Origin: Falsihalocynthiibacter arcticus | GTDB taxonomy: Bacteria > Pseudomonadota > Alphaproteobacteria > Rhodobacterales > Rhodobacteraceae | Length of the DNA stretch: 64,000 nt | Assembly: GCF_000812665.2 (NCBI RefSeq) | Contig: NZ_CP014327.1 | Span: 1,319,501 to 1,383,500 of the forward strand | Direction of reading: 5' to 3' | Shown here: positions 1-64,000 of the stretch, in pieces | How the letters are laid out: each line of letters opens with the position of its first letter | Numbering within the stretch: the stretch's first letter is position 1 | Notes under the pieces: model-generated | Seen by the model: only the letters and a program-made list of their open reading frames with translations | Database searches by the model: none | What the model was told of the DNA's origin: nothing | Translations under genes and position numbers: made by a program

Positions 1-161
1 TCCAGCGAAAGTCCCGAAAAACCACCATTCTCAGGGCTGGTTTGCGGTACCAGAATAGAGCCGACATATCGGGCTTTTGACGTGATGCTGGTTGCTAAAC
101 CTTGAGAAAACAGGCCGATTAAGGCCAAAACCGCTATTGCGACGACAAAACTTGAGCGCAT
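1..161 (-). CDS. N-terminus of an esterase-like/phytase-like secreted protein (partial, cut by window edge)
   Basis: Only the first 53 codons lie in the window; the gene runs off the left edge. The ATG (complement of 159-161) opens a typical signal peptide: MRSS, then a hydrophobic stretch rich in V, A, L and I ending near Gly-Leu-Ala. The motif SPENGGFSGLSL follows around residues 41-52. A GG-x-SGL motif soon after the signal peptide is what I associate with the 'esterase-like activity of phytase' family, so this assignment is inference from a short piece. The start lies 28 bases inside the 3' end of mepA in another frame, so it is probably the third gene of the operon UMF1 transporter - mepA - this gene. 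The family could be wrong; an exported protein is more certain. Confidence 0.5.
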   Translation of the reverse strand, partial: MRSSFVVAIAVLALIGLFSQGLATSITSKARYVGSILVPQTSPENGGFSGLSL

Positions 162-1006
162 TGGTTGGGAAGGTCCGATAAGATGAGTTCACGACGTTTT
201 TTAGGAGGCGGCGCATTTGGATCGCGCGGTTTTGGCGCGGGTGGATTTAGAATATCGGCTACCCATTTTTCGGCGTCCGCACAGCCATCACCCTTCGGAG
301 GGGGCGCTTGATCGACGCAGTTTTTCTCGCCTTTGGGGCAGGCAAGGCGCACGTGGAAATGATAGTGGTGACCGTACCACGGACGAATTTTTCGCAACCA
401 ATCGCGATTGCCTTTTTCATCCCTACACATTTGGACTTTGGCACCGGGAAATACAAAGATCCGCGCAACGCTTTTGTCTTTTGCAGCGGCCTTTAGGATA
501 TTATGGTGCGCCGCCGTCCAGCCGGAATTCACATAAGCGCCTTTACTTTTCTGCATCGAGATCGACGAAAGGTTCTCTCGATCTTTGCGAGACAAATTCA
601 AGTTCGTGGCCGGCAGCATCCAGATATCTGCATCCAAGCCCAGCTGATGACTGCGGTGACCAGACGTCATTGGCCCCCCACGCGGCTGGGACATATCGCC
701 AACATAAAGGCCATTCCAACCGTTTTGTTGCGCAGCCGTTTTCGACAGGCGTTCAACAAACTCAATTGTATCGGAGTGCGCCCAGTTGCGGTTCCGTGAC
801 AGGCGCATCGCTTGCCACGTCGGGCCGGTTTCGGGCAATTGTTGCGCGCCTGCAATGCATCCTTTTGAGTATCCACCAAAGGACATGGACTGATGATCTG
901 TACCCGTTTTCTTGGCCCCAAAGAGGGCGCGCGCTTCGGGTTCGGCAGCCATGCTCGGCGCAGAAGCGAGGGCGAGGATAACAGTCAATATGCCGCGTAA
1001 TTTCAT
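134..1006 (-). CDS. mepA: Penicillin-insensitive murein endopeptidase MepA
   Basis: A 290-residue periplasmic metallopeptidase of family M74 (LAS fold) that cuts the D-Ala-meso-DAP cross-link of peptidoglycan. A signal peptide ending in SMA-AEP covers about residues 1-20. The zinc-site motif SHQLGLDAD is visible, with His120 and Asp127 at the spacing of the characterised E. coli enzyme, and a second zinc-binding HYHFH cluster lies at 214-218. The length is normal for the family. The ATG overlaps the stop of the upstream UMF1 transporter gene by four bases (ATGA), which suggests translational coupling. The tail beyond residue 260 is proline-rich and basic (KPRDPNAPPPKKR), probably a flexible extension. 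The 254-codon open frame on the opposite strand is a shadow. Confidence 0.93.
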   Translation of the reverse strand: MKLRGILTVILALASAPSMAAEPEARALFGAKKTGTDHQSMSFGGYSKGCIAGAQQLPETGPTWQAMRLSRNRNWAHSDTIEFVERLSKTAAQQNGWNGLYVGDMSQPRGGPMTSGHRSHQLGLDADIWMLPATNLNLSRKDRENLSSISMQKSKGAYVNSGWTAAHHNILKAAAKDKSVARIFVFPGAKVQMCRDEKGNRDWLRKIRPWYGHHYHFHVRLACPKGEKNCVDQAPPPKGDGCADAEKWVADILNPPAPKPRDPNAPPPKKRRELILSDLPNQCAQVLSSQ

Positions 1007-2379
1007 GCGGTTTGGTCTCCTTGGGGTTTCACCCAGACTAACAGGACGAGGCCGATAATGAATAGCGCAATTAAGGGCGTTATCCCTATCCGCGCGTTTC
1101 CGCTTATGTCTGACGTCAATGCCACCAATGCGGGCGCAAGGAAAGAGGTGGCTTTGCCCGACAGCGCATAAAGGCCGAAAGCTTCGGTCGCGTGCAACGG
1201 GTTTGCATGGCGGACCATCATTGTCCGCGAACTTGCTTGCAGCACGCCACCCATACCGCCAATGAGGCCGCCGCAGATGAAGAAAATAATGTCAGGTGCG
1301 CTGGAACCCTGCGAAAATTGGATGCCGAAAAGGCTCTCGCGCGTCATCGAAACCACAACAATACAAACGCCAATCAGGACGAGGATCGCGACTTTTAAAA
1401 TGGGTTTTGGCCCCGTCCTTTGATCGATATGCCCGCCGAAATACGCGAAAATCGCCGCCGTGATGGCCCCCACAATTCCGAATATCCCGATCTGAATGAT
1501 TGACCAATCTAGCACCGCTTTCGCATAGAGCGCCCCAAAGCCATAAAGCCCGTTCAGCGCGTCGCGATAAAAAAGGCTGCTGGTGAGAAAGGCAAAAAGG
1601 CTGCTGCGTTGGGGCAAGGATTTAATGGTTTTCCACAGGGACCCAAGAGCGGTTTTTACGCCGCCCTCTGTTGCATTTTCGCGGGGTGTTTCACGTACCC
1701 AAAGGAAAAACGGGATCATCCCGATGATAAACCAAAGGGCGGTAAAAGGGCCGACAAACCTAGTGCCTTCACGCGCTGCGCTCTCAAGTCCGAACAGAGG
1801 TGCAATGCCCAAAAGAGTCACCCCTGTCGCGTTCTCGGCAAAGAACAACAACATGATAAAAAGCGATAGAACCCCGCCCCAATATCCAAGCGCAAACCCC
1901 GATCCAGAAATACGTCCGATGTCCTTTGGGGGCGCGAGGGTCGGCAGGATTGAATTGGTGAAAATCGTGGTGAACTCCGCCCCAATGAGGCCAATACCAA
2001 AAAACATCAGTACAATCGCGATGTTAAAGCTACTGGGATCGGCGAACCACAAGCCAGCAGCCCCCACAACATACAGCACCGAAAACGTCTTGATCCAGAG
2101 CGTTCGCCGCCCCGAACTATCGGCAAACGCGCCCAAGACGGGGGCTGAAAAAGCGATAATAAGGCCGGTGATCGAAAGCCCGTATCCCCAATAGGCCTGC
2201 GCTTGGGCTTTTGCGGCATCGGGCGTCATGCCCGATGTCATCAGCGAGTTAGCGACGATTTCCGCAAAATAGGGTCCGAAAATAAAGGTCAAAAGCAACG
2301 TATGATAAGGCTGGCTAGCCCAATCAAACATCATCCACCCCCAGATGCGTTTCTTCGCGGAAACCTCTGTCATGCCCAT
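1003..2379 (-). CDS. MFS transporter of the UMF1 (Atg22-like) family
   Basis: A 458-residue inner-membrane protein with about 12 hydrophobic segments. The opening WGWMMFDWASQPYHTLL is the hallmark of the UMF1 family (Unidentified Major Facilitator 1, related to yeast vacuole effluxer Atg22), whose bacterial substrates are not settled. A conserved loop after TM2-3 reads GAFADSSGRR. The gene is first in a minus-strand set with mepA and the phytase-like gene, overlapping mepA by four bases. The link to mepA suggests, but does not prove, a role in recovery of wall turnover products. The start is ATG with no better alternative. The family is clear and the substrate unknown. Confidence 0.88.
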   Translation of the reverse strand: MGMTEVSAKKRIWGWMMFDWASQPYHTLLLTFIFGPYFAEIVANSLMTSGMTPDAAKAQAQAYWGYGLSITGLIIAFSAPVLGAFADSSGRRTLWIKTFSVLYVVGAAGLWFADPSSFNIAIVLMFFGIGLIGAEFTTIFTNSILPTLAPPKDIGRISGSGFALGYWGGVLSLFIMLLFFAENATGVTLLGIAPLFGLESAAREGTRFVGPFTALWFIIGMIPFFLWVRETPRENATEGGVKTALGSLWKTIKSLPQRSSLFAFLTSSLFYRDALNGLYGFGALYAKAVLDWSIIQIGIFGIVGAITAAIFAYFGGHIDQRTGPKPILKVAILVLIGVCIVVVSMTRESLFGIQFSQGSSAPDIIFFICGGLIGGMGGVLQASSRTMMVRHANPLHATEAFGLYALSGKATSFLAPALVALTSDISGNARIGITPLIALFIIGLVLLVWVKPQGDQTA

Positions 2380-2433
2380 TCCTCTACGTCTTTTTCAACA
2401 ACTGAATAGAGAAGTGGCCATTTGCGCAAGGTT

Positions 2434-2973
2434 TTAGAGGGCGTCCTGCATCGGTGGCCACGGGCGTTGACCTTCGGCACCCACCCAAGCGGCGACCCAT
2501 TCTGGCATCGCGGGAGCATCCGTTTCCACACCCATCGCCGTCATAACGCGATCTGTCGCAACAATCCCGTTGCGATCCGTTATCGCCATTCTAAACAGCG
2601 CATGGCTCGTACATTCGCCCTTATACCACATCGATTGCTCCAGAAAGATGAACCGCGCATCCCACGTTACAAGGCGACTGTGCATTTCGAGGCGGTCAAA
2701 TACGCGCACGCGGCGTCGGTACCGAACGCTCGATCCAGCAACCGTTAGGCCCCATTTCTGCGCCTTCATAGTTTTCATAACGCCTGTACGTGTGGCCAAT
2801 GGAATACGCCCAAGGTCATAAATCGAAAGGGTGCGACCATTGTTGAGCTCGAACCAAAAATCCAGATCCCAAGGCCAGCAAATGTGGTGCGAGACATGCG
2901 TTTCCCCAAGTTCAAGCGCGGGGGCATTTCGGAATTTAACGACTTCTTTGCCCATTCGGAAAAACGGATACAT
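2434..2973 (-). CDS. Thioesterase-like (hot-dog fold) protein
   Basis: A 179-residue protein without signal peptide or membrane segments. The pattern HVSHHICWPWDLDFWFELNNG near residues 26-46, followed by YRRRVRVFDRLEMHSRLVTWDARFIFLEQ, fits the 4HBT/Them6-like hot-dog thioesterase superfamily. The N-D-type catalytic position corresponds to the W-D-L-D-F segment. It probably hydrolyses an acyl-CoA, but no substrate can be read from the sequence. It stands alone on the minus strand and is divergent from yggT (137 bases apart), so it is likely transcribed singly. Confidence 0.8.
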   Translation of the reverse strand: MYPFFRMGKEVVKFRNAPALELGETHVSHHICWPWDLDFWFELNNGRTLSIYDLGRIPLATRTGVMKTMKAQKWGLTVAGSSVRYRRRVRVFDRLEMHSRLVTWDARFIFLEQSMWYKGECTSHALFRMAITDRNGIVATDRVMTAMGVETDAPAMPEWVAAWVGAEGQRPWPPMQDAL

Positions 2974-3110
2974 TGGGAACTCCTTTTCGCATTGGCTTGG
3001 CGCGTAACTGACCTATCGTCAATACCTACGTCGCGGCAAATCCACCTAAACTCTTGTCAGCGCGCGCTACGACCTTTACTTGAGGGAAACAAAGCAAAAA
3101 GGTTCGGTTC

Positions 3111-3397
3111 ATGTCTTCACTCTATCAAATCCTAAATCTGCTCATCAGTGTCGTGTGGTACATCATGATTGCGCACATCATCATGAGTTGGCTGATTAAC
3201 TTTCAGGTTCTGAATTTGCGCCAACCGCTTGTTGCGCAACTTTGGTTTGGATTGAACAAATTGCTTGAGCCAATTTACAGCCGCATTCGCCGCTTTCTGC
3301 CCGAAATGGGGGGCTTGATCTTGCGCCGCTGGTTGCCTTTCTTGCGTTGATCATCGTCCGCATTCTTCTTCAAAATAACGCAGCGCTTTTCTTCTAG
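3111..3397 (+). CDS. yggT: YggT family membrane protein, frameshifted in a G run as written
   Basis: A small inner-membrane protein of the YggT/CcmB-type family (two hydrophobic hairpins), implicated in osmotic tolerance or cell division in other bacteria. As written the frame gives 79 residues and ends at 3350 in an atypical tail (LILRRWLPFLR). In the +1 frame the normal family ending appears at once: GLDLAPLVAFLALIIVR followed by LLQNNAALFF and a stop at 3395-3397. The change of frame falls exactly on the run of six G at 3308-3313; seven G would give a seamless 95-residue protein. The gene is therefore either broken by a one-base loss or the base was missed in sequencing. It is divergent from the thioesterase and just upstream of recQ. 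Confidence 0.8.
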
Positions 3398-3463
3398 GAT
3401 CGCTTGCCCTTGCGCACAGCCTGTGGGATTGTGGTGACAACCAAAAAAGCAGCACCACAGGCC

Positions 3464-5515
3464 ATGACCACCGCGCAATCGCTCCTCTCTTCTGTCTTCG
3501 GGTTTGATGAATTTCGACCCGGCCAAGAAGAGATCGTTGATGCCGTTACCAACGGCAAAAACACGCTGGCCATCATGCCAACTGGGGGCGGGAAATCGCT
3601 GTGTTTCCAACTTCCGGCCTTGGTGCGTAGCGGTGTAACGGTCGTTATTTCCCCGCTGATCGCCCTCATGCGCGATCAAGTGCGCGCTCTGAAAGAGGCC
3701 GGTGTTGAAGCCGGAGCCTTAACCTCTGGAAACACCGAAGAAGAGACCGCGCAGGTGTTTGAAGCGCTGGATGCGGGCCGTTTAAAGCTATTATATTTGG
3801 CGCCCGAACGGCTTGCGAACGGCGGCACGATGAACATGTTGCGCCGCATCGGCGTCAGTCTCATCGCCGTTGACGAGGCCCATTGTGTTTCGGCTTGGGG
3901 CCATGATTTCCGTCCCGACTACCTCAAAATCGGCGAGTTGCGGGAGCTTCTTGACGTGCCCCTCGCGGCGTTCACGGCAACTGCCGATCAAGAAACCCGC
4001 GATGAAATTGTCGAGCGCCTCTTTAATAATGTGCAGCCAGAAACCTTCCTGCATGGCTTTGATAGGCCCAATATCCACCTGAAATTTGAAGCAAAAGACG
4101 GCCCGCGCGGGCAAATATTGGCCTTCGCCGCTGCCCGCAAAGGTCAGCCCGGGATCGTCTATTGCGCTAGTCGTGCGAAAACCGAGGCCCTCGCCAAAGC
4201 CTTGCGCGATGCTGGCCACCACGCATTACATTACCATGGTGGCATGCAAGCCGACGATCGCCGCATTGTGGAAAGTCGATTTCAGCGCGAAGACGGCTTG
4301 ATCGTCACCGCGACCGTGGCCTTTGGCATGGGCATCGATAAACCCGATATTCGATGGGTCGCCCACGCAGATTTGCCCAAATCCATCGAAACGTATTATC
4401 AAGAAATTGGTCGCGCGGGTCGTGACGGAGCCCCAGCGGAAACCCTGACGTTGTTTGGGGCCGAAGATGTTCGCCTACGCAGAACCCAAATTGATGAAGG
4501 GCTCGCCCCACCTGATCGGCGGATGGCGGATCACGCACGCCTGAATGCGCTACTGGGTTTGGCCGAAGCGCTGCGGTGTCGTCGCCAAAACCTGCTGTCC
4601 TATTTTGACGAAGACAGCCCGCCTTGCGGAAATTGCGACCTATGTGAAACGCCTGCGGATATTTTTGACGGCACCATCGCGGTGCGAAAAGCCCTCTCCG
4701 CGATTTTGCGCACGAACGAGTATTTCGGCGCGGGCCACCTCATCGACATTCTGATCGGAAATGTGTCGCCAAAAGTCCGCGAACGCGGCCACGACGCTTT
4801 GCCAACTTTTGGCGTTGGAAAAGAGTTCAATAAGCGCGAGTGGCAAGCGATTTTCCGGCAAATGATGGGGCATGATTTGGTGCGCCCTGACGCCGAGCGA
4901 TACGGCGCCCTACGGATGACCCAAGCGGCGCGCCCCCTCTTGCGCGACGAAACGACGATTGAGTTGCGGCGCGATCTGATCAAAAAGGCATCCGAAACGC
5001 GGACGCCTGCGATCAAACGCATGGTTTCCGACGAGGATGAACCTCTCCTCAGTGCGCTAAAAGCCAAACGGCGCGCCCTCGCCGAAACGGCGCGTGTTCC
5101 CGCCTATGTTGTTTTCAACGACAAAACGCTTATCGAAATGGCGGAAACCCGCCCGAAAAATCTCGACGATATGGCGCGTATTGGCGGCGTCGGTGCGAAA
5201 AAGCTCGAAACCTACGGCGCTGTTTTTCTGGAGGTCATCGTTGGGGCGGCATCCGAAAATATGCACCCCTTGCGCCGAAAAATAGCGGGCAGGGCCTCGG
5301 GGGATGTTTTTGACAAGCTTGCCGAAACACAGGTTCGACTGGCGCGCGGCGAGTCTGGATTGGATAAATACCTAAGTTGCAGCACGTCCACGCTGCGCCA
5401 TATCGCTGAGCGAAAACCGGCGTCGTTAGATAATTTAGAACGTGTGTCCGGTATGGGGGCGGTAAAAGCTGAGCGCTTTGGCTCCGCGTTTCTTGAAGTT
5501 TTGAAAGAAGATTGA
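3464..5515 (+). CDS. recQ: ATP-dependent DNA helicase RecQ
   Basis: A 3'-5' superfamily 2 DNA helicase acting in recombination and repair of stalled forks. Counting from the ATG at 3464 (683 residues), the Walker A PTGGGKS is near residue 40, the DEAH box sits in VDEAHCVSAWGHDFRPDY, and motif VI is QEIGRAGRDG. A RQC zinc site shows as CRRQNLLSYF...CGNCDLC. The C-terminus carries two HRDC-like modules in a row (about 525-590 and 610-680), each with a G-x-G-A-x-K helix-turn-helix. An in-frame TTG at 3404 and GTG at 3431 also exist. I chose the ATG because the first 20 codons of the longer form do not look like RecQ, whose homologues begin close to the SLL-x-VFGF motif. yaaA starts four bases after the stop. 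Confidence 0.95.
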   Translation: MTTAQSLLSSVFGFDEFRPGQEEIVDAVTNGKNTLAIMPTGGGKSLCFQLPALVRSGVTVVISPLIALMRDQVRALKEAGVEAGALTSGNTEEETAQVFEALDAGRLKLLYLAPERLANGGTMNMLRRIGVSLIAVDEAHCVSAWGHDFRPDYLKIGELRELLDVPLAAFTATADQETRDEIVERLFNNVQPETFLHGFDRPNIHLKFEAKDGPRGQILAFAAARKGQPGIVYCASRAKTEALAKALRDAGHHALHYHGGMQADDRRIVESRFQREDGLIVTATVAFGMGIDKPDIRWVAHADLPKSIETYYQEIGRAGRDGAPAETLTLFGAEDVRLRRTQIDEGLAPPDRRMADHARLNALLGLAEALRCRRQNLLSYFDEDSPPCGNCDLCETPADIFDGTIAVRKALSAILRTNEYFGAGHLIDILIGNVSPKVRERGHDALPTFGVGKEFNKREWQAIFRQMMGHDLVRPDAERYGALRMTQAARPLLRDETTIELRRDLIKKASETRTPAIKRMVSDEDEPLLSALKAKRRALAETARVPAYVVFNDKTLIEMAETRPKNLDDMARIGGVGAKKLETYGAVFLEVIVGAASENMHPLRRKIAGRASGDVFDKLAETQVRLARGESGLDKYLSCSTSTLRHIAERKPASLDNLERVSGMGAVKAERFGSAFLEVLKED

Positions 5516-5518
5516 AAA

Positions 5519-6269
5519 ATGCTAACCGTAATCTCCCCCGCAAAACGTTTGAATTTTGATCCCATTGATGGCCCCGTGTCCTTTCCGAAGTTTCAGGAGG
5601 ACGCTACCTCGCTCGCGGCCACCGCGAGTCGCCTTTCCGTCAAAAAGCTTCAAGAACTAATGTCTATTAGTTCAGATCTCGCCAAACTCAACGCGCAAAG
5701 GTTTCGCGATTTTGAACCGGAATCAACATTGGAAAACGCTAAACAAGCGGCCTACGCCTTTGCGGGTGACACCTATTTGGGTCTCGAAGCTTCGAGCCTA
5801 GATGCGGACGAGATGGATTTCGCACGTGGGCATTTGCGGATTTTGTCGGGCCTGTACGGCGTGCTGGCACCTCACGATCTCATTCAACCCTATCGTTTGG
5901 AAATGGGGAGCCGATTAAAAACGCGCCAAGGAAAAACGCTGTACGCATATTGGGGAAACCGAATTGCTAAGGCCCTCAATGATGCTGCCCAGGCCAGTGG
6001 CAGCGATATCCTCGTAAATTGCGCGTCCAAGGAGTATTTCACAGCCGTTGATCTATCGGTGCTTACCTTGAAAATCGTGACCCCTCAGTTTCTGGAAGAT
6101 CGTCCTGGCGGGCCGAAAATAATTAGTTTTAGCGCCAAGAAAGCACGCGGGGCGATGGCAAGATTTGTTATTCAAAACCGTATTGAAGATCCCCAAGGCC
6201 TTCGCGATTTTGAAAGTGGCGGGTTTTTGTTTGCTCCTGAGCGCTCGACCCCTGAGCAACCCGTGTTTA

Positions 6270-6286
<17 letters not shown>
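5519..6286 (+). CDS. yaaA: Peroxide stress protein YaaA (DUF328)
   Basis: A 255-residue cytoplasmic protein of the YaaA/UPF0246 family, which limits free iron and oxidative DNA damage in E. coli and binds DNA. Family signatures are the N-terminal VISPAKRLNF, the central FARGHLRILSGLYGVLAPHDLIQPYRLEMG, and NCASKEYF followed by KARGAMARF near the end. The length is as usual. The spacing to recQ is three bases, so the two probably form one repair/oxidative-stress transcript. The last 17 bases overlap the end of the convergent histidine kinase gene. Confidence 0.93.
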
Positions 6287-8551
<2,265 letters not shown>

Positions 8552-8709
8552 TCCAAAATTATGCCCCGAAGAATGCTTAAGAAAGCGAGTTTGGGCGATT
8601 CTGGTAAAAAGATTCTTAAGGACATCTAAATTCGCCCAGTCAAAGTCACTTGGTGGATTTTTAACAAAATCTGTGCAAGGCTTCGAACGATTCATTTTGA
8701 GGGTTTCCC

Positions 8710-11700
8710 ATGCGCATTATTTTTGCCGTTTTCGCTTTTCTCTTGCTCCTGCCAATAAGTGTTGCCGCGCAGGATGGCATGCCGGACCGGCGGTTCTCGA
8801 TTTCCCGTGATTTGGATTTTTACGGCGCTGATTTACAGTCCATTTTTGATACAACTTTCGAGGTTTGCCAGCGCACCTGTTTGGCCGATACTCAGTGCAA
8901 AGCCTTTACCTTCAATAAGCGCTCTAATGCCTGTTTCACCAAGAAAAGTGTCGAAGATACAGTCGCTTATGAAGGCGCTCTTTCAGGCCGAGTCTGGGAT
9001 AATGACCCCCGATTGGTTGCTTCTGCCGCGCAGCGATTGACTGAAATACCCTTTGTCGGCCAACCCCTACGCGATGGGGCCTATACGTTGGCGGCAAACC
9101 TTGGTCAGTATCACTATAGTGGCGAATGGGGTGTTGAAGACCTGTTGAATTCCGCCAGTGATCGTGAGGCCAATGGCGATCTGATGAATGCTCTGCATTT
9201 TGTTGGTGGCGCACTGTCCCTAACGGATTCGTCGGATTTATGGGTTGAATATGCGCGTCTTGCATTGGCCGTGAAGTTTGAGAACAGCGCCACGCAAAAC
9301 ACCTATCGCCAACGCGCGATGTGGGCCGCGATAAACGGATATATTCGCGCAGTTAACAATCCGCAAAAATCCAACGCGCTTTTCCAACTCGCGCTCGCGT
9401 TTGAAGCTAACAACCTTGGTCGCCAGATGATTCCCGCCCTTAACAAAGTCGCCGAAATCGCGCCGCGGGCCGATGCGGATGCCCTCCTAGAAAGCGCCAT
9501 TGCCAAATACGGATTCCGCATTACGGGCAACGAAATCGAGAGCGATTTGGCCGCCCCTCGCATCTGTGCAACCTTCTCCGAAAATCTGGTCGCCGCTGGG
9601 GTTGATTATACATCCTACATGCAGTTTCCAAGTGCCTCGCTTGCCGTGGAAGTCGAGAATGATCGCCTCTGTATTTCGGGTCTATCCCACGGCGAACGCG
9701 CCAAATTCACCTTCCGCCAAGGGCTACCCGCTGCCAGTGGCGAGACCCTCGCAAAAGACGTCGAAATCACTGGATATGTTCGCGATAGAACCCCCAGCGT
9801 CAGCTTCCCAAGTCGCGCATATGTCCTTCCCAAAACCCCCAATGCCGCCTTGCCGATTGAATCGGTTAATGCGAGCGAGATCGACCTAACCCTGCGCCGC
9901 GTTTCGGACCGCAATCTGTTGCGCGCCATTCAGGACAACTACTTCGGTCGCCCCATGTCCACATGGACCGAGCAAACCTTCGCCAGTGAAATTGCCGAAG
10001 ATATCTGGACGGGCACGGCGACCCTCACGCAAGACCTTAACCAAGACGTCACCACGCGCCTGCCGCTTGATGAAGCACTTACGGGGCAGCCTGCGGGAAT
10101 CTATGCGCTCAAGGCCAGCATTCCGGGCACCGACCCCTATGATAATCCGCCCGCAACCCAGTGGTTCGTACTCTCTGATCTCGGGGTCGCTACGGCGAGT
10201 GGCATTGATGGGCTGCATGTATTTGTGCGCAGCCTTGCGAGTGCCGACGTAAAGTCCGGCGTGACGGTCACCTTGCTTTCTGAGGCGAACTCCGTGCTGG
10301 CCGAGGGGCTAACCGATGCAAAGGGTTACGTGCATTTTGACGCGGGACTCACTTTGGGCACTGCTGGACGCGCGCCCGCGCTTGTGACGGTCACGGACGG
10401 CGAAACCGATATCGCGTTTCTCTCGCTCAAGGATGCCGAATTTGATCTCTCGGATCGCGGCGTCGAGGGGCGGCCTCCCGCGCCTCCGATTGACGTTTTC
10501 ATGACCACGGATCGCGGCGCGTATCGTGCGGGCGAGACGGTAAATGTGACCGCTCTTTTGCGTGACCAAGCTTCCCAAGCACTACAAAATGTGCCTGTGA
10601 CTGCCATTTTGCGCCGCCCCGATGGGGTTGAATATACGCGGCAAGTTTCCACCTCCTCCGAGATGGGCGGTCACGTACTTTCGCTACCAATTGCCGCCAC
10701 GGCGCCGCGTGGAAAATGGACGCTTGCCTTGTATGCCGACCCTGAGGTCGCAGCTCTCGCAACCCAAACCTTCCTTGTTGAAGATTTCCTCCCAGAACGC
10801 ATTGATTTCACATGGGACTTTGCCGACACCCCTCTGCGCCCGGGACAGGATATGTCCGTGGCTTTTGATGTGAAATACCTCTTTGGTGCCCCCGCCGAGG
10901 GGATGGGGGTTTCTGGTTCCGTGTCCTTGCGCGCGTCTGAGGGTCTAAGCGCCTATCCTGGGTATCAATTCGGCCGCTACGACGAGAGTTTCTATGCCGA
11001 GCGCACGTATTTTGACGGCGGCGATACCGACGCCCAAGGGATGGCAAACGCTGTGCTCACACTCCCCGAAAGCGATGGTGCAAATCGCCCTCTGAGCGCT
11101 GATTTCACCTTTTCGGTCACCGAAGGGTCGGGTCGTCCTGTTGAGCGCCGCGAAACCCGCGATCTTGATCTTGCGGGGTCTGTCATCGGAATCAAACCCC
11201 AGTTTGACGATGTGGTCGCCGAGGGTACAGCTGCCGAGTTCCTCATCCTACCTTTGGACAAGACCCAAACCCCCGTTGCGATGGATTTGGTCTATGCGGT
11301 CAATCGCGTGGAAACCACCTATCAATGGTATCAACAATACGGCAATTGGGACTATGAACCAATCACCCGCCGCACCCGCGTCGACAGTGGTAAAGTCACC
11401 TTTACGGGCGATCCAATCACCGTAAGCACCCCTGTTGAGTGGGGCCATTATGAACTGGTCGTGGAGCGGGCAGGCGGTGAAGCCCTCTCAAGCTCGCTGG
11501 ACTTCTACGCCGGTTGGTATGTCGCCGCCGATGTGACCACCACGCCCGACGTGCTCGACGTTTCCTTGGACAAAGCGAGCTATGTTCCGGGCGAGACTGC
11601 GACCCTGCGTTTTGTGCCGCGATATGCCGGCAAGGCCCTGATCACGGTCATGTCGAACCACCTGATTGATATGAAAATGATCGACGTGGTTGAGGGCGAA

Positions 11701-14154
11701 AACACTATCTCCCTCCCCGTCACCGAGGCTTGGGGCGGTGGCGCATATGTCACCGCCACGGTCATCCGGCCCATGGATACGGCGACCAAACATAATCCCG
11801 CCCGCGCACTCGGTCTGTCCTATGCGCCCGTTGATCCGGGGGCGCGTGTTTTGACCGTAACTTTCCTAACACCTGAGGAGGTCGCCCCGCGCGGCCCGCT
11901 CGATGTTTCGCTCAAAGTCGACGGAATAGAGCCACATGAAGACACTTACGTCACCATCGCCGCCGTCGATGTTGGCATTCTCAATCTCACAGGATTTGAG
12001 GCCCCCGATGTGTCTGGCCACTACTTTGGCCAGCGCCGCCTCGGCGTCGGTCTGCGCGATATTTACGGCCGTCTTTTGGATGGCATGAACGGCGCGATGG
12101 GCGAAGTACGCTCGGGTGGCGACGCGGCCCAAAGCGGAAGTTTTGACGCACCGCCCCCCACCGAAGAACTGGTCGCTTATTTCTCGGGTCCGCTCAAAGT
12201 TGCCGCCGATGGCACGGTCCAAACCACCTTCGATCTGCCCTCCTTCAACGGCACCGTCCGTTTGATGGCCGTGGTCTGGTCGGACACCGCCGTTGGCGAA
12301 GCACAGGCCGATATCCTCGTGCGCGATCCCGTCGTTGTCACGGCTTCTGTACCGCGCTTTATGGCCCCCAATGACACCTCGCGCCTACTGCTCGAAATCG
12401 TGCATGCAAAAGGCCCCGCAGGTCACATGGACATCGCGGTTTCCTCCGCAGGTCTTGATCTCGACATCACCGCTTTGGCCACAGGGTTCGAGTTGGCCGA
12501 GAACGGCACCGCGCGCCTGACGGTTCCCATTCGTGCCACGCATACGGGCCTTCAGGAAATCGCAATTACTTTGATCACGCCTGACGGAAAAATCTTGGAA
12601 AAAACCCTAACGCTCCCCGTGCAAAACAACGATCCCGCCGTGATGCGCACCAGCCGTTTTGACCTCGCGAACGACAAAAGCCTGCTCTTTAACAAAGACG
12701 TTTTCGCAGGCCTCCTTCCGGGAACGGGCGAAGCCACTTTGGCAATAGGCACCCTCGCACAGTTTGATGCCCCCGGCCTTCTGTCCGCGCTGGATCGATA
12801 CCCCTATGGCTGCACCGAGCAAGTCACCTCCCGCGCGATGCCGTTGCTTTATCTAAGTTCCGTTGCCGAGGCGATGGACCTCGATACCCCCGAGGGCCTC
12901 AACCTGCGGATCGATCAGGCCATAATCGAGGTTTTGGCCAATCAATCTTCCAGCGGAGCCTTCGGTCTGTGGCGTCCGGAATCCGGCTCTCTTTGGCTTG
13001 ATGCCTATGTGACCGATTTCCTCTCTCGCGCGCGTGTTACGGGGCATGACGTGCCCGATCTTGCTCTGCGCTCTGCCTTGGACAACCTGCGCAACCAAGT
13101 GAACTACAACGCCGATTTTGACTCTGGTGGCGAGGGTCTTGCCTACGCGCTCCTCGTTCTTGCCCGCGAAGGGGCGGCGGCGATGGGCGATTTGCGTTAC
13201 TATGCCGATGTAAAAGGCGACGCTTTCGCAACGCCCCTTGCCCAAGCCCAAATCGGCGCGGCACTGGCGAGTTATGGCGATCAAACCCGCGCGGACCGGA
13301 TGTTCAAGAAGGCCGCCGTTTCCCTCTCGCGGATGGAATCTGATCGTGATCGCCAATACTGGCGCGCTGATTTCGGCACGAACCTGCGCGATACTGCCGC
13401 GGTTATCACCCTTGCTGTGGAATCCGGTTCCACCGCGCTGGATATCGACGCCCTCACGCAATTGGTCACTCAAAACGGCGAGGCCACGCGCTCTACCCAA
13501 GAAAATATGTGGACGCTCATGGCCGCGAATGCCCTGCTTGAGGATCCCTCCGTCGCAGGCTTCACGGTGGATGGCGTCCCCGCAACTGGGCCATTGGTGC
13601 GCGTGCTTGACGCCCAAACCAATGCGGGACAATCGCTCGATATTCGCAACCAATCGGGCAAAACCCAGCAAGTCACCGTCACCACCTATGGCGTCCCCGA
13701 AGTGCCCGAACCCGCGCGCGGCAACGGCATGAGCATCACCCGCAGCTATTTCACCATGGATGGCGAGGCTGTAACTTTGGACAGCGTTAGTGCCGGAACG
13801 CGGCTGGTCACCGTCCTTGAAATTACCCCCTTCCGCAATCTCGAGGCCCGTCTGATGGTCGCCGATCCCCTCCCTGCGGGCTTTGAAATCGACAACCCAT
13901 CCTTGCTGCAAGCGGGCGATATCAAATCTCTCGAATGGCTCGATTTGGATATCTACGTCGAAAACGCCGAATACCGTCAGGATCGCTTCCTCGCCGCCGT
14001 AAATCATCGGTCCGACAAAGCGTTCAATCTGGCCTATATCGTGCGTGCGGTTTCGCCTGGCGACTATCATCACCCCGCCGCGAGTGTTGAAGATATGTAC
14101 CGGCCTCAATTCCGCGCCCATACCGATTCTGGCCGCGTTTCTGTCGTGGAATGA
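8710..14154 (+). CDS. Bacterial alpha-2-macroglobulin with N-terminal PAN/Apple domain
   Basis: A 1814-residue periplasmic protease trap. Bacterial A2Ms are thought to protect the envelope when the wall is breached and are commonly paired with PBP1C, as here. A signal peptide covers about residues 1-20. A Cys-rich PAN/Apple-like segment follows (about 27-95, CQRTCLADTQCKAFTFN), then MG domains, a bait region, and the thioester motif CTEQ at residues 1368-1371 in the context YGCTEQVTSRAMP, so this copy should form the covalent-capture bond. The C-terminus is the macroglobulin receptor-like domain (YRQDRFLAAV...YIVRAVSPGDY). There is no Cys lipobox at the signal peptide, unlike E. coli YfhM. 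The stop overlaps the pbpC start by four bases (ATGA), so the two are translationally coupled. Confidence 0.93.
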   Translation: MRIIFAVFAFLLLLPISVAAQDGMPDRRFSISRDLDFYGADLQSIFDTTFEVCQRTCLADTQCKAFTFNKRSNACFTKKSVEDTVAYEGALSGRVWDNDPRLVASAAQRLTEIPFVGQPLRDGAYTLAANLGQYHYSGEWGVEDLLNSASDREANGDLMNALHFVGGALSLTDSSDLWVEYARLALAVKFENSATQNTYRQRAMWAAINGYIRAVNNPQKSNALFQLALAFEANNLGRQMIPALNKVAEIAPRADADALLESAIAKYGFRITGNEIESDLAAPRICATFSENLVAAGVDYTSYMQFPSASLAVEVENDRLCISGLSHGERAKFTFRQGLPAASGETLAKDVEITGYVRDRTPSVSFPSRAYVLPKTPNAALPIESVNASEIDLTLRRVSDRNLLRAIQDNYFGRPMSTWTEQTFASEIAEDIWTGTATLTQDLNQDVTTRLPLDEALTGQPAGIYALKASIPGTDPYDNPPATQWFVLSDLGVATASGIDGLHVFVRSLASADVKSGVTVTLLSEANSVLAEGLTDAKGYVHFDAGLTLGTAGRAPALVTVTDGETDIAFLSLKDAEFDLSDRGVEGRPPAPPIDVFMTTDRGAYRAGETVNVTALLRDQASQALQNVPVTAILRRPDGVEYTRQVSTSSEMGGHVLSLPIAATAPRGKWTLALYADPEVAALATQTFLVEDFLPERIDFTWDFADTPLRPGQDMSVAFDVKYLFGAPAEGMGVSGSVSLRASEGLSAYPGYQFGRYDESFYAERTYFDGGDTDAQGMANAVLTLPESDGANRPLSADFTFSVTEGSGRPVERRETRDLDLAGSVIGIKPQFDDVVAEGTAAEFLILPLDKTQTPVAMDLVYAVNRVETTYQWYQQYGNWDYEPITRRTRVDSGKVTFTGDPITVSTPVEWGHYELVVERAGGEALSSSLDFYAGWYVAADVTTTPDVLDVSLDKASYVPGETATLRFVPRYAGKALITVMSNHLIDMKMIDVVEGENTISLPVTEAWGGGAYVTATVIRPMDTATKHNPARALGLSYAPVDPGARVLTVTFLTPEEVAPRGPLDVSLKVDGIEPHEDTYVTIAAVDVGILNLTGFEAPDVSGHYFGQRRLGVGLRDIYGRLLDGMNGAMGEVRSGGDAAQSGSFDAPPPTEELVAYFSGPLKVAADGTVQTTFDLPSFNGTVRLMAVVWSDTAVGEAQADILVRDPVVVTASVPRFMAPNDTSRLLLEIVHAKGPAGHMDIAVSSAGLDLDITALATGFELAENGTARLTVPIRATHTGLQEIAITLITPDGKILEKTLTLPVQNNDPAVMRTSRFDLANDKSLLFNKDVFAGLLPGTGEATLAIGTLAQFDAPGLLSALDRYPYGCTEQVTSRAMPLLYLSSVAEAMDLDTPEGLNLRIDQAIIEVLANQSSSGAFGLWRPESGSLWLDAYVTDFLSRARVTGHDVPDLALRSALDNLRNQVNYNADFDSGGEGLAYALLVLAREGAAAMGDLRYYADVKGDAFATPLAQAQIGAALASYGDQTRADRMFKKAAVSLSRMESDRDRQYWRADFGTNLRDTAAVITLAVESGSTALDIDALTQLVTQNGEATRSTQENMWTLMAANALLEDPSVAGFTVDGVPATGPLVRVLDAQTNAGQSLDIRNQSGKTQQVTVTTYGVPEVPEPARGNGMSITRSYFTMDGEAVTLDSVSAGTRLVTVLEITPFRNLEARLMVADPLPAGFEIDNPSLLQAGDIKSLEWLDLDIYVENAEYRQDRFLAAVNHRSDKAFNLAYIVRAVSPGDYHHPAASVEDMYRPQFRAHTDSGRVSVVE

Positions 14155-16204
14155 TACTCAGACACATCACATGGCGGGGGCTGGTTTTCCTCGCTGTGTT
14201 CCTCCTCATGCTGGCAACTTTGCGCGACCGGTTCGACCAATGGGTGCGCGACACAGAATTGCCTCCGATCGTTCAGGAAACCTCTGTCGAAGTGCGGGAT
14301 CGCAGCGGCGCATTGCTGCGGGCCTATACCACCTCTGGCGGGTACTGGCGCCTCGCGACAACCTTGGATCACGTCGATCCGCGCTATGTCGACATGTTGA
14401 TTGCCTTCGAGGATAAACGCTTTTTTACCCACAACGGGGTCGATTTGCGCGCCATGAGTCGTGCCGCCAGCCAAGCTATTTGGAACGGTCACATCATCTC
14501 TGGCGCTTCCACTCTTACCATGCAAGTCGCGCGTCTGCTTGAGGGCGGAAGCACGGGGAGTTGGCAAGGGAAAATCCGCCAAATCCGACTGGCCTTGGCG
14601 CTCGAACGCACCCTCACCAAAGACGAAATCCTCACGCTCTATCTCAACCGTGCGCCGTTTGGCGGCAATATCGAAGGGGTGCGCGCCGCGTCTCGCGCCT
14701 ATTTCGCTAAGTCCGCCCGACGCCTGACCGCCGCCGAGGCCGCGCTGCTCGTGGCGCTCCCCCAATCGCCAGAAGGGCGTCGTCCTGACCTGAATTCCGA
14801 AAATGCACATCTTGCCCGTGACCGTATTTTAGACCGCCTCGCGTTGGCAAATGTACTGCCCCCCGACGAGATTGTTGCCGCAAAAACAGAGCCTATTCCG
14901 GGGAATAGACACGAATTTCCCCGTCTCGCGCCGCATCTCTCGGACCGCGCAATCGGTCAAGCTCCGCTGCGCAGCGAGCACTATCTTACGGTTGATGCGC
15001 GGCTTCAGGAATCCCTTGAGGCCCTCGCCATTACCGCCCTCAGAAACCAAAACGAGTCGATGCAGGTCGCAATTCTTCTCGCCGATCACACAACGGGCGA
15101 AATCCTCGCAAGTGTCGGATCGGCGGGGTACAAAAACACGCGTCGCCGTGGGTTTATCGATATGACCAACGCCGTGCGCTCCCCCGGTTCAACCCTTAAG
15201 CCACTCATCTATGGCCTCGCGTTTGACCAAGGGCTTGCGCATCCCGAAACCCTGATCCAAGACCGCCCCACTGCCTTTGGCTCCTACGTGCCGCAAAATT
15301 TCGACGGTCAGTTTCGCGGCCTTTTACCGATACGAAAAGCGCTCCAACTCTCGCTCAATATCCCCGTGGTTTCCCTCACCCAAGCGCTTGGCCCCGCGCG
15401 CTTCGTTGCGGCTCTAAAACAGGCCGGCGTGACCCCCATCATTCCCGGTGGCAAAGCGGGCCTCGCGGTCGCTTTGGGCGGGGTTGGGGTCACATTAACC
15501 GATCTTGTCACCCTCTATGGCGGTCTCGCTGAAGGCGGCCAAACGCGCCCGCTTTATTGGCGCCAAGAAGACGAACCGATCCGCACAGGTCGCCGTTTTT
15601 TAACCCCCATTCCCGCATGGTACGTCAACGATATCCTCTCCGGAGTTGCGCCCCCAAAAAACGCTCCCAAGGGTCGGATCGCCTACAAAACCGGCACGAG
15701 TTATGGCCACCGCGATGCATGGGCGATTGGCTTTGACGGTAAATTCGTGGCGGGCGTTTGGATGGGCCGCGCCGATGGCACATCCTTGCCCGGCGTTTTT
15801 GGCGGCGAGCTTGCGGCCCCCATTCTGTTCGAAGCCTTCGCCCGCCTAAACCAGCCAACCTACCCCCTTGCCCCACCACCCGCCGCCGCACTTACGGTTT
15901 CATACGCGGACCTCCCACAGCCCTTGAAGGAATTCCGGGCCCGCGACGCCGCCTTTGGCGCGCCGCTAGGTGGGCCGGAATTGGCCTTCCCCCCGATGGG
16001 GCAATCCTTGAGAAAATGGATGTGTTCGTCGCCAAAGTCCGCGACGGAGAAGCGCCATTCACATGGCTTTTGAACGGAGCGTTAGTGGAAGCTGGCACGC
16101 GCTCTCGCGAGGTCTCACTGCCCTATCCGGGGCGTGGATTTGTCTCGCTTTCGGTGATCGATGCGCAGGGCCGTTCCGCGCGCACCGATGTGTTTGTGAA
16201 CTGA
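14151..16204 (+). CDS. pbpC: Penicillin-binding protein 1C, frameshifted near the C-terminus as written
   Basis: A bifunctional class A peptidoglycan synthase. There is one TM anchor (about 10-25). The glycosyltransferase domain has the catalytic Glu in FEDKRFFTHNGVD and motif ASTLTMQVARL. The transpeptidase has SPGSTLKP (nucleophile Ser in S-T-L-K) and YKTGTSYGHRDAW. As written the frame ends at 16073 in a non-family tail. Shifting frame at the six-C run near 15990-15998 (FPP-MGQ becomes FPP-DGAIL) restores the BiPBP_C domain to 16204 (VKVRDGEAP-like, then TWLLNGA, GFVSLSVIDAQGRSA). One added C gives a protein of about 684 residues. It is coupled to the alpha-2-macroglobulin upstream. The catalytic domains are unaffected by the shift. 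Confidence 0.9.
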
Positions 16205-16215
16205 CTTAAGGCGAG

Positions 16216-17391
16216 TTAGAGCCTTTCAATCGCCAGCGCGATCCCCTGACCGCCGCCAATGCACATGGTGATCAAGGCGCGTTTTCCGCCCGTGCGTTCC
16301 AATTCATACAGCGCCTTCACTGTCAAAATCGCCCCCGTCGCGCCCACGGGATGTCCAAGCGCAATCGCCCCGCCGTTGGGATTGATCACTGCGGGGTCCA
16401 TCCCCAACTCCTTCGCCACAGCCAAGGCCTGCGACGCGAAGGCTTCGTTGCTTTCAATCACATCAAAGTCGCCAATTTTGAGGCCCGTCTTTGCCAAAAG
16501 GGCTCTAACAGCTGGCACAGGCCCGATCCCCATAACCTCAGGGCGCACGCCCGCGATCCCATACCCCAAGACACGCGCGCGCGGTTTTAGGCCCGCTTTT
16601 TCCGCCGCGGATGCCGTGGCATATACCAAAGCCGCCGCCCCGTCGTTGATCCCCGATGCATTGCCCGCCGTAACGGTCCCGTCCTTTTGAAACGCAGCGC
16701 GCAACCCTGCCAAGGCCTCAAGCGTCGTTGCACGCGGATGCTCGTCGGTATCAAACTGAACCGTCTCGCGCTTCACCTTGATTTCAACCGGTACGATCTG
16801 GCTCGTGAAATATCCGTTTTCAATCGCCGCGACCGCCTTCTCTTGGCTCGCAAGCGCAAAGGCGTCCTGCTGCGCCCGCGTGATGTCATGTTCCTGCGCG
16901 ACATTCTCGGCGGTAATACCCATATGCCCCGACCCAAACGGGCAGTTCAGCGTGCCCAGCATCATGTCCTGTGCCACGGCATCGCCCATTTTTGCGCCCC
17001 AACGCGCCGCAGGCAAAATATACGGCGAGCGACTCATGTTTTCCGCACCACCGGCCAGCCCAAAGTCACAATCTCCCAGCATTAGAGACTGAATCACCGA
17101 GATCTGCGCCTGAACACCAGAGCCACAAAGCCGGTTCACATTCATTGCAGGAACCCCATCGGGCACGCCAGCCTGACGCGCAGAAACGCGGGACAAATAC
17201 ATATCGCGGGGTTCTGTATTGATCACGGTTCCAAAGACCACATTGCCGATTTGCGCGGGTTCAACGCCCGCGCGCGCCATGGCTTCCCGCGCTACAATTG
17301 TACCCAATTCCGTCGGGGCAACGCCGCCCAAGCCCTTGCCAAAACTGCCAATTGCCGTCCGCGCGCCGCCTAGAATTACGATGTCTGTCAT
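16216..17391 (-). CDS. phaA: Acetyl-CoA C-acetyltransferase (biosynthetic thiolase)
   Basis: A 391-residue thiolase that condenses two acetyl-CoA to acetoacetyl-CoA, or the reverse. With the start at the ATG complementary to 17389-17391 (MTDIVILGGARTAIG) the acyl-accepting Cys is residue 89 in NRLCGSGVQ, the same number as in the Zoogloea enzyme. The other catalytic residues are His in ALGHPVGATGA and Cys in CIGGGQG. An upstream in-frame start at 17427 would add 12 non-family residues. No phaB, phaC or beta-oxidation gene is adjacent, so whether it serves polyhydroxybutyrate, ketone-body or amino-acid catabolism cannot be told; the symbol reflects the class only. Confidence 0.92.
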   Translation of the reverse strand: MTDIVILGGARTAIGSFGKGLGGVAPTELGTIVAREAMARAGVEPAQIGNVVFGTVINTEPRDMYLSRVSARQAGVPDGVPAMNVNRLCGSGVQAQISVIQSLMLGDCDFGLAGGAENMSRSPYILPAARWGAKMGDAVAQDMMLGTLNCPFGSGHMGITAENVAQEHDITRAQQDAFALASQEKAVAAIENGYFTSQIVPVEIKVKRETVQFDTDEHPRATTLEALAGLRAAFQKDGTVTAGNASGINDGAAALVYATASAAEKAGLKPRARVLGYGIAGVRPEVMGIGPVPAVRALLAKTGLKIGDFDVIESNEAFASQALAVAKELGMDPAVINPNGGAIALGHPVGATGAILTVKALYELERTGGKRALITMCIGGGQGIALAIERL

Positions 17392-17463
17392 GGCTCTCTC
17401 CAATGTCATTTTGGAAAAGCCTAGCATTCTGACGGCGCACGCAAAGAATTACGTCACGTCGGT

Positions 17464-18243
17464 CTAGCGCTTGAAAAAATGCGCCTCTGGTAGGGTTGTC
17501 GGAACCTCGTGCCGCGTAATTTCCTCGCGCTCAGTCGACGATAGTTGCCAAACATTCCGCCCCTCAAAAACGGCCGCCGTCAAGTAATTTCCATAAGCCG
17601 CAGAACTGTCCAAATTAACGCGGTTAGGATAGCGCGTCGCATGAGTTAATGCCGTATGCCCGTGCACAATAAGCGCCCCGTGGTCCACATCACTATCCAA
17701 AAATCCTTCCCGAATCCAAACCAGATCATCCTCATCTTGGGCATTCAAAGGCACTGTTGGGCGAATTCCCGCATGCACAAAATGCACATCGCCGCGTGTA
17801 AAGGACGTCGGCCGCTGGCTCAGGAAATCGATGTGGGATTGCGGAACACTGCTGCGCGCCTCGGCATGAACTTCGCCATAGCGCCGCTTCGCGTCAACGT
17901 CGACACCATAGGACGCCAGCGTTTCCGTGCCACCAATCCGCGCATTCAGCCAGTCGAGACCGATAAATAAATGCGGGTCGTTTTTGGACACCTCTTCCAA
18001 ATACCAAAGGAACATCCGGTCGTGATTTCCCATTAGGACGACCCAGTTTTCACCAGCATCAATCCCGTCGAGAAGATATTGGACCACCGCTTTGCACGCG
18101 GGGCCACGGTCCACCAAATCGCCCAAATGCACAATCGGCGCGTCGGTATCCTGCACACGCTTTTTGTCCTGCGCGATACGGTCGTGCGCATCATGCAGCA
18201 TGTCGAGTTGTCCGTGGATATCACCGATTGCATACGTGCGCAT
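17464..18243 (-). CDS. Metallophosphoesterase (PP2A-like Ser/Thr phosphatase / ApaH-like)
   Basis: A 259-residue calcineurin-like phosphoesterase. All metal-site blocks are present in order: GDIHGQ (residues 7-12), GDLVDRGP, GNHDRMF, a VHAGIRP histidine, and IVHGHT near the C-terminus. The set fits bacterial PPP-type phosphatases or Ap4A hydrolases. I chose the ATG complementary to 18241-18243, which starts MRTYAIGDIHGQ; an upstream start at 18297 adds 18 unlike residues running into the serA terminator. The substrate (phosphoprotein or dinucleotide polyphosphate) cannot be read from sequence. It stands between thiolase and serA on the same strand but after a terminator, so it probably has its own promoter. 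Confidence 0.85.
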   Translation of the reverse strand: MRTYAIGDIHGQLDMLHDAHDRIAQDKKRVQDTDAPIVHLGDLVDRGPACKAVVQYLLDGIDAGENWVVLMGNHDRMFLWYLEEVSKNDPHLFIGLDWLNARIGGTETLASYGVDVDAKRRYGEVHAEARSSVPQSHIDFLSQRPTSFTRGDVHFVHAGIRPTVPLNAQDEDDLVWIREGFLDSDVDHGALIVHGHTALTHATRYPNRVNLDSSAAYGNYLTAAVFEGRNVWQLSSTEREEITRHEVPTTLPEAHFFKR

Positions 18244-18284
18244 ATTGCGTTCCTTCAAGATTATTTTGTTATAAAACCACAAAA

Positions 18285-18309
18285 GACCCGCCAGCAAAAC
18301 CGGCGGATC
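18285..18309 (-). terminator. Rho-independent terminator of the serC-serA operon
   Basis: On the minus strand GATCCGCCGG, loop TTTTG, CTGGCGGGTC (stem of 10 with two G-U pairs) is followed at once by TTTTGTGGTTTT. It lies about 30 bases after the serA stop and just upstream of the metallophosphoesterase start. Confidence 0.75.
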
Positions 18310-18337
18310 TTCTGTGAAATTCTCAGTACCCGTGGGC

Positions 18338-19933
18338 CTAGGTAGCGTCGAATTCCAAAGGCTTCACGGATTGGAACAAGCCCGTATCCGTGAGTTTTTT
18401 CAGGACGGTGTCTGATACTTTTCCGTCCACATACAACAGTGCAATCGCGTCGCCGCCTTGATCTGCACGACCCAAAGTGAAGTTGGCGATATTGACGCCG
18501 TTTTCACCCATGATGCCACCCAATGTCCCGATAATGCCCGGAACATCTTTGTTGGTGGTATAGAGCATGTGGGCGCCGACTTCGGCGTCGATGTTGATGC
18601 CTTTGATCTGGATGAAACGTGGCTTGCCGTCGTTGAAAACAGTTCCCGCAATCGAGCGTTCCCGTTTCGCCGTGGCGATCGTTACCTTGATATAAGCATC
18701 AAACGCACCCGATTTTTCCTGCGTGGTTTTGCTGATTTTAATGCCACGGTCCTTGGCGATAACCGGTGCCGAAACCATGTTCACGTCTGGGTTTGTCGAC
18801 TGCATGATGCCCGCAATCGCGGCGCATTCGAGGGCGGCCAAGTTCATTTCCGCAACCGTGCCATCATAGGTGATGTTGATGGCCTTGATGGGTTCGTCGG
18901 TCAATTGGCCGATGAACGCGCCAAGGTGCTCGGCAAGTTTGATCCAAGGGCCCATGATTTTGGCTTCTTCGGCGGTAACCGATGGCATGTTGAGTGCATT
19001 TGTGACGGCCCCAGTGAGGAGGTAGTCGGACATTTGCTCGGCAACTTGCACCGCGACATTTTCTTGGGCTTCAGTGGTGGACGCGCCAAGGTGCGGCGTG
19101 CAAACCACGTTGGGAAGGTTGAACAACGGGCTGTCCGTTGCTGGCTCAACTTCGAAAACGTCGAAAGCCGCGCCCGCGACATGGCCGGATTTGAGGGCTT
19201 CGGCAAGGTCCGCTTCAATCACCAGACCGCCGCGCGCACAGTTGATAATGCGCACACCTTTTTTCATTTTCGCAATTGTCTCGGCGTTGATCATGCCGCG
19301 TGTCGCGTCGGTTGCAGGCACGTGCAGCGTGATGAAATCGGAACGCTCAAGCAATTCGTCGAGTTCTACTTTGGTAACGCCAAGTTTCGCCGCGCGCTCT
19401 TCCGAAAGGAAGGGATCATAAGCGATCACTTTCATTTTCAGACCAACAGCCCGGTCACAAACGATGCCACCAATGTTGCCCGCGCCGATCACGCCGAGGG
19501 TTTTATGCGTAAGCTCAACACCCATAAATTTGGATTTTTCCCATTTGCCCGCATGTGTGCTGGCGCTAGCTTCTGGGATTTGACGCGCCACCGCAAACAT
19601 CATCGCAATTGCGTGTTCGGCGGTTGTGATCATGTTGCCAAACGGCGTGTTCATCACGATCACGCCTTTCTTGGACGCCGCAGGGATATCAACGTTGTCC
19701 ACCCCGATGCCAGCGCGCGCGATGACTTTGAGGTTGTCGGCAGCAGCGAGGATTTTTTCGGTAACTTTGGTTGCCGAGCGAATGGCCAAGCCGTCATAGT
19801 CTTTGATCTTCGCGAGCAGCGCGTCCTTGTCTTTGCCAAGGTTGGGTTCGAAATCTACGTCGATTCCACGGTCGCGGAAAATTTGAACAGCAGCGTCGCT
19901 GAGTTTGTCGGAAACGAGAACTTTAGGTGCCAT
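18338..19933 (-). CDS. serA: D-3-phosphoglycerate dehydrogenase
   Basis: First step of serine synthesis: 3-phosphoglycerate to 3-phosphohydroxypyruvate with NAD. This is the long form (531 residues): an N-terminal D-isomer-specific dehydrogenase with the Rossmann motif GAGNIGGIVCDRA near 150 and catalytic-site contexts INCARGGLV, the Glu in VFEVEP and the His in CTPHLGAST, then an ASB/intervening domain (about 320-450) and a C-terminal ACT domain (DVPGIIGTLGGIMGENGVNIANF) that usually mediates serine feedback. It follows serC with an 83-base gap holding a strong hairpin. A 509-codon open frame on the opposite strand is a composition shadow. Confidence 0.96.
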   Translation of the reverse strand: MAPKVLVSDKLSDAAVQIFRDRGIDVDFEPNLGKDKDALLAKIKDYDGLAIRSATKVTEKILAAADNLKVIARAGIGVDNVDIPAASKKGVIVMNTPFGNMITTAEHAIAMMFAVARQIPEASASTHAGKWEKSKFMGVELTHKTLGVIGAGNIGGIVCDRAVGLKMKVIAYDPFLSEERAAKLGVTKVELDELLERSDFITLHVPATDATRGMINAETIAKMKKGVRIINCARGGLVIEADLAEALKSGHVAGAAFDVFEVEPATDSPLFNLPNVVCTPHLGASTTEAQENVAVQVAEQMSDYLLTGAVTNALNMPSVTAEEAKIMGPWIKLAEHLGAFIGQLTDEPIKAINITYDGTVAEMNLAALECAAIAGIMQSTNPDVNMVSAPVIAKDRGIKISKTTQEKSGAFDAYIKVTIATAKRERSIAGTVFNDGKPRFIQIKGINIDAEVGAHMLYTTNKDVPGIIGTLGGIMGENGVNIANFTLGRADQGGDAIALLYVDGKVSDTVLKKLTDTGLFQSVKPLEFDAT

Positions 19934-19974
19934 GGTGGCCTCCTCAGAAGTTTAAAAAATTTAAAAAGGGGGTG

Positions 19975-20014
19975 TCTGAAGGTTTAAAAACTTTAAAGTT
20001 TCAACCTTCAGACA
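19975..20014. promoter_or_regulatory. Perfect hairpin between serC and serA
   Basis: GTCTGAAGGTT (19975-19985) pairs perfectly with AACCTTCAGAC (20004-20014), an 11-base stem. The loop contains a second palindrome, AAACTTTAAAGTTT. On the transcribed (minus) strand the stem is followed by ACACCCCCTTTTT and more A/T, so it could act as a leaky terminator lowering serA relative to serC, or as an mRNA end stabiliser. The structure is seen directly; the role is inference. Confidence 0.6.
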
Positions 20015-20016
20015 GA

Positions 20017-21159
20017 TTATTGAGCGGCGATCTCGGCGTTGAACGCCCAGTCGAGCCACGGCATCAACGCCGCAACATCGGAGGCTTCAATCGTGCCACC
20101 ACACCAGATCCGAAGACCCGCCGGCGCATCGCGGTAGGCACCGATATCCAGCGCAACACCTTCGTTCTCGAGGCGCTTTGCAACGGCTTTAGCGAAAGTC
20201 GCACCATCCTTGATCCGCGCATCCGTAAACTTCACGCAAACCGAAGTTGTGGAGCGAATAGCAGGGTCCGCCGCGAGGAATTCAATCCAGTCATGTGTCT
20301 CGACAAACTTGGAAATCTCGGCAGTATTTGCATCCGCACGAGCGATCAAACCCTTAAGGCCACCTTGTTTTTTGGACCATTCCAGCGCCACAAGATAATC
20401 TTCAACACAGAGCATCGAAGGCGTGTTAATTGTTTCGCCGCTAAAGATGCCGTCGATCAATTTGCCACCTTTGGTAAGGCGGAAAATCTTGGGCAGGGGC
20501 CAAGAAGGTGTATAGTTTTCAAGGCGTTCCACGGCACATGGGCTTAGGATCAACATCCCGTGCGCCGCTTCGCCGCCCAGCACTTTCTGCCAGCTAAAGG
20601 TTGTAACGTCGAGTTTATCCCATGGCAGGTCCATCGCGAATGCCGCCGAAGTGGCGTCGCAAATGGTCAGGCCTTCGCGGTTCGCGGGGATTGCGTCGCC
20701 GTTGGGCATCCGCACACCAGAGGTCGTTCCATTCCATGTGAAAACAACGTCCTTGTTGTAATCAACGGCGGTCATATCGACGATTTCGCCATAGTCTGCG
20801 GTGCGCACATTGGCTTCGATTTTGAGCTGTTTCACGACATCCGTGACCCAGCCAGCCCCGAAGGATTCCCACGCAACCATTTCTGCGGGACGTTCACCCA
20901 AAAGGGACCACATCGCCATTTCCATCGCGCCAGTATCCGAAGCGGGGACAATGCCAATTTTATAATCTGTAGGGATTCCAAGGATTTCGCGGGTATTTTC
21001 GATCGCGGCCTTGAGTTTTGCTTTGCCGACAGCTGCACGATGCGAGCGGCCCAAAGGCGCGTCAGCGAGATCGTTTAATGTCCAGGAAGCAGGTTTGGCA
21101 CATGGGCCAGAAGAGAAACGCGGATTGGCCGGGCGCGTTGCCGGAGTCGTGGTAGCCAT
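20017..21159 (-). CDS. serC: Phosphoserine aminotransferase
   Basis: Second step of serine synthesis: PLP-dependent transamination of phosphohydroxypyruvate with glutamate (also used in B6 synthesis). 380 residues from the ATG complementary to 21157-21159, preceded by GAGG at good spacing; the open frame runs 39 codons further up, but that stretch is the RNA leader. Family marks are the N-terminal [15 protein letters not shown] and [18 protein letters not shown], with the PLP lysine in [11 protein letters not shown]. It resembles the archaeal/alphaproteobacterial group of SerC more than the E. coli one. It heads the serC-serA operon. Confidence 0.94.
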
Positions 21160-21260
21160 TGATGGTATCCTCACAGATATAAGCCCTTCGTTGGGGAAGG
21201 GTGTCCCACGGATCGAGATAGAGGGCTTCAATGACTGGCGCAAGCCGCTAAATTGCGCTA
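21160..21260 (-). promoter_or_regulatory. Probable serC leader RNA with two mutually exclusive hairpins
   Basis: The transcribed minus strand ahead of serC contains CGCCAGTCATTGAAGCCCT, then CCGTGGGACACCCTTCC, then GAAGGGCTTATAT. CCCTTC (complement of 21196-21201) can pair with GAAGGG (21184-21189) over a short loop. Alternatively AAGCCCT (21222-21228) can pair for 7 bases with AGGGCTT (21181-21187). Both use the same AGGG bases, so only one can form. A conserved serC leader motif (Rfam 'serC', reported by the Corbino et al. survey of alphaproteobacterial leaders) sits exactly here in related bacteria, and the GTGGGACAC segment matches my memory of it. The ligand, if any, is unknown. The match was not computed. 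Confidence 0.6.
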
Positions 21261-21314
21261 ATTCGCGGTTAGTCACACAAATTTACCGCGCAATATCCAC
21301 TATCGGAAACTTCC

Positions 21315-22193
21315 ATGTATATAGCCACGCTCCTTACCTGCCCCACTTCTCCCACGCTTAGCCGCGAGACCGTTGAATCCCTGCGAAATGCTTGGGGTGG
21401 GGGCGATGCTATTTGGCTTTCTGTTGGCGAAGCGGCGGAGTTTGTCGTTGCGGATATGCCGCTAAACCTATGGGAAGTTTGGGAAAACCTTCAGTCCATG
21501 GGGGTGGATTTGATCGTGCAGCCGCGCGCAAATCGCGTGAAGAGAATGCTGCTCGCCGATATGGACAGCACGATGATCGAGCAAGAATGCATCGACGAAT
21601 TGGCCGATGAAGCCGGCGTTGGCCCGCGTGTTGCTGACATTACGGCGCGCGCAATGAACGGTGAGTTGGACTTTGACGGCGCTTTGCGCGAGCGCGTGGG
21701 CTTGCTCAAGGGACTCGACGAATCCGTCATCGATCAGGTTTTGGAAACACGCATTACCTTGATGCCCGGTGGCCCCGTTCTTCTCGCAACCATGAAGGCA
21801 AACGGCGCTTATGCTGCCCTCGTTTCGGGTGGGTTTACCGCCTTTACCGCCAAGGTCGCGGCCACGCTAGGGTTCGACGAAAATCGCGCGAACACCCTTA
21901 TTATCAAGGACGGAAAGCTTAGTGGCGAGGTGGGAACACCCATTCTTGGACGGCAGGCAAAAGTCGACGCACTTGAACAAATCACTACCCGTTTGGGGAT
22001 TTCGGAAACGGATGTCCTTGCTGTCGGGGATGGTGCGAACGATCTTGGGATGCTGGGCCGCGCGGGTTCTGGGGTTGCTCTGCATGCCAAACCGACGGTT
22101 GCCGCCCAATGTGATGTTCGCATTAACCACGGTGATTTGACGGCGCTACTTTACCTCCAAGGCTATGCCAAAACTGATTTTGTAGATGTTTGA
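21315..22193 (+). CDS. serB: Phosphoserine phosphatase
   Basis: Last step of serine synthesis, a HAD-superfamily phosphatase of 292 residues. HAD motif I is LLADMDSTMIEQECIDEL (nucleophile and acid/base Asp near residue 80), motif II is the Ser in LVSGGFTAF, and motif IV is AVGDGANDLGML. The roughly 75-residue N-terminal part is the short regulatory region of many SerB proteins. It is divergent from serC, so both arms of the pathway start from the same 155-base intergenic region. The stop lies eight bases inside the next gene. Confidence 0.95.
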   Translation: MYIATLLTCPTSPTLSRETVESLRNAWGGGDAIWLSVGEAAEFVVADMPLNLWEVWENLQSMGVDLIVQPRANRVKRMLLADMDSTMIEQECIDELADEAGVGPRVADITARAMNGELDFDGALRERVGLLKGLDESVIDQVLETRITLMPGGPVLLATMKANGAYAALVSGGFTAFTAKVAATLGFDENRANTLIIKDGKLSGEVGTPILGRQAKVDALEQITTRLGISETDVLAVGDGANDLGMLGRAGSGVALHAKPTVAAQCDVRINHGDLTALLYLQGYAKTDFVDV

Positions 22194-22944
22194 AGTCACC
22201 TATGAGGTCCTTGCGCTCCTGATCCTTGCGGGTTTCTTTGCAGGGTTTATCGATGCGATTGCAGGGGGCGGCGGCCTGATCACAGTGCCGGTTCTATTGA
22301 TTGCTGGAGCCTCGCCAATTGAGGCGCTTTCAACCAACAAAGTGCAGGGCGTATTTGGCGCAGCGACCGCCGCCTTGTCCTATGCGCGGGCGGGCCAAGT
22401 CTCGCTGCGAGAGCAGATATTCCCAGCAATCATTGCCTTTTTCGCCTCTGCCGCGGGCGCGTTCATGGTCTCGTTTCTACCGGTTTACTTGATCCGTTTT
22501 ATCCTGCCTATCCTCATGGTTGGCATCGCCCTTTTCTTTGCGTTCAAGCCCGGTCTGGATGATTTTGATCGCACAAGGCGTATGTCGGTTCCGGTTTTTA
22601 CGGCCACGATGATTCCGCTTGTTGCGGCATATGACGGGTTGCTTGGGCCAGGGACAGGATCGTTTTTTATGATCGCCTTTGTGACTTTGGGAGGCTACGG
22701 AATTCTTAAAGCAACGGCGCATACGAAGTTGCTAAATTTCGCCTCAAACCTCGGCGCAATCGTGGCGTTTTCCATGGTGGCAACGCCGTGGTGGTTTACC
22801 GGATTGGCCATGGGCGCGGCGCAAATTGCGGGCGCAACCTGCGGCGCGGCGCTGGCGGTGAAGATCGGAGCACGCGTCATAAAACCCCTTTTGGTTATCA
22901 CATCAGCGACGCTGGCGGCCAAATTGCTTTGGGATTTACTCTAA
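22186..22944 (+). CDS. TSUP family (TauE/SafE) membrane transporter
   Basis: A 252-residue inner-membrane protein with about eight hydrophobic segments. The opening AGFFAGFIDAIAGGGGLITVPVLL and the second repeat PGTGSFFMIAFVTLGGYGILKATAHTKLLNFASN are the paired motifs of the sulfite-exporter TauE/SafE (TSUP/DUF81) family, which moves sulfur-containing or small organic anions. The ATG overlaps the serB stop by eight bases, so it is translationally coupled to serB, but a functional link to serine is only inference. Its end overlaps the convergent asparaginase gene by four bases. Confidence 0.9.
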   Translation: MFEVTYEVLALLILAGFFAGFIDAIAGGGGLITVPVLLIAGASPIEALSTNKVQGVFGAATAALSYARAGQVSLREQIFPAIIAFFASAAGAFMVSFLPVYLIRFILPILMVGIALFFAFKPGLDDFDRTRRMSVPVFTATMIPLVAAYDGLLGPGTGSFFMIAFVTLGGYGILKATAHTKLLNFASNLGAIVAFSMVATPWWFTGLAMGAAQIAGATCGAALAVKIGARVIKPLLVITSATLAAKLLWDLL

Positions 22945-23936
22945 GCGAAAGCTGCGCCCGGCCGAATCCATGCCGCCTCAATGCCCCGCCTGTTTAACTG
23001 CGGCGCATTCATCCGCTTCAGCGTGGCGGGGTGGTTGGCATCCAACACACCAAGCTTCACCAAAATCGCGGCAATGGCGCATTCACTCGCCCGCGTCGCA
23101 CCATCGGTAATTTTTAGCGCGATCCCAAGTTTCTGCTCTGGGAGAATGGCAACAAAAACACCGTCTGCGCCGGTTTTTACGGCGACTTTATGGTCCATCG
23201 CTCGCATCAATTCGGTACAGGCTCGGGTTTCGCCCGCCACAAGCTCAGGGTAGGTGCGCATGGCTGTGACAAGTTTGGCTGCCGCTGTTTCGCGCGTGCC
23301 TTGGCCTTCGCGTGCGGTCGCGAAAAACGCCATTGCGCGGGCTAACCCGTGAACCGATGTCGCGTAATTTGGTGCGCTGCATCCATCGATGCCATATCCG
23401 GGACTGGTCACGCCTGTAACTTCTTCAAAAGCGGTCTTAATTGAGGTTTGGACGGGATGGTTTGGATCGATATATTCCGCATCCCCGCCGATATGTTTGT
23501 TCAACGTCAAGAAACCCGCGTGTTTTCCTGAGCAATTGTTGTGTAGCTGACAGGGGGATTCATGTTCCAGAATTAAACGTGTTCTTTCGGCGTCATCCTG
23601 TGACGGCTGCGGGCCACAGCGTAAATCATCGTCACTTAGGCCCAAACCGGACAACCACTTTTTAACACGTGTGGTGTGGATCGAGGCGCCTTGGTGGCTG
23701 GCACAGGAGAGTGCGAGTTGTTCTTGGGTAAGGTTTGCGGCCTCGGCGGCGCCACTTTCCATCAAGGGGAGTGCTTGGATCATTTTGCAAGAACTGCGCG
23801 GGAAAATGATCTGCTCAGGGTCGCCCCACGCATTCACAATCGCACCAGATTCGTCGCAAACCACGGCGTGTCCCATGTGATAAGATTCGAGAATTCCGCC
23901 GCGCCAGAGTTCGGCCATTTGGATTGGGGATGTCAT
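22941..23936 (-). CDS. Asparaginase II family protein
   Basis: A 331-residue protein of the Asparaginase_II (PF06089) family, as studied in Rhizobium etli, unrelated in fold to E. coli AnsA/AnsB. Signatures are ELWRGGILESYHMGHAVVCDESG at the N-terminus, the SSCKMIQALP region, SCASHQG, HNNCSGKHAGFLT and YGIDGCSAPNYATSV. There is no signal peptide, so it is probably cytoplasmic, hydrolysing asparagine to aspartate. It is convergent with the TSUP gene and starts about 200 bases from the IalB-like gene on the other strand. Confidence 0.88.
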   Translation of the reverse strand: MTSPIQMAELWRGGILESYHMGHAVVCDESGAIVNAWGDPEQIIFPRSSCKMIQALPLMESGAAEAANLTQEQLALSCASHQGASIHTTRVKKWLSGLGLSDDDLRCGPQPSQDDAERTRLILEHESPCQLHNNCSGKHAGFLTLNKHIGGDAEYIDPNHPVQTSIKTAFEEVTGVTSPGYGIDGCSAPNYATSVHGLARAMAFFATAREGQGTRETAAAKLVTAMRTYPELVAGETRACTELMRAMDHKVAVKTGADGVFVAILPEQKLGIALKITDGATRASECAIAAILVKLGVLDANHPATLKRMNAPQLNRRGIEAAWIRPGAAFA

Positions 23937-24137
23937 ATTTAGCTTCCTTGAATTCCGTCATCTGGTCGCGCGCGCAGTTTTGAGCAATTTTCCGCCAACG
24001 GGGCTTTTAAAATCCGTTCGCTTTACGCTAAAGTACGCTTATCGAGAATAAAAACTCAGGACCAGTGCAAAAGTCATCCTATAGAGTGACGACAGTCTTG
24101 GAAAATTGAGGCAAAACAGCTGGAGGCTGTGAACAGT

Positions 24138-24677
24138 ATGAAATCACTATTTACAAAAACACACGGCATTGTTTTTGGACTACTTGCGTGTGTTGCTTTT
24201 GGAACAAGTGCAGGTGCCCAAGAATCCACGAATCGTGTGGCGGCAAACACCGATTGGAGTGTGTTTGTTGAGGATGACCCCACCGAATGTTGGGCCGTGT
24301 CCGCGCCTAAGAGCACCAAAAACACCAAAGATGGTCGGGATGTGGCCGTTCGTAGAAGCGACATTTTGCTTTATGTAACGTATCGCCCGGGGTCTGCGGT
24401 AACTTCGGAAATATCGTTCACGGGCGGCTATCCCTTCGCGGATGGCTCGATCGTGACTGTCAAAGTTGGCGAAACCACGTTCGATTTTTTCACCACCAAA
24501 GAGAACGCGTGGCCCGCAACCTCTGGGGATGACGCGAAAATTATCGGTGCCATGAAGCGCGGTGCCGATGCTGTTGTGACAGGTCGCTCGTCGCGTGGAA
24601 CGCAAACCCAAGACACGTTTAGCCTGCTTGGATTTACTGCGGCCATTGATGAAGCCGAAAAACGGTGTGGTTCCTAA
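24138..24677 (+). CDS. Invasion-associated locus B (IalB) family protein
   Basis: A secreted protein of about 179 residues. A signal peptide ends around ...SAGA-QES, and the mature part reads DWSVFVEDDPTECWAVSAP, then VAVRRSDILLYVTYRPG, typical of the IalB family (PF06776), named from Bartonella but widespread in free-living alphaproteobacteria, where the role is unclear. The ATG at 24138 is preferred: GGAGG at 24122-24126 is 11 bases away, whereas the in-frame GTG at 24129 is too close. Two cysteines of the mature protein could form a disulfide. It is followed by a clear terminator, so it is transcribed alone. Confidence 0.85.
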   Translation: MKSLFTKTHGIVFGLLACVAFGTSAGAQESTNRVAANTDWSVFVEDDPTECWAVSAPKSTKNTKDGRDVAVRRSDILLYVTYRPGSAVTSEISFTGGYPFADGSIVTVKVGETTFDFFTTKENAWPATSGDDAKIIGAMKRGADAVVTGRSSRGTQTQDTFSLLGFTAAIDEAEKRCGS

Positions 24678-24718
24678 CTCGAGATTATCGAGAGGATTTT
24701 ACAACTGGACGTAATTGC

Positions 24719-24742
24719 GGATTCGCTCGTTTGAGCGAATCC
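24719..24742 (+). terminator. Terminator after the IalB-like gene
   Basis: GGATTCGCTC (24719-24728), loop GTTT, GAGCGAATCC (24733-24742): a perfect 10-base stem 40 bases after the stop, followed by TTTGG. The T tract is short. Confidence 0.75.
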
Positions 24743-24801
24743 TTTGGCATTCCGATAGATTCCCTGTATAGACCCGCCTTCGTCCCCGTCTGGAGAGTGA
24801 A

Positions 24802-26001
24802 ATGACCGATCCAATTGTGCCTGTCTCAAAAGCTGTAACACCCGATATCCTGACCTTGCCGCGCAAAGACGCGCCGAGCGAGAAGGTGAATCTTGTAGGC
24901 TTAACGCGACCTGCTTTGCAGGACGCGCTGATTGCCATCGGGACCAAAGAAAAACAGGCGAAAATGCGGGCCGGTCAGGTCTGGCAGTGGATCTATCAAA
25001 AAGGCGTGCGTGACTTTGCTCTGATGAGTAACCTCGCTAAAGACTATCGCGAACTTTTGGCGGCAACCTGTGAAATTCGGATACCCGAAGTTGTGACCAA
25101 GCAGGTTTCCGAGGATGGAACGCGCAAATACCTCGTGCGGATTGCGGGCGGCCATGAAGTCGAGATCGTTTATATTCCCGAGGAAAATCGCGGCACCCTT
25201 TGTGTGAGTTCGCAAGTTGGTTGCACGCTGACCTGTACGTTCTGTCATACAGGCACGCAAAAATTGGTGCGCAATCTGTCGCCCGCTGAAATTATTGGCC
25301 AAGTCTTGGTCGCGCGGGATGATTTGGGCGAATGGCCCAAACTTGGCGTGCCAAACCCGCCTGAAGCACGGCTTTTGTCGAACCTCGTTTTGATGGGCAT
25401 GGGCGAGCCGCTTTATAATTTTGAAAACGTGCGCGATGCGATGAAAATTGCGATGGATCCCGAGGGTATTTCCCTGTCGCGCCGTCGTATCACGCTGTCC
25501 ACTTCTGGAGTGGTTCCCGAAATTTGGCGCACGGCCGAGGAAATTGGCTGCCAACTTGCGGTGTCTTTCCACGCGACAACCGATGAGGTGCGCGACGTTT
25601 TGGTGCCGATCAACAAACGCTGGAATATTGAAGCCTTGCTAGATGCGCTGCGGGCCTATCCCAAGGTCAGTAATTCCGAGCGCATTACTTTTGAATATGT
25701 GATGCTCAAAGGGGTGAATGATTCCGACGAAGACGCCCATCGTTTGATGAAGCTGATCGAGGGAATTCCTGCGAAAATCAATCTCATCCCCTTCAATCCA
25801 TGGCCCGGTGCCCCCTATGAACGCAGCTCGAACAACCGCATTCACGCCTTTGCGGATATTGTTCACAACGCGGGATATTCATCGCCTATTCGTCGTCCCC
25901 GTGGCGAAGACATCATGGCCGCTTGTGGTCAGTTGAAGTCGGAAACCGAACGCGTGCGTAAAAACAAAAAGCAGATCGCAAGAGAAGCTGGTTTAAGCTG
26001 A
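24802..26001 (+). CDS. rlmN: Dual-specificity rRNA/tRNA (adenine-C2)-methyltransferase RlmN
   Basis: A radical-SAM enzyme that methylates C2 of A2503 in 23S rRNA and A37 in some tRNAs. The radical-SAM cluster motif CxxxCxxC is in [15 protein letters not shown]; the reaction also uses a C-terminal Cys, seen in DIMAACGQL near residue 375. [13 protein letters not shown] and [16 protein letters not shown] are family blocks. At 399 residues it carries a slightly long N-terminus (about 30 residues before the VNLVGLTR start of homology), common in alphaproteobacteria. GAGAGTG precedes the ATG. It is monocistronic and convergent with the LOG gene across a terminator. Confidence 0.95.
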
Positions 26002-26005
26002 AAAT

Positions 26006-26027
26006 AGGGCGACCTGAGGGCCGCCCT
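26006..26027. terminator. Bidirectional terminator between rlmN and the LOG gene
   Basis: AGGGCG (26006-26011) pairs with CGCCCT (26022-26027), with further CC/GG pairing towards the loop. It lies within the 35-base gap between the two convergent stops, with AAAA on the left side (T tract for the minus strand). Confidence 0.65.
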
Positions 26028-26036
26028 AACTTGGAA

Positions 26037-26882
26037 CTAGCGCCCCGGAACGCTCTTGCGTTTCGCGGTCTTTTCCCAGCCTTCCATAACTTCGATGGCT
26101 TCTGCCGCCGTATCCACAAACTGGAACAGCTTTAAATCCTGCTCGGAAATAGTTCCCGCCTCGGCAAGGGCTTCCCAATTGATGATTTTCTGCCAGAACG
26201 CTTTGCCAAACAACAGGAACGGGACGGGTTCCATGCGTCCCGTTTGAATGAGGGTCAGGGCCTCAAAAGTTTCATCCAGAGTACCAAACCCACCCGGGAA
26301 AACCACGATCGCGCTGGCACGCATCAAGAAGTGCATTTTGCGAATGCCGAAATAGTGGAAGTTGAAGCAAAGCTCGGGCGTGACATATTCGTTGGGGGCT
26401 TGCTCAAACGGTAAAACAATATTGAGGCCAATCGAGCGCCCGCCAGCATCAGCGGCACCACGGTTTCCGGCTTCCATCACACCAGGACCACCGCCTGTGA
26501 CCACGACATTATCGCGGCCCCCAGTTTCCATAGACTTCAACGTCAATATCCGCGCAAATTCGCGGGCTTCGTCGTAAAATTCCGAAAGATCGGCGAGCGT
26601 TTTGGTGCGCGCCGTGTGTTTTTTGGCGGGTTCTGGAATCCGCGCGCCGCCAAACATGACGACGGTGGAGTCGATGCCCTGCTCATCTAGCATCATTTCG
26701 GGTTTGAGTAATTCAAGCTGTAATCGAACGGGTCGAAGCTCTTCGCGGCACATGAAATCATGGTCGTCAAAGGCCAACCGATACGAGGGCGAGAGCGACT
26801 GCGGCGTGTCTGGCGTGTGGTGCGATTGCTCGCGGTCTTGATGGCTGTCGCGAAACGGGTGGCGGCGGCTGTCTTCATTCAT
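26037..26882 (-). CDS. LOG family protein (TIGR00730, cytokinin-riboside 5'-monophosphate phosphoribohydrolase-like)
   Basis: A 281-residue Rossmann-like nucleotide hydrolase. The family motif PGGxGTxxE is seen as FPGGFGTLDE, with the upstream GGGPGVMEAGNRGAADAGG block, and both define LOG-type enzymes that cleave N-glycosidic bonds of nucleoside monophosphates (AMP or cytokinin nucleotides). The N-terminal 45 residues are charged and His/Arg-rich and not part of the fold. It is divergent from dapD (90 bases). The physiological substrate in bacteria is unclear. Confidence 0.88.
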   Translation of the reverse strand: MNEDSRRHPFRDSHQDREQSHHTPDTPQSLSPSYRLAFDDHDFMCREELRPVRLQLELLKPEMMLDEQGIDSTVVMFGGARIPEPAKKHTARTKTLADLSEFYDEAREFARILTLKSMETGGRDNVVVTGGGPGVMEAGNRGAADAGGRSIGLNIVLPFEQAPNEYVTPELCFNFHYFGIRKMHFLMRASAIVVFPGGFGTLDETFEALTLIQTGRMEPVPFLLFGKAFWQKIINWEALAEAGTISEQDLKLFQFVDTAAEAIEVMEGWEKTAKRKSVPGR

Positions 26883-26972
26883 GTTCCGTATCCTTTAACC
26901 TGCATTGCGCGTTTGTCCTTCTAGGTTTATATCCTTCGACCAACCAACGCCATACAGGAAGACGAAAACGCT

Positions 26973-27800
26973 ATGTCAAACGCACAATTAGAAAACGCCA
27001 TCGAAGCCGCTTGGGAAGCTCGCGACACGATCACCCCCGCTACAAAGGGTGAGCAACGCGATGCCATCGAAGACACATTGAATGCGCTAGATAGCGGTAA
27101 ATTACGAGTGGCAGAGCGTCAAGAAAATGGCGATTGGCACGTCAATCAATGGGCCAAGAAGGCCGTATTGTTGGGCTTTCGCATCAAAGACATGGAAGAA
27201 CAATCCGGCGGTCCACAAGGCGCAAGCTGGTGGGACAAAGTTGATAGCAAGTTTTTAGGGTGGGGTGAAAGCGAGTGGAAAACAGCTGGATTTCGCGCCG
27301 TACCAAACGCGATTGTGCGCAAATCTGCCTATATCGCGCCGGGCGTGGTTTTGATGCCATCGTTTGTAAATCTTGGGGCACACGTCGGCGAAGGCACCAT
27401 GGTTGATACATGGGCCACCGTTGGCTCCTGTGCGCAAATCGGCAAAAACGTGCACCTTTCTGGTGGTGTAGGCATCGGCGGTGTACTTGAGCCCATGCAA
27501 GCAGGTCCGACAATCATCGAAGATAATTGCTTTATTGGCGCGCGTTCGGAAGTTGTTGAAGGCTGTATCGTGCGCGAAGGCGCGGTTCTTGGCATGGGGG
27601 TTTTCATCGGCCAATCCACCAAAATCGTCGACCGCGAAACGGGCGAAATCATGTACGGCGAAGTGCCCCCTTACTCGGTCGTTGTTTCAGGCTCCTTGCC
27701 AAGCAAAAATGGCGTGAACCTCTATTGCGCCGTGATCGTGAAAACAGTGGATGAGCGCACGCGTTCCAAAACGGGCATCAACGAATTGCTCCGCGATTGA
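26973..27800 (+). CDS. dapD: 2,3,4,5-tetrahydropyridine-2,6-dicarboxylate N-succinyltransferase
   Basis: Transfers succinyl from succinyl-CoA to tetrahydrodipicolinate in the succinylase branch of lysine/meso-DAP synthesis. 275 residues, the usual length. The left-handed beta-helix hexapeptide repeats run from about 105 to 235 ([32 protein letters not shown], then [11 protein letters not shown]). The acyl-CoA-site and C-terminal block reads [16 protein letters not shown]. dapE, the later enzyme of the same branch, lies about 3.9 kb downstream on the same strand, separated by four unrelated genes. Confidence 0.96.
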
Positions 27801-27823
27801 TCCTTACGGTTCAATGAGAATTA

Positions 27824-27855
27824 GCGGTGGCGACCATTTATTGGGCTGCCACCGC
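27824..27855. terminator. Stem-loop between dapD and the DUF1330 gene
   Basis: GCGGTGGC (27824-27831) and GCCACCGC (27848-27855) form a perfect 8-base stem with a 16-base loop between convergent genes, followed by ACAATTTATT. A likely terminator for dapD. Confidence 0.55.
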
Positions 27856-27860
27856 ACAAT

Positions 27861-28151
27861 TTATTCAATACCTTCGACACTCACCAAGCGCGCGGAACTG
27901 CACCCATCTCGTATGTGTTTCAAGTTTTGATAGGTCTCGCCGTAGTAGAATTCTTCCCATGCTTTGTGCGACGGAAACTCCAGCAAGACAATCCTGCGTG
28001 GCTGCCAATCGCCTTCATAGGTTTTGAGATCGCCACCCCGCGCCAGATACTTTGCGCCAACACGTTCAAGTTCTGGTGAAACCCCCTTCATAAATACCTG
28101 ATATTGTTCAATGTCCGAGATTTCGACGTCGAAAATTACATAGGCCGCCAT
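27861..28151 (-). CDS. DUF1330 domain-containing protein
   Basis: A 96-residue protein of the dimeric alpha-beta barrel (ferredoxin-like) DUF1330 family: MAAYVIFDVEISDIEQYQVFM at the start, ARGGDLKTYEGDWQPRRIVLLEFPSHKAWEEFYYGETYQ in the middle. The conserved RGG, E-F-P-S and W...FY-x-S/G-x-Y elements are all there. The function of the family is not established; antibiotic-monooxygenase-like relatives suggest small-molecule binding. A single gene between convergent dapD and the divergent small gene at 28284. Confidence 0.85.
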   Translation of the reverse strand: MAAYVIFDVEISDIEQYQVFMKGVSPELERVGAKYLARGGDLKTYEGDWQPRRIVLLEFPSHKAWEEFYYGETYQNLKHIRDGCSSARLVSVEGIE

Positions 28152-28283
28152 ATGTCTGATCCCCGTGTTGGTTCGTTTCTGAAAATCGATAAGATGAGCT
28201 TAAGTGCTCAAGGCCAAATCGCGGAACTATAAATTTGAAAGGGAGAAGATTGACCGCATGCGCTGCGATTGTTAAGCGGAGGC

Positions 28284-28631
28284 ATGACACAAGACTCACA
28301 GCCCAAAAAACCAAAAACGCCTTCCCGCCAACAGGTCTATACTTTGCTCGTCGAAGTTGGACGCAGCGATAACGATGGTTTGCCCGCAAAGTCTACGGGG
28401 GCCGCATTAATGATCTATGCGAGTGGCGTAGATGAGGCCGAAGCCGTGCGCGAAACCGTCGCGATTTTGAAGCAGGCAGATATGGCACCGCTGGATGTGT
28501 CGGGCTATGGCACGCTTGACGAGCGCCTTGCCGAAGGGCATGATATATCCGACGATGAGCGCGCGTTGATGGCCCGAGCGAAGGCAGAAAACAGCGTAAT
28601 TGTCGTTCAATCAACACCTTTTTACGACTAG
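28284..28631 (+). CDS. Conserved-looking hypothetical protein, 115 residues
   Basis: Not recognised. The ATG at 28284 has GGAGG eight bases before it; an in-frame TTG 15 bases upstream is less likely. The protein is soluble, with a basic Pro/Lys N-terminus (about 1-16), then TLLVEVGRSDNDGLPAKSTGAAL, an acidic helix with VDEAEAVRETVAILKQADM, and LDERLAEGHDISDDERALM near residues 75-93. Alternating strand and helix character suggests a compact alpha/beta domain. It converges on the first Hint gene and overlaps it by four bases. Codon usage looks like its neighbours. Confidence 0.7.
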   Translation: MTQDSQPKKPKTPSRQQVYTLLVEVGRSDNDGLPAKSTGAALMIYASGVDEAEAVRETVAILKQADMAPLDVSGYGTLDERLAEGHDISDDERALMARAKAENSVIVVQSTPFYD

Positions 28632-29731
28632 CCCATAAGCGCCGATCTCAGGCTTAGCGCTTCATATGAGCGCAACAGCGGGCGGGCAAGGTTTAGATGG
28701 CGTGGCAATGTTCCGGCGGGCATTTTGGCCAGAAGAGTGGTTTGCAACAGTTCGGGATCATCGCAAATTGATCCTGTGTACAGGCTTTCGAGAGACCCGC
28801 CAGACACATCAATCACCTCGTGGTTATCCAAGAGCACTTGATAGTATTGGATAGCCGAGAACCTCGATTCCTTAAACGCTGTGCGGCCATTCACAAGATG
28901 GCGGGCTTCGACCAAAATTTCCTCTTCGCCAAACAAGTATTCCACCTCTGCGCCACCAACGAGGAGGCGCTGCTCTGGTGCCACAAGGAGATCATGCGTG
29001 AGGCCAAAATACGGAGCAGACAGGCGCAAGGGCTGAAAACTACCCTTGGTTGGTACGTGTCTACTCCCCACCCAGCGCACGATTTGTGGCCCATTATCGC
29101 GCGTGAGAATTTCATCGCCCACCCGCAGTCTTTCAATGGCTTTGGGACCACGCGGCGTCATGACGGGCGCACCCGCGGCGATCGTCGCGGCTAACCCGAC
29201 GGGCTCCACGCGGTCCGATATGCCAAAAAAAACGGTCGCCGAATCCGCACGGGTTGTTTGGCGCAAAACGGTTAGCCGTTCGACGATATGAATTGGGAAT
29301 TCGATGGCTGTGCGCTTCTCGGCCTGAACTAGAACCCCTTCGAGGAGGTTCTCAATCGTTAAGAGAGAACGTTGGTGCTTCATGTCCCAAGAGTAGGTGA
29401 TGCGCATACTGCGGTCGCGCATTGACGTCCCCGTTGCGACCGACATTGTTTGTCTATTCTGGCCGTTAACCATTTCCAGAACAGTTTGGCCCGTAGGGTC
29501 CAATCGAAGCGAAAATCTCTGGTTCCAGTCGCCGACTGCGGAGTATTCAAGGAGCACGATTTGCCCCGTGCGTTCCGCGCTAATTTCGACCTCAACAATA
29601 AGACTTCCAGTCGCTATTCCAGTTGGCGGGGACGTGCGGGCGAACACATTGTTGGTCCCCTGATCGCCCTTGGAAAGCTTGGGATCCATGAAGGCGCTAT
29701 TGGTGAAGTCGCAAAGGGCGAGCCAAGTCAT
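28628..29731 (-). CDS. Hint_2 domain protein lacking the catalytic Cys
   Basis: A 367-residue protein. Residues about 40-180 form a beta-rich (lectin/laminin-G-like) module (GSLIVEVEISAERTGQIVLLEYS), followed by a Hint domain beginning at about residue 190: AAGAPVMTPRGPKAIERLRVGDEILTRDNG, then QPLRLSAPYFG, LTHDLLVAPEQRLLVGG, and DNHEVIDVSGGSLESLYTG. Active Hint domains begin with Cys or Ser at the splice/cleavage residue, as in the neighbour (CFVAGTGI). Here the aligned position is Ala-Ala-Gly, so autoprocessing is unlikely. The B-block His (LTHDLLV) remains. It lies 36 bases downstream of the second Hint gene on the same strand, probably as one operon. There is no signal peptide. Confidence 0.8.
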   Translation of the reverse strand: MTWLALCDFTNSAFMDPKLSKGDQGTNNVFARTSPPTGIATGSLIVEVEISAERTGQIVLLEYSAVGDWNQRFSLRLDPTGQTVLEMVNGQNRQTMSVATGTSMRDRSMRITYSWDMKHQRSLLTIENLLEGVLVQAEKRTAIEFPIHIVERLTVLRQTTRADSATVFFGISDRVEPVGLAATIAAGAPVMTPRGPKAIERLRVGDEILTRDNGPQIVRWVGSRHVPTKGSFQPLRLSAPYFGLTHDLLVAPEQRLLVGGAEVEYLFGEEEILVEARHLVNGRTAFKESRFSAIQYYQVLLDNHEVIDVSGGSLESLYTGSICDDPELLQTTLLAKMPAGTLPRHLNLARPLLRSYEALSLRSALMG

Positions 29732-29767
29732 TTGGGGGCCTCGCGGTGGGAATAGGACCTTCGCATT

Positions 29768-31345
29768 CTAAGCGGCCGCCTTGCCATTAACCAGAAGCTG
29801 GGCTTCAAAACCACGCAATGTGCGCCGTGCGGAGGGGCTGTAACCGATGCCAGTATTAGGGTCTATTTCAGGGAAAATGGCGCAAATCTCATCTATGATT
29901 TCGCGTTCAAAATTTTGAGCCATTTGCGGTCCGGGAAGGAAGCTTTCGGTTGCAAGACCAGCTGAATAGACAACTTCATGCGTGTCAAAAAGGATGTGCA
30001 CGTATTCAACGGTACCACCTTCGAGGCGCGTCACGGAGTGGTCGTTCACAAGGTCTTTGGCGGAAACCAAAACTTCAGTATCGCCAAATAGAAGCTCTGC
30101 CAAACTGTCGCGAACCAGAACGCGGTGTTGAGGTGAGACCATGAGGTCCTCGTGGTCGCCAAAGGTTTTTGCGCGAATGTGAATTGGGGCCATGACCCCA
30201 AGGGCAGGCACAACACGACGGCCAATCCAGCGCACAGGTTGTGCCCCGTTGTCGTTGGTGACCACAAGATCGCCGGGCAGGAGCGTTTCGACCGCAACTT
30301 CGCCGTGGGGCGTAAGAATACCGGTCCCCGCGACAAAGCAGGGTATCGTTGAAACGGTGACATAGCCGGTGTCAGTAACGCCGTCGGAGTTTTGAATGCC
30401 GTAGGTGAAGTTGATGGTTTCCGGATCGGAATCAACGAGGATCGAAAAGGTTGAGTCCGCATTCAGGGTAACCGTTTGGCCAGTGGCCAACGTGATTGTA
30501 TCGCCTGCGGAAACCGCATGGCCATTGATGTGGGTGACAGTTAGGACGCCACCCGATGAATCGTAGTCGTTTGCCAAGACGTCCACTCTCCGCGATCCGT
30601 CCACGTACATTTCGACTTCATCATGGTGGGCAATCAATACCGTTTGAACAGAATTTCCCGCGATCAAGATTGACGAGTCATACTGGCTATCCGAAACATC
30701 GGCGATGCCTATCTGAATCGAGTTAACCTCCCCAGGGATAACGGTCATCGTTAGGGTTAGGGTGACAGTAAAGCCATCCATTTCTGTATTGTATTCGCTG
30801 CTGACGTTGCTGGTGAAAAGGTTAATATTATTGGCTTGATTGACGGTATTTACCGTGGCGTTTGCGTCCCCGATAACCGTTGGCGCAACGTCGCCGTTGA
30901 TCCAAACTCCGATTGCATCGTTGTAGATTGAGTTGGAATATTCGGGAAATTCATCCGAGGCGAACACGAATTGCATCGTGAGGGTGTCCGTTGTCGGGAT
31001 AAAGTCGATGTTCATATAGCTCGCGTCATAGGTCCGTGCACCTGCGAGATCATCAAAGTCGTCGTTGCCGTTTTCCCCATCACTAGACGAGGTGTAATTG
31101 CTGGATTGGTTGGCGTTTCCGGAGGAGCGCGTTATCCCGCTTGCTCGTCCAGTCGAAAGTATAACGCCTGTATCAGAAGGGGTTACGCCGTCGGCGGTCG
31201 CGTCGCCCCCAGTATAAATGCCTGAGGAACGAGAGTCGCCAGAATAGCTTGCGCCAACGACAGTTACGCCGTCGCCGAAAATTTCTTCAGCCATCTGTAT
31301 CGCGCTCGCATTGGTGTTAATTGCGAGTTCTGATGCTGCTACCAT
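29768..31345 (-). CDS. Choice-of-anchor L / cadherin-like / Hint_2 protein
   Basis: A 525-residue protein from the ATG complementary to 31343-31345 (an upstream TTG would add four residues). Three parts are visible: a choice-of-anchor L domain (about 1-225, with MQFVFASDEFPEYSNSIYNDAIGVWING), a cadherin/VCBS-like beta-sandwich (about 230-330, VDVLANDYDSSGGVLTVTHING), and a Hint_2 domain from about 335 (CFVAGTGILTPHGEVAVETLLPGDLVV) whose Cys is intact. The C-terminal extension is helical. Proteins of this build are common in roseobacters and presumed secreted by type I systems, though no signal peptide or RTX repeat is seen here. Whether the Hint domain cleaves itself is untested. Confidence 0.82.
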   Translation of the reverse strand: MVAASELAINTNASAIQMAEEIFGDGVTVVGASYSGDSRSSGIYTGGDATADGVTPSDTGVILSTGRASGITRSSGNANQSSNYTSSSDGENGNDDFDDLAGARTYDASYMNIDFIPTTDTLTMQFVFASDEFPEYSNSIYNDAIGVWINGDVAPTVIGDANATVNTVNQANNINLFTSNVSSEYNTEMDGFTVTLTLTMTVIPGEVNSIQIGIADVSDSQYDSSILIAGNSVQTVLIAHHDEVEMYVDGSRRVDVLANDYDSSGGVLTVTHINGHAVSAGDTITLATGQTVTLNADSTFSILVDSDPETINFTYGIQNSDGVTDTGYVTVSTIPCFVAGTGILTPHGEVAVETLLPGDLVVTNDNGAQPVRWIGRRVVPALGVMAPIHIRAKTFGDHEDLMVSPQHRVLVRDSLAELLFGDTEVLVSAKDLVNDHSVTRLEGGTVEYVHILFDTHEVVYSAGLATESFLPGPQMAQNFEREIIDEICAIFPEIDPNTGIGYSPSARRTLRGFEAQLLVNGKAAA

Positions 31346-31653
31346 GCCTGTCCCCAATCATTGGAAACAGCGCAAACGCCGTGACGGACTGCTCCGCCTA
31401 TCTTAAAACTGTTTTACTACTTACTGCTCGAAGTGGACCATTTTAGGTCCGCGTTTGCCCTGCCTCGGGTCAATTATTATTGATTTTACAGAAGCAGATT
31501 TTTGCTGCTGTGTTAACCTAATTCTGCCTTCTTTCCGATAGTTACCCAGATTTCTGTTCCCCAGATGCAACAAGTTCCTCTCTCTCGATCGGGCATCAGG
31601 CTTGCGAAGGCGCAAACGAGCAGGTACCGAATGATCGCAAAAAGGAGAATGTA
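31346..31653. other. 308-base intergenic region between Hint operon and dapE
   Basis: This should hold the divergent promoters of the Hint operon and of dapE. It is A/T-richer than the surrounding genes, with a small hairpin GGACC-ATTTTA-GGTCC at 31435-31450. AAAAAGGAGA just before 31654 is the dapE ribosome-binding site. A 64-codon minus-strand open frame (31421-31615) has no recognisable features and I do not call it a gene. Confidence 0.5.
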
Positions 31654-32799
31654 ATGCCCCCCATCGACGCCGTTTCCCTCACCGCCGAGCTTATTCGTTG
31701 CCCGTCAGTTACCCCAGTTGAGGGTGGTGCGCTTGTGTTGCTTGAGACGCTTTTGAGCGAGGCTGGATTTGAATGCACGCGCGTGGATCGGGCAGGGGTC
31801 AGCAACCTTTTTGCACGTTGGGGACGGCGTGGTGCCAACCAAACGTTTGGCTTCAATGGGCACACAGATGTTGTTCCTGTTGGGGATCTGGCAGCTTGGA
31901 CGGTGGACCCATTTGGCGGAGAAATCCGCGATGGATGGCTCTTTGGGCGCGGGGCTACAGATATGAAATCGGGGGTTGCGGCCTTTGTGGCTGCGGCGAT
32001 TGATTTTGTGAAAACGACTCCGCCTAGCGGAGCAATTATCCTGACAATCACGGGCGACGAAGAAGGCGATGCGCTTGATGGCACGACGGCGCTTCTCGAT
32101 TATATGCAGCAGGCTGGCGAAGCGATGTCGGTTTGCCTTGTTGGGGAGCCAACCTGTCCCGATACCATGGGAGAAATGATGAAAATTGGCCGCCGTGGGA
32201 GCATGACAGCCTTTTTTACAGCCAAGGGTGTTCAAGGGCATTCGGCCTATCCGCACCGCGCCAAAAACCCATTGCCAGCTTTGGCCCGCCTGATGGATCG
32301 CTTGGCGAGCCATGAGTTGGATGCGGGCACCGATCATTTCGATGCGTCGACCTTGGCAATTACGACGATTGATACCGGCAATCCTGCGAACAATGTTATC
32401 CCTGCGGTTTGCAAAGGCACGGTGAACATCCGCTTCAATGACACACATTCAGGCGAGAGCTTAAGCGCTTGGTTGCACCAAGAGGTGGCAAAAGTTTCCG
32501 AGGAAATGAACGTCGAAATCGATGTTGTGATCAAGGTTTCTGGCGAAAGTTTTGTGACCCCTCCAGGCGAACTGTCCGCGATGATTTCTAAAGCGGTGAC
32601 TGCTGTCACGGGCGTGGTTCCTGTGGCCTCCACCACCGGAGGAACATCAGACGCGCGGTTTGTGAAAAACCATTGCCCTGTTGTTGAATTCGGCCTCGTC
32701 GGCAAAACGATGCACCAAGTTGACGAGCGTGTGGAGGTCGCCCATATCGAACAACTCAAAAGTATTTACGCACGGATTCTGTCGGAGTATTTTCAATGA
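31654..32799 (+). CDS. dapE: Succinyl-diaminopimelate desuccinylase
   Basis: A zinc-dependent M20 amidohydrolase that removes succinate from N-succinyl-LL-DAP in the lysine and peptidoglycan precursor pathway. 381 residues, the usual length. Metal-site motifs: His in [13 protein letters not shown], Asp in [14 protein letters not shown], the catalytic Glu in [13 protein letters not shown], and His in [15 protein letters not shown]. The dimerisation domain contains [28 protein letters not shown]. It has a strong ribosome-binding site. It partners functionally with dapD about 4 kb away. The stop overlaps the next start by four bases (ATGA). Confidence 0.96.
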
Positions 32800-33218
32800 C
32801 CGTCGCCATAGAGGTAACGGAAGACGTGGCAACATGCATTGGTTTGCGCATGGAAGTTTTTGTAGGGGAACAAGGCATCCCTGTCGAAGAGGAAATCGAT
32901 GCCTATGATGATGACGCCGTGCATCTTTTGGCCGTCGATGAAAATGTGCCTGTCGGAACGGCTCGGCTTCTTCTTTTAGGAGATACTGGCAGGATTGGGC
33001 GCGTTTGTGTGGTGAAATCACATCGTGGAACGGGCCTTGGTGCGGCACTAATTACAGCAGGGCTTACGCATTTTTCCACACTTGAAGGCGTGCGTCGAGC
33101 CTATCTCTCGGCCCAAGTTCAAGCGCTTGGTTTCTATGAAAAACTCGGCTTTTTACCCTATGGTCCTGAGTATGACGATGCGGGGATTCCACACCGAGAT
33201 ATGGAACGCCTTTTGTGA
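32796..33218 (+). CDS. GNAT family N-acetyltransferase
   Basis: A 140-residue acetyltransferase of the ElaA/GNAT type. The acetyl-CoA pyrophosphate loop is in [15 protein letters not shown] near residues 70-84, preceded by RIGRVCV (beta-4) and followed by [31 protein letters not shown], a typical GNAT C-terminus. The N-terminal part with [22 protein letters not shown] is characteristic of ElaA-like members. It is coupled to dapE upstream and overlaps the DUF2064 gene downstream by four bases, so the three are probably one transcript. The substrate is unknown. Confidence 0.88.
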
Positions 33219-33799
33219 AGAAGCAACTCGTCGTGATGCTAAAGGTCCCTCATGCAGGCCGTGTAAAAACGCGCTTAGGTGCGGATATGGGAATGGTTGG
33301 GGCCGCATGGTGGTTTCGTCATCAAGTGCGCAGTTTACTGCGGCGCTTAGAAGACCCAAAGTGGGATTTAATCCTCGCCGTTTCTCCCGATATTGAGGGT
33401 CTCAAAAGCCGCGTTTGGCCGGCGCATCTTCCCCGTATTTCGCAGGGGCAGGGCAATCTTGGCGATCGAATGGCGCGGGTTTTTCGCGACCTACCTGCAG
33501 GGCCAGTACTCATTATTGGTGGGGATATTCCGGGCATTCAAAAACGTCATATTACCGAAGCGTTTGCCGCGCTGGGCAATCATCAGGCGGTTTTTGGTCC
33601 GGCACCCGATGGCGGGTATTGGCTCGTCGGCATGAAACGCGTGACCGCGTTGCCAACAACGATTTTTCGGGACGTGCGCTGGTCGTCGGAAACCGCCCTC
33701 GCAGATTCGCGCGCCAGTCTATCGGGCCTGTCCATCGCCGAAATTTCCGTGTTACAAGATGTGGATACAGTTTCGGACCTAGAACTCTTGGCCGAATAA
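33215..33799 (+). CDS. DUF2064 / TIGR04282 family GT-A glycosyltransferase
   Basis: A 194-residue nucleotidyl/glycosyl-transferase-like protein. Motifs are KVPHAGRVKTRLG (the K-x-P...G-x-V-K-T-R-L nucleotide-binding stretch), IIGGDIPGI in place of the usual GSD-x-P, and FGPAPDGGYWLVG. The family includes proposed arsenosugar biosynthesis enzymes, but here no arsenic genes are nearby, so that name is a family label only. The start codon is GTG, inside the overlap with the GNAT gene. Confidence 0.85.
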   Translation: MKKQLVVMLKVPHAGRVKTRLGADMGMVGAAWWFRHQVRSLLRRLEDPKWDLILAVSPDIEGLKSRVWPAHLPRISQGQGNLGDRMARVFRDLPAGPVLIIGGDIPGIQKRHITEAFAALGNHQAVFGPAPDGGYWLVGMKRVTALPTTIFRDVRWSSETALADSRASLSGLSIAEISVLQDVDTVSDLELLAE

Positions 33800-33842
33800 C
33801 CAGAGCATGGACGGGGTTAACGCCTCGTGATAGGGCAATCGA

Positions 33843-36107
33843 ATGGTACATATTCCTTCAAAACAAGAGATCCTGAATTGGATTTCCGAGAATCCGACAA
33901 AAACCAACAAGCGCGATATTGCGAAGGCATTTGGCCTTAAAGGTGCGGCGCGGATCGACCTTAAGCGCATGTTGCGTGAGCTTGAGGCCGATGGGGATTT
34001 GCAAAAACGCCAACGCAGTTATGGCGATCCGGAGAGCTTGCCGCCTGTCAGCATGTTGGAAATTGTGGGACCAAATAGTGACGGAGACCTCCTTGCACGG
34101 CCATTGGAATGGCAAGGGCAGGGGGAGGAACCGACAATTCTTATTGTCGATAAGGATGGCGATCCAGCGCTTGGTGCTGGCAATCGCATTTTGGCGCGCC
34201 TTCGGAAACTAGAGAATGAAGAGCATGGCTATGAAGGGCGCTTGATCCGTCAAATAGGGTCTAATCCACTCAAACTCGTCGGTATTTTCCGCACCGGCCA
34301 CGAAGGTGGGCGGCTGGTTCCCATTGATAAAGGTAGCGATAAAGAGTGGCAGATTGCTGCGGGCGCAACCCTTGAGGCGCGCGATGGTGAACTGGTTGAA
34401 GCACAGCAAGTTGGCCCGAAATCGCGCATGGGTTTGCCTCGTGCGAAAATCGTGGCGCGGCTTGGCGATCCTTCTTCCCCCAAGGCGGTTTCCCTCATCG
34501 CTATTCATCAGCACGGAATTCCCGACAGCTTTCCCGACGAAGTGATTGCGCAAGCGGACAAAGCCAAGCCCGCAAGTTTGGGCAAACGTCTTGACCTGCG
34601 CGAGATGCCGCTGGTGACAATTGATCCGCCAGACGCGCGGGATCATGATGACGCGTGTTTTGCACAAGCGGATGATGATGCCACTAATCCCAACGGTCAT
34701 ATCGTGTGGGTCGCGATTGCCGATGTTGCGTTTTATGTGACGCCAGGCAGTGCACTGGATCGCGAAGCGCGCAAGCGCGGCAACTCAAGTTATTTTCCCG
34801 ATCGTGTAGTACCCATGCTTCCTGACCGGCTTTCTGGCGACCTTTGTTCGTTACACGAGGGGGTTGAACGCGCCTGTATCGCGGTGCGTATGGTCTTGGA
34901 TAAAGACGGCAATAAACTTAGCCACACGTTCCATCGGGCGATGATGAAGTCTCATGCTTCGCTGGCTTACACGGATGTTCAGTCGGCGATGGATGGCGAT
35001 GTAAACGAAAAATGCGCGCCCCTATTGGATGAGGTTATTCGCCCTCTTTATGCGGCCTACGACGTTTTGGTTAAGGCTCGCGAGCGGCGCCAGCCCCTTG
35101 AATTGAACCTTCCCGAACGGCGTATTGAGCTTTCGGACGAGGGCAAAGTCACCTCTATTTCGTTCCGTGATCGCCTTGATGCCCACCGCCTGATAGAAGA
35201 GTTTATGGTGTTGGCAAATGTTGCTGCCGCCGAAACTTTGATCGAGAAAGAACAGCCGCTTCTCTTTCGGGTGCACGAGGAACCAAGCGTTGAAAAGCTA
35301 GAGGCCTTGCGCGAAACCGCCATCTCTGCGGGCCTTGCTTTGGCAAAAGGGCAGGTGCTTAAAACCCGCCATTTGAACCAACTCTTGGCACAAGCCGCAA
35401 AGACAGAACATGATGAGTTGATCAATATTTCGACCCTTCGTTCGATGACACAGGCCTACTACAGCCCTGAAAACTTTTCGCATTTTGGGCTCGCTTTGAA
35501 AAACTATGGGCATTTCACGTCGCCCATTCGCCGTTATGCGGATCTCATTGTGCACCGTGCTTTGATTGCGGCGCATGGGTGGGGCAAAGACGGGCTTTCC
35601 CCCGAAGATGTCGCACAATTGGACGATACAGCAAAACAAATTTCGGATACCGAACGGCGTAGTATGGTTGCCGAACGCGACACAACGGATCGGTATCTTG
35701 CGAGCTATCTTTCGGAGCGCGTAGGGGATGAGTTTCAGGGGCGAGTTGCAGGAATCGCAAGGTTTGGCGCGTTCATTAAGCTGGACGAAACCGGTGCGGA
35801 CGGGCTTGTACCTGTGGCCACGATTGGGCGCGAATATTTTGTGCACGATCCAGAAGCCAGTACTTTGACAGGCGAGCATTCGGGCCTCAAAATTTCGTTG
35901 GGCCAACGCGCCCTCGTGCGATTGGCGGAGGCCACGCCCGTTACTGGTGGCATCACTCTTGAGTTGCTGGAATTGGACGGCAAGGCGTTGCCTAAAGGCG
36001 GTGGTTCACGCGGTGGAAAAAGCCATAAAGGCCGACGTGTTGGCCAAGCGCGCGCCAAAAATGCCAAGATGAACCGCAAGGTGGCCCGCAAACGCGCAAA
36101 GAAATAG
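33843..36107 (+). CDS. rnr: Ribonuclease R
   Basis: A 754-residue 3'-5' exoribonuclease of the RNase II superfamily that degrades structured RNA and rRNA fragments. Order: winged-helix N-terminus (about 1-70), cold-shock domains (about 70-240), the RNB catalytic domain with metal-binding Asp residues in IDPPDARDHDDACF and a later HFTSPIRRYADLIVHR block, the S1 domain (FQGRVAGIARFGAFIKLDETGADGLVPV, about 640-715), and a Lys/Arg-rich tail after 720 as in E. coli RNase R. The basic tail sets it apart from RNase II. It begins 43 bases after the DUF2064 gene. Confidence 0.95.
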   Translation: MVHIPSKQEILNWISENPTKTNKRDIAKAFGLKGAARIDLKRMLRELEADGDLQKRQRSYGDPESLPPVSMLEIVGPNSDGDLLARPLEWQGQGEEPTILIVDKDGDPALGAGNRILARLRKLENEEHGYEGRLIRQIGSNPLKLVGIFRTGHEGGRLVPIDKGSDKEWQIAAGATLEARDGELVEAQQVGPKSRMGLPRAKIVARLGDPSSPKAVSLIAIHQHGIPDSFPDEVIAQADKAKPASLGKRLDLREMPLVTIDPPDARDHDDACFAQADDDATNPNGHIVWVAIADVAFYVTPGSALDREARKRGNSSYFPDRVVPMLPDRLSGDLCSLHEGVERACIAVRMVLDKDGNKLSHTFHRAMMKSHASLAYTDVQSAMDGDVNEKCAPLLDEVIRPLYAAYDVLVKARERRQPLELNLPERRIELSDEGKVTSISFRDRLDAHRLIEEFMVLANVAAAETLIEKEQPLLFRVHEEPSVEKLEALRETAISAGLALAKGQVLKTRHLNQLLAQAAKTEHDELINISTLRSMTQAYYSPENFSHFGLALKNYGHFTSPIRRYADLIVHRALIAAHGWGKDGLSPEDVAQLDDTAKQISDTERRSMVAERDTTDRYLASYLSERVGDEFQGRVAGIARFGAFIKLDETGADGLVPVATIGREYFVHDPEASTLTGEHSGLKISLGQRALVRLAEATPVTGGITLELLELDGKALPKGGGSRGGKSHKGRRVGQARAKNAKMNRKVARKRAKK

Positions 36108-36174
36108 ACGCGATAAACCCATTTCACACGGTGTTTCTATTTGCTAATCTAAGCCAAAAATCGCGGGGTATCGA

Positions 36175-37418
36175 ATGCGCTTCATGTTTATATCGGCTTT
36201 GTGGATCGTTATGCTTTTTCCAACGCTGGGAATGGCAACCAATGATATTGCACAACCCACGCCCGTTTTAGGAGACGTTCAAATGACTGCACCACAGGGC
36301 GCCGAGGGTTTTAACGCGTGGCTCGTGGAGTTTCGCAAGAGGGCACAGTCGGCGGGTATTTCGACCAGCGTGTTAGACGCCAGTTTGGCGGGGATTTCTT
36401 ACAATCCCGATGTTGTTAAAAAAGACCGTAACCAATCCGAATTTACCAAACAAATCTGGGAATATTTGGACAGTGCAACCTCAGATGCGCGTGTCACGAA
36501 CGGGAAGAAAGCTCTCGCTGAAAACGACCGCATCCTTTCGCAAATTGAAGCCAAGTTCGGCGTGGAAAAGGAGATTGTGGCGGCCATTTGGGGGCTCGAA
36601 AGTGCGTATGGAACTTTCCGAGGAAATGTCCCGATCATCGAGTCCCTCGTGACCCTTTCCTATGATGGTCGGCGCGGAGATTTTTTTGAGGCGCAACTCA
36701 TTGATGCGTTGAAAATCATTCAATCCGGCGATGTGGCACCTGCGAATATGACGGGTTCATGGGCCGGAGCCATGGGGCATACACAGTTTATGCCCTCTTC
36801 GTACTTGTCCTATGCCGTTGATTTCACAGGCGATGGCAAGCGCGATATTTGGGGGGACAACCCCACCGATGCGCTGGCTTCCACGGCGGCCTATTTGAAA
36901 GGCTATGGTTGGACATTTGGACAGCCGTGGGGTGTTGAGGTTATCCTGCCGAAAGGTTTTGATTTCCTCCTGTCGAGCGAACGCGTCAAAAAGCCCGCGA
37001 CTGTTTGGGCACAAATGGGCGTGCGGGATACCAAAGGAAAAATCGTTCCGAATTATGGCCCGTCTTCAGTGCTCCTCCCTGCTGGTGCACAGGGGGCGGC
37101 CTTCATTATTTTCAACAATTTCCATGTGATCGAGCGTTATAATACCGCAGATGCCTATGTCATTGGGGTCGGACATTTGGCCGACCGGATTGCGGGGGGG
37201 CGGAGATTCAGGCGGATTGGCCCCGAGAGGATCAGGCGCTTCGATTTATCGAGAAGATACAAATGCAGGAACGGCTGACGCAGGCGGGTTTCGATACGCT
37301 GGGAACGGACGGTATTATTGGTCCGAATACAATCGCAGCGATCAAAGCCTTTCAAGCGAGTGTTGGGATGATACCCGATGGGTACGCCAGTTCGCGGGTG
37401 CTTTCAAAACTCAAGTAG
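36175..37418 (+). CDS. Lytic murein transglycosylase (MltB-type, with PG-binding domain), frameshifted as written
   Basis: A secreted peptidoglycan lytic transglycosylase. A signal peptide covers about 1-21 (LWIVMLFPTLGMA). The SLT_2 domain has the catalytic Glu in IWGLESAYGTF, then SWAGAMGHTQFMPSSY and DFTGDGKRDIW. As written the frame stops at 37278 in a basic non-family tail. At the seven-G run 37194-37200 the frame breaks: with eight G, RIAGGG continues as AEIQADWPREDQ and then a peptidoglycan-binding module (QERLTQAGFDTLGTDGIIGPNTIAAIKAFQ), ending at TAG 37416-37418. The restored protein is about 414 residues, the usual architecture. The catalytic domain is unaffected. Confidence 0.87.
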
Positions 37419-37449
37419 GTGCGGTTTCTCCGCGATTAATGGTGTGTGC

Positions 37450-38490
37450 CTAGCTGTTTCTACGCTTGAGCGTGTCACCGAATTGGAGCTTTGGCGAGAG
37501 TTCAATTGAATCATCTGGGCTGGCTTCTGCACCGGCCGCACGGCGAGCGATAATTTGGGCGGCAAGGCGTCCGATTTCATTTCGCTCCGACCCCATTGAC
37601 GCCAACATGCGCGGCAGCCCTTCCAAGAGTTCGACACCATTAAATCCCGCAAGACCAATCGTTTGCGGGACTTTTATGCCTTGGTCCAAACAATACAATA
37701 ACCCACCAGCGCCGATCATATCGTTGGAATAATAGAGAAAATCCAGATCTGGGGTACGTTTGAGCATAGCTTCTGTCATCTCGCGCCCCTTACGCAAGGC
37801 AGAGCCCCCCGAGTAAAACTCTTGATCGGCAACCTCTAGCCCTTCTTTTGCCAGAGCTTCCGTGAACCCTTCAAAGCGTTTGCGCGCACGGTGATCCAGT
37901 GGCATTTTTGTGCCCATGAAACCGATGCGTTTGTAGCCTTGCTTGATGATCGCTTGGGCCATTTTGCGACCCGCGCGACGGTGCGAAATCCCAACCATGG
38001 CGTCGATTGGTTCACCGTCAACATCCATTATTTCAACGATGGGAATGCCCGCATTTCGCATCATGGCTTTGGAGGCTTCTGTGTGCTCTAGACCAGCAAT
38101 GATAACGCCCGAAGGACGCCACGAGAGCATTTCATACAGCACGGATTCTTCTTTTTCAGGACGATAGTTGGTAACGCCCACAACAGGTTGCAAAGGCGTA
38201 TCATCCAAAACATCGGAAATGCCGGTCAACACCTCTGGAAACACCATATTTGAAAGGGAGGGGATGATAACGGCAACCAAATTGACGCGCTGGCTTGCGA
38301 GTGCTCCGGCAATTTTGTTGGGGACATACCCCAAGCGCTTTGCTGCGGCCTGAACTTTCTCGCGGGTGTCTACGGAAACATCGCCCCGATTCCGCAGCAC
38401 CCGTGAGACGGTCATTTCACTCACACCCGAGGCCTCGGAAACATCACGTAGAGTTAAGGTACGCTTCGGCGGAATTCTGAGCTGGGTCAA
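37450..38490 (-). CDS. LacI family transcriptional regulator, GntR(gluconate)-like
   Basis: A 346-residue repressor. The N-terminal helix-turn-helix and hinge is LTLRDVSEASGVSEMTVSRVLRNRG...YVPNKIAGALASQR (about 12-65), followed by a periplasmic-binding-protein-like effector domain. The sequence IIPSLSNMVFPEVLTGISD and the operator upstream both resemble the gluconate repressor GntR of the LacI family. No gluconate, Entner-Doudoroff or sugar transport gene is adjacent: the lytic transglycosylase converges on it and fliI lies behind. It is therefore an orphan regulator, perhaps autoregulated and acting elsewhere. The effector is inferred. Confidence 0.85.
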   Translation of the reverse strand: MTQLRIPPKRTLTLRDVSEASGVSEMTVSRVLRNRGDVSVDTREKVQAAAKRLGYVPNKIAGALASQRVNLVAVIIPSLSNMVFPEVLTGISDVLDDTPLQPVVGVTNYRPEKEESVLYEMLSWRPSGVIIAGLEHTEASKAMMRNAGIPIVEIMDVDGEPIDAMVGISHRRAGRKMAQAIIKQGYKRIGFMGTKMPLDHRARKRFEGFTEALAKEGLEVADQEFYSGGSALRKGREMTEAMLKRTPDLDFLYYSNDMIGAGGLLYCLDQGIKVPQTIGLAGFNGVELLEGLPRMLASMGSERNEIGRLAAQIIARRAAGAEASPDDSIELSPKLQFGDTLKRRNS

Positions 38491-38568
38491 TTGCTGAAAC
38501 CTTGTTAAATTCTGTGTAAACCAACATAGCGCAAAAATCCCTCTTGTCCACGGCGCGATGGAGCGCTA

Positions 38569-38582
38569 TGTTATCGCTAACA
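38569..38582. promoter_or_regulatory. Palindromic LacI/GntR-type operator
   Basis: TGTTATCGCTAACA, with perfect TGTTA/TAACA arms around a central TCGC, lies 79 bases upstream of the LacI-family start. The E. coli gluconate operator (ATGTTACnnGTAACAT type) has the same arms, and here the left arm is also preceded by A (ATGTTA). Autoregulation is the likely role. Confidence 0.6.
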
Positions 38583-38630
38583 GTAAGTTCAACGCGTCCT
38601 GCAAGCTCTCTATCTCAGGCGTTGTTGGAT

Positions 38631-38664
38631 AAGGGGGAGTGGTGGGCCAAATTCACTCCCCCTT
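38631..38664. terminator. Strong stem-loop between fliI and the LacI-family gene (terminator or RNA element)
   Basis: AAGGGGGAGTG (38631-38641), 12-base loop, CACTCCCCCTT (38654-38664): an 11-base perfect stem. It could terminate fliI transcription on the minus strand, but no T tract follows on either strand. Just to the left CAACG...CCTG pairs with CAGG...CGTTG (38590-38625), making two neighbouring hairpins. Confidence 0.5.
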
Positions 38665-38786
38665 CACTGCTTATTCTCAATTACTTTAGAAATATTCCTT
38701 TTTAAGCGATCACACGATTGTTGCTATTGCAGATGGTCGTGATTCACGCGCAATAACGGCTTAGATTTATGGGTTTATATGAATTT

Positions 38787-40121
38787 TTACCCGGCTTCTT
38801 CAGTGTCCATCGCCAAAATCGCAGCGAGTCGTTCAAAACTTGAGGACACATTGTTTGGCTCGTCTTGCGCAAGAAAGGCGTCCAAACCTGGCCAAGTTCT
38901 AATTGAGGCATCTACGAGCGGATCAGAACCGGTAGAATAAAGTCCCGCCTGAATCATCATTTCGGCACGATCATACGCCCCTAAAAGCTGTCTGCTGCGC
39001 TTGATAAGTTCATTTTCTTCATAAGATGCAGCCAGAGGGAGGCTTCTGGAAACTGATCTTAGAAGGTCAATTGCAGGAAACCTTCCCCTTTCAGCAATGG
39101 TGCGATCCAAGACGATATGCCCATCCAATACACCACGCAAAATATCCGCAATAGGCTCTTCCATATCCGATCCCGCGACCAACACGGTTAAAATTGCAGT
39201 AATGTCGCCAGAAGTTCCCGCGCCTGGCCCCGCGCGTTCGCACAGACCCATAATCATTGAAGAGGTCGACGGAGGGAAGCCGCGCAAGTTGGCCTGCTCG
39301 CCGGATGACAGAGCAACTTCGCGGTGCGCTTCGGCAAATCTTGTGATGGAGTCCGCGAGCAGCAGGACATGCAGCCCTTGGTCCCGAAAAAATTCGGCAA
39401 CGGCCATCGCGGTAAACGCGCACCTCCTTCGTACAAGGGGGGATTGATCGGACGTGGCGGCAATAACCACGGCACGCTTCATGCCTTCAGGTCCCAAAAC
39501 TGTATCCACAAATTCGCGAACTTCTCGTCCTCGTTCTCCGATGAGGGCCACCACCACAACATCCGCCTGCACGTTTTTGGCGAGCTTTGACAGAAGGGTG
39601 GATTTGCCTACTCCTGACCCCGAGAACAATCCTAATCTTTGTCCACGGACAATGGGCAAGAGTGTGTTGAAGACAGCAAGGCCTGTCTCTAGGCGCGTTC
39701 CCATGGCGCGCCTTTGCGTGGGGTTTGGCGGCGGCGCCTTCAAGGCTTTCTCATGTGCCCCTTTGGATAGTTTGCGACCATCCATCGGCATCCCTGACGG
39801 GTCGATAACGCGGCCAATCCAATTATTGTGCGGGAAAATTGAGTTCTTGCCCAGAAGCGCGACGCGATCCCCCATGACGACACCTTCGGTCGTCCCGTCG
39901 AGTAATACGGTCATGGAGCCAACGGACAAATTCAAAACGTCGCCAGAGATAAGTCTTCCCTCGCGACTTTGAACTTGGACCTGATCCCCGACACTTGCCT
40001 TATCCGAAAGACCTCGAACGATGACCGTGCCCTGTGAAACACCACTCACACGCCCAATCGCACGTGTTAGCGGAGTCGCATTAATTCCTGCGGACAACTC
40101 TTTGAATTTCGAGTCGGACAT
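38787..40121 (-). CDS. fliI: Flagellum-specific ATPase FliI
   Basis: The ATPase of the flagellar type III export apparatus, which energises substrate unfolding together with FliH and FliJ. 444 residues. The Walker A GSGVGKST is at 168-175, Walker B is near VVVVALIGERGREVREF, and there is an RCAFTAMAVAEFFRDQGLHVLLLADSITRFAEAHRE stretch conserved with F1 beta. It is shorter at the N-terminus than E. coli FliI, usual in this order. It is alone on the minus strand and divergent from flgB. No fliH is seen in the window. Confidence 0.95.
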   Translation of the reverse strand: MSDSKFKELSAGINATPLTRAIGRVSGVSQGTVIVRGLSDKASVGDQVQVQSREGRLISGDVLNLSVGSMTVLLDGTTEGVVMGDRVALLGKNSIFPHNNWIGRVIDPSGMPMDGRKLSKGAHEKALKAPPPNPTQRRAMGTRLETGLAVFNTLLPIVRGQRLGLFSGSGVGKSTLLSKLAKNVQADVVVVALIGERGREVREFVDTVLGPEGMKRAVVIAATSDQSPLVRRRCAFTAMAVAEFFRDQGLHVLLLADSITRFAEAHREVALSSGEQANLRGFPPSTSSMIMGLCERAGPGAGTSGDITAILTVLVAGSDMEEPIADILRGVLDGHIVLDRTIAERGRFPAIDLLRSVSRSLPLAASYEENELIKRSRQLLGAYDRAEMMIQAGLYSTGSDPLVDASIRTWPGLDAFLAQDEPNNVSSSFERLAAILAMDTEEAG

Positions 40122-40204
40122 TCTGTGCTCCTTCTGATCACTAAACCCTTTTTAAAGGAATCAGGGTTAAGAGTTAGTTGAAACCGGTCGAGGGAGAAGC
40201 CCCG
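40122..40204. promoter_or_regulatory. Divergent fliI / flgB control region
   Basis: 83 bases hold both promoters. An imperfect palindrome, TAAACCCT (40142-40149) against AGGGTTAA (40163-40170), spans the centre and is a candidate activator site; TTAA half-sites are present, but the 7-base spacing of a classic CtrA box is not. GAGGGAGAAG just before 40205 is the flgB ribosome-binding site. Confidence 0.4.
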
Positions 40205-40588
40205 ATGTTTGATAAACTAGATATTATGCGCATGTCGCAAGCGATGGCATCGCACGCAAGTACCCGTCAGGCGACAATCGCCCAGAACGTGGCCAATGCA
40301 GATACGCCCGGGTACAAAGCCCGTGATGTTGTCGCCTTTTCGGATGCCTATGAGGGCACCAATGAGAAACCTTTGCGAGCATCTCGTGAAGGCCATCTTA
40401 CAGAGGCCGACCGAGGCTTCACACCTACCATTGTAACCGACACAACGCGCGGCGCGCTGTCCCCTAACGGCAACTCTGTTTCCTTAGAAACGGAACTTAT
40501 GCGGGCCAGCGAGACACGGCATCAATTTGATACCGCAATTTCAATCTACAAATCTTCGCTGAATATTCTGCGAACAAGCATCCGTTAA
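40205..40588 (+). CDS. flgB: Flagellar basal-body rod protein FlgB
   Basis: A proximal rod subunit exported by the flagellar type III system. 127 residues from the ATG at 40205, chosen because GAGGGAGAAG precedes it; the open frame extends nine codons upstream from a TTG. The rod-protein N-terminal motif reads NVANADTPGYKARDV, and the C-terminal helix ends SIYKSSLNILRTSIR. First gene of the plus-strand flagellar operon. Confidence 0.93.
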   Translation: MFDKLDIMRMSQAMASHASTRQATIAQNVANADTPGYKARDVVAFSDAYEGTNEKPLRASREGHLTEADRGFTPTIVTDTTRGALSPNGNSVSLETELMRASETRHQFDTAISIYKSSLNILRTSIR

Positions 40589-40604
40589 AAGGGAGATTCC
40601 AAGA

Positions 40605-40997
40605 ATGAGTGATTTAATGAAAACTCTCGCGCTATCCGCGAGCGGTATGCAGGCCCAAGCCACACGGCTTCGCCACGTTTCCGAGAATATCGCGAATACC
40701 GACACCCCCGGCTATCATCGTAAAACGGCCTCTTTTGAAGAGGTGATTTCCGAAGGGCTCCGCACAGGGGAGGTCAAAGCCGGCGATGTAAAGCTGGACC
40801 GTTCTGAATTGAAACGGATGTTTGACCCCGCAAACCCCTTGGCGGATGAAACCGGTCACTATGATGGATCGAATGTCGATCTAGTGGTCGAAATTGCTGA
40901 CGCGCGCGAAGCGCAGCGCAGCTACGAGGCGAATCTCAAAATGTTCGATCAGGCGCGACAAATGTCGTCTGCTCTGCTCGAACTCCTTCGCCGTTAG
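40605..40997 (+). CDS. flgC: Flagellar basal-body rod protein FlgC
   Basis: A proximal rod subunit, 130 residues. The conserved flagellar rod/hook signature is SENIANTDTPGYHRK near residue 26, and the C-terminal coiled segment reads DAREAQRSYEANLKMFDQARQM. It follows flgB after 16 bases with GGGAG before the ATG. FlgB-FlgC-FliE order and tight spacing are usual for the family. Confidence 0.94.
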   Translation: MSDLMKTLALSASGMQAQATRLRHVSENIANTDTPGYHRKTASFEEVISEGLRTGEVKAGDVKLDRSELKRMFDPANPLADETGHYDGSNVDLVVEIADAREAQRSYEANLKMFDQARQMSSALLELLRR

Positions 40998-41008
40998 AGG
41001 AGATCAGA

Positions 41009-41296
41009 ATGGATTTCAAATCCTCAATAGCTGCCCAACAATACGCAGCAACCAGACCCGCGACAGCGCCGAAGCCTGACGCGGGCGGCGGGGAGGCCTT
41101 CGCTAAAGTTGCTCAGGATTTTGCCAGCACGCTCGCCAACGGCGAGAATCAAGCGAAAGCAGCAATGATTGGTGGCGCCGATCCCAATGCCCTTGTGCAG
41201 GCTCTGGCGCAAACTGAGCTTGCTGTGGAAACGGCAGTGACGGTTCGCGACAAGGTTGTCGAAGCGTATTTAGAAATTTTACGGATGCCAGTGTAA
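41009..41296 (+). CDS. fliE: Flagellar hook-basal body complex protein FliE
   Basis: A 95-residue adaptor linking the MS ring and proximal rod, itself an export substrate. It has an Ala-rich N-terminus, then FAKVAQDFASTLANGENQAKAAMIGGADPNALVQALAQTELAVETAVTVRDKVVEAYLEILRMPV, whose ending is the standard FliE tail (V-x-x-Y-x-E-I-x-R-M-P-V). It follows flgC after 11 bases with GGAG before the ATG. Confidence 0.92.
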   Translation: MDFKSSIAAQQYAATRPATAPKPDAGGGEAFAKVAQDFASTLANGENQAKAAMIGGADPNALVQALAQTELAVETAVTVRDKVVEAYLEILRMPV

Positions 41297-41299
41297 ATT

Positions 41300-41566
41300 A
41301 TGGATGACATCGTTTTTTACGACACCCTTCGGCAGGCCCTGTGGATTGCAGTTTTAGTCTCCACCCCCATTTTAACCGTCGCCCTTGTTGCCGGCGTTGC
41401 GGTTGGGTTGTTTCAAGCTTTGACGTCAGTTCAAGAAATGACGCTCACTTTCGTCCCTAAATTGGCGGCCATTTTGATTGTGTTTTGGATGACCATGGGC
41501 TTCATGACGGAGACATTGGTTGCGTTTTTTACGGACCAAATTGTCCCTTTGATCGTGGGGGTATAG
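41300..41566 (+). CDS. fliQ: Flagellar biosynthesis protein FliQ
   Basis: A small export-gate subunit (88 residues) that assembles with FliP and FliR. Two hydrophobic helices are visible (about 12-38 and 50-75), with the conserved GLFQALTSVQEMTLTFVPKL between them. It is placed three bases after fliE. Of its partners, fliR is encoded at 59.6-60.3 kb in this window; fliP is not seen here. Confidence 0.94.
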   Translation: MDDIVFYDTLRQALWIAVLVSTPILTVALVAGVAVGLFQALTSVQEMTLTFVPKLAAILIVFWMTMGFMTETLVAFFTDQIVPLIVGV

Positions 41567-41569
41567 CGC

Positions 41570-42283
41570 ATGGATAATGCAAGTTATACCACCCTCACCC
41601 GTCAATCAGGCTTGCAGCGCGAAATGCAAACTGTCGCCAATAACTTAGCCAATTTGGCCACAACGGGATTTCGTAAAGAAGGGGTCATTTTCGCAGAGCA
41701 TGTGAAGGCCTTGGGCCGCGATGACCCCAGTCTCTCAATGGCCACAGCTTCGGTGGCCAACACGGATTTACGACAAGGCTCATTGAGCCAAACCAACGGC
41801 ACATTCGACTTCGCCATCGAAGGTGAAGGCTTCTTTATGGTTGAAACTGCGGACGGAAATCGTCTGACCCGAGCAGGTGCTTTTACCCCAAACGGGGAAG
41901 GTGATCTCGTTACGCATGATGGTAATCGACTTCTCGATGCTGGCGGTGCTCCAATATTTGTACCCGCGGGGGTCGCAGATTTGCAGGTTTCCGCAGACGG
42001 AACCTTGAGTGCGGATGGCCAACCTCTCTCACAGATCGGGTTATTTCAGCCTGAAAACCCATTCGATTTGCGCCGTGAGAACGGTGTCCGTTTTGAATTT
42101 ACTGGCGAAGTTACACCCGTAGAGAACCCGACAATTCTGCAAGGTTTTGTCGAAGATTCGAATGTGAACCCAGTCGGCGAAGTCGCTCGAATGATTGAGG
42201 TCCAAAGGGCTTACGAGCAAGGGCAAGGGTTTCTTGAGAAAGAAGATGAACGCATCCGTGCCGTAATTAGGGCTCTTGGTTAA
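41570..42283 (+). CDS. flgF: Flagellar basal-body rod protein FlgF
   Basis: A proximal/distal rod junction protein of 237 residues. The N-terminal motif is NNLANLATTGFRKEG (about 23-37) and the C-terminal motif is VEVQRAYEQGQ-like (MIEVQRAYEQGQGFLEKEDER), both typical of the FlgE/F/G family. It is shorter than FlgG and directly precedes it, the usual order. Three bases after fliQ. Confidence 0.92.
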   Translation: MDNASYTTLTRQSGLQREMQTVANNLANLATTGFRKEGVIFAEHVKALGRDDPSLSMATASVANTDLRQGSLSQTNGTFDFAIEGEGFFMVETADGNRLTRAGAFTPNGEGDLVTHDGNRLLDAGGAPIFVPAGVADLQVSADGTLSADGQPLSQIGLFQPENPFDLRRENGVRFEFTGEVTPVENPTILQGFVEDSNVNPVGEVARMIEVQRAYEQGQGFLEKEDERIRAVIRALG

Positions 42284-42300
42284 ATGAGAAAGGATTTTTC

Positions 42301-43086
42301 ATGCGCGCGCTACAAATAGCAGCCACCGGAATGGCGGCCCAGCAAATGCGGGTTGAAACGATTTCGAACAATCTCGCGAATATGAACACAACGGGGTATA
42401 ACGCTCGACGAGCCGAGTTCGCCGACTTGCATTATCAACAGCAGACGCGGGCCGGAACGATTAATGCCGCGGATGGAACGATTGTTCCAACTGGGGTGCA
42501 GCTCGGCCTTGGCGTTCGTCCATCGTCCGTAACGGTTGAATTATCCCAAGGTAGCTTAGGCGCGACAGGCGGTGACCTTGATCTCGCGATTGAGGGTCTC
42601 GGTTATATTGAAGTGACTCTCCCTTCAGGGCAGTCGGCGTTCACGCGAGATGGCGGTTTAAAGCGATCTGCTGACGGCCTAATTGTCACATCAGACGGGT
42701 ATCCCGTCGTTCCAGAAATCACGATTCCCTCCGACGCTCGCAGTATTTCCATCAATGCCGAAGGTGAGACCTATGCCTATTTTAACGACCGAGTAGAGCC
42801 CGAGTTGCTGGGGCAATTGTCCATCGCCGGGTTTTCGAACTCAAAAGGGCTTGAGGCAATTGGATCGAACTTGTTTCTAGAATCCGCCGCGTCCGGTGCT
42901 CCTACTGTCAGTACCCCCGGTGAAAACGGTCTGGGAACACTGCGCCAAGGATATCTTGAGAATTCGTCTGTCGATGCCGTTCGAGAGATCACAGAATTGA
43001 TCGAAGCTCAAAGAGGATACGAGCTAAATGCGAAAGTGTTGACCGCAGCAGATCAGATGCTCGGCGCAACAACGCAAATCCGATGA
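42301..43086 (+). CDS. flgG: Flagellar basal-body rod protein FlgG
   Basis: The distal rod subunit, 261 residues, the standard length. The N-terminal reads MRALQIAATGMAAQQMRVETISNNLANMNTTGYNARRAEF, and the C-terminal ends ITELIEAQRGYELNAKVLTAADQMLG. Both match FlgG closely. The stop overlaps the flgA start (ATGA). Confidence 0.95.
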   Translation: MRALQIAATGMAAQQMRVETISNNLANMNTTGYNARRAEFADLHYQQQTRAGTINAADGTIVPTGVQLGLGVRPSSVTVELSQGSLGATGGDLDLAIEGLGYIEVTLPSGQSAFTRDGGLKRSADGLIVTSDGYPVVPEITIPSDARSISINAEGETYAYFNDRVEPELLGQLSIAGFSNSKGLEAIGSNLFLESAASGAPTVSTPGENGLGTLRQGYLENSSVDAVREITELIEAQRGYELNAKVLTAADQMLGATTQIR

Positions 43087-43505
43087 TGAAGTATCTATTG
43101 TTCATATGCGCGCTGACTGCCGCAAACGTATCGTATGGAGAAACCCTTGTGGCGGCTCGAACGATCCCAAGTCACACAATCATCTCGCCCGCAGATGTAG
43201 CAATAAAAGACGGCAATACCCTTGGCGCGCTAACGCTTTTGGAAGAGGTCATCGGACAAGAAGCTCGCGTGGCAATTTACGCTGGCCGACCAATTCGAAG
43301 GAACGACATCGGCGCGCCTGCACTCGTTGAGCGCAATCAAATCGTCAAACTCGCCTATTCCAACGGCGTCCTGAACATATCAGTCGAAGCACGTGCATTG
43401 GGACGCGGGTCGGCAGGGGATGTGCTCCGCTTTATGAATCTAGACTCACGCACAACAATTTCAGGGACTGTTCAAGATGATGGCTCAATTCTCGTCACAA
43501 AATAG
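43083..43505 (+). CDS. flgA: Flagellar P-ring assembly chaperone FlgA
   Basis: A periplasmic chaperone for P-ring formation, 140 residues. A signal peptide covers about 1-19 (LLFICALTAANVSYG), followed by an SAF domain (VAARTIPSHTIISPADVAIKD) and the C-terminal ChapFlgA part (VEARALGRGSAGDVLRFMNLDSRTTISGTV). It is translationally coupled to flgG. This is the short form, common in alphaproteobacteria. No flgI is seen in the window. Confidence 0.92.
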   Translation: MMKYLLFICALTAANVSYGETLVAARTIPSHTIISPADVAIKDGNTLGALTLLEEVIGQEARVAIYAGRPIRRNDIGAPALVERNQIVKLAYSNGVLNISVEARALGRGSAGDVLRFMNLDSRTTISGTVQDDGSILVTK

Positions 43506-43515
43506 AGGAAAAAAA

Positions 43516-44244
43516 ATGAAGAAAATCTCGATTGCTTTTCTATCCGTCGCTTTTTTGTTCGGCTGTCAGTCGTTGAGTGAAGTAGGGCAAGCGCCCGAAT
43601 TTACGGAAACCAGAGGCTCGCTTGAATATTCGTCGATGATGTCACCCGGTTTTCCCGTTTCGCTTGAACCAACGAGCAGGAAAGATGCGGCCTCATTGTG
43701 GAGTGGAGAAGATCAGTCGCTTTTTAGCGATCGCAGAGCGCTGCGCCGTGGGGACATCTTGACCGTCGTCATCGAAATCGATGAAAAAGCCGAAATTTCG
43801 AACACCTCCTCTCGAGACCGAACCGGCAATACATCGATGGGAATTCCTCAGTTTTTTGGAATTCCACAGCGCCTTGATGAAATGCTTCCTCCTGGGGCTT
43901 CAATGGCCGATGCTGTTGAAACAAATTCGTCTACATCCCACCAAGGCAGTGGTTCCGTTCGAAGAAATGAAAAGCTTACGTTGAAGGTGGCAGCGACAGT
44001 CGTTGATGTTCTCCAAAATGGGGTTTTTGCTATCAAAGGCTCCCAAGAAGTCCGTGTAAACTTTGAAATAAGAGAGCTGTTGGTTTCAGGATATGTGCGA
44101 CCAGAAGACATTTCACGCCAAAATCAAATCACGTATGACAAGATTGCCTCGGCTCGGATTTCATATGGCGGCCGCGGGCAGATTACCCAGGTTCAACAGC
44201 CATCTTACGGTCAGCAAATCAATGATATTATTCTTCCATTCTAA
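43516..44244 (+). CDS. flgH: Flagellar L-ring lipoprotein FlgH
   Basis: The outer-membrane L-ring subunit, 242 residues. The lipoprotein signal MKKISIAFLSVAFLFGC has its lipobox Cys at residue 17. FlgH blocks: RRGDILTVVIEIDEKAEISNTSSRDR, VRRNEKLTLKVAATVVDVLQNGVFAIKGSQEVRVNFE, and IRPEDI-like VRPEDISRQNQITYDKIASARISYGGRGQ. The ATG at 43516 follows AGAGGAAAAAA; an upstream in-frame start at 43477 would overlap flgA. Confidence 0.94.
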   Translation: MKKISIAFLSVAFLFGCQSLSEVGQAPEFTETRGSLEYSSMMSPGFPVSLEPTSRKDAASLWSGEDQSLFSDRRALRRGDILTVVIEIDEKAEISNTSSRDRTGNTSMGIPQFFGIPQRLDEMLPPGASMADAVETNSSTSHQGSGSVRRNEKLTLKVAATVVDVLQNGVFAIKGSQEVRVNFEIRELLVSGYVRPEDISRQNQITYDKIASARISYGGRGQITQVQQPSYGQQINDIILPF

Positions 44245-44259
44245 TCTAGAAAGCTCCAG

Positions 44260-44772
44260 ATGAAGAAAATACTACCTATTCTTATGGCTGTAATAGGTAT
44301 CTGTGCCGGTATTGGCGCCGGTGTCGCGATTAAGCAAGAGCCAGAGGAGCCAAGTATCGTGTGTGAACCTGATTTGCACGACTCTTCCGGCCTTGAGGTT
44401 GCTGACGCAGCACCAATTCCTGCTGACGAAATGGATTCGTCAACTCATGAATATGTGAAGTTGAGCAACCAATTCGTAATCCCCATCGTAGAGGATGGGA
44501 GGGTAAAAGCTTTGGTTGTACTTGCTCTAAATTTGGAGGTGGTTTCAGGGTACAGCCAAGCTGTATTTGCACTCGAACCCAAGCTAAGGAACGCATTCCT
44601 TCTTGTTCTTTTCGATCACGCAAATGCTGGAGGCTTTGAAGGTTCATTTACGAGCAGCAACAATATGATGATTTTGCAAAATGCCCTTCTGGAGTCTGCT
44701 CGCAAAGCACTAGGCAATTCGGTTTCGGACGTCCTAATAACGGATGTTGTTCGGCAGGAGTCCTTTGGATAA
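44260..44772 (+). CDS. fliL: Flagellar basal body-associated FliL-like protein
   Basis: 170 residues with an N-terminal membrane helix (about 4-24, LPILMAVIGICAGIGAGVAI), a short acidic linker, then YVKLSNQFVIPIVEDGRVKALVVLALNLEV and a C-terminal helix ending SDVLITDVVRQES. This matches the FliL periplasmic domain (stomatin-like), which sits around the stators. It is rather divergent, so some pipelines may leave it unnamed. Last gene of the plus-strand flagellar run. The 195 bases after it hold no recognisable gene. Confidence 0.8.
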   Translation: MKKILPILMAVIGICAGIGAGVAIKQEPEEPSIVCEPDLHDSSGLEVADAAPIPADEMDSSTHEYVKLSNQFVIPIVEDGRVKALVVLALNLEVVSGYSQAVFALEPKLRNAFLLVLFDHANAGGFEGSFTSSNNMMILQNALLESARKALGNSVSDVLITDVVRQESFG

Positions 44773-44967
44773 TTGTCCGCGACTTGGAGTTTTCTCCGAC
44801 CGAGACTACAGCTTTCGCCTCTTGCCACTCAGCTCCCTATGAAGGGCCAGTCGCTCCTGCGGCTTAATCTCGCGGGCAAAACCAAGAAACTGGAGCGTGG
44901 TTAGTTTTGCTTTAAAAACTTGAACTGAATTACTGCATGTGAATTGGTGTTTCGCCCGAAGGGCTAC

Positions 44968-46146
44968 TTAGCTCCATGAAACCGAATGCGTTCCGACGAA
45001 ACGTGCTAAACGATCCAATTCGGCTTCGAGTTTCTCTCTTCTGCTCGATGGCCAATTAGTGCCGGACTCCGGCCAAAAATTAAGGACGTGTAGCACCAGA
45101 TTTTTGCGATCGGCCTTCAATTCGATCCGCCCAACAAAACGGTCACCCTCCAAAACCGGGAATACATAATAGCCCCAAATACGTTTTGCGGCGGGTACGA
45201 ACATTTCCACTCGGTACTCAAAACCAAAAAGTCGACTCAATCGGTTCCGGTCGCGGATCACTGGATCAAATGGATTCAATATCCGCAACCGTGATGTAGG
45301 TGGCTTAAGATTCGCTATGCGCTCCTCTATGTCCGCCGGAGCAAGAGCTTCGAGGAGCGTTCCTTGCGCGGTCACGATGTCAACCCGCCGCACATCGCTT
45401 TTCGCCTCGACCCAGTTGCGGACTTCGGTTCTATCCACGGCTTCCCAAAATTTTTGTACCTCGGCAATCGTACCAAATCCCATTCGGTCAAGTGCCGCAT
45501 GGCAAAGCCAATCAATTTGTTGTTGGTCCGACAGATGCGGTGCTGTGGTCGGCTCGGGGTAAATCCGCTCCGCCAGATCGTAATATTTGGTAAAGTTAAC
45601 GCGGTGGGACGTGGCAAGTTCGCCAGTGTACCACATATAATCCAATGCCAACTTATGCGGCGGGCGTGACCACATTTTCTTTGGGCCAGTGATCTTCGTG
45701 TCAAATGCGTGGGTAGAAAGCGGGCCTTCGGCAGCGATACGTGATTTGATAGCTTTCCGCGCAATCGTGTTGGGCAATCCATTGAACCAGCTGGATTTAT
45801 CCAGATATTCTCGTTTGCGGCGGAACTGACGGCGCCACATGGGAAGAAATTCCATTGGAATTATCGAAGCGTCATGGGTGAAATGCTCAAAAACGCTTCG
45901 ATGTTTTGCCAACATCTCGTCCAACAAATGCTCGCGGTATTTCTGGTTGCGACTCCATAATATATGGTGGTGGGCGCGTGAAACAATTTGGATTGAATCT
46001 AATTGCACAAAACCCATTTTGCGGATGATGCCAAGCGCATCAAGTGGCCCCGTCGGAGCTTTGCCCAGCCCCTGAGAATGCAGCCAAAGCCTGCGCGCGG
46101 TTCGGTTGTCGATCCTAAGAGGTGTCTCTTTTGTTGTCCTAACCAC
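44968..46146 (-). CDS. Winged-helix protein of the YcaQ / DUF1006 family
   Basis: 392 residues from a GTG start (no ATG nearby). Typical features: RTARRLWLHSQGLG near the N-terminus, IRKMGFVQLDSIQIVSRAHHHILWSR, and FEHFTHDASIIPMEFLPMWRRQFRR. E. coli YcaQ is a DNA glycosylase acting on interstrand crosslinks, and Streptomyces AlkZ is a relative; the QxD-like catalytic element would be the QLDS segment. Substrate assignment is by family. It stands alone, opposite to the flagellar operon. Confidence 0.85.
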   Translation of the reverse strand: MVRTTKETPLRIDNRTARRLWLHSQGLGKAPTGPLDALGIIRKMGFVQLDSIQIVSRAHHHILWSRNQKYREHLLDEMLAKHRSVFEHFTHDASIIPMEFLPMWRRQFRRKREYLDKSSWFNGLPNTIARKAIKSRIAAEGPLSTHAFDTKITGPKKMWSRPPHKLALDYMWYTGELATSHRVNFTKYYDLAERIYPEPTTAPHLSDQQQIDWLCHAALDRMGFGTIAEVQKFWEAVDRTEVRNWVEAKSDVRRVDIVTAQGTLLEALAPADIEERIANLKPPTSRLRILNPFDPVIRDRNRLSRLFGFEYRVEMFVPAAKRIWGYYVFPVLEGDRFVGRIELKADRKNLVLHVLNFWPESGTNWPSSRREKLEAELDRLARFVGTHSVSWS

Positions 46147-46325
46147 CGAGACCCACTTTAAAAATGTGCAGGGCTTTCAGTTTCAAGGTGCCCGCAAAAA
46201 GGAAATATAGCCGAATATGGGTTTGGAAATCCAACTCTTTCAGCGCTCAAATGAAATTCGGTTTCGGACGCGGCGCCCGCGGAAACACTCACCGGCATTA
46301 CCGTTTGAACAGAACTCTTTTTGGT

Positions 46326-47297
46326 TCAGAGCCACTTTAAGCGCCTAAAAACTGCATAGAGCACGAGGCCGAGAAATGCTGATCCGCCCGTTACCGCCAA
46401 AAAGCCATACCTCGAATCAAGCCCTGGCATTCCGCCAACATTGATCCCGAACAGGCCTGTTAAAAACCCTAGCGGGAGGAATATTGCAGCAACGACAGAC
46501 AACACATAACTGTTCCGACCTAGGGTTGTTGCGTGGAGCATGTCTAAATGCTCTTGAATGACGTGCAAGCGATCTGATGTCGCATCAAGTTCTTCCATCG
46601 TGCGGACGGCACGGTTTGCAACTTCCTTGAGGACGTCGCGCTGGTGGGGTTCGAAAGTCCAAGTTGAGCCGCTCGATAAATCAGCGATTGCCTCGGTTTG
46701 TGGGCGGACGAATCGTCTTATTTTTATGACGCTGTGACGCAACGCTGAAAGCTCACCGCTTACGCGTTGTACTTGGCTCATTGCGCTATCTTCAACCGCA
46801 TCAGTGCCTTCTACTAAATCCAACGACACTTTCTCTATGCGTTTGGTAAGGCCATATGTCAATTCAGCGAGAAATGCGCCAATATTTTCTGGCCCGACCC
46901 CAGTCTCCATTTTCTGACGAATAGCATCGACAGCCCATATTTTTCGGGCGCGTGCGCTTACAATAAGACCCTCCTGAATCCACAATCGTACGGAAACCAT
47001 GTCATTTGGGTCCGCGCCGGGATTGAGGTTTACGCCACGCAACGTAAGGATCATCCCATCCTCCAATCGGTCGCACCGTGGACGTGTTTCTGGCTGAAGC
47101 AATGCTCTTGCGGCTGTGCGTGGGAGGACCTGTTCAATCCAAGCCTCCAAATTGGCATCATTCAAGTCAAAATGTAGCCAAAGATATCCCGTCGCAGGAA
47201 GTTCAATCTTGGGGCCGAGCGGAGCCACAATGCGCTCGCACCCCCCCTCAGAGGACACATTAAAGGCACATATGGGTTTGGGGCTCGTCTTCAACAT
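46326..47297 (-). CDS. zntB: Zinc transporter ZntB (CorA family)
   Basis: 323 residues from the ATG complementary to 47295-47297, preceded by AAAGGG; a TTG 15 bases upstream is possible. A long cytoplasmic alpha/beta domain and a helical funnel (about 1-260) lead to two C-terminal TM helices. The first carries the signature GINVGGMPG (a G-[MI]-N variant), the mark of ZntB-type members. Likely Zn2+ transport with proton coupling, by homology; CorA-like Mg2+ transport is possible. It is 53 bases downstream of the aspartoacylase-like gene on the same strand. Confidence 0.87.
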   Translation of the reverse strand: MLKTSPKPICAFNVSSEGGCERIVAPLGPKIELPATGYLWLHFDLNDANLEAWIEQVLPRTAARALLQPETRPRCDRLEDGMILTLRGVNLNPGADPNDMVSVRLWIQEGLIVSARARKIWAVDAIRQKMETGVGPENIGAFLAELTYGLTKRIEKVSLDLVEGTDAVEDSAMSQVQRVSGELSALRHSVIKIRRFVRPQTEAIADLSSGSTWTFEPHQRDVLKEVANRAVRTMEELDATSDRLHVIQEHLDMLHATTLGRNSYVLSVVAAIFLPLGFLTGLFGINVGGMPGLDSRYGFLAVTGGSAFLGLVLYAVFRRLKWL

Positions 47298-47349
47298 CAA
47301 GGGCCCTTTCAAAATGGCTTCGGCAAAGATTGGTGCGACTCAAAATCCG

Positions 47350-48393
47350 CTAAATAATTTCGTCCTCATCAAAGAGAGGATCATCCGCGAGTTGCTCGCT
47401 CAAATCCTCAACGTTTTCGGTTGTCTTTGCAACCGACGTCACGCGCGCCAAGTGAAAAACAGCGTCCCCTTCGTTGACGATTGGCATAACAGCTCGTCCA
47501 ATAACGATGCCATTAAAGGGCGCAATAATTTCTTCATCCACTTGCCCAAACGGATCCGATACAGAAGCGATGACCTCACCCTTTTTTACAACGTCGCCAT
47601 CGCCACGGAAATTCCGCAACAACCCACCCATGGGGGCTCGAAGCCATTTGCTAGATGCACAGTATTGCGAGGGCGCCTTGGGTTTTGCCACTCCCTTTGC
47701 CGAAATCATCCCCATGTGGCGCAAAATTCGTAAAATTCCCGCAACACCGGACCGCACTGACATTTCGTCAAAGCGGAGCCCTTCACCCGCTTCAAACAAG
47801 AGCACATCCTTGCCAAGCGCCTTAGCCGCTCCCCGCATGGAACCTTCCCGCAAAGGCGACTGTAAAATCACAGGCGCACCGAAAACCTCGGCCAATTCCG
47901 CAGTGCGTGGCACATCGGGGGAAATCCGGATCTGTGGCAAATTGGTGCGGTGTATTGCTGCTGAATGTAGATCGATCCCAAGGTCACTTCGGGCGACCAC
48001 TTCGGTTAAAAACAGATAGGCCAACCGCGCCGCCAAGGAGCCGCTAGGGCTTCCAGGGAACGAGCGATTCAAGTCGCGCCGATCTGGCAAGTATCTAGAA
48101 TGATTTATGAACCCGAACGCATTTACGATCGGAACCACAATCAATGTGCCGCGCAAGGTTTTCACATTTGACGTCCGCAACAGACGGCGCACAATCTCAA
48201 CGCCAATCACTTCGTCCCCGTGCACACCCGCGCTAATGAATACCACAGGTCCGTTGAGTTTTCCGTGAATGACGTGCGCCGACATTGAAACGGGTGTGTG
48301 ATCGGACATGACGCTTACGGGTAGGTCAACGGTTCTTCTGGTGCCCGGTAGAATTTCTTGCCCCGCAATTATAAAACTTTTGCGCGTTGGCAT
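47350..48393 (-). CDS. Succinylglutamate desuccinylase / aspartoacylase family protein
   Basis: A 347-residue M14-like zinc amidohydrolase. The metal site shows as VFISAGVHGDEVIG (H-x-x-E type: H-G-D-E), then HSAAIHRTNLP for the second His. The last third (KGEVIASVSDPFGQVDEEIIAPFNGIVIGRAVMPIVNEGDAVFHLAR) is a beta-barrel biotinyl/lipoyl-like domain. Such proteins deacylate N-acyl amino acids. The start overlaps the rimK stop (TAATG), so the two are coupled. A neighbour relationship with RimK and a RimB-like protease hints at processing of glutamylated or N-acyl substrates, but that is inference. Confidence 0.87.
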   Translation of the reverse strand: MPTRKSFIIAGQEILPGTRRTVDLPVSVMSDHTPVSMSAHVIHGKLNGPVVFISAGVHGDEVIGVEIVRRLLRTSNVKTLRGTLIVVPIVNAFGFINHSRYLPDRRDLNRSFPGSPSGSLAARLAYLFLTEVVARSDLGIDLHSAAIHRTNLPQIRISPDVPRTAELAEVFGAPVILQSPLREGSMRGAAKALGKDVLLFEAGEGLRFDEMSVRSGVAGILRILRHMGMISAKGVAKPKAPSQYCASSKWLRAPMGGLLRNFRGDGDVVKKGEVIASVSDPFGQVDEEIIAPFNGIVIGRAVMPIVNEGDAVFHLARVTSVAKTTENVEDLSEQLADDPLFDEDEII

Positions 48394-49298
48394 TAACCCT
48401 TACCTTTTGTTTTGGTCGCATAGGGTTTTGCCGATTTTTCAATGTATTCAATGATTTTTCCGGCCACATCCAAACCTGTTGCTTTCTCTACACCCTCAAG
48501 GCCCGGAGAGGAGTTTACTTCCATCACAACGGGGCCGTGGTTGGCGCGCAGCATATCAACGCCACAGACATTGAGACCCATGGATTTGGCGGCACGGGAC
48601 GCGGTTAAACGTTCTTCAGGCGACAGTTTAATCAACTTAGCCGAGCCACCGCGATGCAGATTCGAGCGGAAATCGTCGCCCGCGCCTGTGCGTTTCATCG
48701 CCGCAATTACCTTGCCGCCGACGACGATCGCGCGGATATCGGTGCCACCGGACTCCTTGATGAATTCTTGCAAAAGGATGTTCACCTTCGCGCCGCGAAA
48801 CGCTTCTACAACTGATATAGCGGAACGATCTGTATCAGCCAGAACCACGCCAATCCCTTGCGTGCCTTCAAGCAATTTAATCACCACAGGCGCCCCGCCC
48901 GCGAGCTTCAGAACTTCCTTGGTTTGCTTGGGGTCGTGGGCGAATGTTGTCACCGGAAGGCCAATGCCGTCGCGGGCCAAAAGTTGCATAGAGCGCAGTT
49001 TGTCGCGTGAGCGCCCGATGGCGACACTTTCGTTGAGAGGGTAAACGCCCATCATCTCGAACTGGCGCAATACGGCAAGGCCGTAAAACGTAATCGAGGA
49101 CCCAATGCGTGGAATGACCGCGTCAAAACCCTCAAGTTTTTCGCCGTTGTAGTACATTTCTGGACGGCGAGACGCGATGTTCATGTAACAACTCAGGGTG
49201 TTAATGATGTGAAACTCATGTCCGCGTTCTTCGGCAGCTTCTTTGAGGCGTTTATGGGAATATAGGTCTGGATTCCGAGCCATCATTGCGATTTTCAT
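48393..49298 (-). CDS. rimK: RimK family ATP-grasp alpha-L-glutamate ligase
   Basis: A 301-residue ATP-grasp ligase. RimK adds glutamates to the C-terminus of ribosomal protein S6 (and makes poly-Glu) in E. coli. Blocks: [18 protein letters not shown] at the start, [20 protein letters not shown], the ATP-grasp [42 protein letters not shown], and the metal-binding [14 protein letters not shown]. It is preceded by the RimB-like gene and coupled to the aspartoacylase-like gene downstream. The target protein or metabolite here is not known. Confidence 0.92.
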
Positions 49299-49335
49299 TT
49301 TGTAGTCCTTCCGCTTAAAGAGCGCCGCTGTTAGG

Positions 49336-49770
49336 TCAGTTGGCTGTTAAGTTTGTTCTGTGTGTGTGGACGGCAATATTGTGCTTTTTCAACGCGGTTC
49401 TACCCACGATCATTGGGAATCGCATTTTACTTCGATCGGTTAAAGATACTGAAATCGGCCAAGATTGTCCTGCAATATGGAGTGCGGCACGGATTACGAT
49501 GCGCTCTTCCGGTATACCACCCGTGTTTTTAATATGGCGAATGTCATAAATTGGTGTTTCCACTCGGACGTTCGGTGCTTCGTCATGGAGTTGAGCCACA
49601 AACCGCACCCAGAGTTCGCCGTCCTTTTGAAACGGAGTTATCTCAGTTGCATGCAGGGCGGACGTTCGCGCGCCGGTATCTATTTTGGCCCGAATATTTG
49701 GCAGGGAAAGCTCAGGCAGCGAGACATGCTCAATCCATCCGATAACCAAAGGGGCTTTTTTCATAGGCAT
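49336..49770 (-). CDS. RimB-like 'ATP-dependent zinc protease' (retropepsin-like) protein
   Basis: 144 residues from the ATG complementary to 49768-49770 (two ATGs lie six bases apart, and a TTG further up). The motif [13 protein letters not shown] contains a D-T-G-A aspartic-protease-like element, and [20 protein letters not shown] is the family ending. The Zn_protease family (PF05618) includes RimB, encoded with rimK in pseudomonads. Its true activity is uncertain despite the name. It is 23 bases after mgtE and 37 bases before rimK on the same strand. Confidence 0.82.
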
Positions 49771-49793
49771 AGTTTTTCTCAATCAGCGCTAAA

Positions 49794-51167
49794 TTATATC
49801 AGCCAAGGCATCATGAGTGATGCGAGACTCAAAACAAAGAAGAAACCGGCCATATCGGTCACGGTTGTGAGCAAAGGGCCGCTTGCGGCAGCAGGGTCTT
49901 GTCCCAAGCGTTTGAGCAAAAGTGGGACCACGCCCCCAATCGACACGGCGAGCATGGTGTTAAGCGCAAGCGCGAGGCCAATGACGAGGCCAAGAGCCGG
50001 ATTGCCCTTCCAGACCCAAGCCACGATTCCAATGAGAAGACCAAGTGCAATACCGTTAATCACACCCACGGTGATTTCTTTCATCCAGACTCGCGCGGCA
50101 TCTTTGGGGCGGACCAAACCGAGGCTCAACTCACGCATACTGACACCGACCGCCTGATTTCCCGAACACCCTGACATGTCCGAGACCATCGGTAGAAAAA
50201 TTGCGATGGCGATCACGGCGGTAAGGGTTTCCTCATAAGCAGATATAACAGAAGCCGCGAGGATATTGAGGACGATATTGGCCGAGAGCCACGCCAAACG
50301 CCGCTTCGATCGCAACCACGTCGGCATTGAGCGCAACTCATCCCCAACAACACCCTGCAATTTCATTGTCTCGGATTCAGATCGTTCGAGCAAAGCTTGG
50401 CTCACAGCTGCGCGCGAAACCACGCCCACGAGCTTTCCATCTTCTTCAATGACGGGCACTCCGAGGAAGGGATGTTTGTCAAAGATATCCTCAAGCTCAG
50501 AAAGACTAGCGGTGACTGGAACCGTTATTGGCTGCACCATGATTTCGGTCAGACGATCAGACCGTTTGGACGTCAAGAGGCCACGTAGAGATACCACGCC
50601 AATAGGTTGGGAATCCGCGTTCAAAACGTAAGGGTGTTGCCCGCGGTACCGGTCCACATCGTTGTCGTCACTGGCCAATTGACGCAGGACAGCCCCGACG
50701 GTTTGCGTGTCCGAAAATACAAAGACCTCGGCCATCATCAAGCCACCAGCGGTGTCACCGTCATAGTCGATGAGACGGCGAACATCCGCAGCGTCTTCAG
50801 CATCCATTTGCTGCAAGATCGCTTCGGCATCTTCGTATTGCATGTCACCAATAAGGTCGGCCTGAATGTCGGAGTCCAACTCCTCCATAATCTCGTAGGC
50901 GCGCAGAACCTCAAGGGTCTCCATGAGGTCGGCACCCGTTTCGTGGGGCGCTTCCTCAATGATTGCCGCCGCAAGCTCTGCGGAGATAAGGGACAGAACA
51001 GTCGCACGCCCAGCGGAATCCATTTGTAAAATTTCGCGCAAGGCTTCTGCGAGAGACAACGGTTCTAGGAGGTTTTGCAACGCAATAGCATCGCCGCTTT
51101 CGACCGCACTATACAGTGCGTCTGAAACTTCGATGGGTTGGTCGATCTGTTCTGGGTCCATAGTCAT
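49794..51167 (-). CDS. mgtE: Magnesium transporter MgtE
   Basis: A 457-residue Mg2+ channel/transporter. Order: an acidic N domain of superhelical repeats (about 20-130, with EILQMDSAGRATVLSLISAELAAAII), a CBS pair (about 135-260, VLNADSQPIGVVSLRGLL and HPFLGVPVIEEDGKLVGVVSRAAV), then five TM helices with MVSDMSGCSGNQAVGVSMRELSLG. The usual pore motif GNAGNQ appears as GCSGNQ. GGAGA precedes the ATG. Only 80 bases separate it from the divergent small gene, too little for an M-box riboswitch. Likely first gene of mgtE - rimB-like - rimK - aspartoacylase-like (- zntB). Confidence 0.94.
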   Translation of the reverse strand: MTMDPEQIDQPIEVSDALYSAVESGDAIALQNLLEPLSLAEALREILQMDSAGRATVLSLISAELAAAIIEEAPHETGADLMETLEVLRAYEIMEELDSDIQADLIGDMQYEDAEAILQQMDAEDAADVRRLIDYDGDTAGGLMMAEVFVFSDTQTVGAVLRQLASDDNDVDRYRGQHPYVLNADSQPIGVVSLRGLLTSKRSDRLTEIMVQPITVPVTASLSELEDIFDKHPFLGVPVIEEDGKLVGVVSRAAVSQALLERSESETMKLQGVVGDELRSMPTWLRSKRRLAWLSANIVLNILAASVISAYEETLTAVIAIAIFLPMVSDMSGCSGNQAVGVSMRELSLGLVRPKDAARVWMKEITVGVINGIALGLLIGIVAWVWKGNPALGLVIGLALALNTMLAVSIGGVVPLLLKRLGQDPAAASGPLLTTVTDMAGFFFVLSLASLMMPWLI

Positions 51168-51247
51168 GAAAAATCTCCTTGCCCCCCTATAAATGGATGT
51201 ATTTATTTGTCTATAGACAAAATTTATTTACCTTATATAAATTCGAT

Positions 51248-51529
51248 ATGAATAATTTTGAACACACAGCCAAACAGCTCAGCGCACTTTACCTTACCAG
51301 TTTCGGCGGTAAAGACTCTGGGCGCTACCGAATTGCCTCAAAAGTTTTACGCGATATGCTAGACCGTAAGCGATTGTATCCCGAAGATATTCAGAACCTT
51401 TCGCGGGCACTTTTAGAAGAAGGCTATATACTTATTGATATGGATACGTTTTTTGTTGTTTTGAGTGCGAAAACGTTTGTGAATTATCGTCGTGCAAATG
51501 CGGATTCAGTTTTGGGTCTTGAGGACTAG
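51248..51529 (+). CDS. Hypothetical protein, 93 residues
   Basis: Not recognised. From the ATG at 51248 the protein is soluble, starting MNNFEHTAKQLSALYLTSFGGKDSGRYRIASKVLRDML, with a basic helix (about 25-40) and then LYPEDIQNLSRALLEEGYILIDMDTFFVVLSAKTFVNYRRAN. The helix-turn pattern and the basic segment would fit a small DNA/RNA-binding or regulatory domain, but this is only an impression. It lies divergent to mgtE and 92 bases upstream of pqiA; a weak hairpin CACCG (51543-51547) / CGGTG (51557-51561) separates it from pqiA. Confidence 0.65.
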   Translation: MNNFEHTAKQLSALYLTSFGGKDSGRYRIASKVLRDMLDRKRLYPEDIQNLSRALLEEGYILIDMDTFFVVLSAKTFVNYRRANADSVLGLED

Positions 51530-51621
51530 GGCGGCATCCAAACACCGAAGCAATTGCGGTGGGATTTAGAAATAGAATGGGTGCTCTGTAGTCTGCACTC
51601 GAATTAGGATAATTATGTTTG

Positions 51622-52248
51622 ATGTCTGAAGCGCCTGCGATTCCCCTTAGCGACTTGATCGTCTGCCCGCATTGTGATGCGGTTTATACGTTGCGCCGCC
51701 CTGAGAATGGGGAAAAGGCGTCGTGCGGCCGCTGCGGAGCTGACCTGATTACACCCCGCCGCAAAGCAGGGCTGCAAATTATTGCTGTTTCGCTTGCGAT
51801 TGCCATCTTGATTATCGCAGCAACTGTCTTTCCATTCCTGACGATAGATGCGGCTGGAACAACTAACTCGATGTCGATCCTAGATGCGGTTTTTGCGTTC
51901 AATCACGGGTTGCTCATTGCGCTGTCTCTCGCCATGGCTTCGCTTATTATTGTCATTCCCCTGACGCGCGCCTTGTTGGGAATCTATGTGCTTGTACCAA
52001 TTGTGCTAGACCGCCCGCCCGCCCGCGGAGCAGTTCACGCCTTTCGCCTGTCGGAAGCGTTACGGCCTTGGTCGATGGCAGAAATATTTGCAATCGGGTG
52101 TGCAGTTGCGTTGGTCAAAATAAGTGGTATTGCGGACGTGTCATTTGGGCCGGCGTTTTGGATGTTTGTAGCTTTGGTGATATTAACAATATTCCAAGAT
52201 AATTTTGTATGTAGGTGGTCGGTATGGAACTCGCTGGACAAGGCCTAG
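51622..52248 (+). CDS. pqiA: PqiA-like protein, first half (paraquat-inducible protein A domain)
   Basis: 208 residues from the ATG at 51622. An N-terminal zinc-ribbon (CPHCDAVYTLRRPENGEKASCGRCGADL) is followed by four hydrophobic segments. Corresponds to one half of E. coli PqiA, an inner-membrane partner of the MCE protein PqiB in a lipid-transport bridge across the envelope. The family motif VYPFL-like appears as TVFPFLTIDAAGTTNSMS. The 3' end overlaps the next gene by 25 bases. Confidence 0.88.
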   Translation: MSEAPAIPLSDLIVCPHCDAVYTLRRPENGEKASCGRCGADLITPRRKAGLQIIAVSLAIAILIIAATVFPFLTIDAAGTTNSMSILDAVFAFNHGLLIALSLAMASLIIVIPLTRALLGIYVLVPIVLDRPPARGAVHAFRLSEALRPWSMAEIFAIGCAVALVKISGIADVSFGPAFWMFVALVILTIFQDNFVCRWSVWNSLDKA

Positions 52249-52868
52249 ACATCGTGAGCGCGCACGACCTTGGGGTTGTGGCGTGTACGCGTTGCACACA
52301 GGTTTGGCCTGTGGGCACACCTGCGTGCGGTCGTTGTGGCAAAAAAATTGTCTCGCGCGAAGTGAAAAGCATGCAGCGGGTTTGGGCGCTCTGGCTGGTT
52401 GGGCTTATGTGCTATGTACCAGCAAACGTGTATCCGATGCTGCAAACCCGCACTTTGGTTTTTACGCAAGAAAATACAATTGTTGATGGGGCGATTGAAC
52501 TTATGCACCACGGTTCCTTTGCTGTCGCTTTCATCATCCTTTTCGCCAGTGTGGTCATCCCCGTTGGAAAATTCATGGCCATTGCCTTTTTGGCTCTCTC
52601 CGTGAATCGCGCGTCCAACGTCACGAAACACCAACGCCAATTTGTCTACGAGATGGTGGAGTATATTGGTCGATGGTCAATGATCGACATCTTTGTCGTT
52701 GCGATTATGTCGTCTCTGGTGCAACTCAATACGATCGCGTCTATTAATCCCGGTCGTGCCAGCCTATTTTTCGCCCTCTCGGTTATTTTCACAATGCTAT
52801 CCGCGCAAGCTTTTGACAGCAGAATGATCTGGGATGTCCAAGCCAAACAGAAAGCCATCAAAACATGA
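52224..52868 (+). CDS. pqiA: PqiA-like protein, second half
   Basis: 214 residues from the ATG at 52224 (a GTG three codons upstream is possible). A second zinc-ribbon (CTRCTQVWPVGTPACGRCGKK), then four TM segments with CYVPANVYPMLQTRT and IGRWSMIDIFVVAIMSSLVQL, standard for the C-terminal half of PqiA. Together with the preceding gene it equals the one-piece E. coli protein, so the locus is a split pqiA. The stop overlaps the pqiB start (ATGA). Confidence 0.88.
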   Translation: MELAGQGLDIVSAHDLGVVACTRCTQVWPVGTPACGRCGKKIVSREVKSMQRVWALWLVGLMCYVPANVYPMLQTRTLVFTQENTIVDGAIELMHHGSFAVAFIILFASVVIPVGKFMAIAFLALSVNRASNVTKHQRQFVYEMVEYIGRWSMIDIFVVAIMSSLVQLNTIASINPGRASLFFALSVIFTMLSAQAFDSRMIWDVQAKQKAIKT

Positions 52869-54949
52869 ATGATCGCCCACCTCCCGTTGCTATCAAACCG
52901 GCTCGGAAATCCTTTTTTGATCGCGCTTCAATTGTCTGGGTGATCCCCTTGGCGGCGCTGGTGGTCGCGCTCGGCGTGGCTTGGCAGGCCTATAACAGCC
53001 GTGGACCATTGATCGAGATTGCGTTTCAAAACGGTGCTGGCATCGCTGCAAATAAAACAGAGCTGAGGTATCGCGACGTCACAGTTGGTGTTGTTGAAGG
53101 TATTGAATTCGCTCCCGACCTTGCTGCGGTCATCGTTTCTGTGCGCTTGCACAAAGAAATCGCACCCTTTGTGGATGTCGCCTCAAACTTCTGGGTCGTG
53201 AGGCCCGAAGTGAGCGCCAGTGGCGTTACCGGCTTGGATACGGTTTTGTCCGGCGTTTATATTGAAGGCTCATGGGACAGTACGATCAGTGCCAGAGGGA
53301 CAAGTTTCAAAGGGCTAGTAGATCCGCCGCTTTCCCAGCAAGGGAGAGAAGGTCTGGAGATCGCAGTGCGTTCCACGTCTGGCGGTAGTTTGACCGACAA
53401 CAGCCCGATCACATTTCGCGGGATAGAAGTTGGTCGCATCGGAAAAGCACGCATTTCGGTCGAGGGAAGTTATGCAATTGCCGAGGCCATCATTTATGAT
53501 CCGCACAGCCAGTTGATTACGCCCTCAACACGGTTCTGGGACACCTCTGGATTTACGTTTTCGGTTGGTGCGTCAGGCGCAAAACTCGATTTTTCCTCAC
53601 TTGCCACCCTCTTAGGCGGTGGTGTGACCTTTGACACTTTCGTTTCCGACGGCACACCTGTCGCCAGCGGGACCGTCTTCGAAGTTTTCACCGACAAAGC
53701 AACGGCCCGCAACAATCTCTTCGTCGGGGCCGAAGTCGAGACCGTCGAAATGCGTGTGGTCTTTGAAGAGAATATCTCGGGGCTCGCCGTAGATGCACCT
53801 GTCGAAATCAATGGCTTGAAAATCGGCAAAGTACAAAGCGTTTCGGGGATAATTGATGCAAAAACTTTCGGTGATAATCGCGTACGACTGAATGCCGTGC
53901 TGTCGATCCAACCCGCGCGCCTTGGGTTGCAGGGCGAGGCGTCGCCCAAGACCGCGCTAGAGTTCTTATCGCGACGGGTTCAGGAGGGTTTGCGCGCGCG
54001 TCTAGCTTCCACCAGTATCTTGACGGGAGGCCTTAAAATTGAACTTTTACAGGTCGATAACGCGCCAAAAGCTGTCATGTTGACTGGTGAGGGCATCGTG
54101 CCTGTTATTCCGGCAACGAAAAGCGAAATCACAGATGCCGCAGGCACTGTCGAAGGTGTGCTAGATCGCATTAACAAACTACCCATCGAGCAGCTCCTCC
54201 ACAGCGCCATTGATTTCCTCGATAGTGCCGAGGCCGTGGCTTCCGATGGAAACTTGCGCGAAATACCAAAAGAGGTGAGTGATACATTGATTGAGGTTAG
54301 AAATTTTGTGTCATCGAAAGATATTCAGAATATTCCAGTCTCCCTCAATGCCGCGATTGTGCGCTTTGAAACGTTGCTCGCTGAAGTGGAAAAAGAGAAA
54401 CTCGCAACTCAGCTCGTTGCGGCCGTCGATGCCGCCGCGGCTGCGGCAAACAGCGTGACGGAATCTGTCAAAGGTGTACCAGCGTTAGTTGCACAAATTG
54501 AGGCCGTTGCGGTAAGGGCCGAAGAACTGCCCCTTGAAGACTTAACGATCCAACTTACCCGCCTCACTGAGTCAGCTGACGAGTTCATCAGCTCGGACGC
54601 CACTCGTGCGCTACCGCAAGAATTGGGGGCTGCTCTGACTGAAATAAGCACGATCCTAAATGAATTGCGCGAAGGCGGAAGCGTCACCAATGTCAACGCA
54701 ACGCTAGACTCCGCTCGCCAAGCAGCGGATGCGGTTGCGACCTCCACCAAAGATCTTCCGGCATTGGTGGACAGTATCAAACGCATTCTAAATGAAGCCA
54801 GCGCAACAATCGCAGGGTATAACAGCGGAAAAGTATTAAGTCGTGACGCCCAAGAGACCCTGCGCGACATTTCAAAAGCTGCGGCGGCGATGACATCTCT
54901 GGCCCGCATGCTGGAACGCAATCCCAGCGCCCTAATCCGAGGACGATAA
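52865..54949 (+). CDS. pqiB: MCE/MlaD-domain protein PqiB
   Basis: A 694-residue inner-membrane-anchored periplasmic protein with one TM near residues 22-42 (IVWVIPLAALVVALGVAW). Three MCE repeats follow (GPLIEIAFQNGAGIAANKTELRYRDVTVGVVEG; SLTDNSPITFRGIEVGRIGKA; VDAPVEINGLKIGKVQSV). The last 300 residues are Ala/Glu-rich helices (LATQLVAAVDAAAAAANSV) that probably form the tube or stalk. It is longer than E. coli PqiB (about 546) by that helical part. It forms a lipid conduit with PqiA and PqiC; the substrate is not known. Confidence 0.92.
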   Translation: MNDRPPPVAIKPARKSFFDRASIVWVIPLAALVVALGVAWQAYNSRGPLIEIAFQNGAGIAANKTELRYRDVTVGVVEGIEFAPDLAAVIVSVRLHKEIAPFVDVASNFWVVRPEVSASGVTGLDTVLSGVYIEGSWDSTISARGTSFKGLVDPPLSQQGREGLEIAVRSTSGGSLTDNSPITFRGIEVGRIGKARISVEGSYAIAEAIIYDPHSQLITPSTRFWDTSGFTFSVGASGAKLDFSSLATLLGGGVTFDTFVSDGTPVASGTVFEVFTDKATARNNLFVGAEVETVEMRVVFEENISGLAVDAPVEINGLKIGKVQSVSGIIDAKTFGDNRVRLNAVLSIQPARLGLQGEASPKTALEFLSRRVQEGLRARLASTSILTGGLKIELLQVDNAPKAVMLTGEGIVPVIPATKSEITDAAGTVEGVLDRINKLPIEQLLHSAIDFLDSAEAVASDGNLREIPKEVSDTLIEVRNFVSSKDIQNIPVSLNAAIVRFETLLAEVEKEKLATQLVAAVDAAAAAANSVTESVKGVPALVAQIEAVAVRAEELPLEDLTIQLTRLTESADEFISSDATRALPQELGAALTEISTILNELREGGSVTNVNATLDSARQAADAVATSTKDLPALVDSIKRILNEASATIAGYNSGKVLSRDAQETLRDISKAAAAMTSLARMLERNPSALIRGR

Positions 54950-54951
54950 CC

Positions 54952-55515
54952 ATGAGTTTTTTCAGAACTTCCCTTGCCATAACCGCTTTAACGCTTGCTG
55001 CCTGCTCAGGCCCTGCTGATCGATATTCCGTCGCTCCGCCCGCTGTTACAGAATCGATACGCATCGGGTTTCGCTCCATAGAAGTGCGTGAAATATCTCT
55101 GCCAACCTATGCCGCGGCCGATGAAATCGCACTTCAGGACGCGAGCGGTAAATTGGTAACTGAGAGTGGGGCACTCTGGGCTGATAGCCCCGAACGTGCG
55201 GTTGCCATGGAACTCTCTCGCGCGCTTTCGAAGCTAACAGGGGCGCGCGTGGCATCGTCGCCATGGCCGCTTGAGGCTTTTCCTGATGCTCGTCTAGAAG
55301 TTCGCTTTGAAAGCCTAATTGCACGGGGTGACGGCCAATATCATGCAGCAGGTCAGTATTTCGTCGGGGTGAGTGATGGTGGCCGCGAACGCTCAGGCCT
55401 CTTTGAACTGGCCGTTCCTTTTGACCCAAACGGGGGACCGCAAGCCATCGCAGTGGCACGTGGTCAGCTCATCCTCGACTTGGCTAAATACATTGCCCGC
55501 AGCGGATTAAACTGA
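54952..55515 (+). CDS. pqiC: PqiC-like ABC-type transport auxiliary lipoprotein
   Basis: 187 residues. A lipoprotein signal MSFFRTSLAITALTLAAC with the lipobox Cys at residue 18, then DRYSVAPPAVTESIRIGFRSIEVREISLPTYAAADEIALQD, matching the PqiC/DUF330 (ABC_trans_aux) family, an outer-membrane lipoprotein that completes the PqiABC bridge. It starts two bases after pqiB. A strong terminator follows. Confidence 0.88.
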   Translation: MSFFRTSLAITALTLAACSGPADRYSVAPPAVTESIRIGFRSIEVREISLPTYAAADEIALQDASGKLVTESGALWADSPERAVAMELSRALSKLTGARVASSPWPLEAFPDARLEVRFESLIARGDGQYHAAGQYFVGVSDGGRERSGLFELAVPFDPNGGPQAIAVARGQLILDLAKYIARSGLN

Positions 55516-55533
55516 GGCAAACGGGAATAAAGA

Positions 55534-55561
55534 TCGGTTGGCCAATGAGATGGCCAACCGA
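55534..55561. terminator. Bidirectional terminator between pqiC and icd
   Basis: TCGGTTGGCCA (55534-55544), loop ATGAGA, TGGCCAACCGA (55551-55561), a perfect 11-base stem followed by GTTTTC on the plus side and preceded by AAAG on the other. It serves convergent pqiC and icd. Confidence 0.85.
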
Positions 55562-55569
55562 GTTTTCAC

Positions 55570-57801
55570 TTATCCAACAATCGCGTTAAATGTCGCGCTT
55601 GGGCGCATTACGGCGACGGTTTTCTCAAGATCCGTGTGATAGTAGCCGCCTAGATCAGCAGCTTGACCCTGTGTTGCGGACAGCTCAGCCAGAATAACAT
55701 CCTGTTTCGCTGCCAATTCCGCCGCGATTGGCGCGAAATGCGCAGCAAGGTCGGCATCGTCGGTTTGAGCAGCCAAAGCTTCTGCCCAATACAGCGCAAA
55801 GAAGTAATGGCTATCGCGGTTGTCAAGTTGACCCACTTTACGGCCAGGAGATTTCCCCGTGTCCAAAAGTTTTTCAGTTGCGTCATCTACGGCGCGGCCC
55901 AAAACAGCAACTCTAGGATCGCCCTTACTCTCGGCAAGGAACGTTAAAGATTCACCAAGTGCGCAGAACTCACCAAGGGAATCCCAACGCAAGTGCCCTT
56001 CAGACACCAGTTGCTGAACGTGTTTAGGGGCAGAACCACCAGCACCCGTTTCGAACATACCGCCACCGTTCATCAACTTAACGATCGAGAGCATTTTTGC
56101 TGACGTTCCCAATTCAAGGATCGGGAAAAGGTCGGTGAGATAGTCGCGCAAGACGTTCCCCGTGATCGAAATCACGTCCTTACCCTGACGAATAAGTTCA
56201 AGGCTATAACGCGTAGCCTCGCGGGGGGCCATGATCTGAAGACCCAAATCATTGGCGCCCTCTTCGGTCAGGATTGCTTTGACCGCTTTGATCAATTGTG
56301 CATCATGAGCGCGGTTTTCATCTAGCCAAAACACCGCGGCAGAACCCGTTGCTTTCTGACGGCTGATGCCCAGTTTTACCCAGTCTTTGATCGGAGCGGC
56401 ATTCGCAGAAGATGAACGCCAAATATCGCCGGCCGCTACTTCATGGGAATGCAAGGTTTCTCCGTTGGCCAAAACGTAGCGAATTGTACCATTCGCGGGC
56501 GCTTCGAATGTTGTTGGATGCGAGCCGTATTCCTCGGCTTTCTGGGCCATGAGACCGACGTTGGAAACGCTACCCGATGTGGTCGGGTCTAAGGCACCCG
56601 TCTCTTTGAAATAGTTGATCGTTTCGTCATAAATACCCGCATAGCAATTGTCGGGAACCACGCATTTAGTGTCTGCGGCCTTGCCATCAGGACCCCAGCT
56701 TTTGCCTCCCGCACGGATGAGTGCCGGAAGCGATGCGTCGATGATCACGTCAGAGGAAACGTGAAGGTTGGTGATGCCTTTATCGGAATCCACCATGTAA
56801 AGCGGTGGTTTCGCAGCCATACTCGCCTCAATATCAGCAGCAATCTCGGCCTTTTTGTCGGCGGGGAGGCCGTCGATTTTTGCCAATAGATCACCGATTC
56901 CATTATTCGGATTTGCACCCAATTCTGCCAAAACATCAGCGTGCTTGGTGAATACATCTTCAAGGTAAACGTAAACAAAATGACCGAAAATGATAGGATC
57001 CGAAACCTTCATCATCGTTGCTTTGAGATGAACGGAGAACAGGACGCCTTGCGCCGCCGCGTCGACTATTTCATTGCGGATAAAGGCACGCAATGCAGTT
57101 GCGCTCATGAAAGTCGCGTCTACGACCGTGCCTTCGAGAAGATTGAGATCACCTTTCAGCAGGGACACTTTACCTGCGGTATCAACAAATTCTATTTTCG
57201 CCTTGCCAGCTTGAGCCGCTGAAATCGTTGCCGATTTTTCATTGGCGTAGAAATCATTCCCGGGCATTGAAGCGACGTGGGTTTTGGATGTGGAAGCCCA
57301 TGCACCCATCGAATGTGGATTTTTCATCGCATAGTTTTTTACAGCCCGTGCGGACCGACGATCAGAGTTGCCTTCCCGCAAAACAGGATTAACCGCACTC
57401 CCTTTAATCGCGTCATAGCGCGCCTGAAGGGATTTTTCCGCTTCAGTTTGGGGGTTCTCAGGGTAGTCTGGAACGGCAAAGCCTTGCACTTGCAACTCGG
57501 AAATCGCAGCAGACAGTTGGGGAATAGATGCCGAAACGTTTGGCAGTTTAATCACATTGGCTTCGGGAGTTTTTACAAGTTCACCCAATACGGCAAGGTC
57601 GTCAGACTGGCGTTGACCCTCAGTAAGAAACTCTGGAACCGTCGCCAAAATTCTGCCCGCCAGGGAAATATCTCGGGTACCGACGGTGACGTCGACTGTC
57701 GAAGCAAAGGATTGAATGATGGGCAGGAGTGAGACGCTAGCGAGTTGGGGAGCTTCGTCTACAATGGTATACAATATGTCGGGGCGTTTTTTATCTGACA
57801 T
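55570..57801 (-). CDS. icd: Isocitrate dehydrogenase, NADP-dependent, monomeric type
   Basis: A 743-residue monomeric NADP-ICDH (oxidative decarboxylation of isocitrate to 2-oxoglutarate), the large form used by many alphaproteobacteria instead of the small dimeric enzyme. I chose the ATG complementary to 57799-57801 ([22 protein letters not shown]), as in homologues; the frame runs 27 codons further up. Family blocks: [87 protein letters not shown]. The 288 bases upstream hold no gene and must carry its promoter. Confidence 0.95.
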
Positions 57802-58089
57802 CGATTTAAACCTTTTTGCGTTTTTCGGAGATGAGCGCACCAAACGATTGAGTGCCACAAGTTTTTGAAATGCTCGTGACACTCCAAAAACGATTTTGAG
57901 AATGCCACCAAGCGCTGCTTATTAGGGCATAAATCAAGATGGTAGGAATTTCAATCCGAACGAGAATATATCGACGATAATAACAGTACTATTTGTTTAT
58001 CTAACAGGCTTCGCTACGGTAGATTGTTCCAAAATCCCCGTACTTCTCCATATCATTCGACAAACTATAGCCGAGGTTTTGTGATAATA

Positions 58090-58467
58090 TCAGAGACTCA
58101 TTTTCTTCTTGGCCATATTTGTGTCGCGCTTCATTAGCTCTTTCACGGCTTCGGACCTGCCAAACATCGCCTGTGTTTTCTTTCGTTGTTTTTCCATTTC
58201 CACCCGCAAAACGGCTTGCTCTTGGTTCAGGCTCATTGATTTTTGAGTACACCACTCCTCCCATTTGGAAAAAGCGCCCGCAAGCAAGGACGGATCCATT
58301 CCGTTTGCCTCTGTCAAAGTAACCGCTTGTTGGCCTTTAGACTCACGAATTCTAAGGATTTCATCCGAAAGCCGCTGCTGATCTGCCGAAATTTTTTTAA
58401 GCTTGAACAATTCGATATCCAGCAGGGTCGCTGAAAGGTTTTTCAGGTTTTTAAGGCGTTTATCCAA
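58090..58467 (-). CDS. FliJ-like flagellar coiled-coil protein
   Basis: 125 residues, almost entirely helical and charged: MDKRLKNLKNLSATLLDIELFKLKKISADQQRLSDEILRIRES...EWCTQKSMSLNQEQAVLRVEMEKQRKKTQAMFGRSEAVKELM. The shape and position directly after flhB (overlap of eight bases) suggest a FliJ-like export cofactor, but no sequence motif proves it. Homologues in this order are often 'hypothetical'. Last gene of the flhA-fliR-flhB set. Confidence 0.65.
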   Translation of the reverse strand: MDKRLKNLKNLSATLLDIELFKLKKISADQQRLSDEILRIRESKGQQAVTLTEANGMDPSLLAGAFSKWEEWCTQKSMSLNQEQAVLRVEMEKQRKKTQAMFGRSEAVKELMKRDTNMAKKKMSL

Positions 58468-59557
58468 ACGGTTTCACCCCGTAACCGCGTGCCTTCTTGC
58501 GTATTTTTTCGGCGAAGCGGATTGCCGCGGCGACGGCTTGATAATGTGTTGCATGAATTTCATGGCCAATTTCCACAACTGCAAAAATGGCACGTGCCGT
58601 GGGAGGATCGCTGTGAATGGGGACGCCATGCTCGCTCGCTAGTTCCCTTATGGTTGCGGCAACTTCATCAACCCCTTTTGCAACACAAATTGGGGCGCCG
58701 CCATTGGCACGATCCCACTTTAAGGCAACCGCATAATGGGTCGGGTTAACAATGATGACATCAGCCTTCCCAACGTCCGACATCATTTGACTCATGGCAA
58801 TTTCGTAGCCCTTTTGGCGACGTTTCTGCTTCACGTGCGGGTCGCCTTCGCTGTTTTTGTGTTCGTCTTTCATATCCTTGTGCGACATTCGGTTTTTGCG
58901 CATGTGCTCCTGATACTGAAACAGAAAATCCAAAACACCAAGGGTGGTTGCAATAATGAGGACGATGAAGAAGAACTTCATCACCAGTTCCAGTAATACT
59001 GTTGTGGCCATTGCGGGTGTCATATGGACCGTGGCAACAATGGTGAGAACATTTTGATATAGAAACACACCCAGAACGACGCCATATATTCCAAGTTTTA
59101 CGAAGCTTTTAAAGAACTCAAAAATTCCCGCGCGCCCGAACTTATTTTTGGCGTTTGAGATGGGCGAAATTCGCGACAATTTCGGTGCAAGTTTGTCGGG
59201 GGCCACGACAAAACTTTTCTGGGCTACAATCATTACAATTACAAGCAAGCTCGGGAGTGCGAACCACGGCGACATAATTTTAAGGGTCGACATCATAATG
59301 CTTCCGGTCACGGGAAGGCCGTTGCCTTCAAAAAGCGTGGGGGCAATTCTATCCGATTGGCCGATAATACTCGCCAACAATTGCCCCATGTCCTTCATGC
59401 TGCTGCTTCCAACCGCATAGGCGGCGACGAGAAATCCACCATAGCCTGCGGCAGTCATGAGGTCGGTCGATTTTGGTACCTCACCCTTTTTGCGCGCATC
59501 ATCCAATTTCTTTTGCGTCGGTTCGTGTTGCTTGTCGTCGTCATCGTCGTCACTCAT
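58460..59557 (-). CDS. flhB: Flagellar biosynthesis protein FlhB
   Basis: The export-gate switch protein, 365 residues from the ATG complementary to 59555-59557, which overlaps the fliR stop (ATGA). The N-terminus has six Asp in a row, then KQHEPTQKKLDDARKKGEVPKS, the standard opening. Four TM helices (about 35-215) follow, then a cytoplasmic domain with the autocleavage motif NPTH at 271-274 in IVNPTHYAVALKW. Cleavage there switches export from rod/hook to filament. The upstream in-frame start at 59608 lies within fliR. Confidence 0.95.
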   Translation of the reverse strand: MSDDDDDDKQHEPTQKKLDDARKKGEVPKSTDLMTAAGYGGFLVAAYAVGSSSMKDMGQLLASIIGQSDRIAPTLFEGNGLPVTGSIMMSTLKIMSPWFALPSLLVIVMIVAQKSFVVAPDKLAPKLSRISPISNAKNKFGRAGIFEFFKSFVKLGIYGVVLGVFLYQNVLTIVATVHMTPAMATTVLLELVMKFFFIVLIIATTLGVLDFLFQYQEHMRKNRMSHKDMKDEHKNSEGDPHVKQKRRQKGYEIAMSQMMSDVGKADVIIVNPTHYAVALKWDRANGGAPICVAKGVDEVAATIRELASEHGVPIHSDPPTARAIFAVVEIGHEIHATHYQAVAAAIRFAEKIRKKARGYGVKPFG

Positions 59558-60333
59558 CTCATCACACCAAATGGTGCTTGAAGAAATACCGACAGTTCGT
59601 CCCACCAAACCGCCAATAGAACCGGAGCAACAATCAAAAGAAGGGCCATGCCTCCAAGGGTGATCGCGGGTGCGCCCACCATTGCAACCATCAACTGAGG
59701 CATGGCGCGGTTGATAACCCCGAGCGCGACATTATAAACAAGAGAAGCAATGACAAACGGCGCGGCGAGGGAAAACGCGAGGGAAAAGGCGCTTGCGATT
59801 CGGGCGACGCCCCATTGTGAAACATCGCTTGCTTGGGGAACGTCCCCAGGCCCGAAGACGTTATAGGAAAGGATGAAAGCCTCGGCAATTCTGATGTGGA
59901 GCCCATTCATCACGGCCAGCGCGAGGCCCGCCATAAGTAGCAATTGTCCGATTGCGGCCGTTGGCTCAGCCTGTGCAGATCCCAATATTTGCGACAGCGA
60001 AGTTGCCTGCGCTGCAATTGATCCCGCCATTTGCAAAGAAAAAACAAACAATCTTAGCCCCAAACCCAGTATCAAACCGACGAGAATCTCACTCGCATAT
60101 CCTCCCCAAGCTTGGCCTTCAGCCATAGTATAGGCACGAATTTCCACTGAAACCGCGGGATAGACAACGGCTGTAAAAGCAATGGCCAGGCCTAGGCGAA
60201 CACGCTGTGGAATGGATTGTTCACCGAACGCTGGAAGAAGGGAAAGGGCTGCTCCTACTCGCAGAAAAACGAAAAAGAAGGACGTGAGTTCGTCTTTTCC
60301 CCAGCCACTGATGAGTTCCATTGCTTCATTCAT
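59554..60333 (-). CDS. fliR: Flagellar biosynthesis protein FliR
   Basis: A 259-residue membrane export-gate subunit with about six hydrophobic segments. FVFLRVGAALSLLPAFGEQSIPQRVRLGLAIAFTAVVYP is the family opening, and GLGLRLFVFSLQMAGSIAAQATSLSQI lies in the middle. It overlaps both neighbours (flhA stop and flhB start) by ATGA, so the three are tightly coupled. Some bacteria fuse fliR and flhB; here they are separate. Confidence 0.94.
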   Translation of the reverse strand: MNEAMELISGWGKDELTSFFFVFLRVGAALSLLPAFGEQSIPQRVRLGLAIAFTAVVYPAVSVEIRAYTMAEGQAWGGYASEILVGLILGLGLRLFVFSLQMAGSIAAQATSLSQILGSAQAEPTAAIGQLLLMAGLALAVMNGLHIRIAEAFILSYNVFGPGDVPQASDVSQWGVARIASAFSLAFSLAAPFVIASLVYNVALGVINRAMPQLMVAMVGAPAITLGGMALLLIVAPVLLAVWWDELSVFLQAPFGVMR

Positions 60334-62423
60334 AAAGGCACGAAACCTACGAGGGCAGGGCGCGCATCCGTCCCAATTTCTTCGAACGACAGGACAGGAT
60401 TGCTTATTCCCTTGGCCGACAGCACAGTGCGGATAAAGCGTCTCCTGAGCCGAGACGTTACGATTGCGGGATAGGTTCCTGCCTCCGCAGCCCGCGCAAT
60501 GCGATCAGCGACGCCGTCCGCCAATTTATTGAACTCAAGCGGGGGGAGCGCCACATCCACCTGACCGCGATCCCCAACCATTTGATACAGATTGAAAGAC
60601 GCCTCCCACTCAGGCGCCAATTGAATCAATGGGATTGTGCCATCGGCTCGCTTGATATCAGCGACCAGTTGGAAGCCTAATCGCTGTCGAACATGTTCGC
60701 AAATTCCCTCGGCGCTCGGATAGATTGGCCTTGCCTCGGCAGTCGCCTCAAGAATGAGCGGCAAATTGCGCACGGAAACTTGCTCCTCCAAGAGGAGCCG
60801 CATGACATTCAAAAGAAGATCTACTGGAACCTTCTCAGGAACAAGCTCGTCCAACATTTGCCGATTGGCGGCAGCCCGGTTTTCGTCGGACAGGTTTGTC
60901 AAAGCCGCTAGAATTTTGCGCAAAGCCTTCAACGTTAAGAGTCGCGGGAAGTTTCGCTTAATGACTTCAAGCAAGTGCGTTGCAAGAACCTCGCTTGAGT
61001 TCACAATTGTGGACCCAGATAGAGCCGCCTCGTCTTGGTCCTCTTGAGCGATCCATCGCGCGGGAGCCCCGTAAACAGGCTCGCTAACATCCTGCCCTGA
61101 AGGAAGAGAATCCCCACCATCAAGCATCAGCGCCAAAACTTTTTCAGGGTGCAGCACGTCTCTTGCCTGCTCGACTCCCTGGACGCGAATGATATACGAG
61201 CCAGCTGGCAATGAAGCCTCGTCTGTCAAACGAATTTCGGGCAGAATCAGCCCGTATTCGGTGGCCACATGCGTTCGCATATTCTCAATTCTGGCATCCA
61301 AACCTGTCGCCGGATCCAATATCATGTTAATGAGATCGGGCGAAAATTCGACGTGGATGTCGTCCAGATCCAAAGTGTCTCCGATGGGTTTCTTTTCCGT
61401 TTTGGGAAGCGCATTTTCGGTTACTGCCGTCTCGGTTTTCTTCTCTTTGGCCAACCGTTTATGAACTAGCCATGAGCAGTATCCCAAAGTAAGAGCGCCG
61501 GCGATAAACGGTAAAAACGGAAGTCCTGGAACGAGCGCGAAAAGCGCCATCAATACGGCCACGGTTCCCAAGGCAGCAGGGTGCCTTCCGAGTTGCGCGA
61601 CCATTGCCAAATCCGTCGAACCCGTTGTGCCACCACGCGCCAAAAGCAACGCGGATGCGATCGATATAATCACCGCAGGAATTTGAGAAACGAGGCCGTC
61701 CCCAATTGTTAAGATGGCATATGTTTCAAAGGCCCGACCAATTGGCATGTCGTGGATTGCTACGCCAATAATCAAACCCATAACCAAATTTAGGAGGGTA
61801 ATAAGAAGCCCAGCGATTGCGTCGCCTTTTACAAACTTTGAGGCACCATCCAGTGACCCGAAGAACGTCATTTCAGCCTGATCTTTTTCGCGTCGCTCCT
61901 TTGCTTCATTGTGGTCGATGGCTCCGGCGGACATATCGGCATCAATTGCGAGCTGTTTTCCAGGCATCGCATCAAGGGCAAAACGCGCTCCAACTTCCGC
62001 CATCCTCCCAGCACCCTTGGTGATCACGACAAAATTTACAATGAGAAGTACGCCAAAGACGACGAGGCCTAAAAAGACACTTCCACCCATAACGAAACTA
62101 GCGAAGCCCTGAATGACATCGCCTGCGGCACCTGGTCCCGTATGCCCCTGTCCAATGATCAGTTTGGTTGACGAAACATTGAGTGACAATCGCAACATCA
62201 GCGACGCGAGCAATACAGTGGGGAATGCCGAGAAATCTAACGGGCGTTCAATAAATAGCGTGACCGTGAACATGAGAATAGCTAGTGCAAAGGACGTCGC
62301 AAGGCCTATGTCCAGAACCCATGCTGGCACCGGTAAAATCATCATGACGATGATAGCCATCAGCACCAATGCGAGTAATACAGTGGGGCTAAATAGGTTC
62401 GAAACTGACAGCTTTGTTTCCAT
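60330..62423 (-). CDS. flhA: Flagellar biosynthesis protein FlhA
   Basis: The main export-gate/proton-channel protein, 697 residues from the ATG complementary to 62421-62423 (a TTG seven codons upstream is an alternative). Eight TM segments (about 10-310) include the FHIPEP-type loop: ARFALDAMPGKQLAIDADMSAGAIDHNEAKERR. The large C-terminal cytoplasmic domain runs to 697 with ARDVLHPEKVLALMLDG and QVDVALPPLEFNKLADGV. First gene of the minus-strand flhA-fliR-flhB-fliJ-like operon. Confidence 0.95.
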   Translation of the reverse strand: METKLSVSNLFSPTVLLALVLMAIIVMMILPVPAWVLDIGLATSFALAILMFTVTLFIERPLDFSAFPTVLLASLMLRLSLNVSSTKLIIGQGHTGPGAAGDVIQGFASFVMGGSVFLGLVVFGVLLIVNFVVITKGAGRMAEVGARFALDAMPGKQLAIDADMSAGAIDHNEAKERREKDQAEMTFFGSLDGASKFVKGDAIAGLLITLLNLVMGLIIGVAIHDMPIGRAFETYAILTIGDGLVSQIPAVIISIASALLLARGGTTGSTDLAMVAQLGRHPAALGTVAVLMALFALVPGLPFLPFIAGALTLGYCSWLVHKRLAKEKKTETAVTENALPKTEKKPIGDTLDLDDIHVEFSPDLINMILDPATGLDARIENMRTHVATEYGLILPEIRLTDEASLPAGSYIIRVQGVEQARDVLHPEKVLALMLDGGDSLPSGQDVSEPVYGAPARWIAQEDQDEAALSGSTIVNSSEVLATHLLEVIKRNFPRLLTLKALRKILAALTNLSDENRAAANRQMLDELVPEKVPVDLLLNVMRLLLEEQVSVRNLPLILEATAEARPIYPSAEGICEHVRQRLGFQLVADIKRADGTIPLIQLAPEWEASFNLYQMVGDRGQVDVALPPLEFNKLADGVADRIARAAEAGTYPAIVTSRLRRRFIRTVLSAKGISNPVLSFEEIGTDARPALVGFVPL

Positions 62424-62794
62424 TCTGGAACTAACTTTCTTCAATTTTATTAGGTAGTTTTCGACAGGCCAATCGAGAAAATGTGGTCAACGTTTTTCAA
62501 TCAGAAATAAATCGACTAGATTCGATGCCTCGATAACAAATGCGTTGCAGTGACACCTGTAGACTTAAGATTGGAAGCTATTTTAAGGACTGGAGGTGCA
62601 AAGCAATTGGTGGAATTTTCTATCCCAAACAGCCGTTGCACTCGCATTCTCCGAGTTAAAGAATTCAGGGACGTCATGATCATCATTGAGACAGCACTTC
62701 CAGATAATGTTTAATGAAAATTATCCGGAAACCGTTTATAAAGTGTAAGGAATACGGTGATCATCCCATTTTTATTAAGGCTCAGCCGTAGATT
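62424..62794. other. Non-coding region upstream of flhA
   Basis: No supported gene. It is A/T-rich and should contain the flhA promoter (minus strand). There are short T runs but no hairpin or direct repeat that I can support. It borders the decayed transposase, so part of it may be transposon flank. Confidence 0.5.
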
Positions 62795-63112
62795 TTATTC
62801 GGCTGCTTTTAGTTTCATTGCGGGGGTTATGCCTCCAATGCCCATGGGAAGCTCGTTGTTGTAAGTCCAGAGCGATTGTAACACTCAATATGAGCGTTTT
62901 ATGGGCCATTGTCGGCGCGTATGCTCCGAGGTTTTCCACGCCACTCAATGATTTGGTTTAAGCTCTGGACGACGCGCTCTGTGGGTAATGAGAAATCCAC
63001 GTCAATTCACAGACCTTCGAGATTGAAGTTTTGCAGCAAGTTCCACGTTCGGATTGCCTGGCGTACGCAAGCTGATGCGCCCCATAGAACCTGTTGCGCT
63101 CGTGTCAGATGA
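62795..63112 (-). pseudogene. Decayed IS3-family transposase (ORF B / integrase core) remnant
   Basis: Reading the minus strand gives pieces of an IS3-type integrase in the right order: QVLWGASACVRQAIRTWN (a worn form of QVWSMDFM...GRTFRTFN), NLEGL-stop-IDVDFSLP, ERVVQSLNQIIEWRGKPR, SIRADNGP, then NAHIECYNRS, and after a frame change LQSLWTYNNELP, MGIGGITPAMKLKAAE and a stop. Compared with intact members, about 25 residues are missing after DNGP and another block after the YNR motif, and an in-frame TGA replaces a Gly codon. The DDE residues cannot all be present. No inverted repeats were found at the edges. Confidence 0.8.
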
Positions 63113-63265
63113 TGAAACTCCAAATTTTAGTAAAATTCTACAAAACTTAGACTGCACACTTAGGGTTCTCTTAGGTTTTGTCCTTCAGTTTGGATGAACA
63201 TCTCCAAGCGGGATGATGCGGCGAGAAATAATATGACCGTCGTAAATGTCAGAATGACATCAGCT

Positions 63266-63298
63266 GCGCCTTAGTCGGTGCGAAATGAAAACCGGCGC
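63266..63298 (+). promoter_or_regulatory. Hairpin in the flagellin 5' leader
   Basis: GCGC (63266-63269) and CGGT (63276-63279) can pair with ACCG (63291-63294) and GCGC (63295-63298), forming a bulged stem 30 bases before the flagellin ATG. In Caulobacter, FlbT binds a flagellin leader to control mRNA decay, so a similar role is possible. The stem is short. Confidence 0.35.
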
Positions 63299-63327
63299 AA
63301 AAGCGTCTTAGGAATTAGGAAAACACG

Positions 63328-64000
63328 ATGTCCAGCATTCTGACAAACACAGGCGCGATGGTCGCGCTTCAAACTCTAAAAGGTGTAAATGCCAGCATGG
63401 CGACTACGCAAAACGAAATTTCCACTGGTAAATCCGTGTCTTCGGCCAAGGATAATTCTGCAGTTTGGGCAATTTCAAAAGTGATGGAGGCAGATGTGAG
63501 TGGGTTTAAGGCGATTTCCGACAGTCTATCGCTAGGTGAATCGACTGTGGCAGTTGCGAGACAAGCGTCTGAGACCGTGACGGACCTCCTAACAGACATC
63601 AAAGGTAAAATTGTTGCCGCTCAAGAAGAGAATGTAGACCGAACAAAAATTCAAACGGATATCTCGGCTCTTCGTGATCAGATTACGGCAGTTGTTGGGG
63701 CGGCTCAGTTCAATGGTTTGAATTTGGTTCAAGGTACTGAGGACGTCAACGTTTTGTCTTCACTTGATCGATCGAGCGATGGTTCAGTAACAGCCACAAA
63801 TATTAAAGTTTCACGTCAAGATCAAACTACGACTGCGGGTACATTTGGATCGGGTACTTCAATTGCCGCCAATGCCGTTGTTGCAGATAGCGCTACTGCA
63901 GTAGCTTCAGCAGCAAACACTGCAGTTGTCACCTATGCGGATACATGGGCAGCTGCTGACACAGCGCAATTAACTGTTGCGGGGGTTGATCTTAGCTTTA
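63328..64000 (+). CDS. Flagellin (partial, runs off the window end)
   Basis: The first 224 codons of a filament protein. The N-terminal D0/D1 region is typical: MSSILTNTGAMVALQTLKGVN, SMATTQNEISTGKSVSSAKDN, AVWAISKVMEADVSGFKAIS, and ESTVAVARQASETVTDLL. A variable Ala/Thr/Ser-rich domain starts near residue 150 (VTATNIKVSRQDQTTTAG). The first 20 residues fit the export signal of alphaproteobacterial flagellins. A/G-rich AGGAATTAGGAAAA precedes the ATG. The gene is close to flhA but on the other strand, separated by the transposase remnant. Confidence 0.95.
   Translation, partial: MSSILTNTGAMVALQTLKGVNASMATTQNEISTGKSVSSAKDNSAVWAISKVMEADVSGFKAISDSLSLGESTVAVARQASETVTDLLTDIKGKIVAAQEENVDRTKIQTDISALRDQITAVVGAAQFNGLNLVQGTEDVNVLSSLDRSSDGSVTATNIKVSRQDQTTTAGTFGSGTSIAANAVVADSATAVASAANTAVVTYADTWAAADTAQLTVAGVDLSF

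Follow-up and report, generated by a model that had tools for sequence, protein, structure and literature searches.

A Predicted 5′-Terminal Pseudoknot in the serC Leader of Falsihalocynthiibacter arcticus and the Putative Use of the Same Leader DNA as an Integrase Attachment Site in Relatives

Introduction

Small pseudoknot aptamers placed near the Shine-Dalgarno sequence, such as those of the preQ1-I and SAM-II riboswitches, act on translation. A further leader element, the serC motif, has counted among the orphan riboswitch candidates since 2005; in the part of the original report that was available, it consists of two stems, the second of which sequesters the ribosome-binding site in its 3′ side and GNRA loop, with a promoter directly upstream (PMC1273637). 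According to the same part of the text, in-line probing of an Agrobacterium tumefaciens RNA, which began at –46, supported both stems, and the structure of this RNA was left unchanged by serine, threonine, PLP, pyridoxal, pyridoxine, pyridoxamine and 4-pyridoxic acid (PMC1273637). A 2018 update (Greenlee et al.) is said, in the portion of text available, to add conserved sequence and structure to serC (PMC7266159), and the pseudoknot described below may already be in print. The original prediction for the DNA studied here knew of no ligand for the motif; in agreement, none is named in the literature that we found, and the seven published compounds, in the text available, were without effect.

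Here, we compare the serC leader found in a window of 64,000 nucleotides (the whole stretch of DNA that was analysed) from Falsihalocynthiibacter arcticus with the leaders of other Alphaproteobacteria, and describe the same leader DNA as a putative chromosomal attachment site of integrated elements in relatives.

The serC Leader in the Window and Its Distribution

The leader and its neighbouring genes are arranged in the window as follows.

21160..21211, minus strand: serC leader, Rfam RF00517 (cmscan, model positions 1-52 of 52)
20017..21159, minus strand: serC, phosphoserine transaminase (TIGR01365, NF002841)
18338..19933, minus strand: serA, phosphoglycerate dehydrogenase (TIGR01327), downstream of serC
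21315..22193, plus strand: serB, phosphoserine phosphatase (TIGR00338), divergent from serC

The feature is a member of the known family RF00517: cmscan with the full model scores it at 67.6 bits against a gathering threshold of 35 (E 9.1e-13 over the window), its last base directly precedes the ATG of serC on the same strand, and it has two stems with the ribosome-binding site in the hairpin that carries the GNRA loop. The original prediction had recognised the published serC leader motif at this place and had named the lack of a hit with the Rfam covariance model as one half of what would refute it; the model was run and the match was found. As in the published description, in the part available (PMC1273637), the leader lies before serC-serA in an alphaproteobacterium, with two stems, the Shine-Dalgarno sequence in a GNRA hairpin and a promoter upstream. 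By folding energy, the predicted transcript of 63 nt is no more stable than shuffled versions of it (z = –0.24, with 83 of 200 shuffles doing as well), so that the case rests on comparison, that is, on the Rfam match and on covariation.

Among 385 sampled Alphaproteobacteria, 115 genomes gave one RF00517 match each, and serC was the next gene in 114 of them. The remaining match, L115, was rejected as a false hit, having neither serC nor a fit to the core, and was removed from later leader counts. A core-only model of 29 nt found one leader in each of 126 of the 385 genomes, namely the 114 and 12 more that RF00517 had missed, all of which precede serC; no target other than serC was found among these 126 matches. 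Absence of a detected leader does not imply absence of the gene, since 54 of 80 genomes tested, out of the 259 with no model match, carry a TIGR01365 serC. In two of 27 leaders inspected (L138 and L157), the core was found by eye despite the lack of a model match.

Two other stretches upstream of serC, L120 (Azospirillum oryzae, upstream of 1983) and L142, have no RF00517 core and share the stretch CTTTTAAGGTCCG before the start codon, followed, by eye, by a part rich in CCC and GGG and then by AGGAAGT; this is possibly a promoter plus a different leader. L120, together with L121 and L122, represents plasmid-borne serC genes (of Azospirillum, Methylorubrum and Agrobacterium sp. T29), which have unrelated neighbours; these stretches carry no annotated serA, and a leader core was not seen in them by eye.

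A Core That Fits an H-Type Pseudoknot

The comparison of leaders brings out a core of 24 nt with a constant layout: GGG, three nucleotides, an arm of six nucleotides, CCC, AAC or ACC, and a second arm of six nucleotides. In the window its parts, in 5′ to 3′ order of the RNA, are the following.

21205..21207, minus strand: 5′ strand of S1, GGG, the pseudoknot helix (co-change in leaders)
21202..21204, minus strand: L1, ACA, which crosses S2 in three bases (the last of them is A in 111 of 114 leaders)
21196..21201, minus strand: 5′ strand of S2, CCCUUC (five of six pairs with changes on both sides, 99.5% of cells paired)
21193..21195, minus strand: 3′ strand of S1, CCC, in the hairpin loop (co-change with GGG)
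21190..21192, minus strand: L3, AAC (AAC in 83, ACC in 30 and GCC in 1 of 114 leaders)
21184..21189, minus strand: 3′ strand of S2, GAAGGG, containing the AGGG of the original prediction (covariation)

Both the core sequence GTGGGACAC (minus strand, 21201-21209) and the hairpin CCCUUC/GAAGGG (21196-21201 with 21184-21189), to which the original prediction had drawn attention, are thus present. In addition, the layout fits an H-type pseudoknot with S1 of 3 bp, L1 of 3 nt, S2 of 6 bp, L2 of 0 and L3 of 3 nt, a structure that is well supported by covariation among the leaders. The loop CCC and the upstream GGG occur in 114/114 RF00517 leaders and in 126/126 leaders of the core model, and this very invariance means that the sample of 126 carries no information for or against the pairing of S1. 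A scan of named relatives (the best 80) revealed AGG together with a loop CCU in Agrobacterium and others. Over 243 serC leaders, GGG/CCC is found in 223 and AGG/CCU in 20, and the mixed states AGG/CCC and GGG/CCU in none; S1 has, hence, one co-varying pair (GC to AU in 20 of 243) and two invariant pairs. In the search pattern behind 115 of the 243 leaders, the two inner pairs of S1 were fixed, as were portions of L1 and L3, but the outer pair was left unconstrained, so that mixed states would have been visible. The 20 of 243 are no estimate of frequency, because the set is enriched for low-scoring leaders, the 30 lowest-scoring of 279 genomes having been chosen, which enriches AGG/CCU (among about the best 150 places in the 279). 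On a quick SerC tree of 118 proteins, of which 116 have a readable core (96 and 20), with 27 of 114 inner branches starred, the S1 state changes at least five times, and at least two of these changes are forced by starred branches.

Taken together, S1 and S2 are paired in 99.7% of cells and reach a covariation score of 0.570, against 0.184 for shuffled and at most 0.169 for slid arrangements (100 distinct cores); L031, with a one-base insertion in the 3′ arm of S2, was excluded from alignments A1 (98 of 99 distinct cores) and A2 (100 of 101). Bases of the loop therefore pair outside their hairpin, with compensatory change at one of the three pairs. This differs from the serC motif as described in 2005, the available text of which has two stems (PMC1273637), and from the RF00517 consensus structure, in which two stems are nested and the first ten bases are unpaired. 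The core resembles preQ1-I and SAM-II in being a small pseudoknot close to the Shine-Dalgarno sequence; in those riboswitches, however, the Shine-Dalgarno sequence lies in or adjoins the pseudoknot, whereas in the serC leader it lies in a separate GNRA hairpin and L2 is 0.

Promoter and Predicted 5′ End of the Message

A promoter scan, which looked for the best TTG-N15-19-xA pair within 50 nt of GGG, found in the window two boxes separated by a spacer of 17 nt (score 6.0).

21238..21243, minus strand: predicted –35 box, TTGCGC
21215..21220, minus strand: predicted –10 box, TATCTC, 7 nt before GGG

Promoter-like pairs are present in 124 of 126 leaders, with a score of at least 7 in 108, a score reached in shifted control windows by 8/125, 7/125, 1/125 and 7/123. 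In 116 of the 124 leaders with a promoter-like match, 6 or 7 nt separate the –10 box from GGG and, when the usual spacing between a –10 box and the transcription start is applied, the mRNA is predicted from this fixed distance to start at GGG or at the base preceding it. The 5′ strand of S1 is, thus, the predicted extreme 5′ end of the message. A pairing of the 5′ end with the serC start (CGUGG/CCACG in the window fold) was also considered and dropped, as it occurs in 88 of 126 leaders against 84.3 (sd 4.4) in shuffled ones, which is no signal.

This position raises the question of whether the 5′ end itself could be the sensor, the start nucleotide or the nucleotide pools setting the number of S1 pairs, as in the pyrC gene of Escherichia coli, where nucleotide pools shift the start nucleotide, or whether protection of the 5′ end from decay is the main role of the pseudoknot. 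Such roles would suit a promoter spacing that puts the predicted start at S1, and a co-varying S1 pair that includes that first base, but serC as the sole downstream gene found suggests a serine-specific signal, and we regard them as improbable.

The Shine-Dalgarno Hairpin and the Alternative Structures

The second element of the leader follows a few bases downstream.

21166..21179, minus strand: P2 hairpin, UAUCU-GUGA-GGAUA, GNRA loop closed by U-G (pattern in relatives)
21168..21172, minus strand: Shine-Dalgarno sequence GAGGA, within P2

A second short hairpin near the start codon had been foreseen in the original prediction, and this is the one. A GNRA hairpin closed by U-G and holding the Shine-Dalgarno sequence is found in 111 of 114 leaders, where the next pair is always C-G and the outer pairs co-vary; the CUGNRAGG pattern, with the 12 extra leaders included, is present in 117 of 126.

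The proposal that the leader has the shape of a control element was borne out as to translation, the ribosome-binding site lying inside a hairpin, and failed in its second part, a switch made of two mutually exclusive hairpins that compete for the AGGG segment. AGGG is not part of the short hairpin near the start codon, and the longest alternative partner of this segment is AAGCCCU (21228-21222), which can form with AGGGCUU (21187-21181) a stem of 7 bp that does exist in the window. Its upstream arm, however, adjoins the predicted –10 box and lies in the promoter region, upstream of the predicted transcription start; shuffling of the partners gives 9.6 (sd 2.9) leaders with a stem of this kind of at least 7 bp, and 10 of the 126 leaders have one, and the stem is absent from the four same-family relatives compared (L001, L002, L003 and L007). 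Since the arm precedes the predicted start and the stem frequency is at chance level, the alternative hairpin is neither conserved nor inside the predicted transcript and the competing-hairpin switch is rejected; we give it hardly any credence. What the comparison indicates instead is two helices without a shared base, forming a pseudoknot, and then a separate Shine-Dalgarno hairpin.

Regulation through a leader peptide also seems very improbable. A GTG at 21209 opens a frame of 12 codons, the TGA of which overlaps the Shine-Dalgarno sequence. The window has this frame open, as do 12 of 126 leaders, among them those of four of the five genomes of the window's family in the sample (L001, L002, L007 and L008); on the other hand, it is missing in 114 of 126 leaders and, in those that have it, the RNA core largely dictates its letters.

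Two sets of exceptions to the pairing of pseudoknot and hairpin were observed. In nine leaders (L112-L114, L128-L130, L133, L134 and L136) the core is kept and the CUGNRAGG hairpin is missing, with a different or weak Shine-Dalgarno hairpin in its place; they appear to be a variant platform, below or near the RF00517 cut-off. In small Rhizobiaceae genomes (L279, L281, L283 and L285), by eye, the pseudoknot half is gone or decayed and the Shine-Dalgarno hairpin is kept before serC. A core without the hairpin and a hairpin without the core imply that neither part strictly needs the other, and both exceptions would fit separable sensor and output parts.

The Same Leader DNA as a Putative Attachment Site in Relatives

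In relatives, part of the leader is repeated at the borders of integrated elements, and the segment of the window that matches these repeats is given below.

21187..21209, minus strand: attB equivalent, unoccupied in the window (matches repeats bounding integrated elements in relatives)

At least five of 297 Rhizobiaceae genomes carry two RF00517 matches (among the matches listed). In four of them (G470, G566, G573 and G605) the second copy consists of a core that gives way to unrelated sequence; the fifth, G563, has two leader copies on different contigs, one of them at a contig end, and was excluded from the element count. Both copies lie on one contig in three of the four genomes, 10,791 bp apart in G566 and 34,739 bp apart in G573, in the same direction in both, and about 39.6 kb apart, from the coordinates, in G605; in G470 they are on different contigs. 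The blocks common to both copies fall inside the core and measure 23 bp in G566, 19 in G573, 27 in G605 and 24 in G470, and in the flanks 9-29 of 60 bases match, with the exception of 41 of 60 upstream in G573. The copy on the serC side has the core, the hairpin and the start codon, while the distal copy has a promoter-like sequence and the core, followed in three of the four genomes by a convergent integrase (domain PF00589), the aligned end of which is 19-39 nt from the distal core. No match to the G605 integrase was found in the G573 genome at E 1e-50, and its integrase may thus be of another type. Direct repeats, therefore, flank the element and an integrase is adjacent to one of them.

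The 10.8-kb element of G566 encodes a primase, an HNH endonuclease, a large terminase, a portal protein, a head protease, a major head protein, an excisionase-like protein and the integrase, two of the ten reading frames tested being without a match. This gene set, known here from ten reading frames, is similar to that of capsid-forming phage satellites. The serC leader rebuilt beside this element has an S2 with one mismatch. In three leaders (L259, L264 and L269) the 3′ arm of S2 reads GAGCGGG, with an additional C within the stem; L264 is a site occupied by an element, and the extra C may therefore be a footprint of integration in L259 and L269.

The G605 integrase was then used as a query in 248 genomes of the window's family and in the 297 Rhizobiaceae, giving 6 matches in the former and 16 loci in 15 genomes in the latter; the genome of the window has no match at E 1e-50. 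Integrases at least 48% identical to the query have a serC-leader core about 20-75 nt past their aligned end at 13 of 14 loci, nine of these cores being found by pattern and four by eye (L323, L328, L336, with one C missing, and L337, altered), and the fourteenth locus, L333, has no such core beside it. None of the eight loci with integrases less than 43% identical has one. Internal stop codons in the integrase match of L324 (1), L327 (3) and L335 (1) indicate that some of these genes may be decayed. The neighbour at L324, L326, L327 and L328 is serB, as in the window.

Searching IMG/VR with the core pattern retrieved 16 contigs (L307-L322) which, having been found by the exact pattern, are uninformative on how often the core is altered. 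An integrase 47-63% identical lies 49-97 bp from the core in five of them (L307, L309, L315, L318 and L321). Seven run on into the hairpin and serC, as judged by a serC match in L310, L312, L316 and L322 and by the start and first codons, by eye, in L308, L313 and L320; L311, L314 and L317 end at or just past the hairpin, and L314, L316 and L320 have an integrase at the far end. In L319 the core has neither integrase nor serC alongside in the stretch inspected. Cores seen beside the integrase clade fall within L298 (G566), L299-L302 (G573 and G605), L307-L322 and L323-L337. A Bradyrhizobium phage, ppBeUSDA76-2, has a 54% identical integrase, with which its record begins, and inspection of two end stretches did not reveal a core.

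As regards expression, 14 copies on the serC side (from four genomes and ten contigs) could be compared: in eight, a promoter-like pair spaced by 17 nt lies 7 nt ahead of GGG (score 5-9), and in the remaining six the best promoter-like match is spaced differently (score 5-8). In the leader that again stands before serC, the 3′ part is that of the host, and the element has brought in the 5′ part along with the promoter-like sequence.

These data strongly support the view that the same leader DNA is, in relatives, a putative chromosomal site of attachment for one clade of tyrosine integrases. In its full form, the proposal is that a cis-regulatory leader would act as attachment site in Rhizobiaceae, in the family of the window and in other alphaproteobacterial contigs, that the crossover would fall inside the pseudoknot, and that lysogeny would rebuild the switch and leave serC-serA behind a promoter supplied by the element; we consider this very probable. 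The elements would include prophages and smaller satellite-like elements, integration being read from the repeats and from the position of the integrase. Attachment sites in tRNA and tmRNA genes, as far as the available text describes them (PMC11476347), are similar in that a conserved RNA-coding repeat of about 20-30 bp is used, a tyrosine integrase is adjacent and the function of the target is kept. In serC, by contrast, the target is a cis-acting mRNA leader located just behind its promoter, and the element must consequently carry a promoter too; the 5′ side of this target comes from the element.

A search of the openly accessible literature did not find, among the papers listed, the serC leader described as an integrase attachment site. 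In the available parts of two papers (PMC2245857 and PMC2864759) the mentions of serC are confined to the published riboswitch candidate and the enzyme, and neither serC nor phosphoserine occurs in the available text of a study of integration hot spots in Sinorhizobium meliloti (PMC11476347) or in that of a study of Rhodobacteraceae prophages (PMC8224337). The attachment-site role in relatives is probably new, as far as searched.

A Model for the Control of serC and serA

The reading that we favour, and hold to be rather probable, is a 5′ aptamer-like pseudoknot combined with a translational expression platform, acting as an OFF switch of serC and serA when serine is sufficient. Transcription would begin at GGG or one base before, and the message would open with an H-type pseudoknot formed by the pairing of this GGG with the loop CCC of S2. 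Slightly further downstream, the short U-G-closed GNRA hairpin would sequester the Shine-Dalgarno sequence of serC. A signal of serine sufficiency would bind or stabilise the pseudoknot, onto which the GNRA loop may dock, and the Shine-Dalgarno hairpin would thereby be held shut, lowering the translation of serC and, with it, of serA. At the level of sequence, the comparison of leaders establishes both pseudoknot helices, the hairpin that holds the Shine-Dalgarno sequence, a promoter at a fixed distance and serC as the sole downstream gene found; from these we infer the OFF direction, the coupling of the two modules and a small-molecule signal. A conserved, compact and covarying structure joined to an expression platform is what is expected structurally of a riboswitch, against which stand the L2 of 0 and the lack of an obvious ligand pocket.

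Either a small molecule or a protein may act as the signal. Control by a protein, which would attach to the pseudoknot and thereby lock or open the Shine-Dalgarno hairpin, by analogy with PyrR as set out in the available text of Corbino et al., is possible, if rather doubtful: it would agree with the failure of seven small molecules, in the published text available, and with a small core, a sequence-fixed loop and the L2 of 0, but no protein is known to do so, and the computed data do not separate a protein from a metabolite.

Under the aptamer model, the position of the pseudoknot at the predicted start of the mRNA means that an RNA to be tested must begin at GGG or AGG and be complete. In three Agrobacterium leaders (L179, L180 and L234) the A of AGG is at –47 and, if the spacing in strain C58 is the same, the published RNA would be without the first base of S1. 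The stronger suggestion that the RNA tested in 2005 had missed the whole GGG is weakened, as two Sinorhizobium leaders (L117 and L173) have GGG starting at –46. A renewed ligand test on the full 5′ end would be the direct experiment.

The attachment site offers an independent view of the leader, in which its 5′ half would have been swapped in nature together with the promoter, the copy on the serC side keeping the core. Mobile elements would, in this manner, insert into a core amino acid pathway and probably re-drive it, which suggests a widely shared integration site for alphaproteobacterial genetics.
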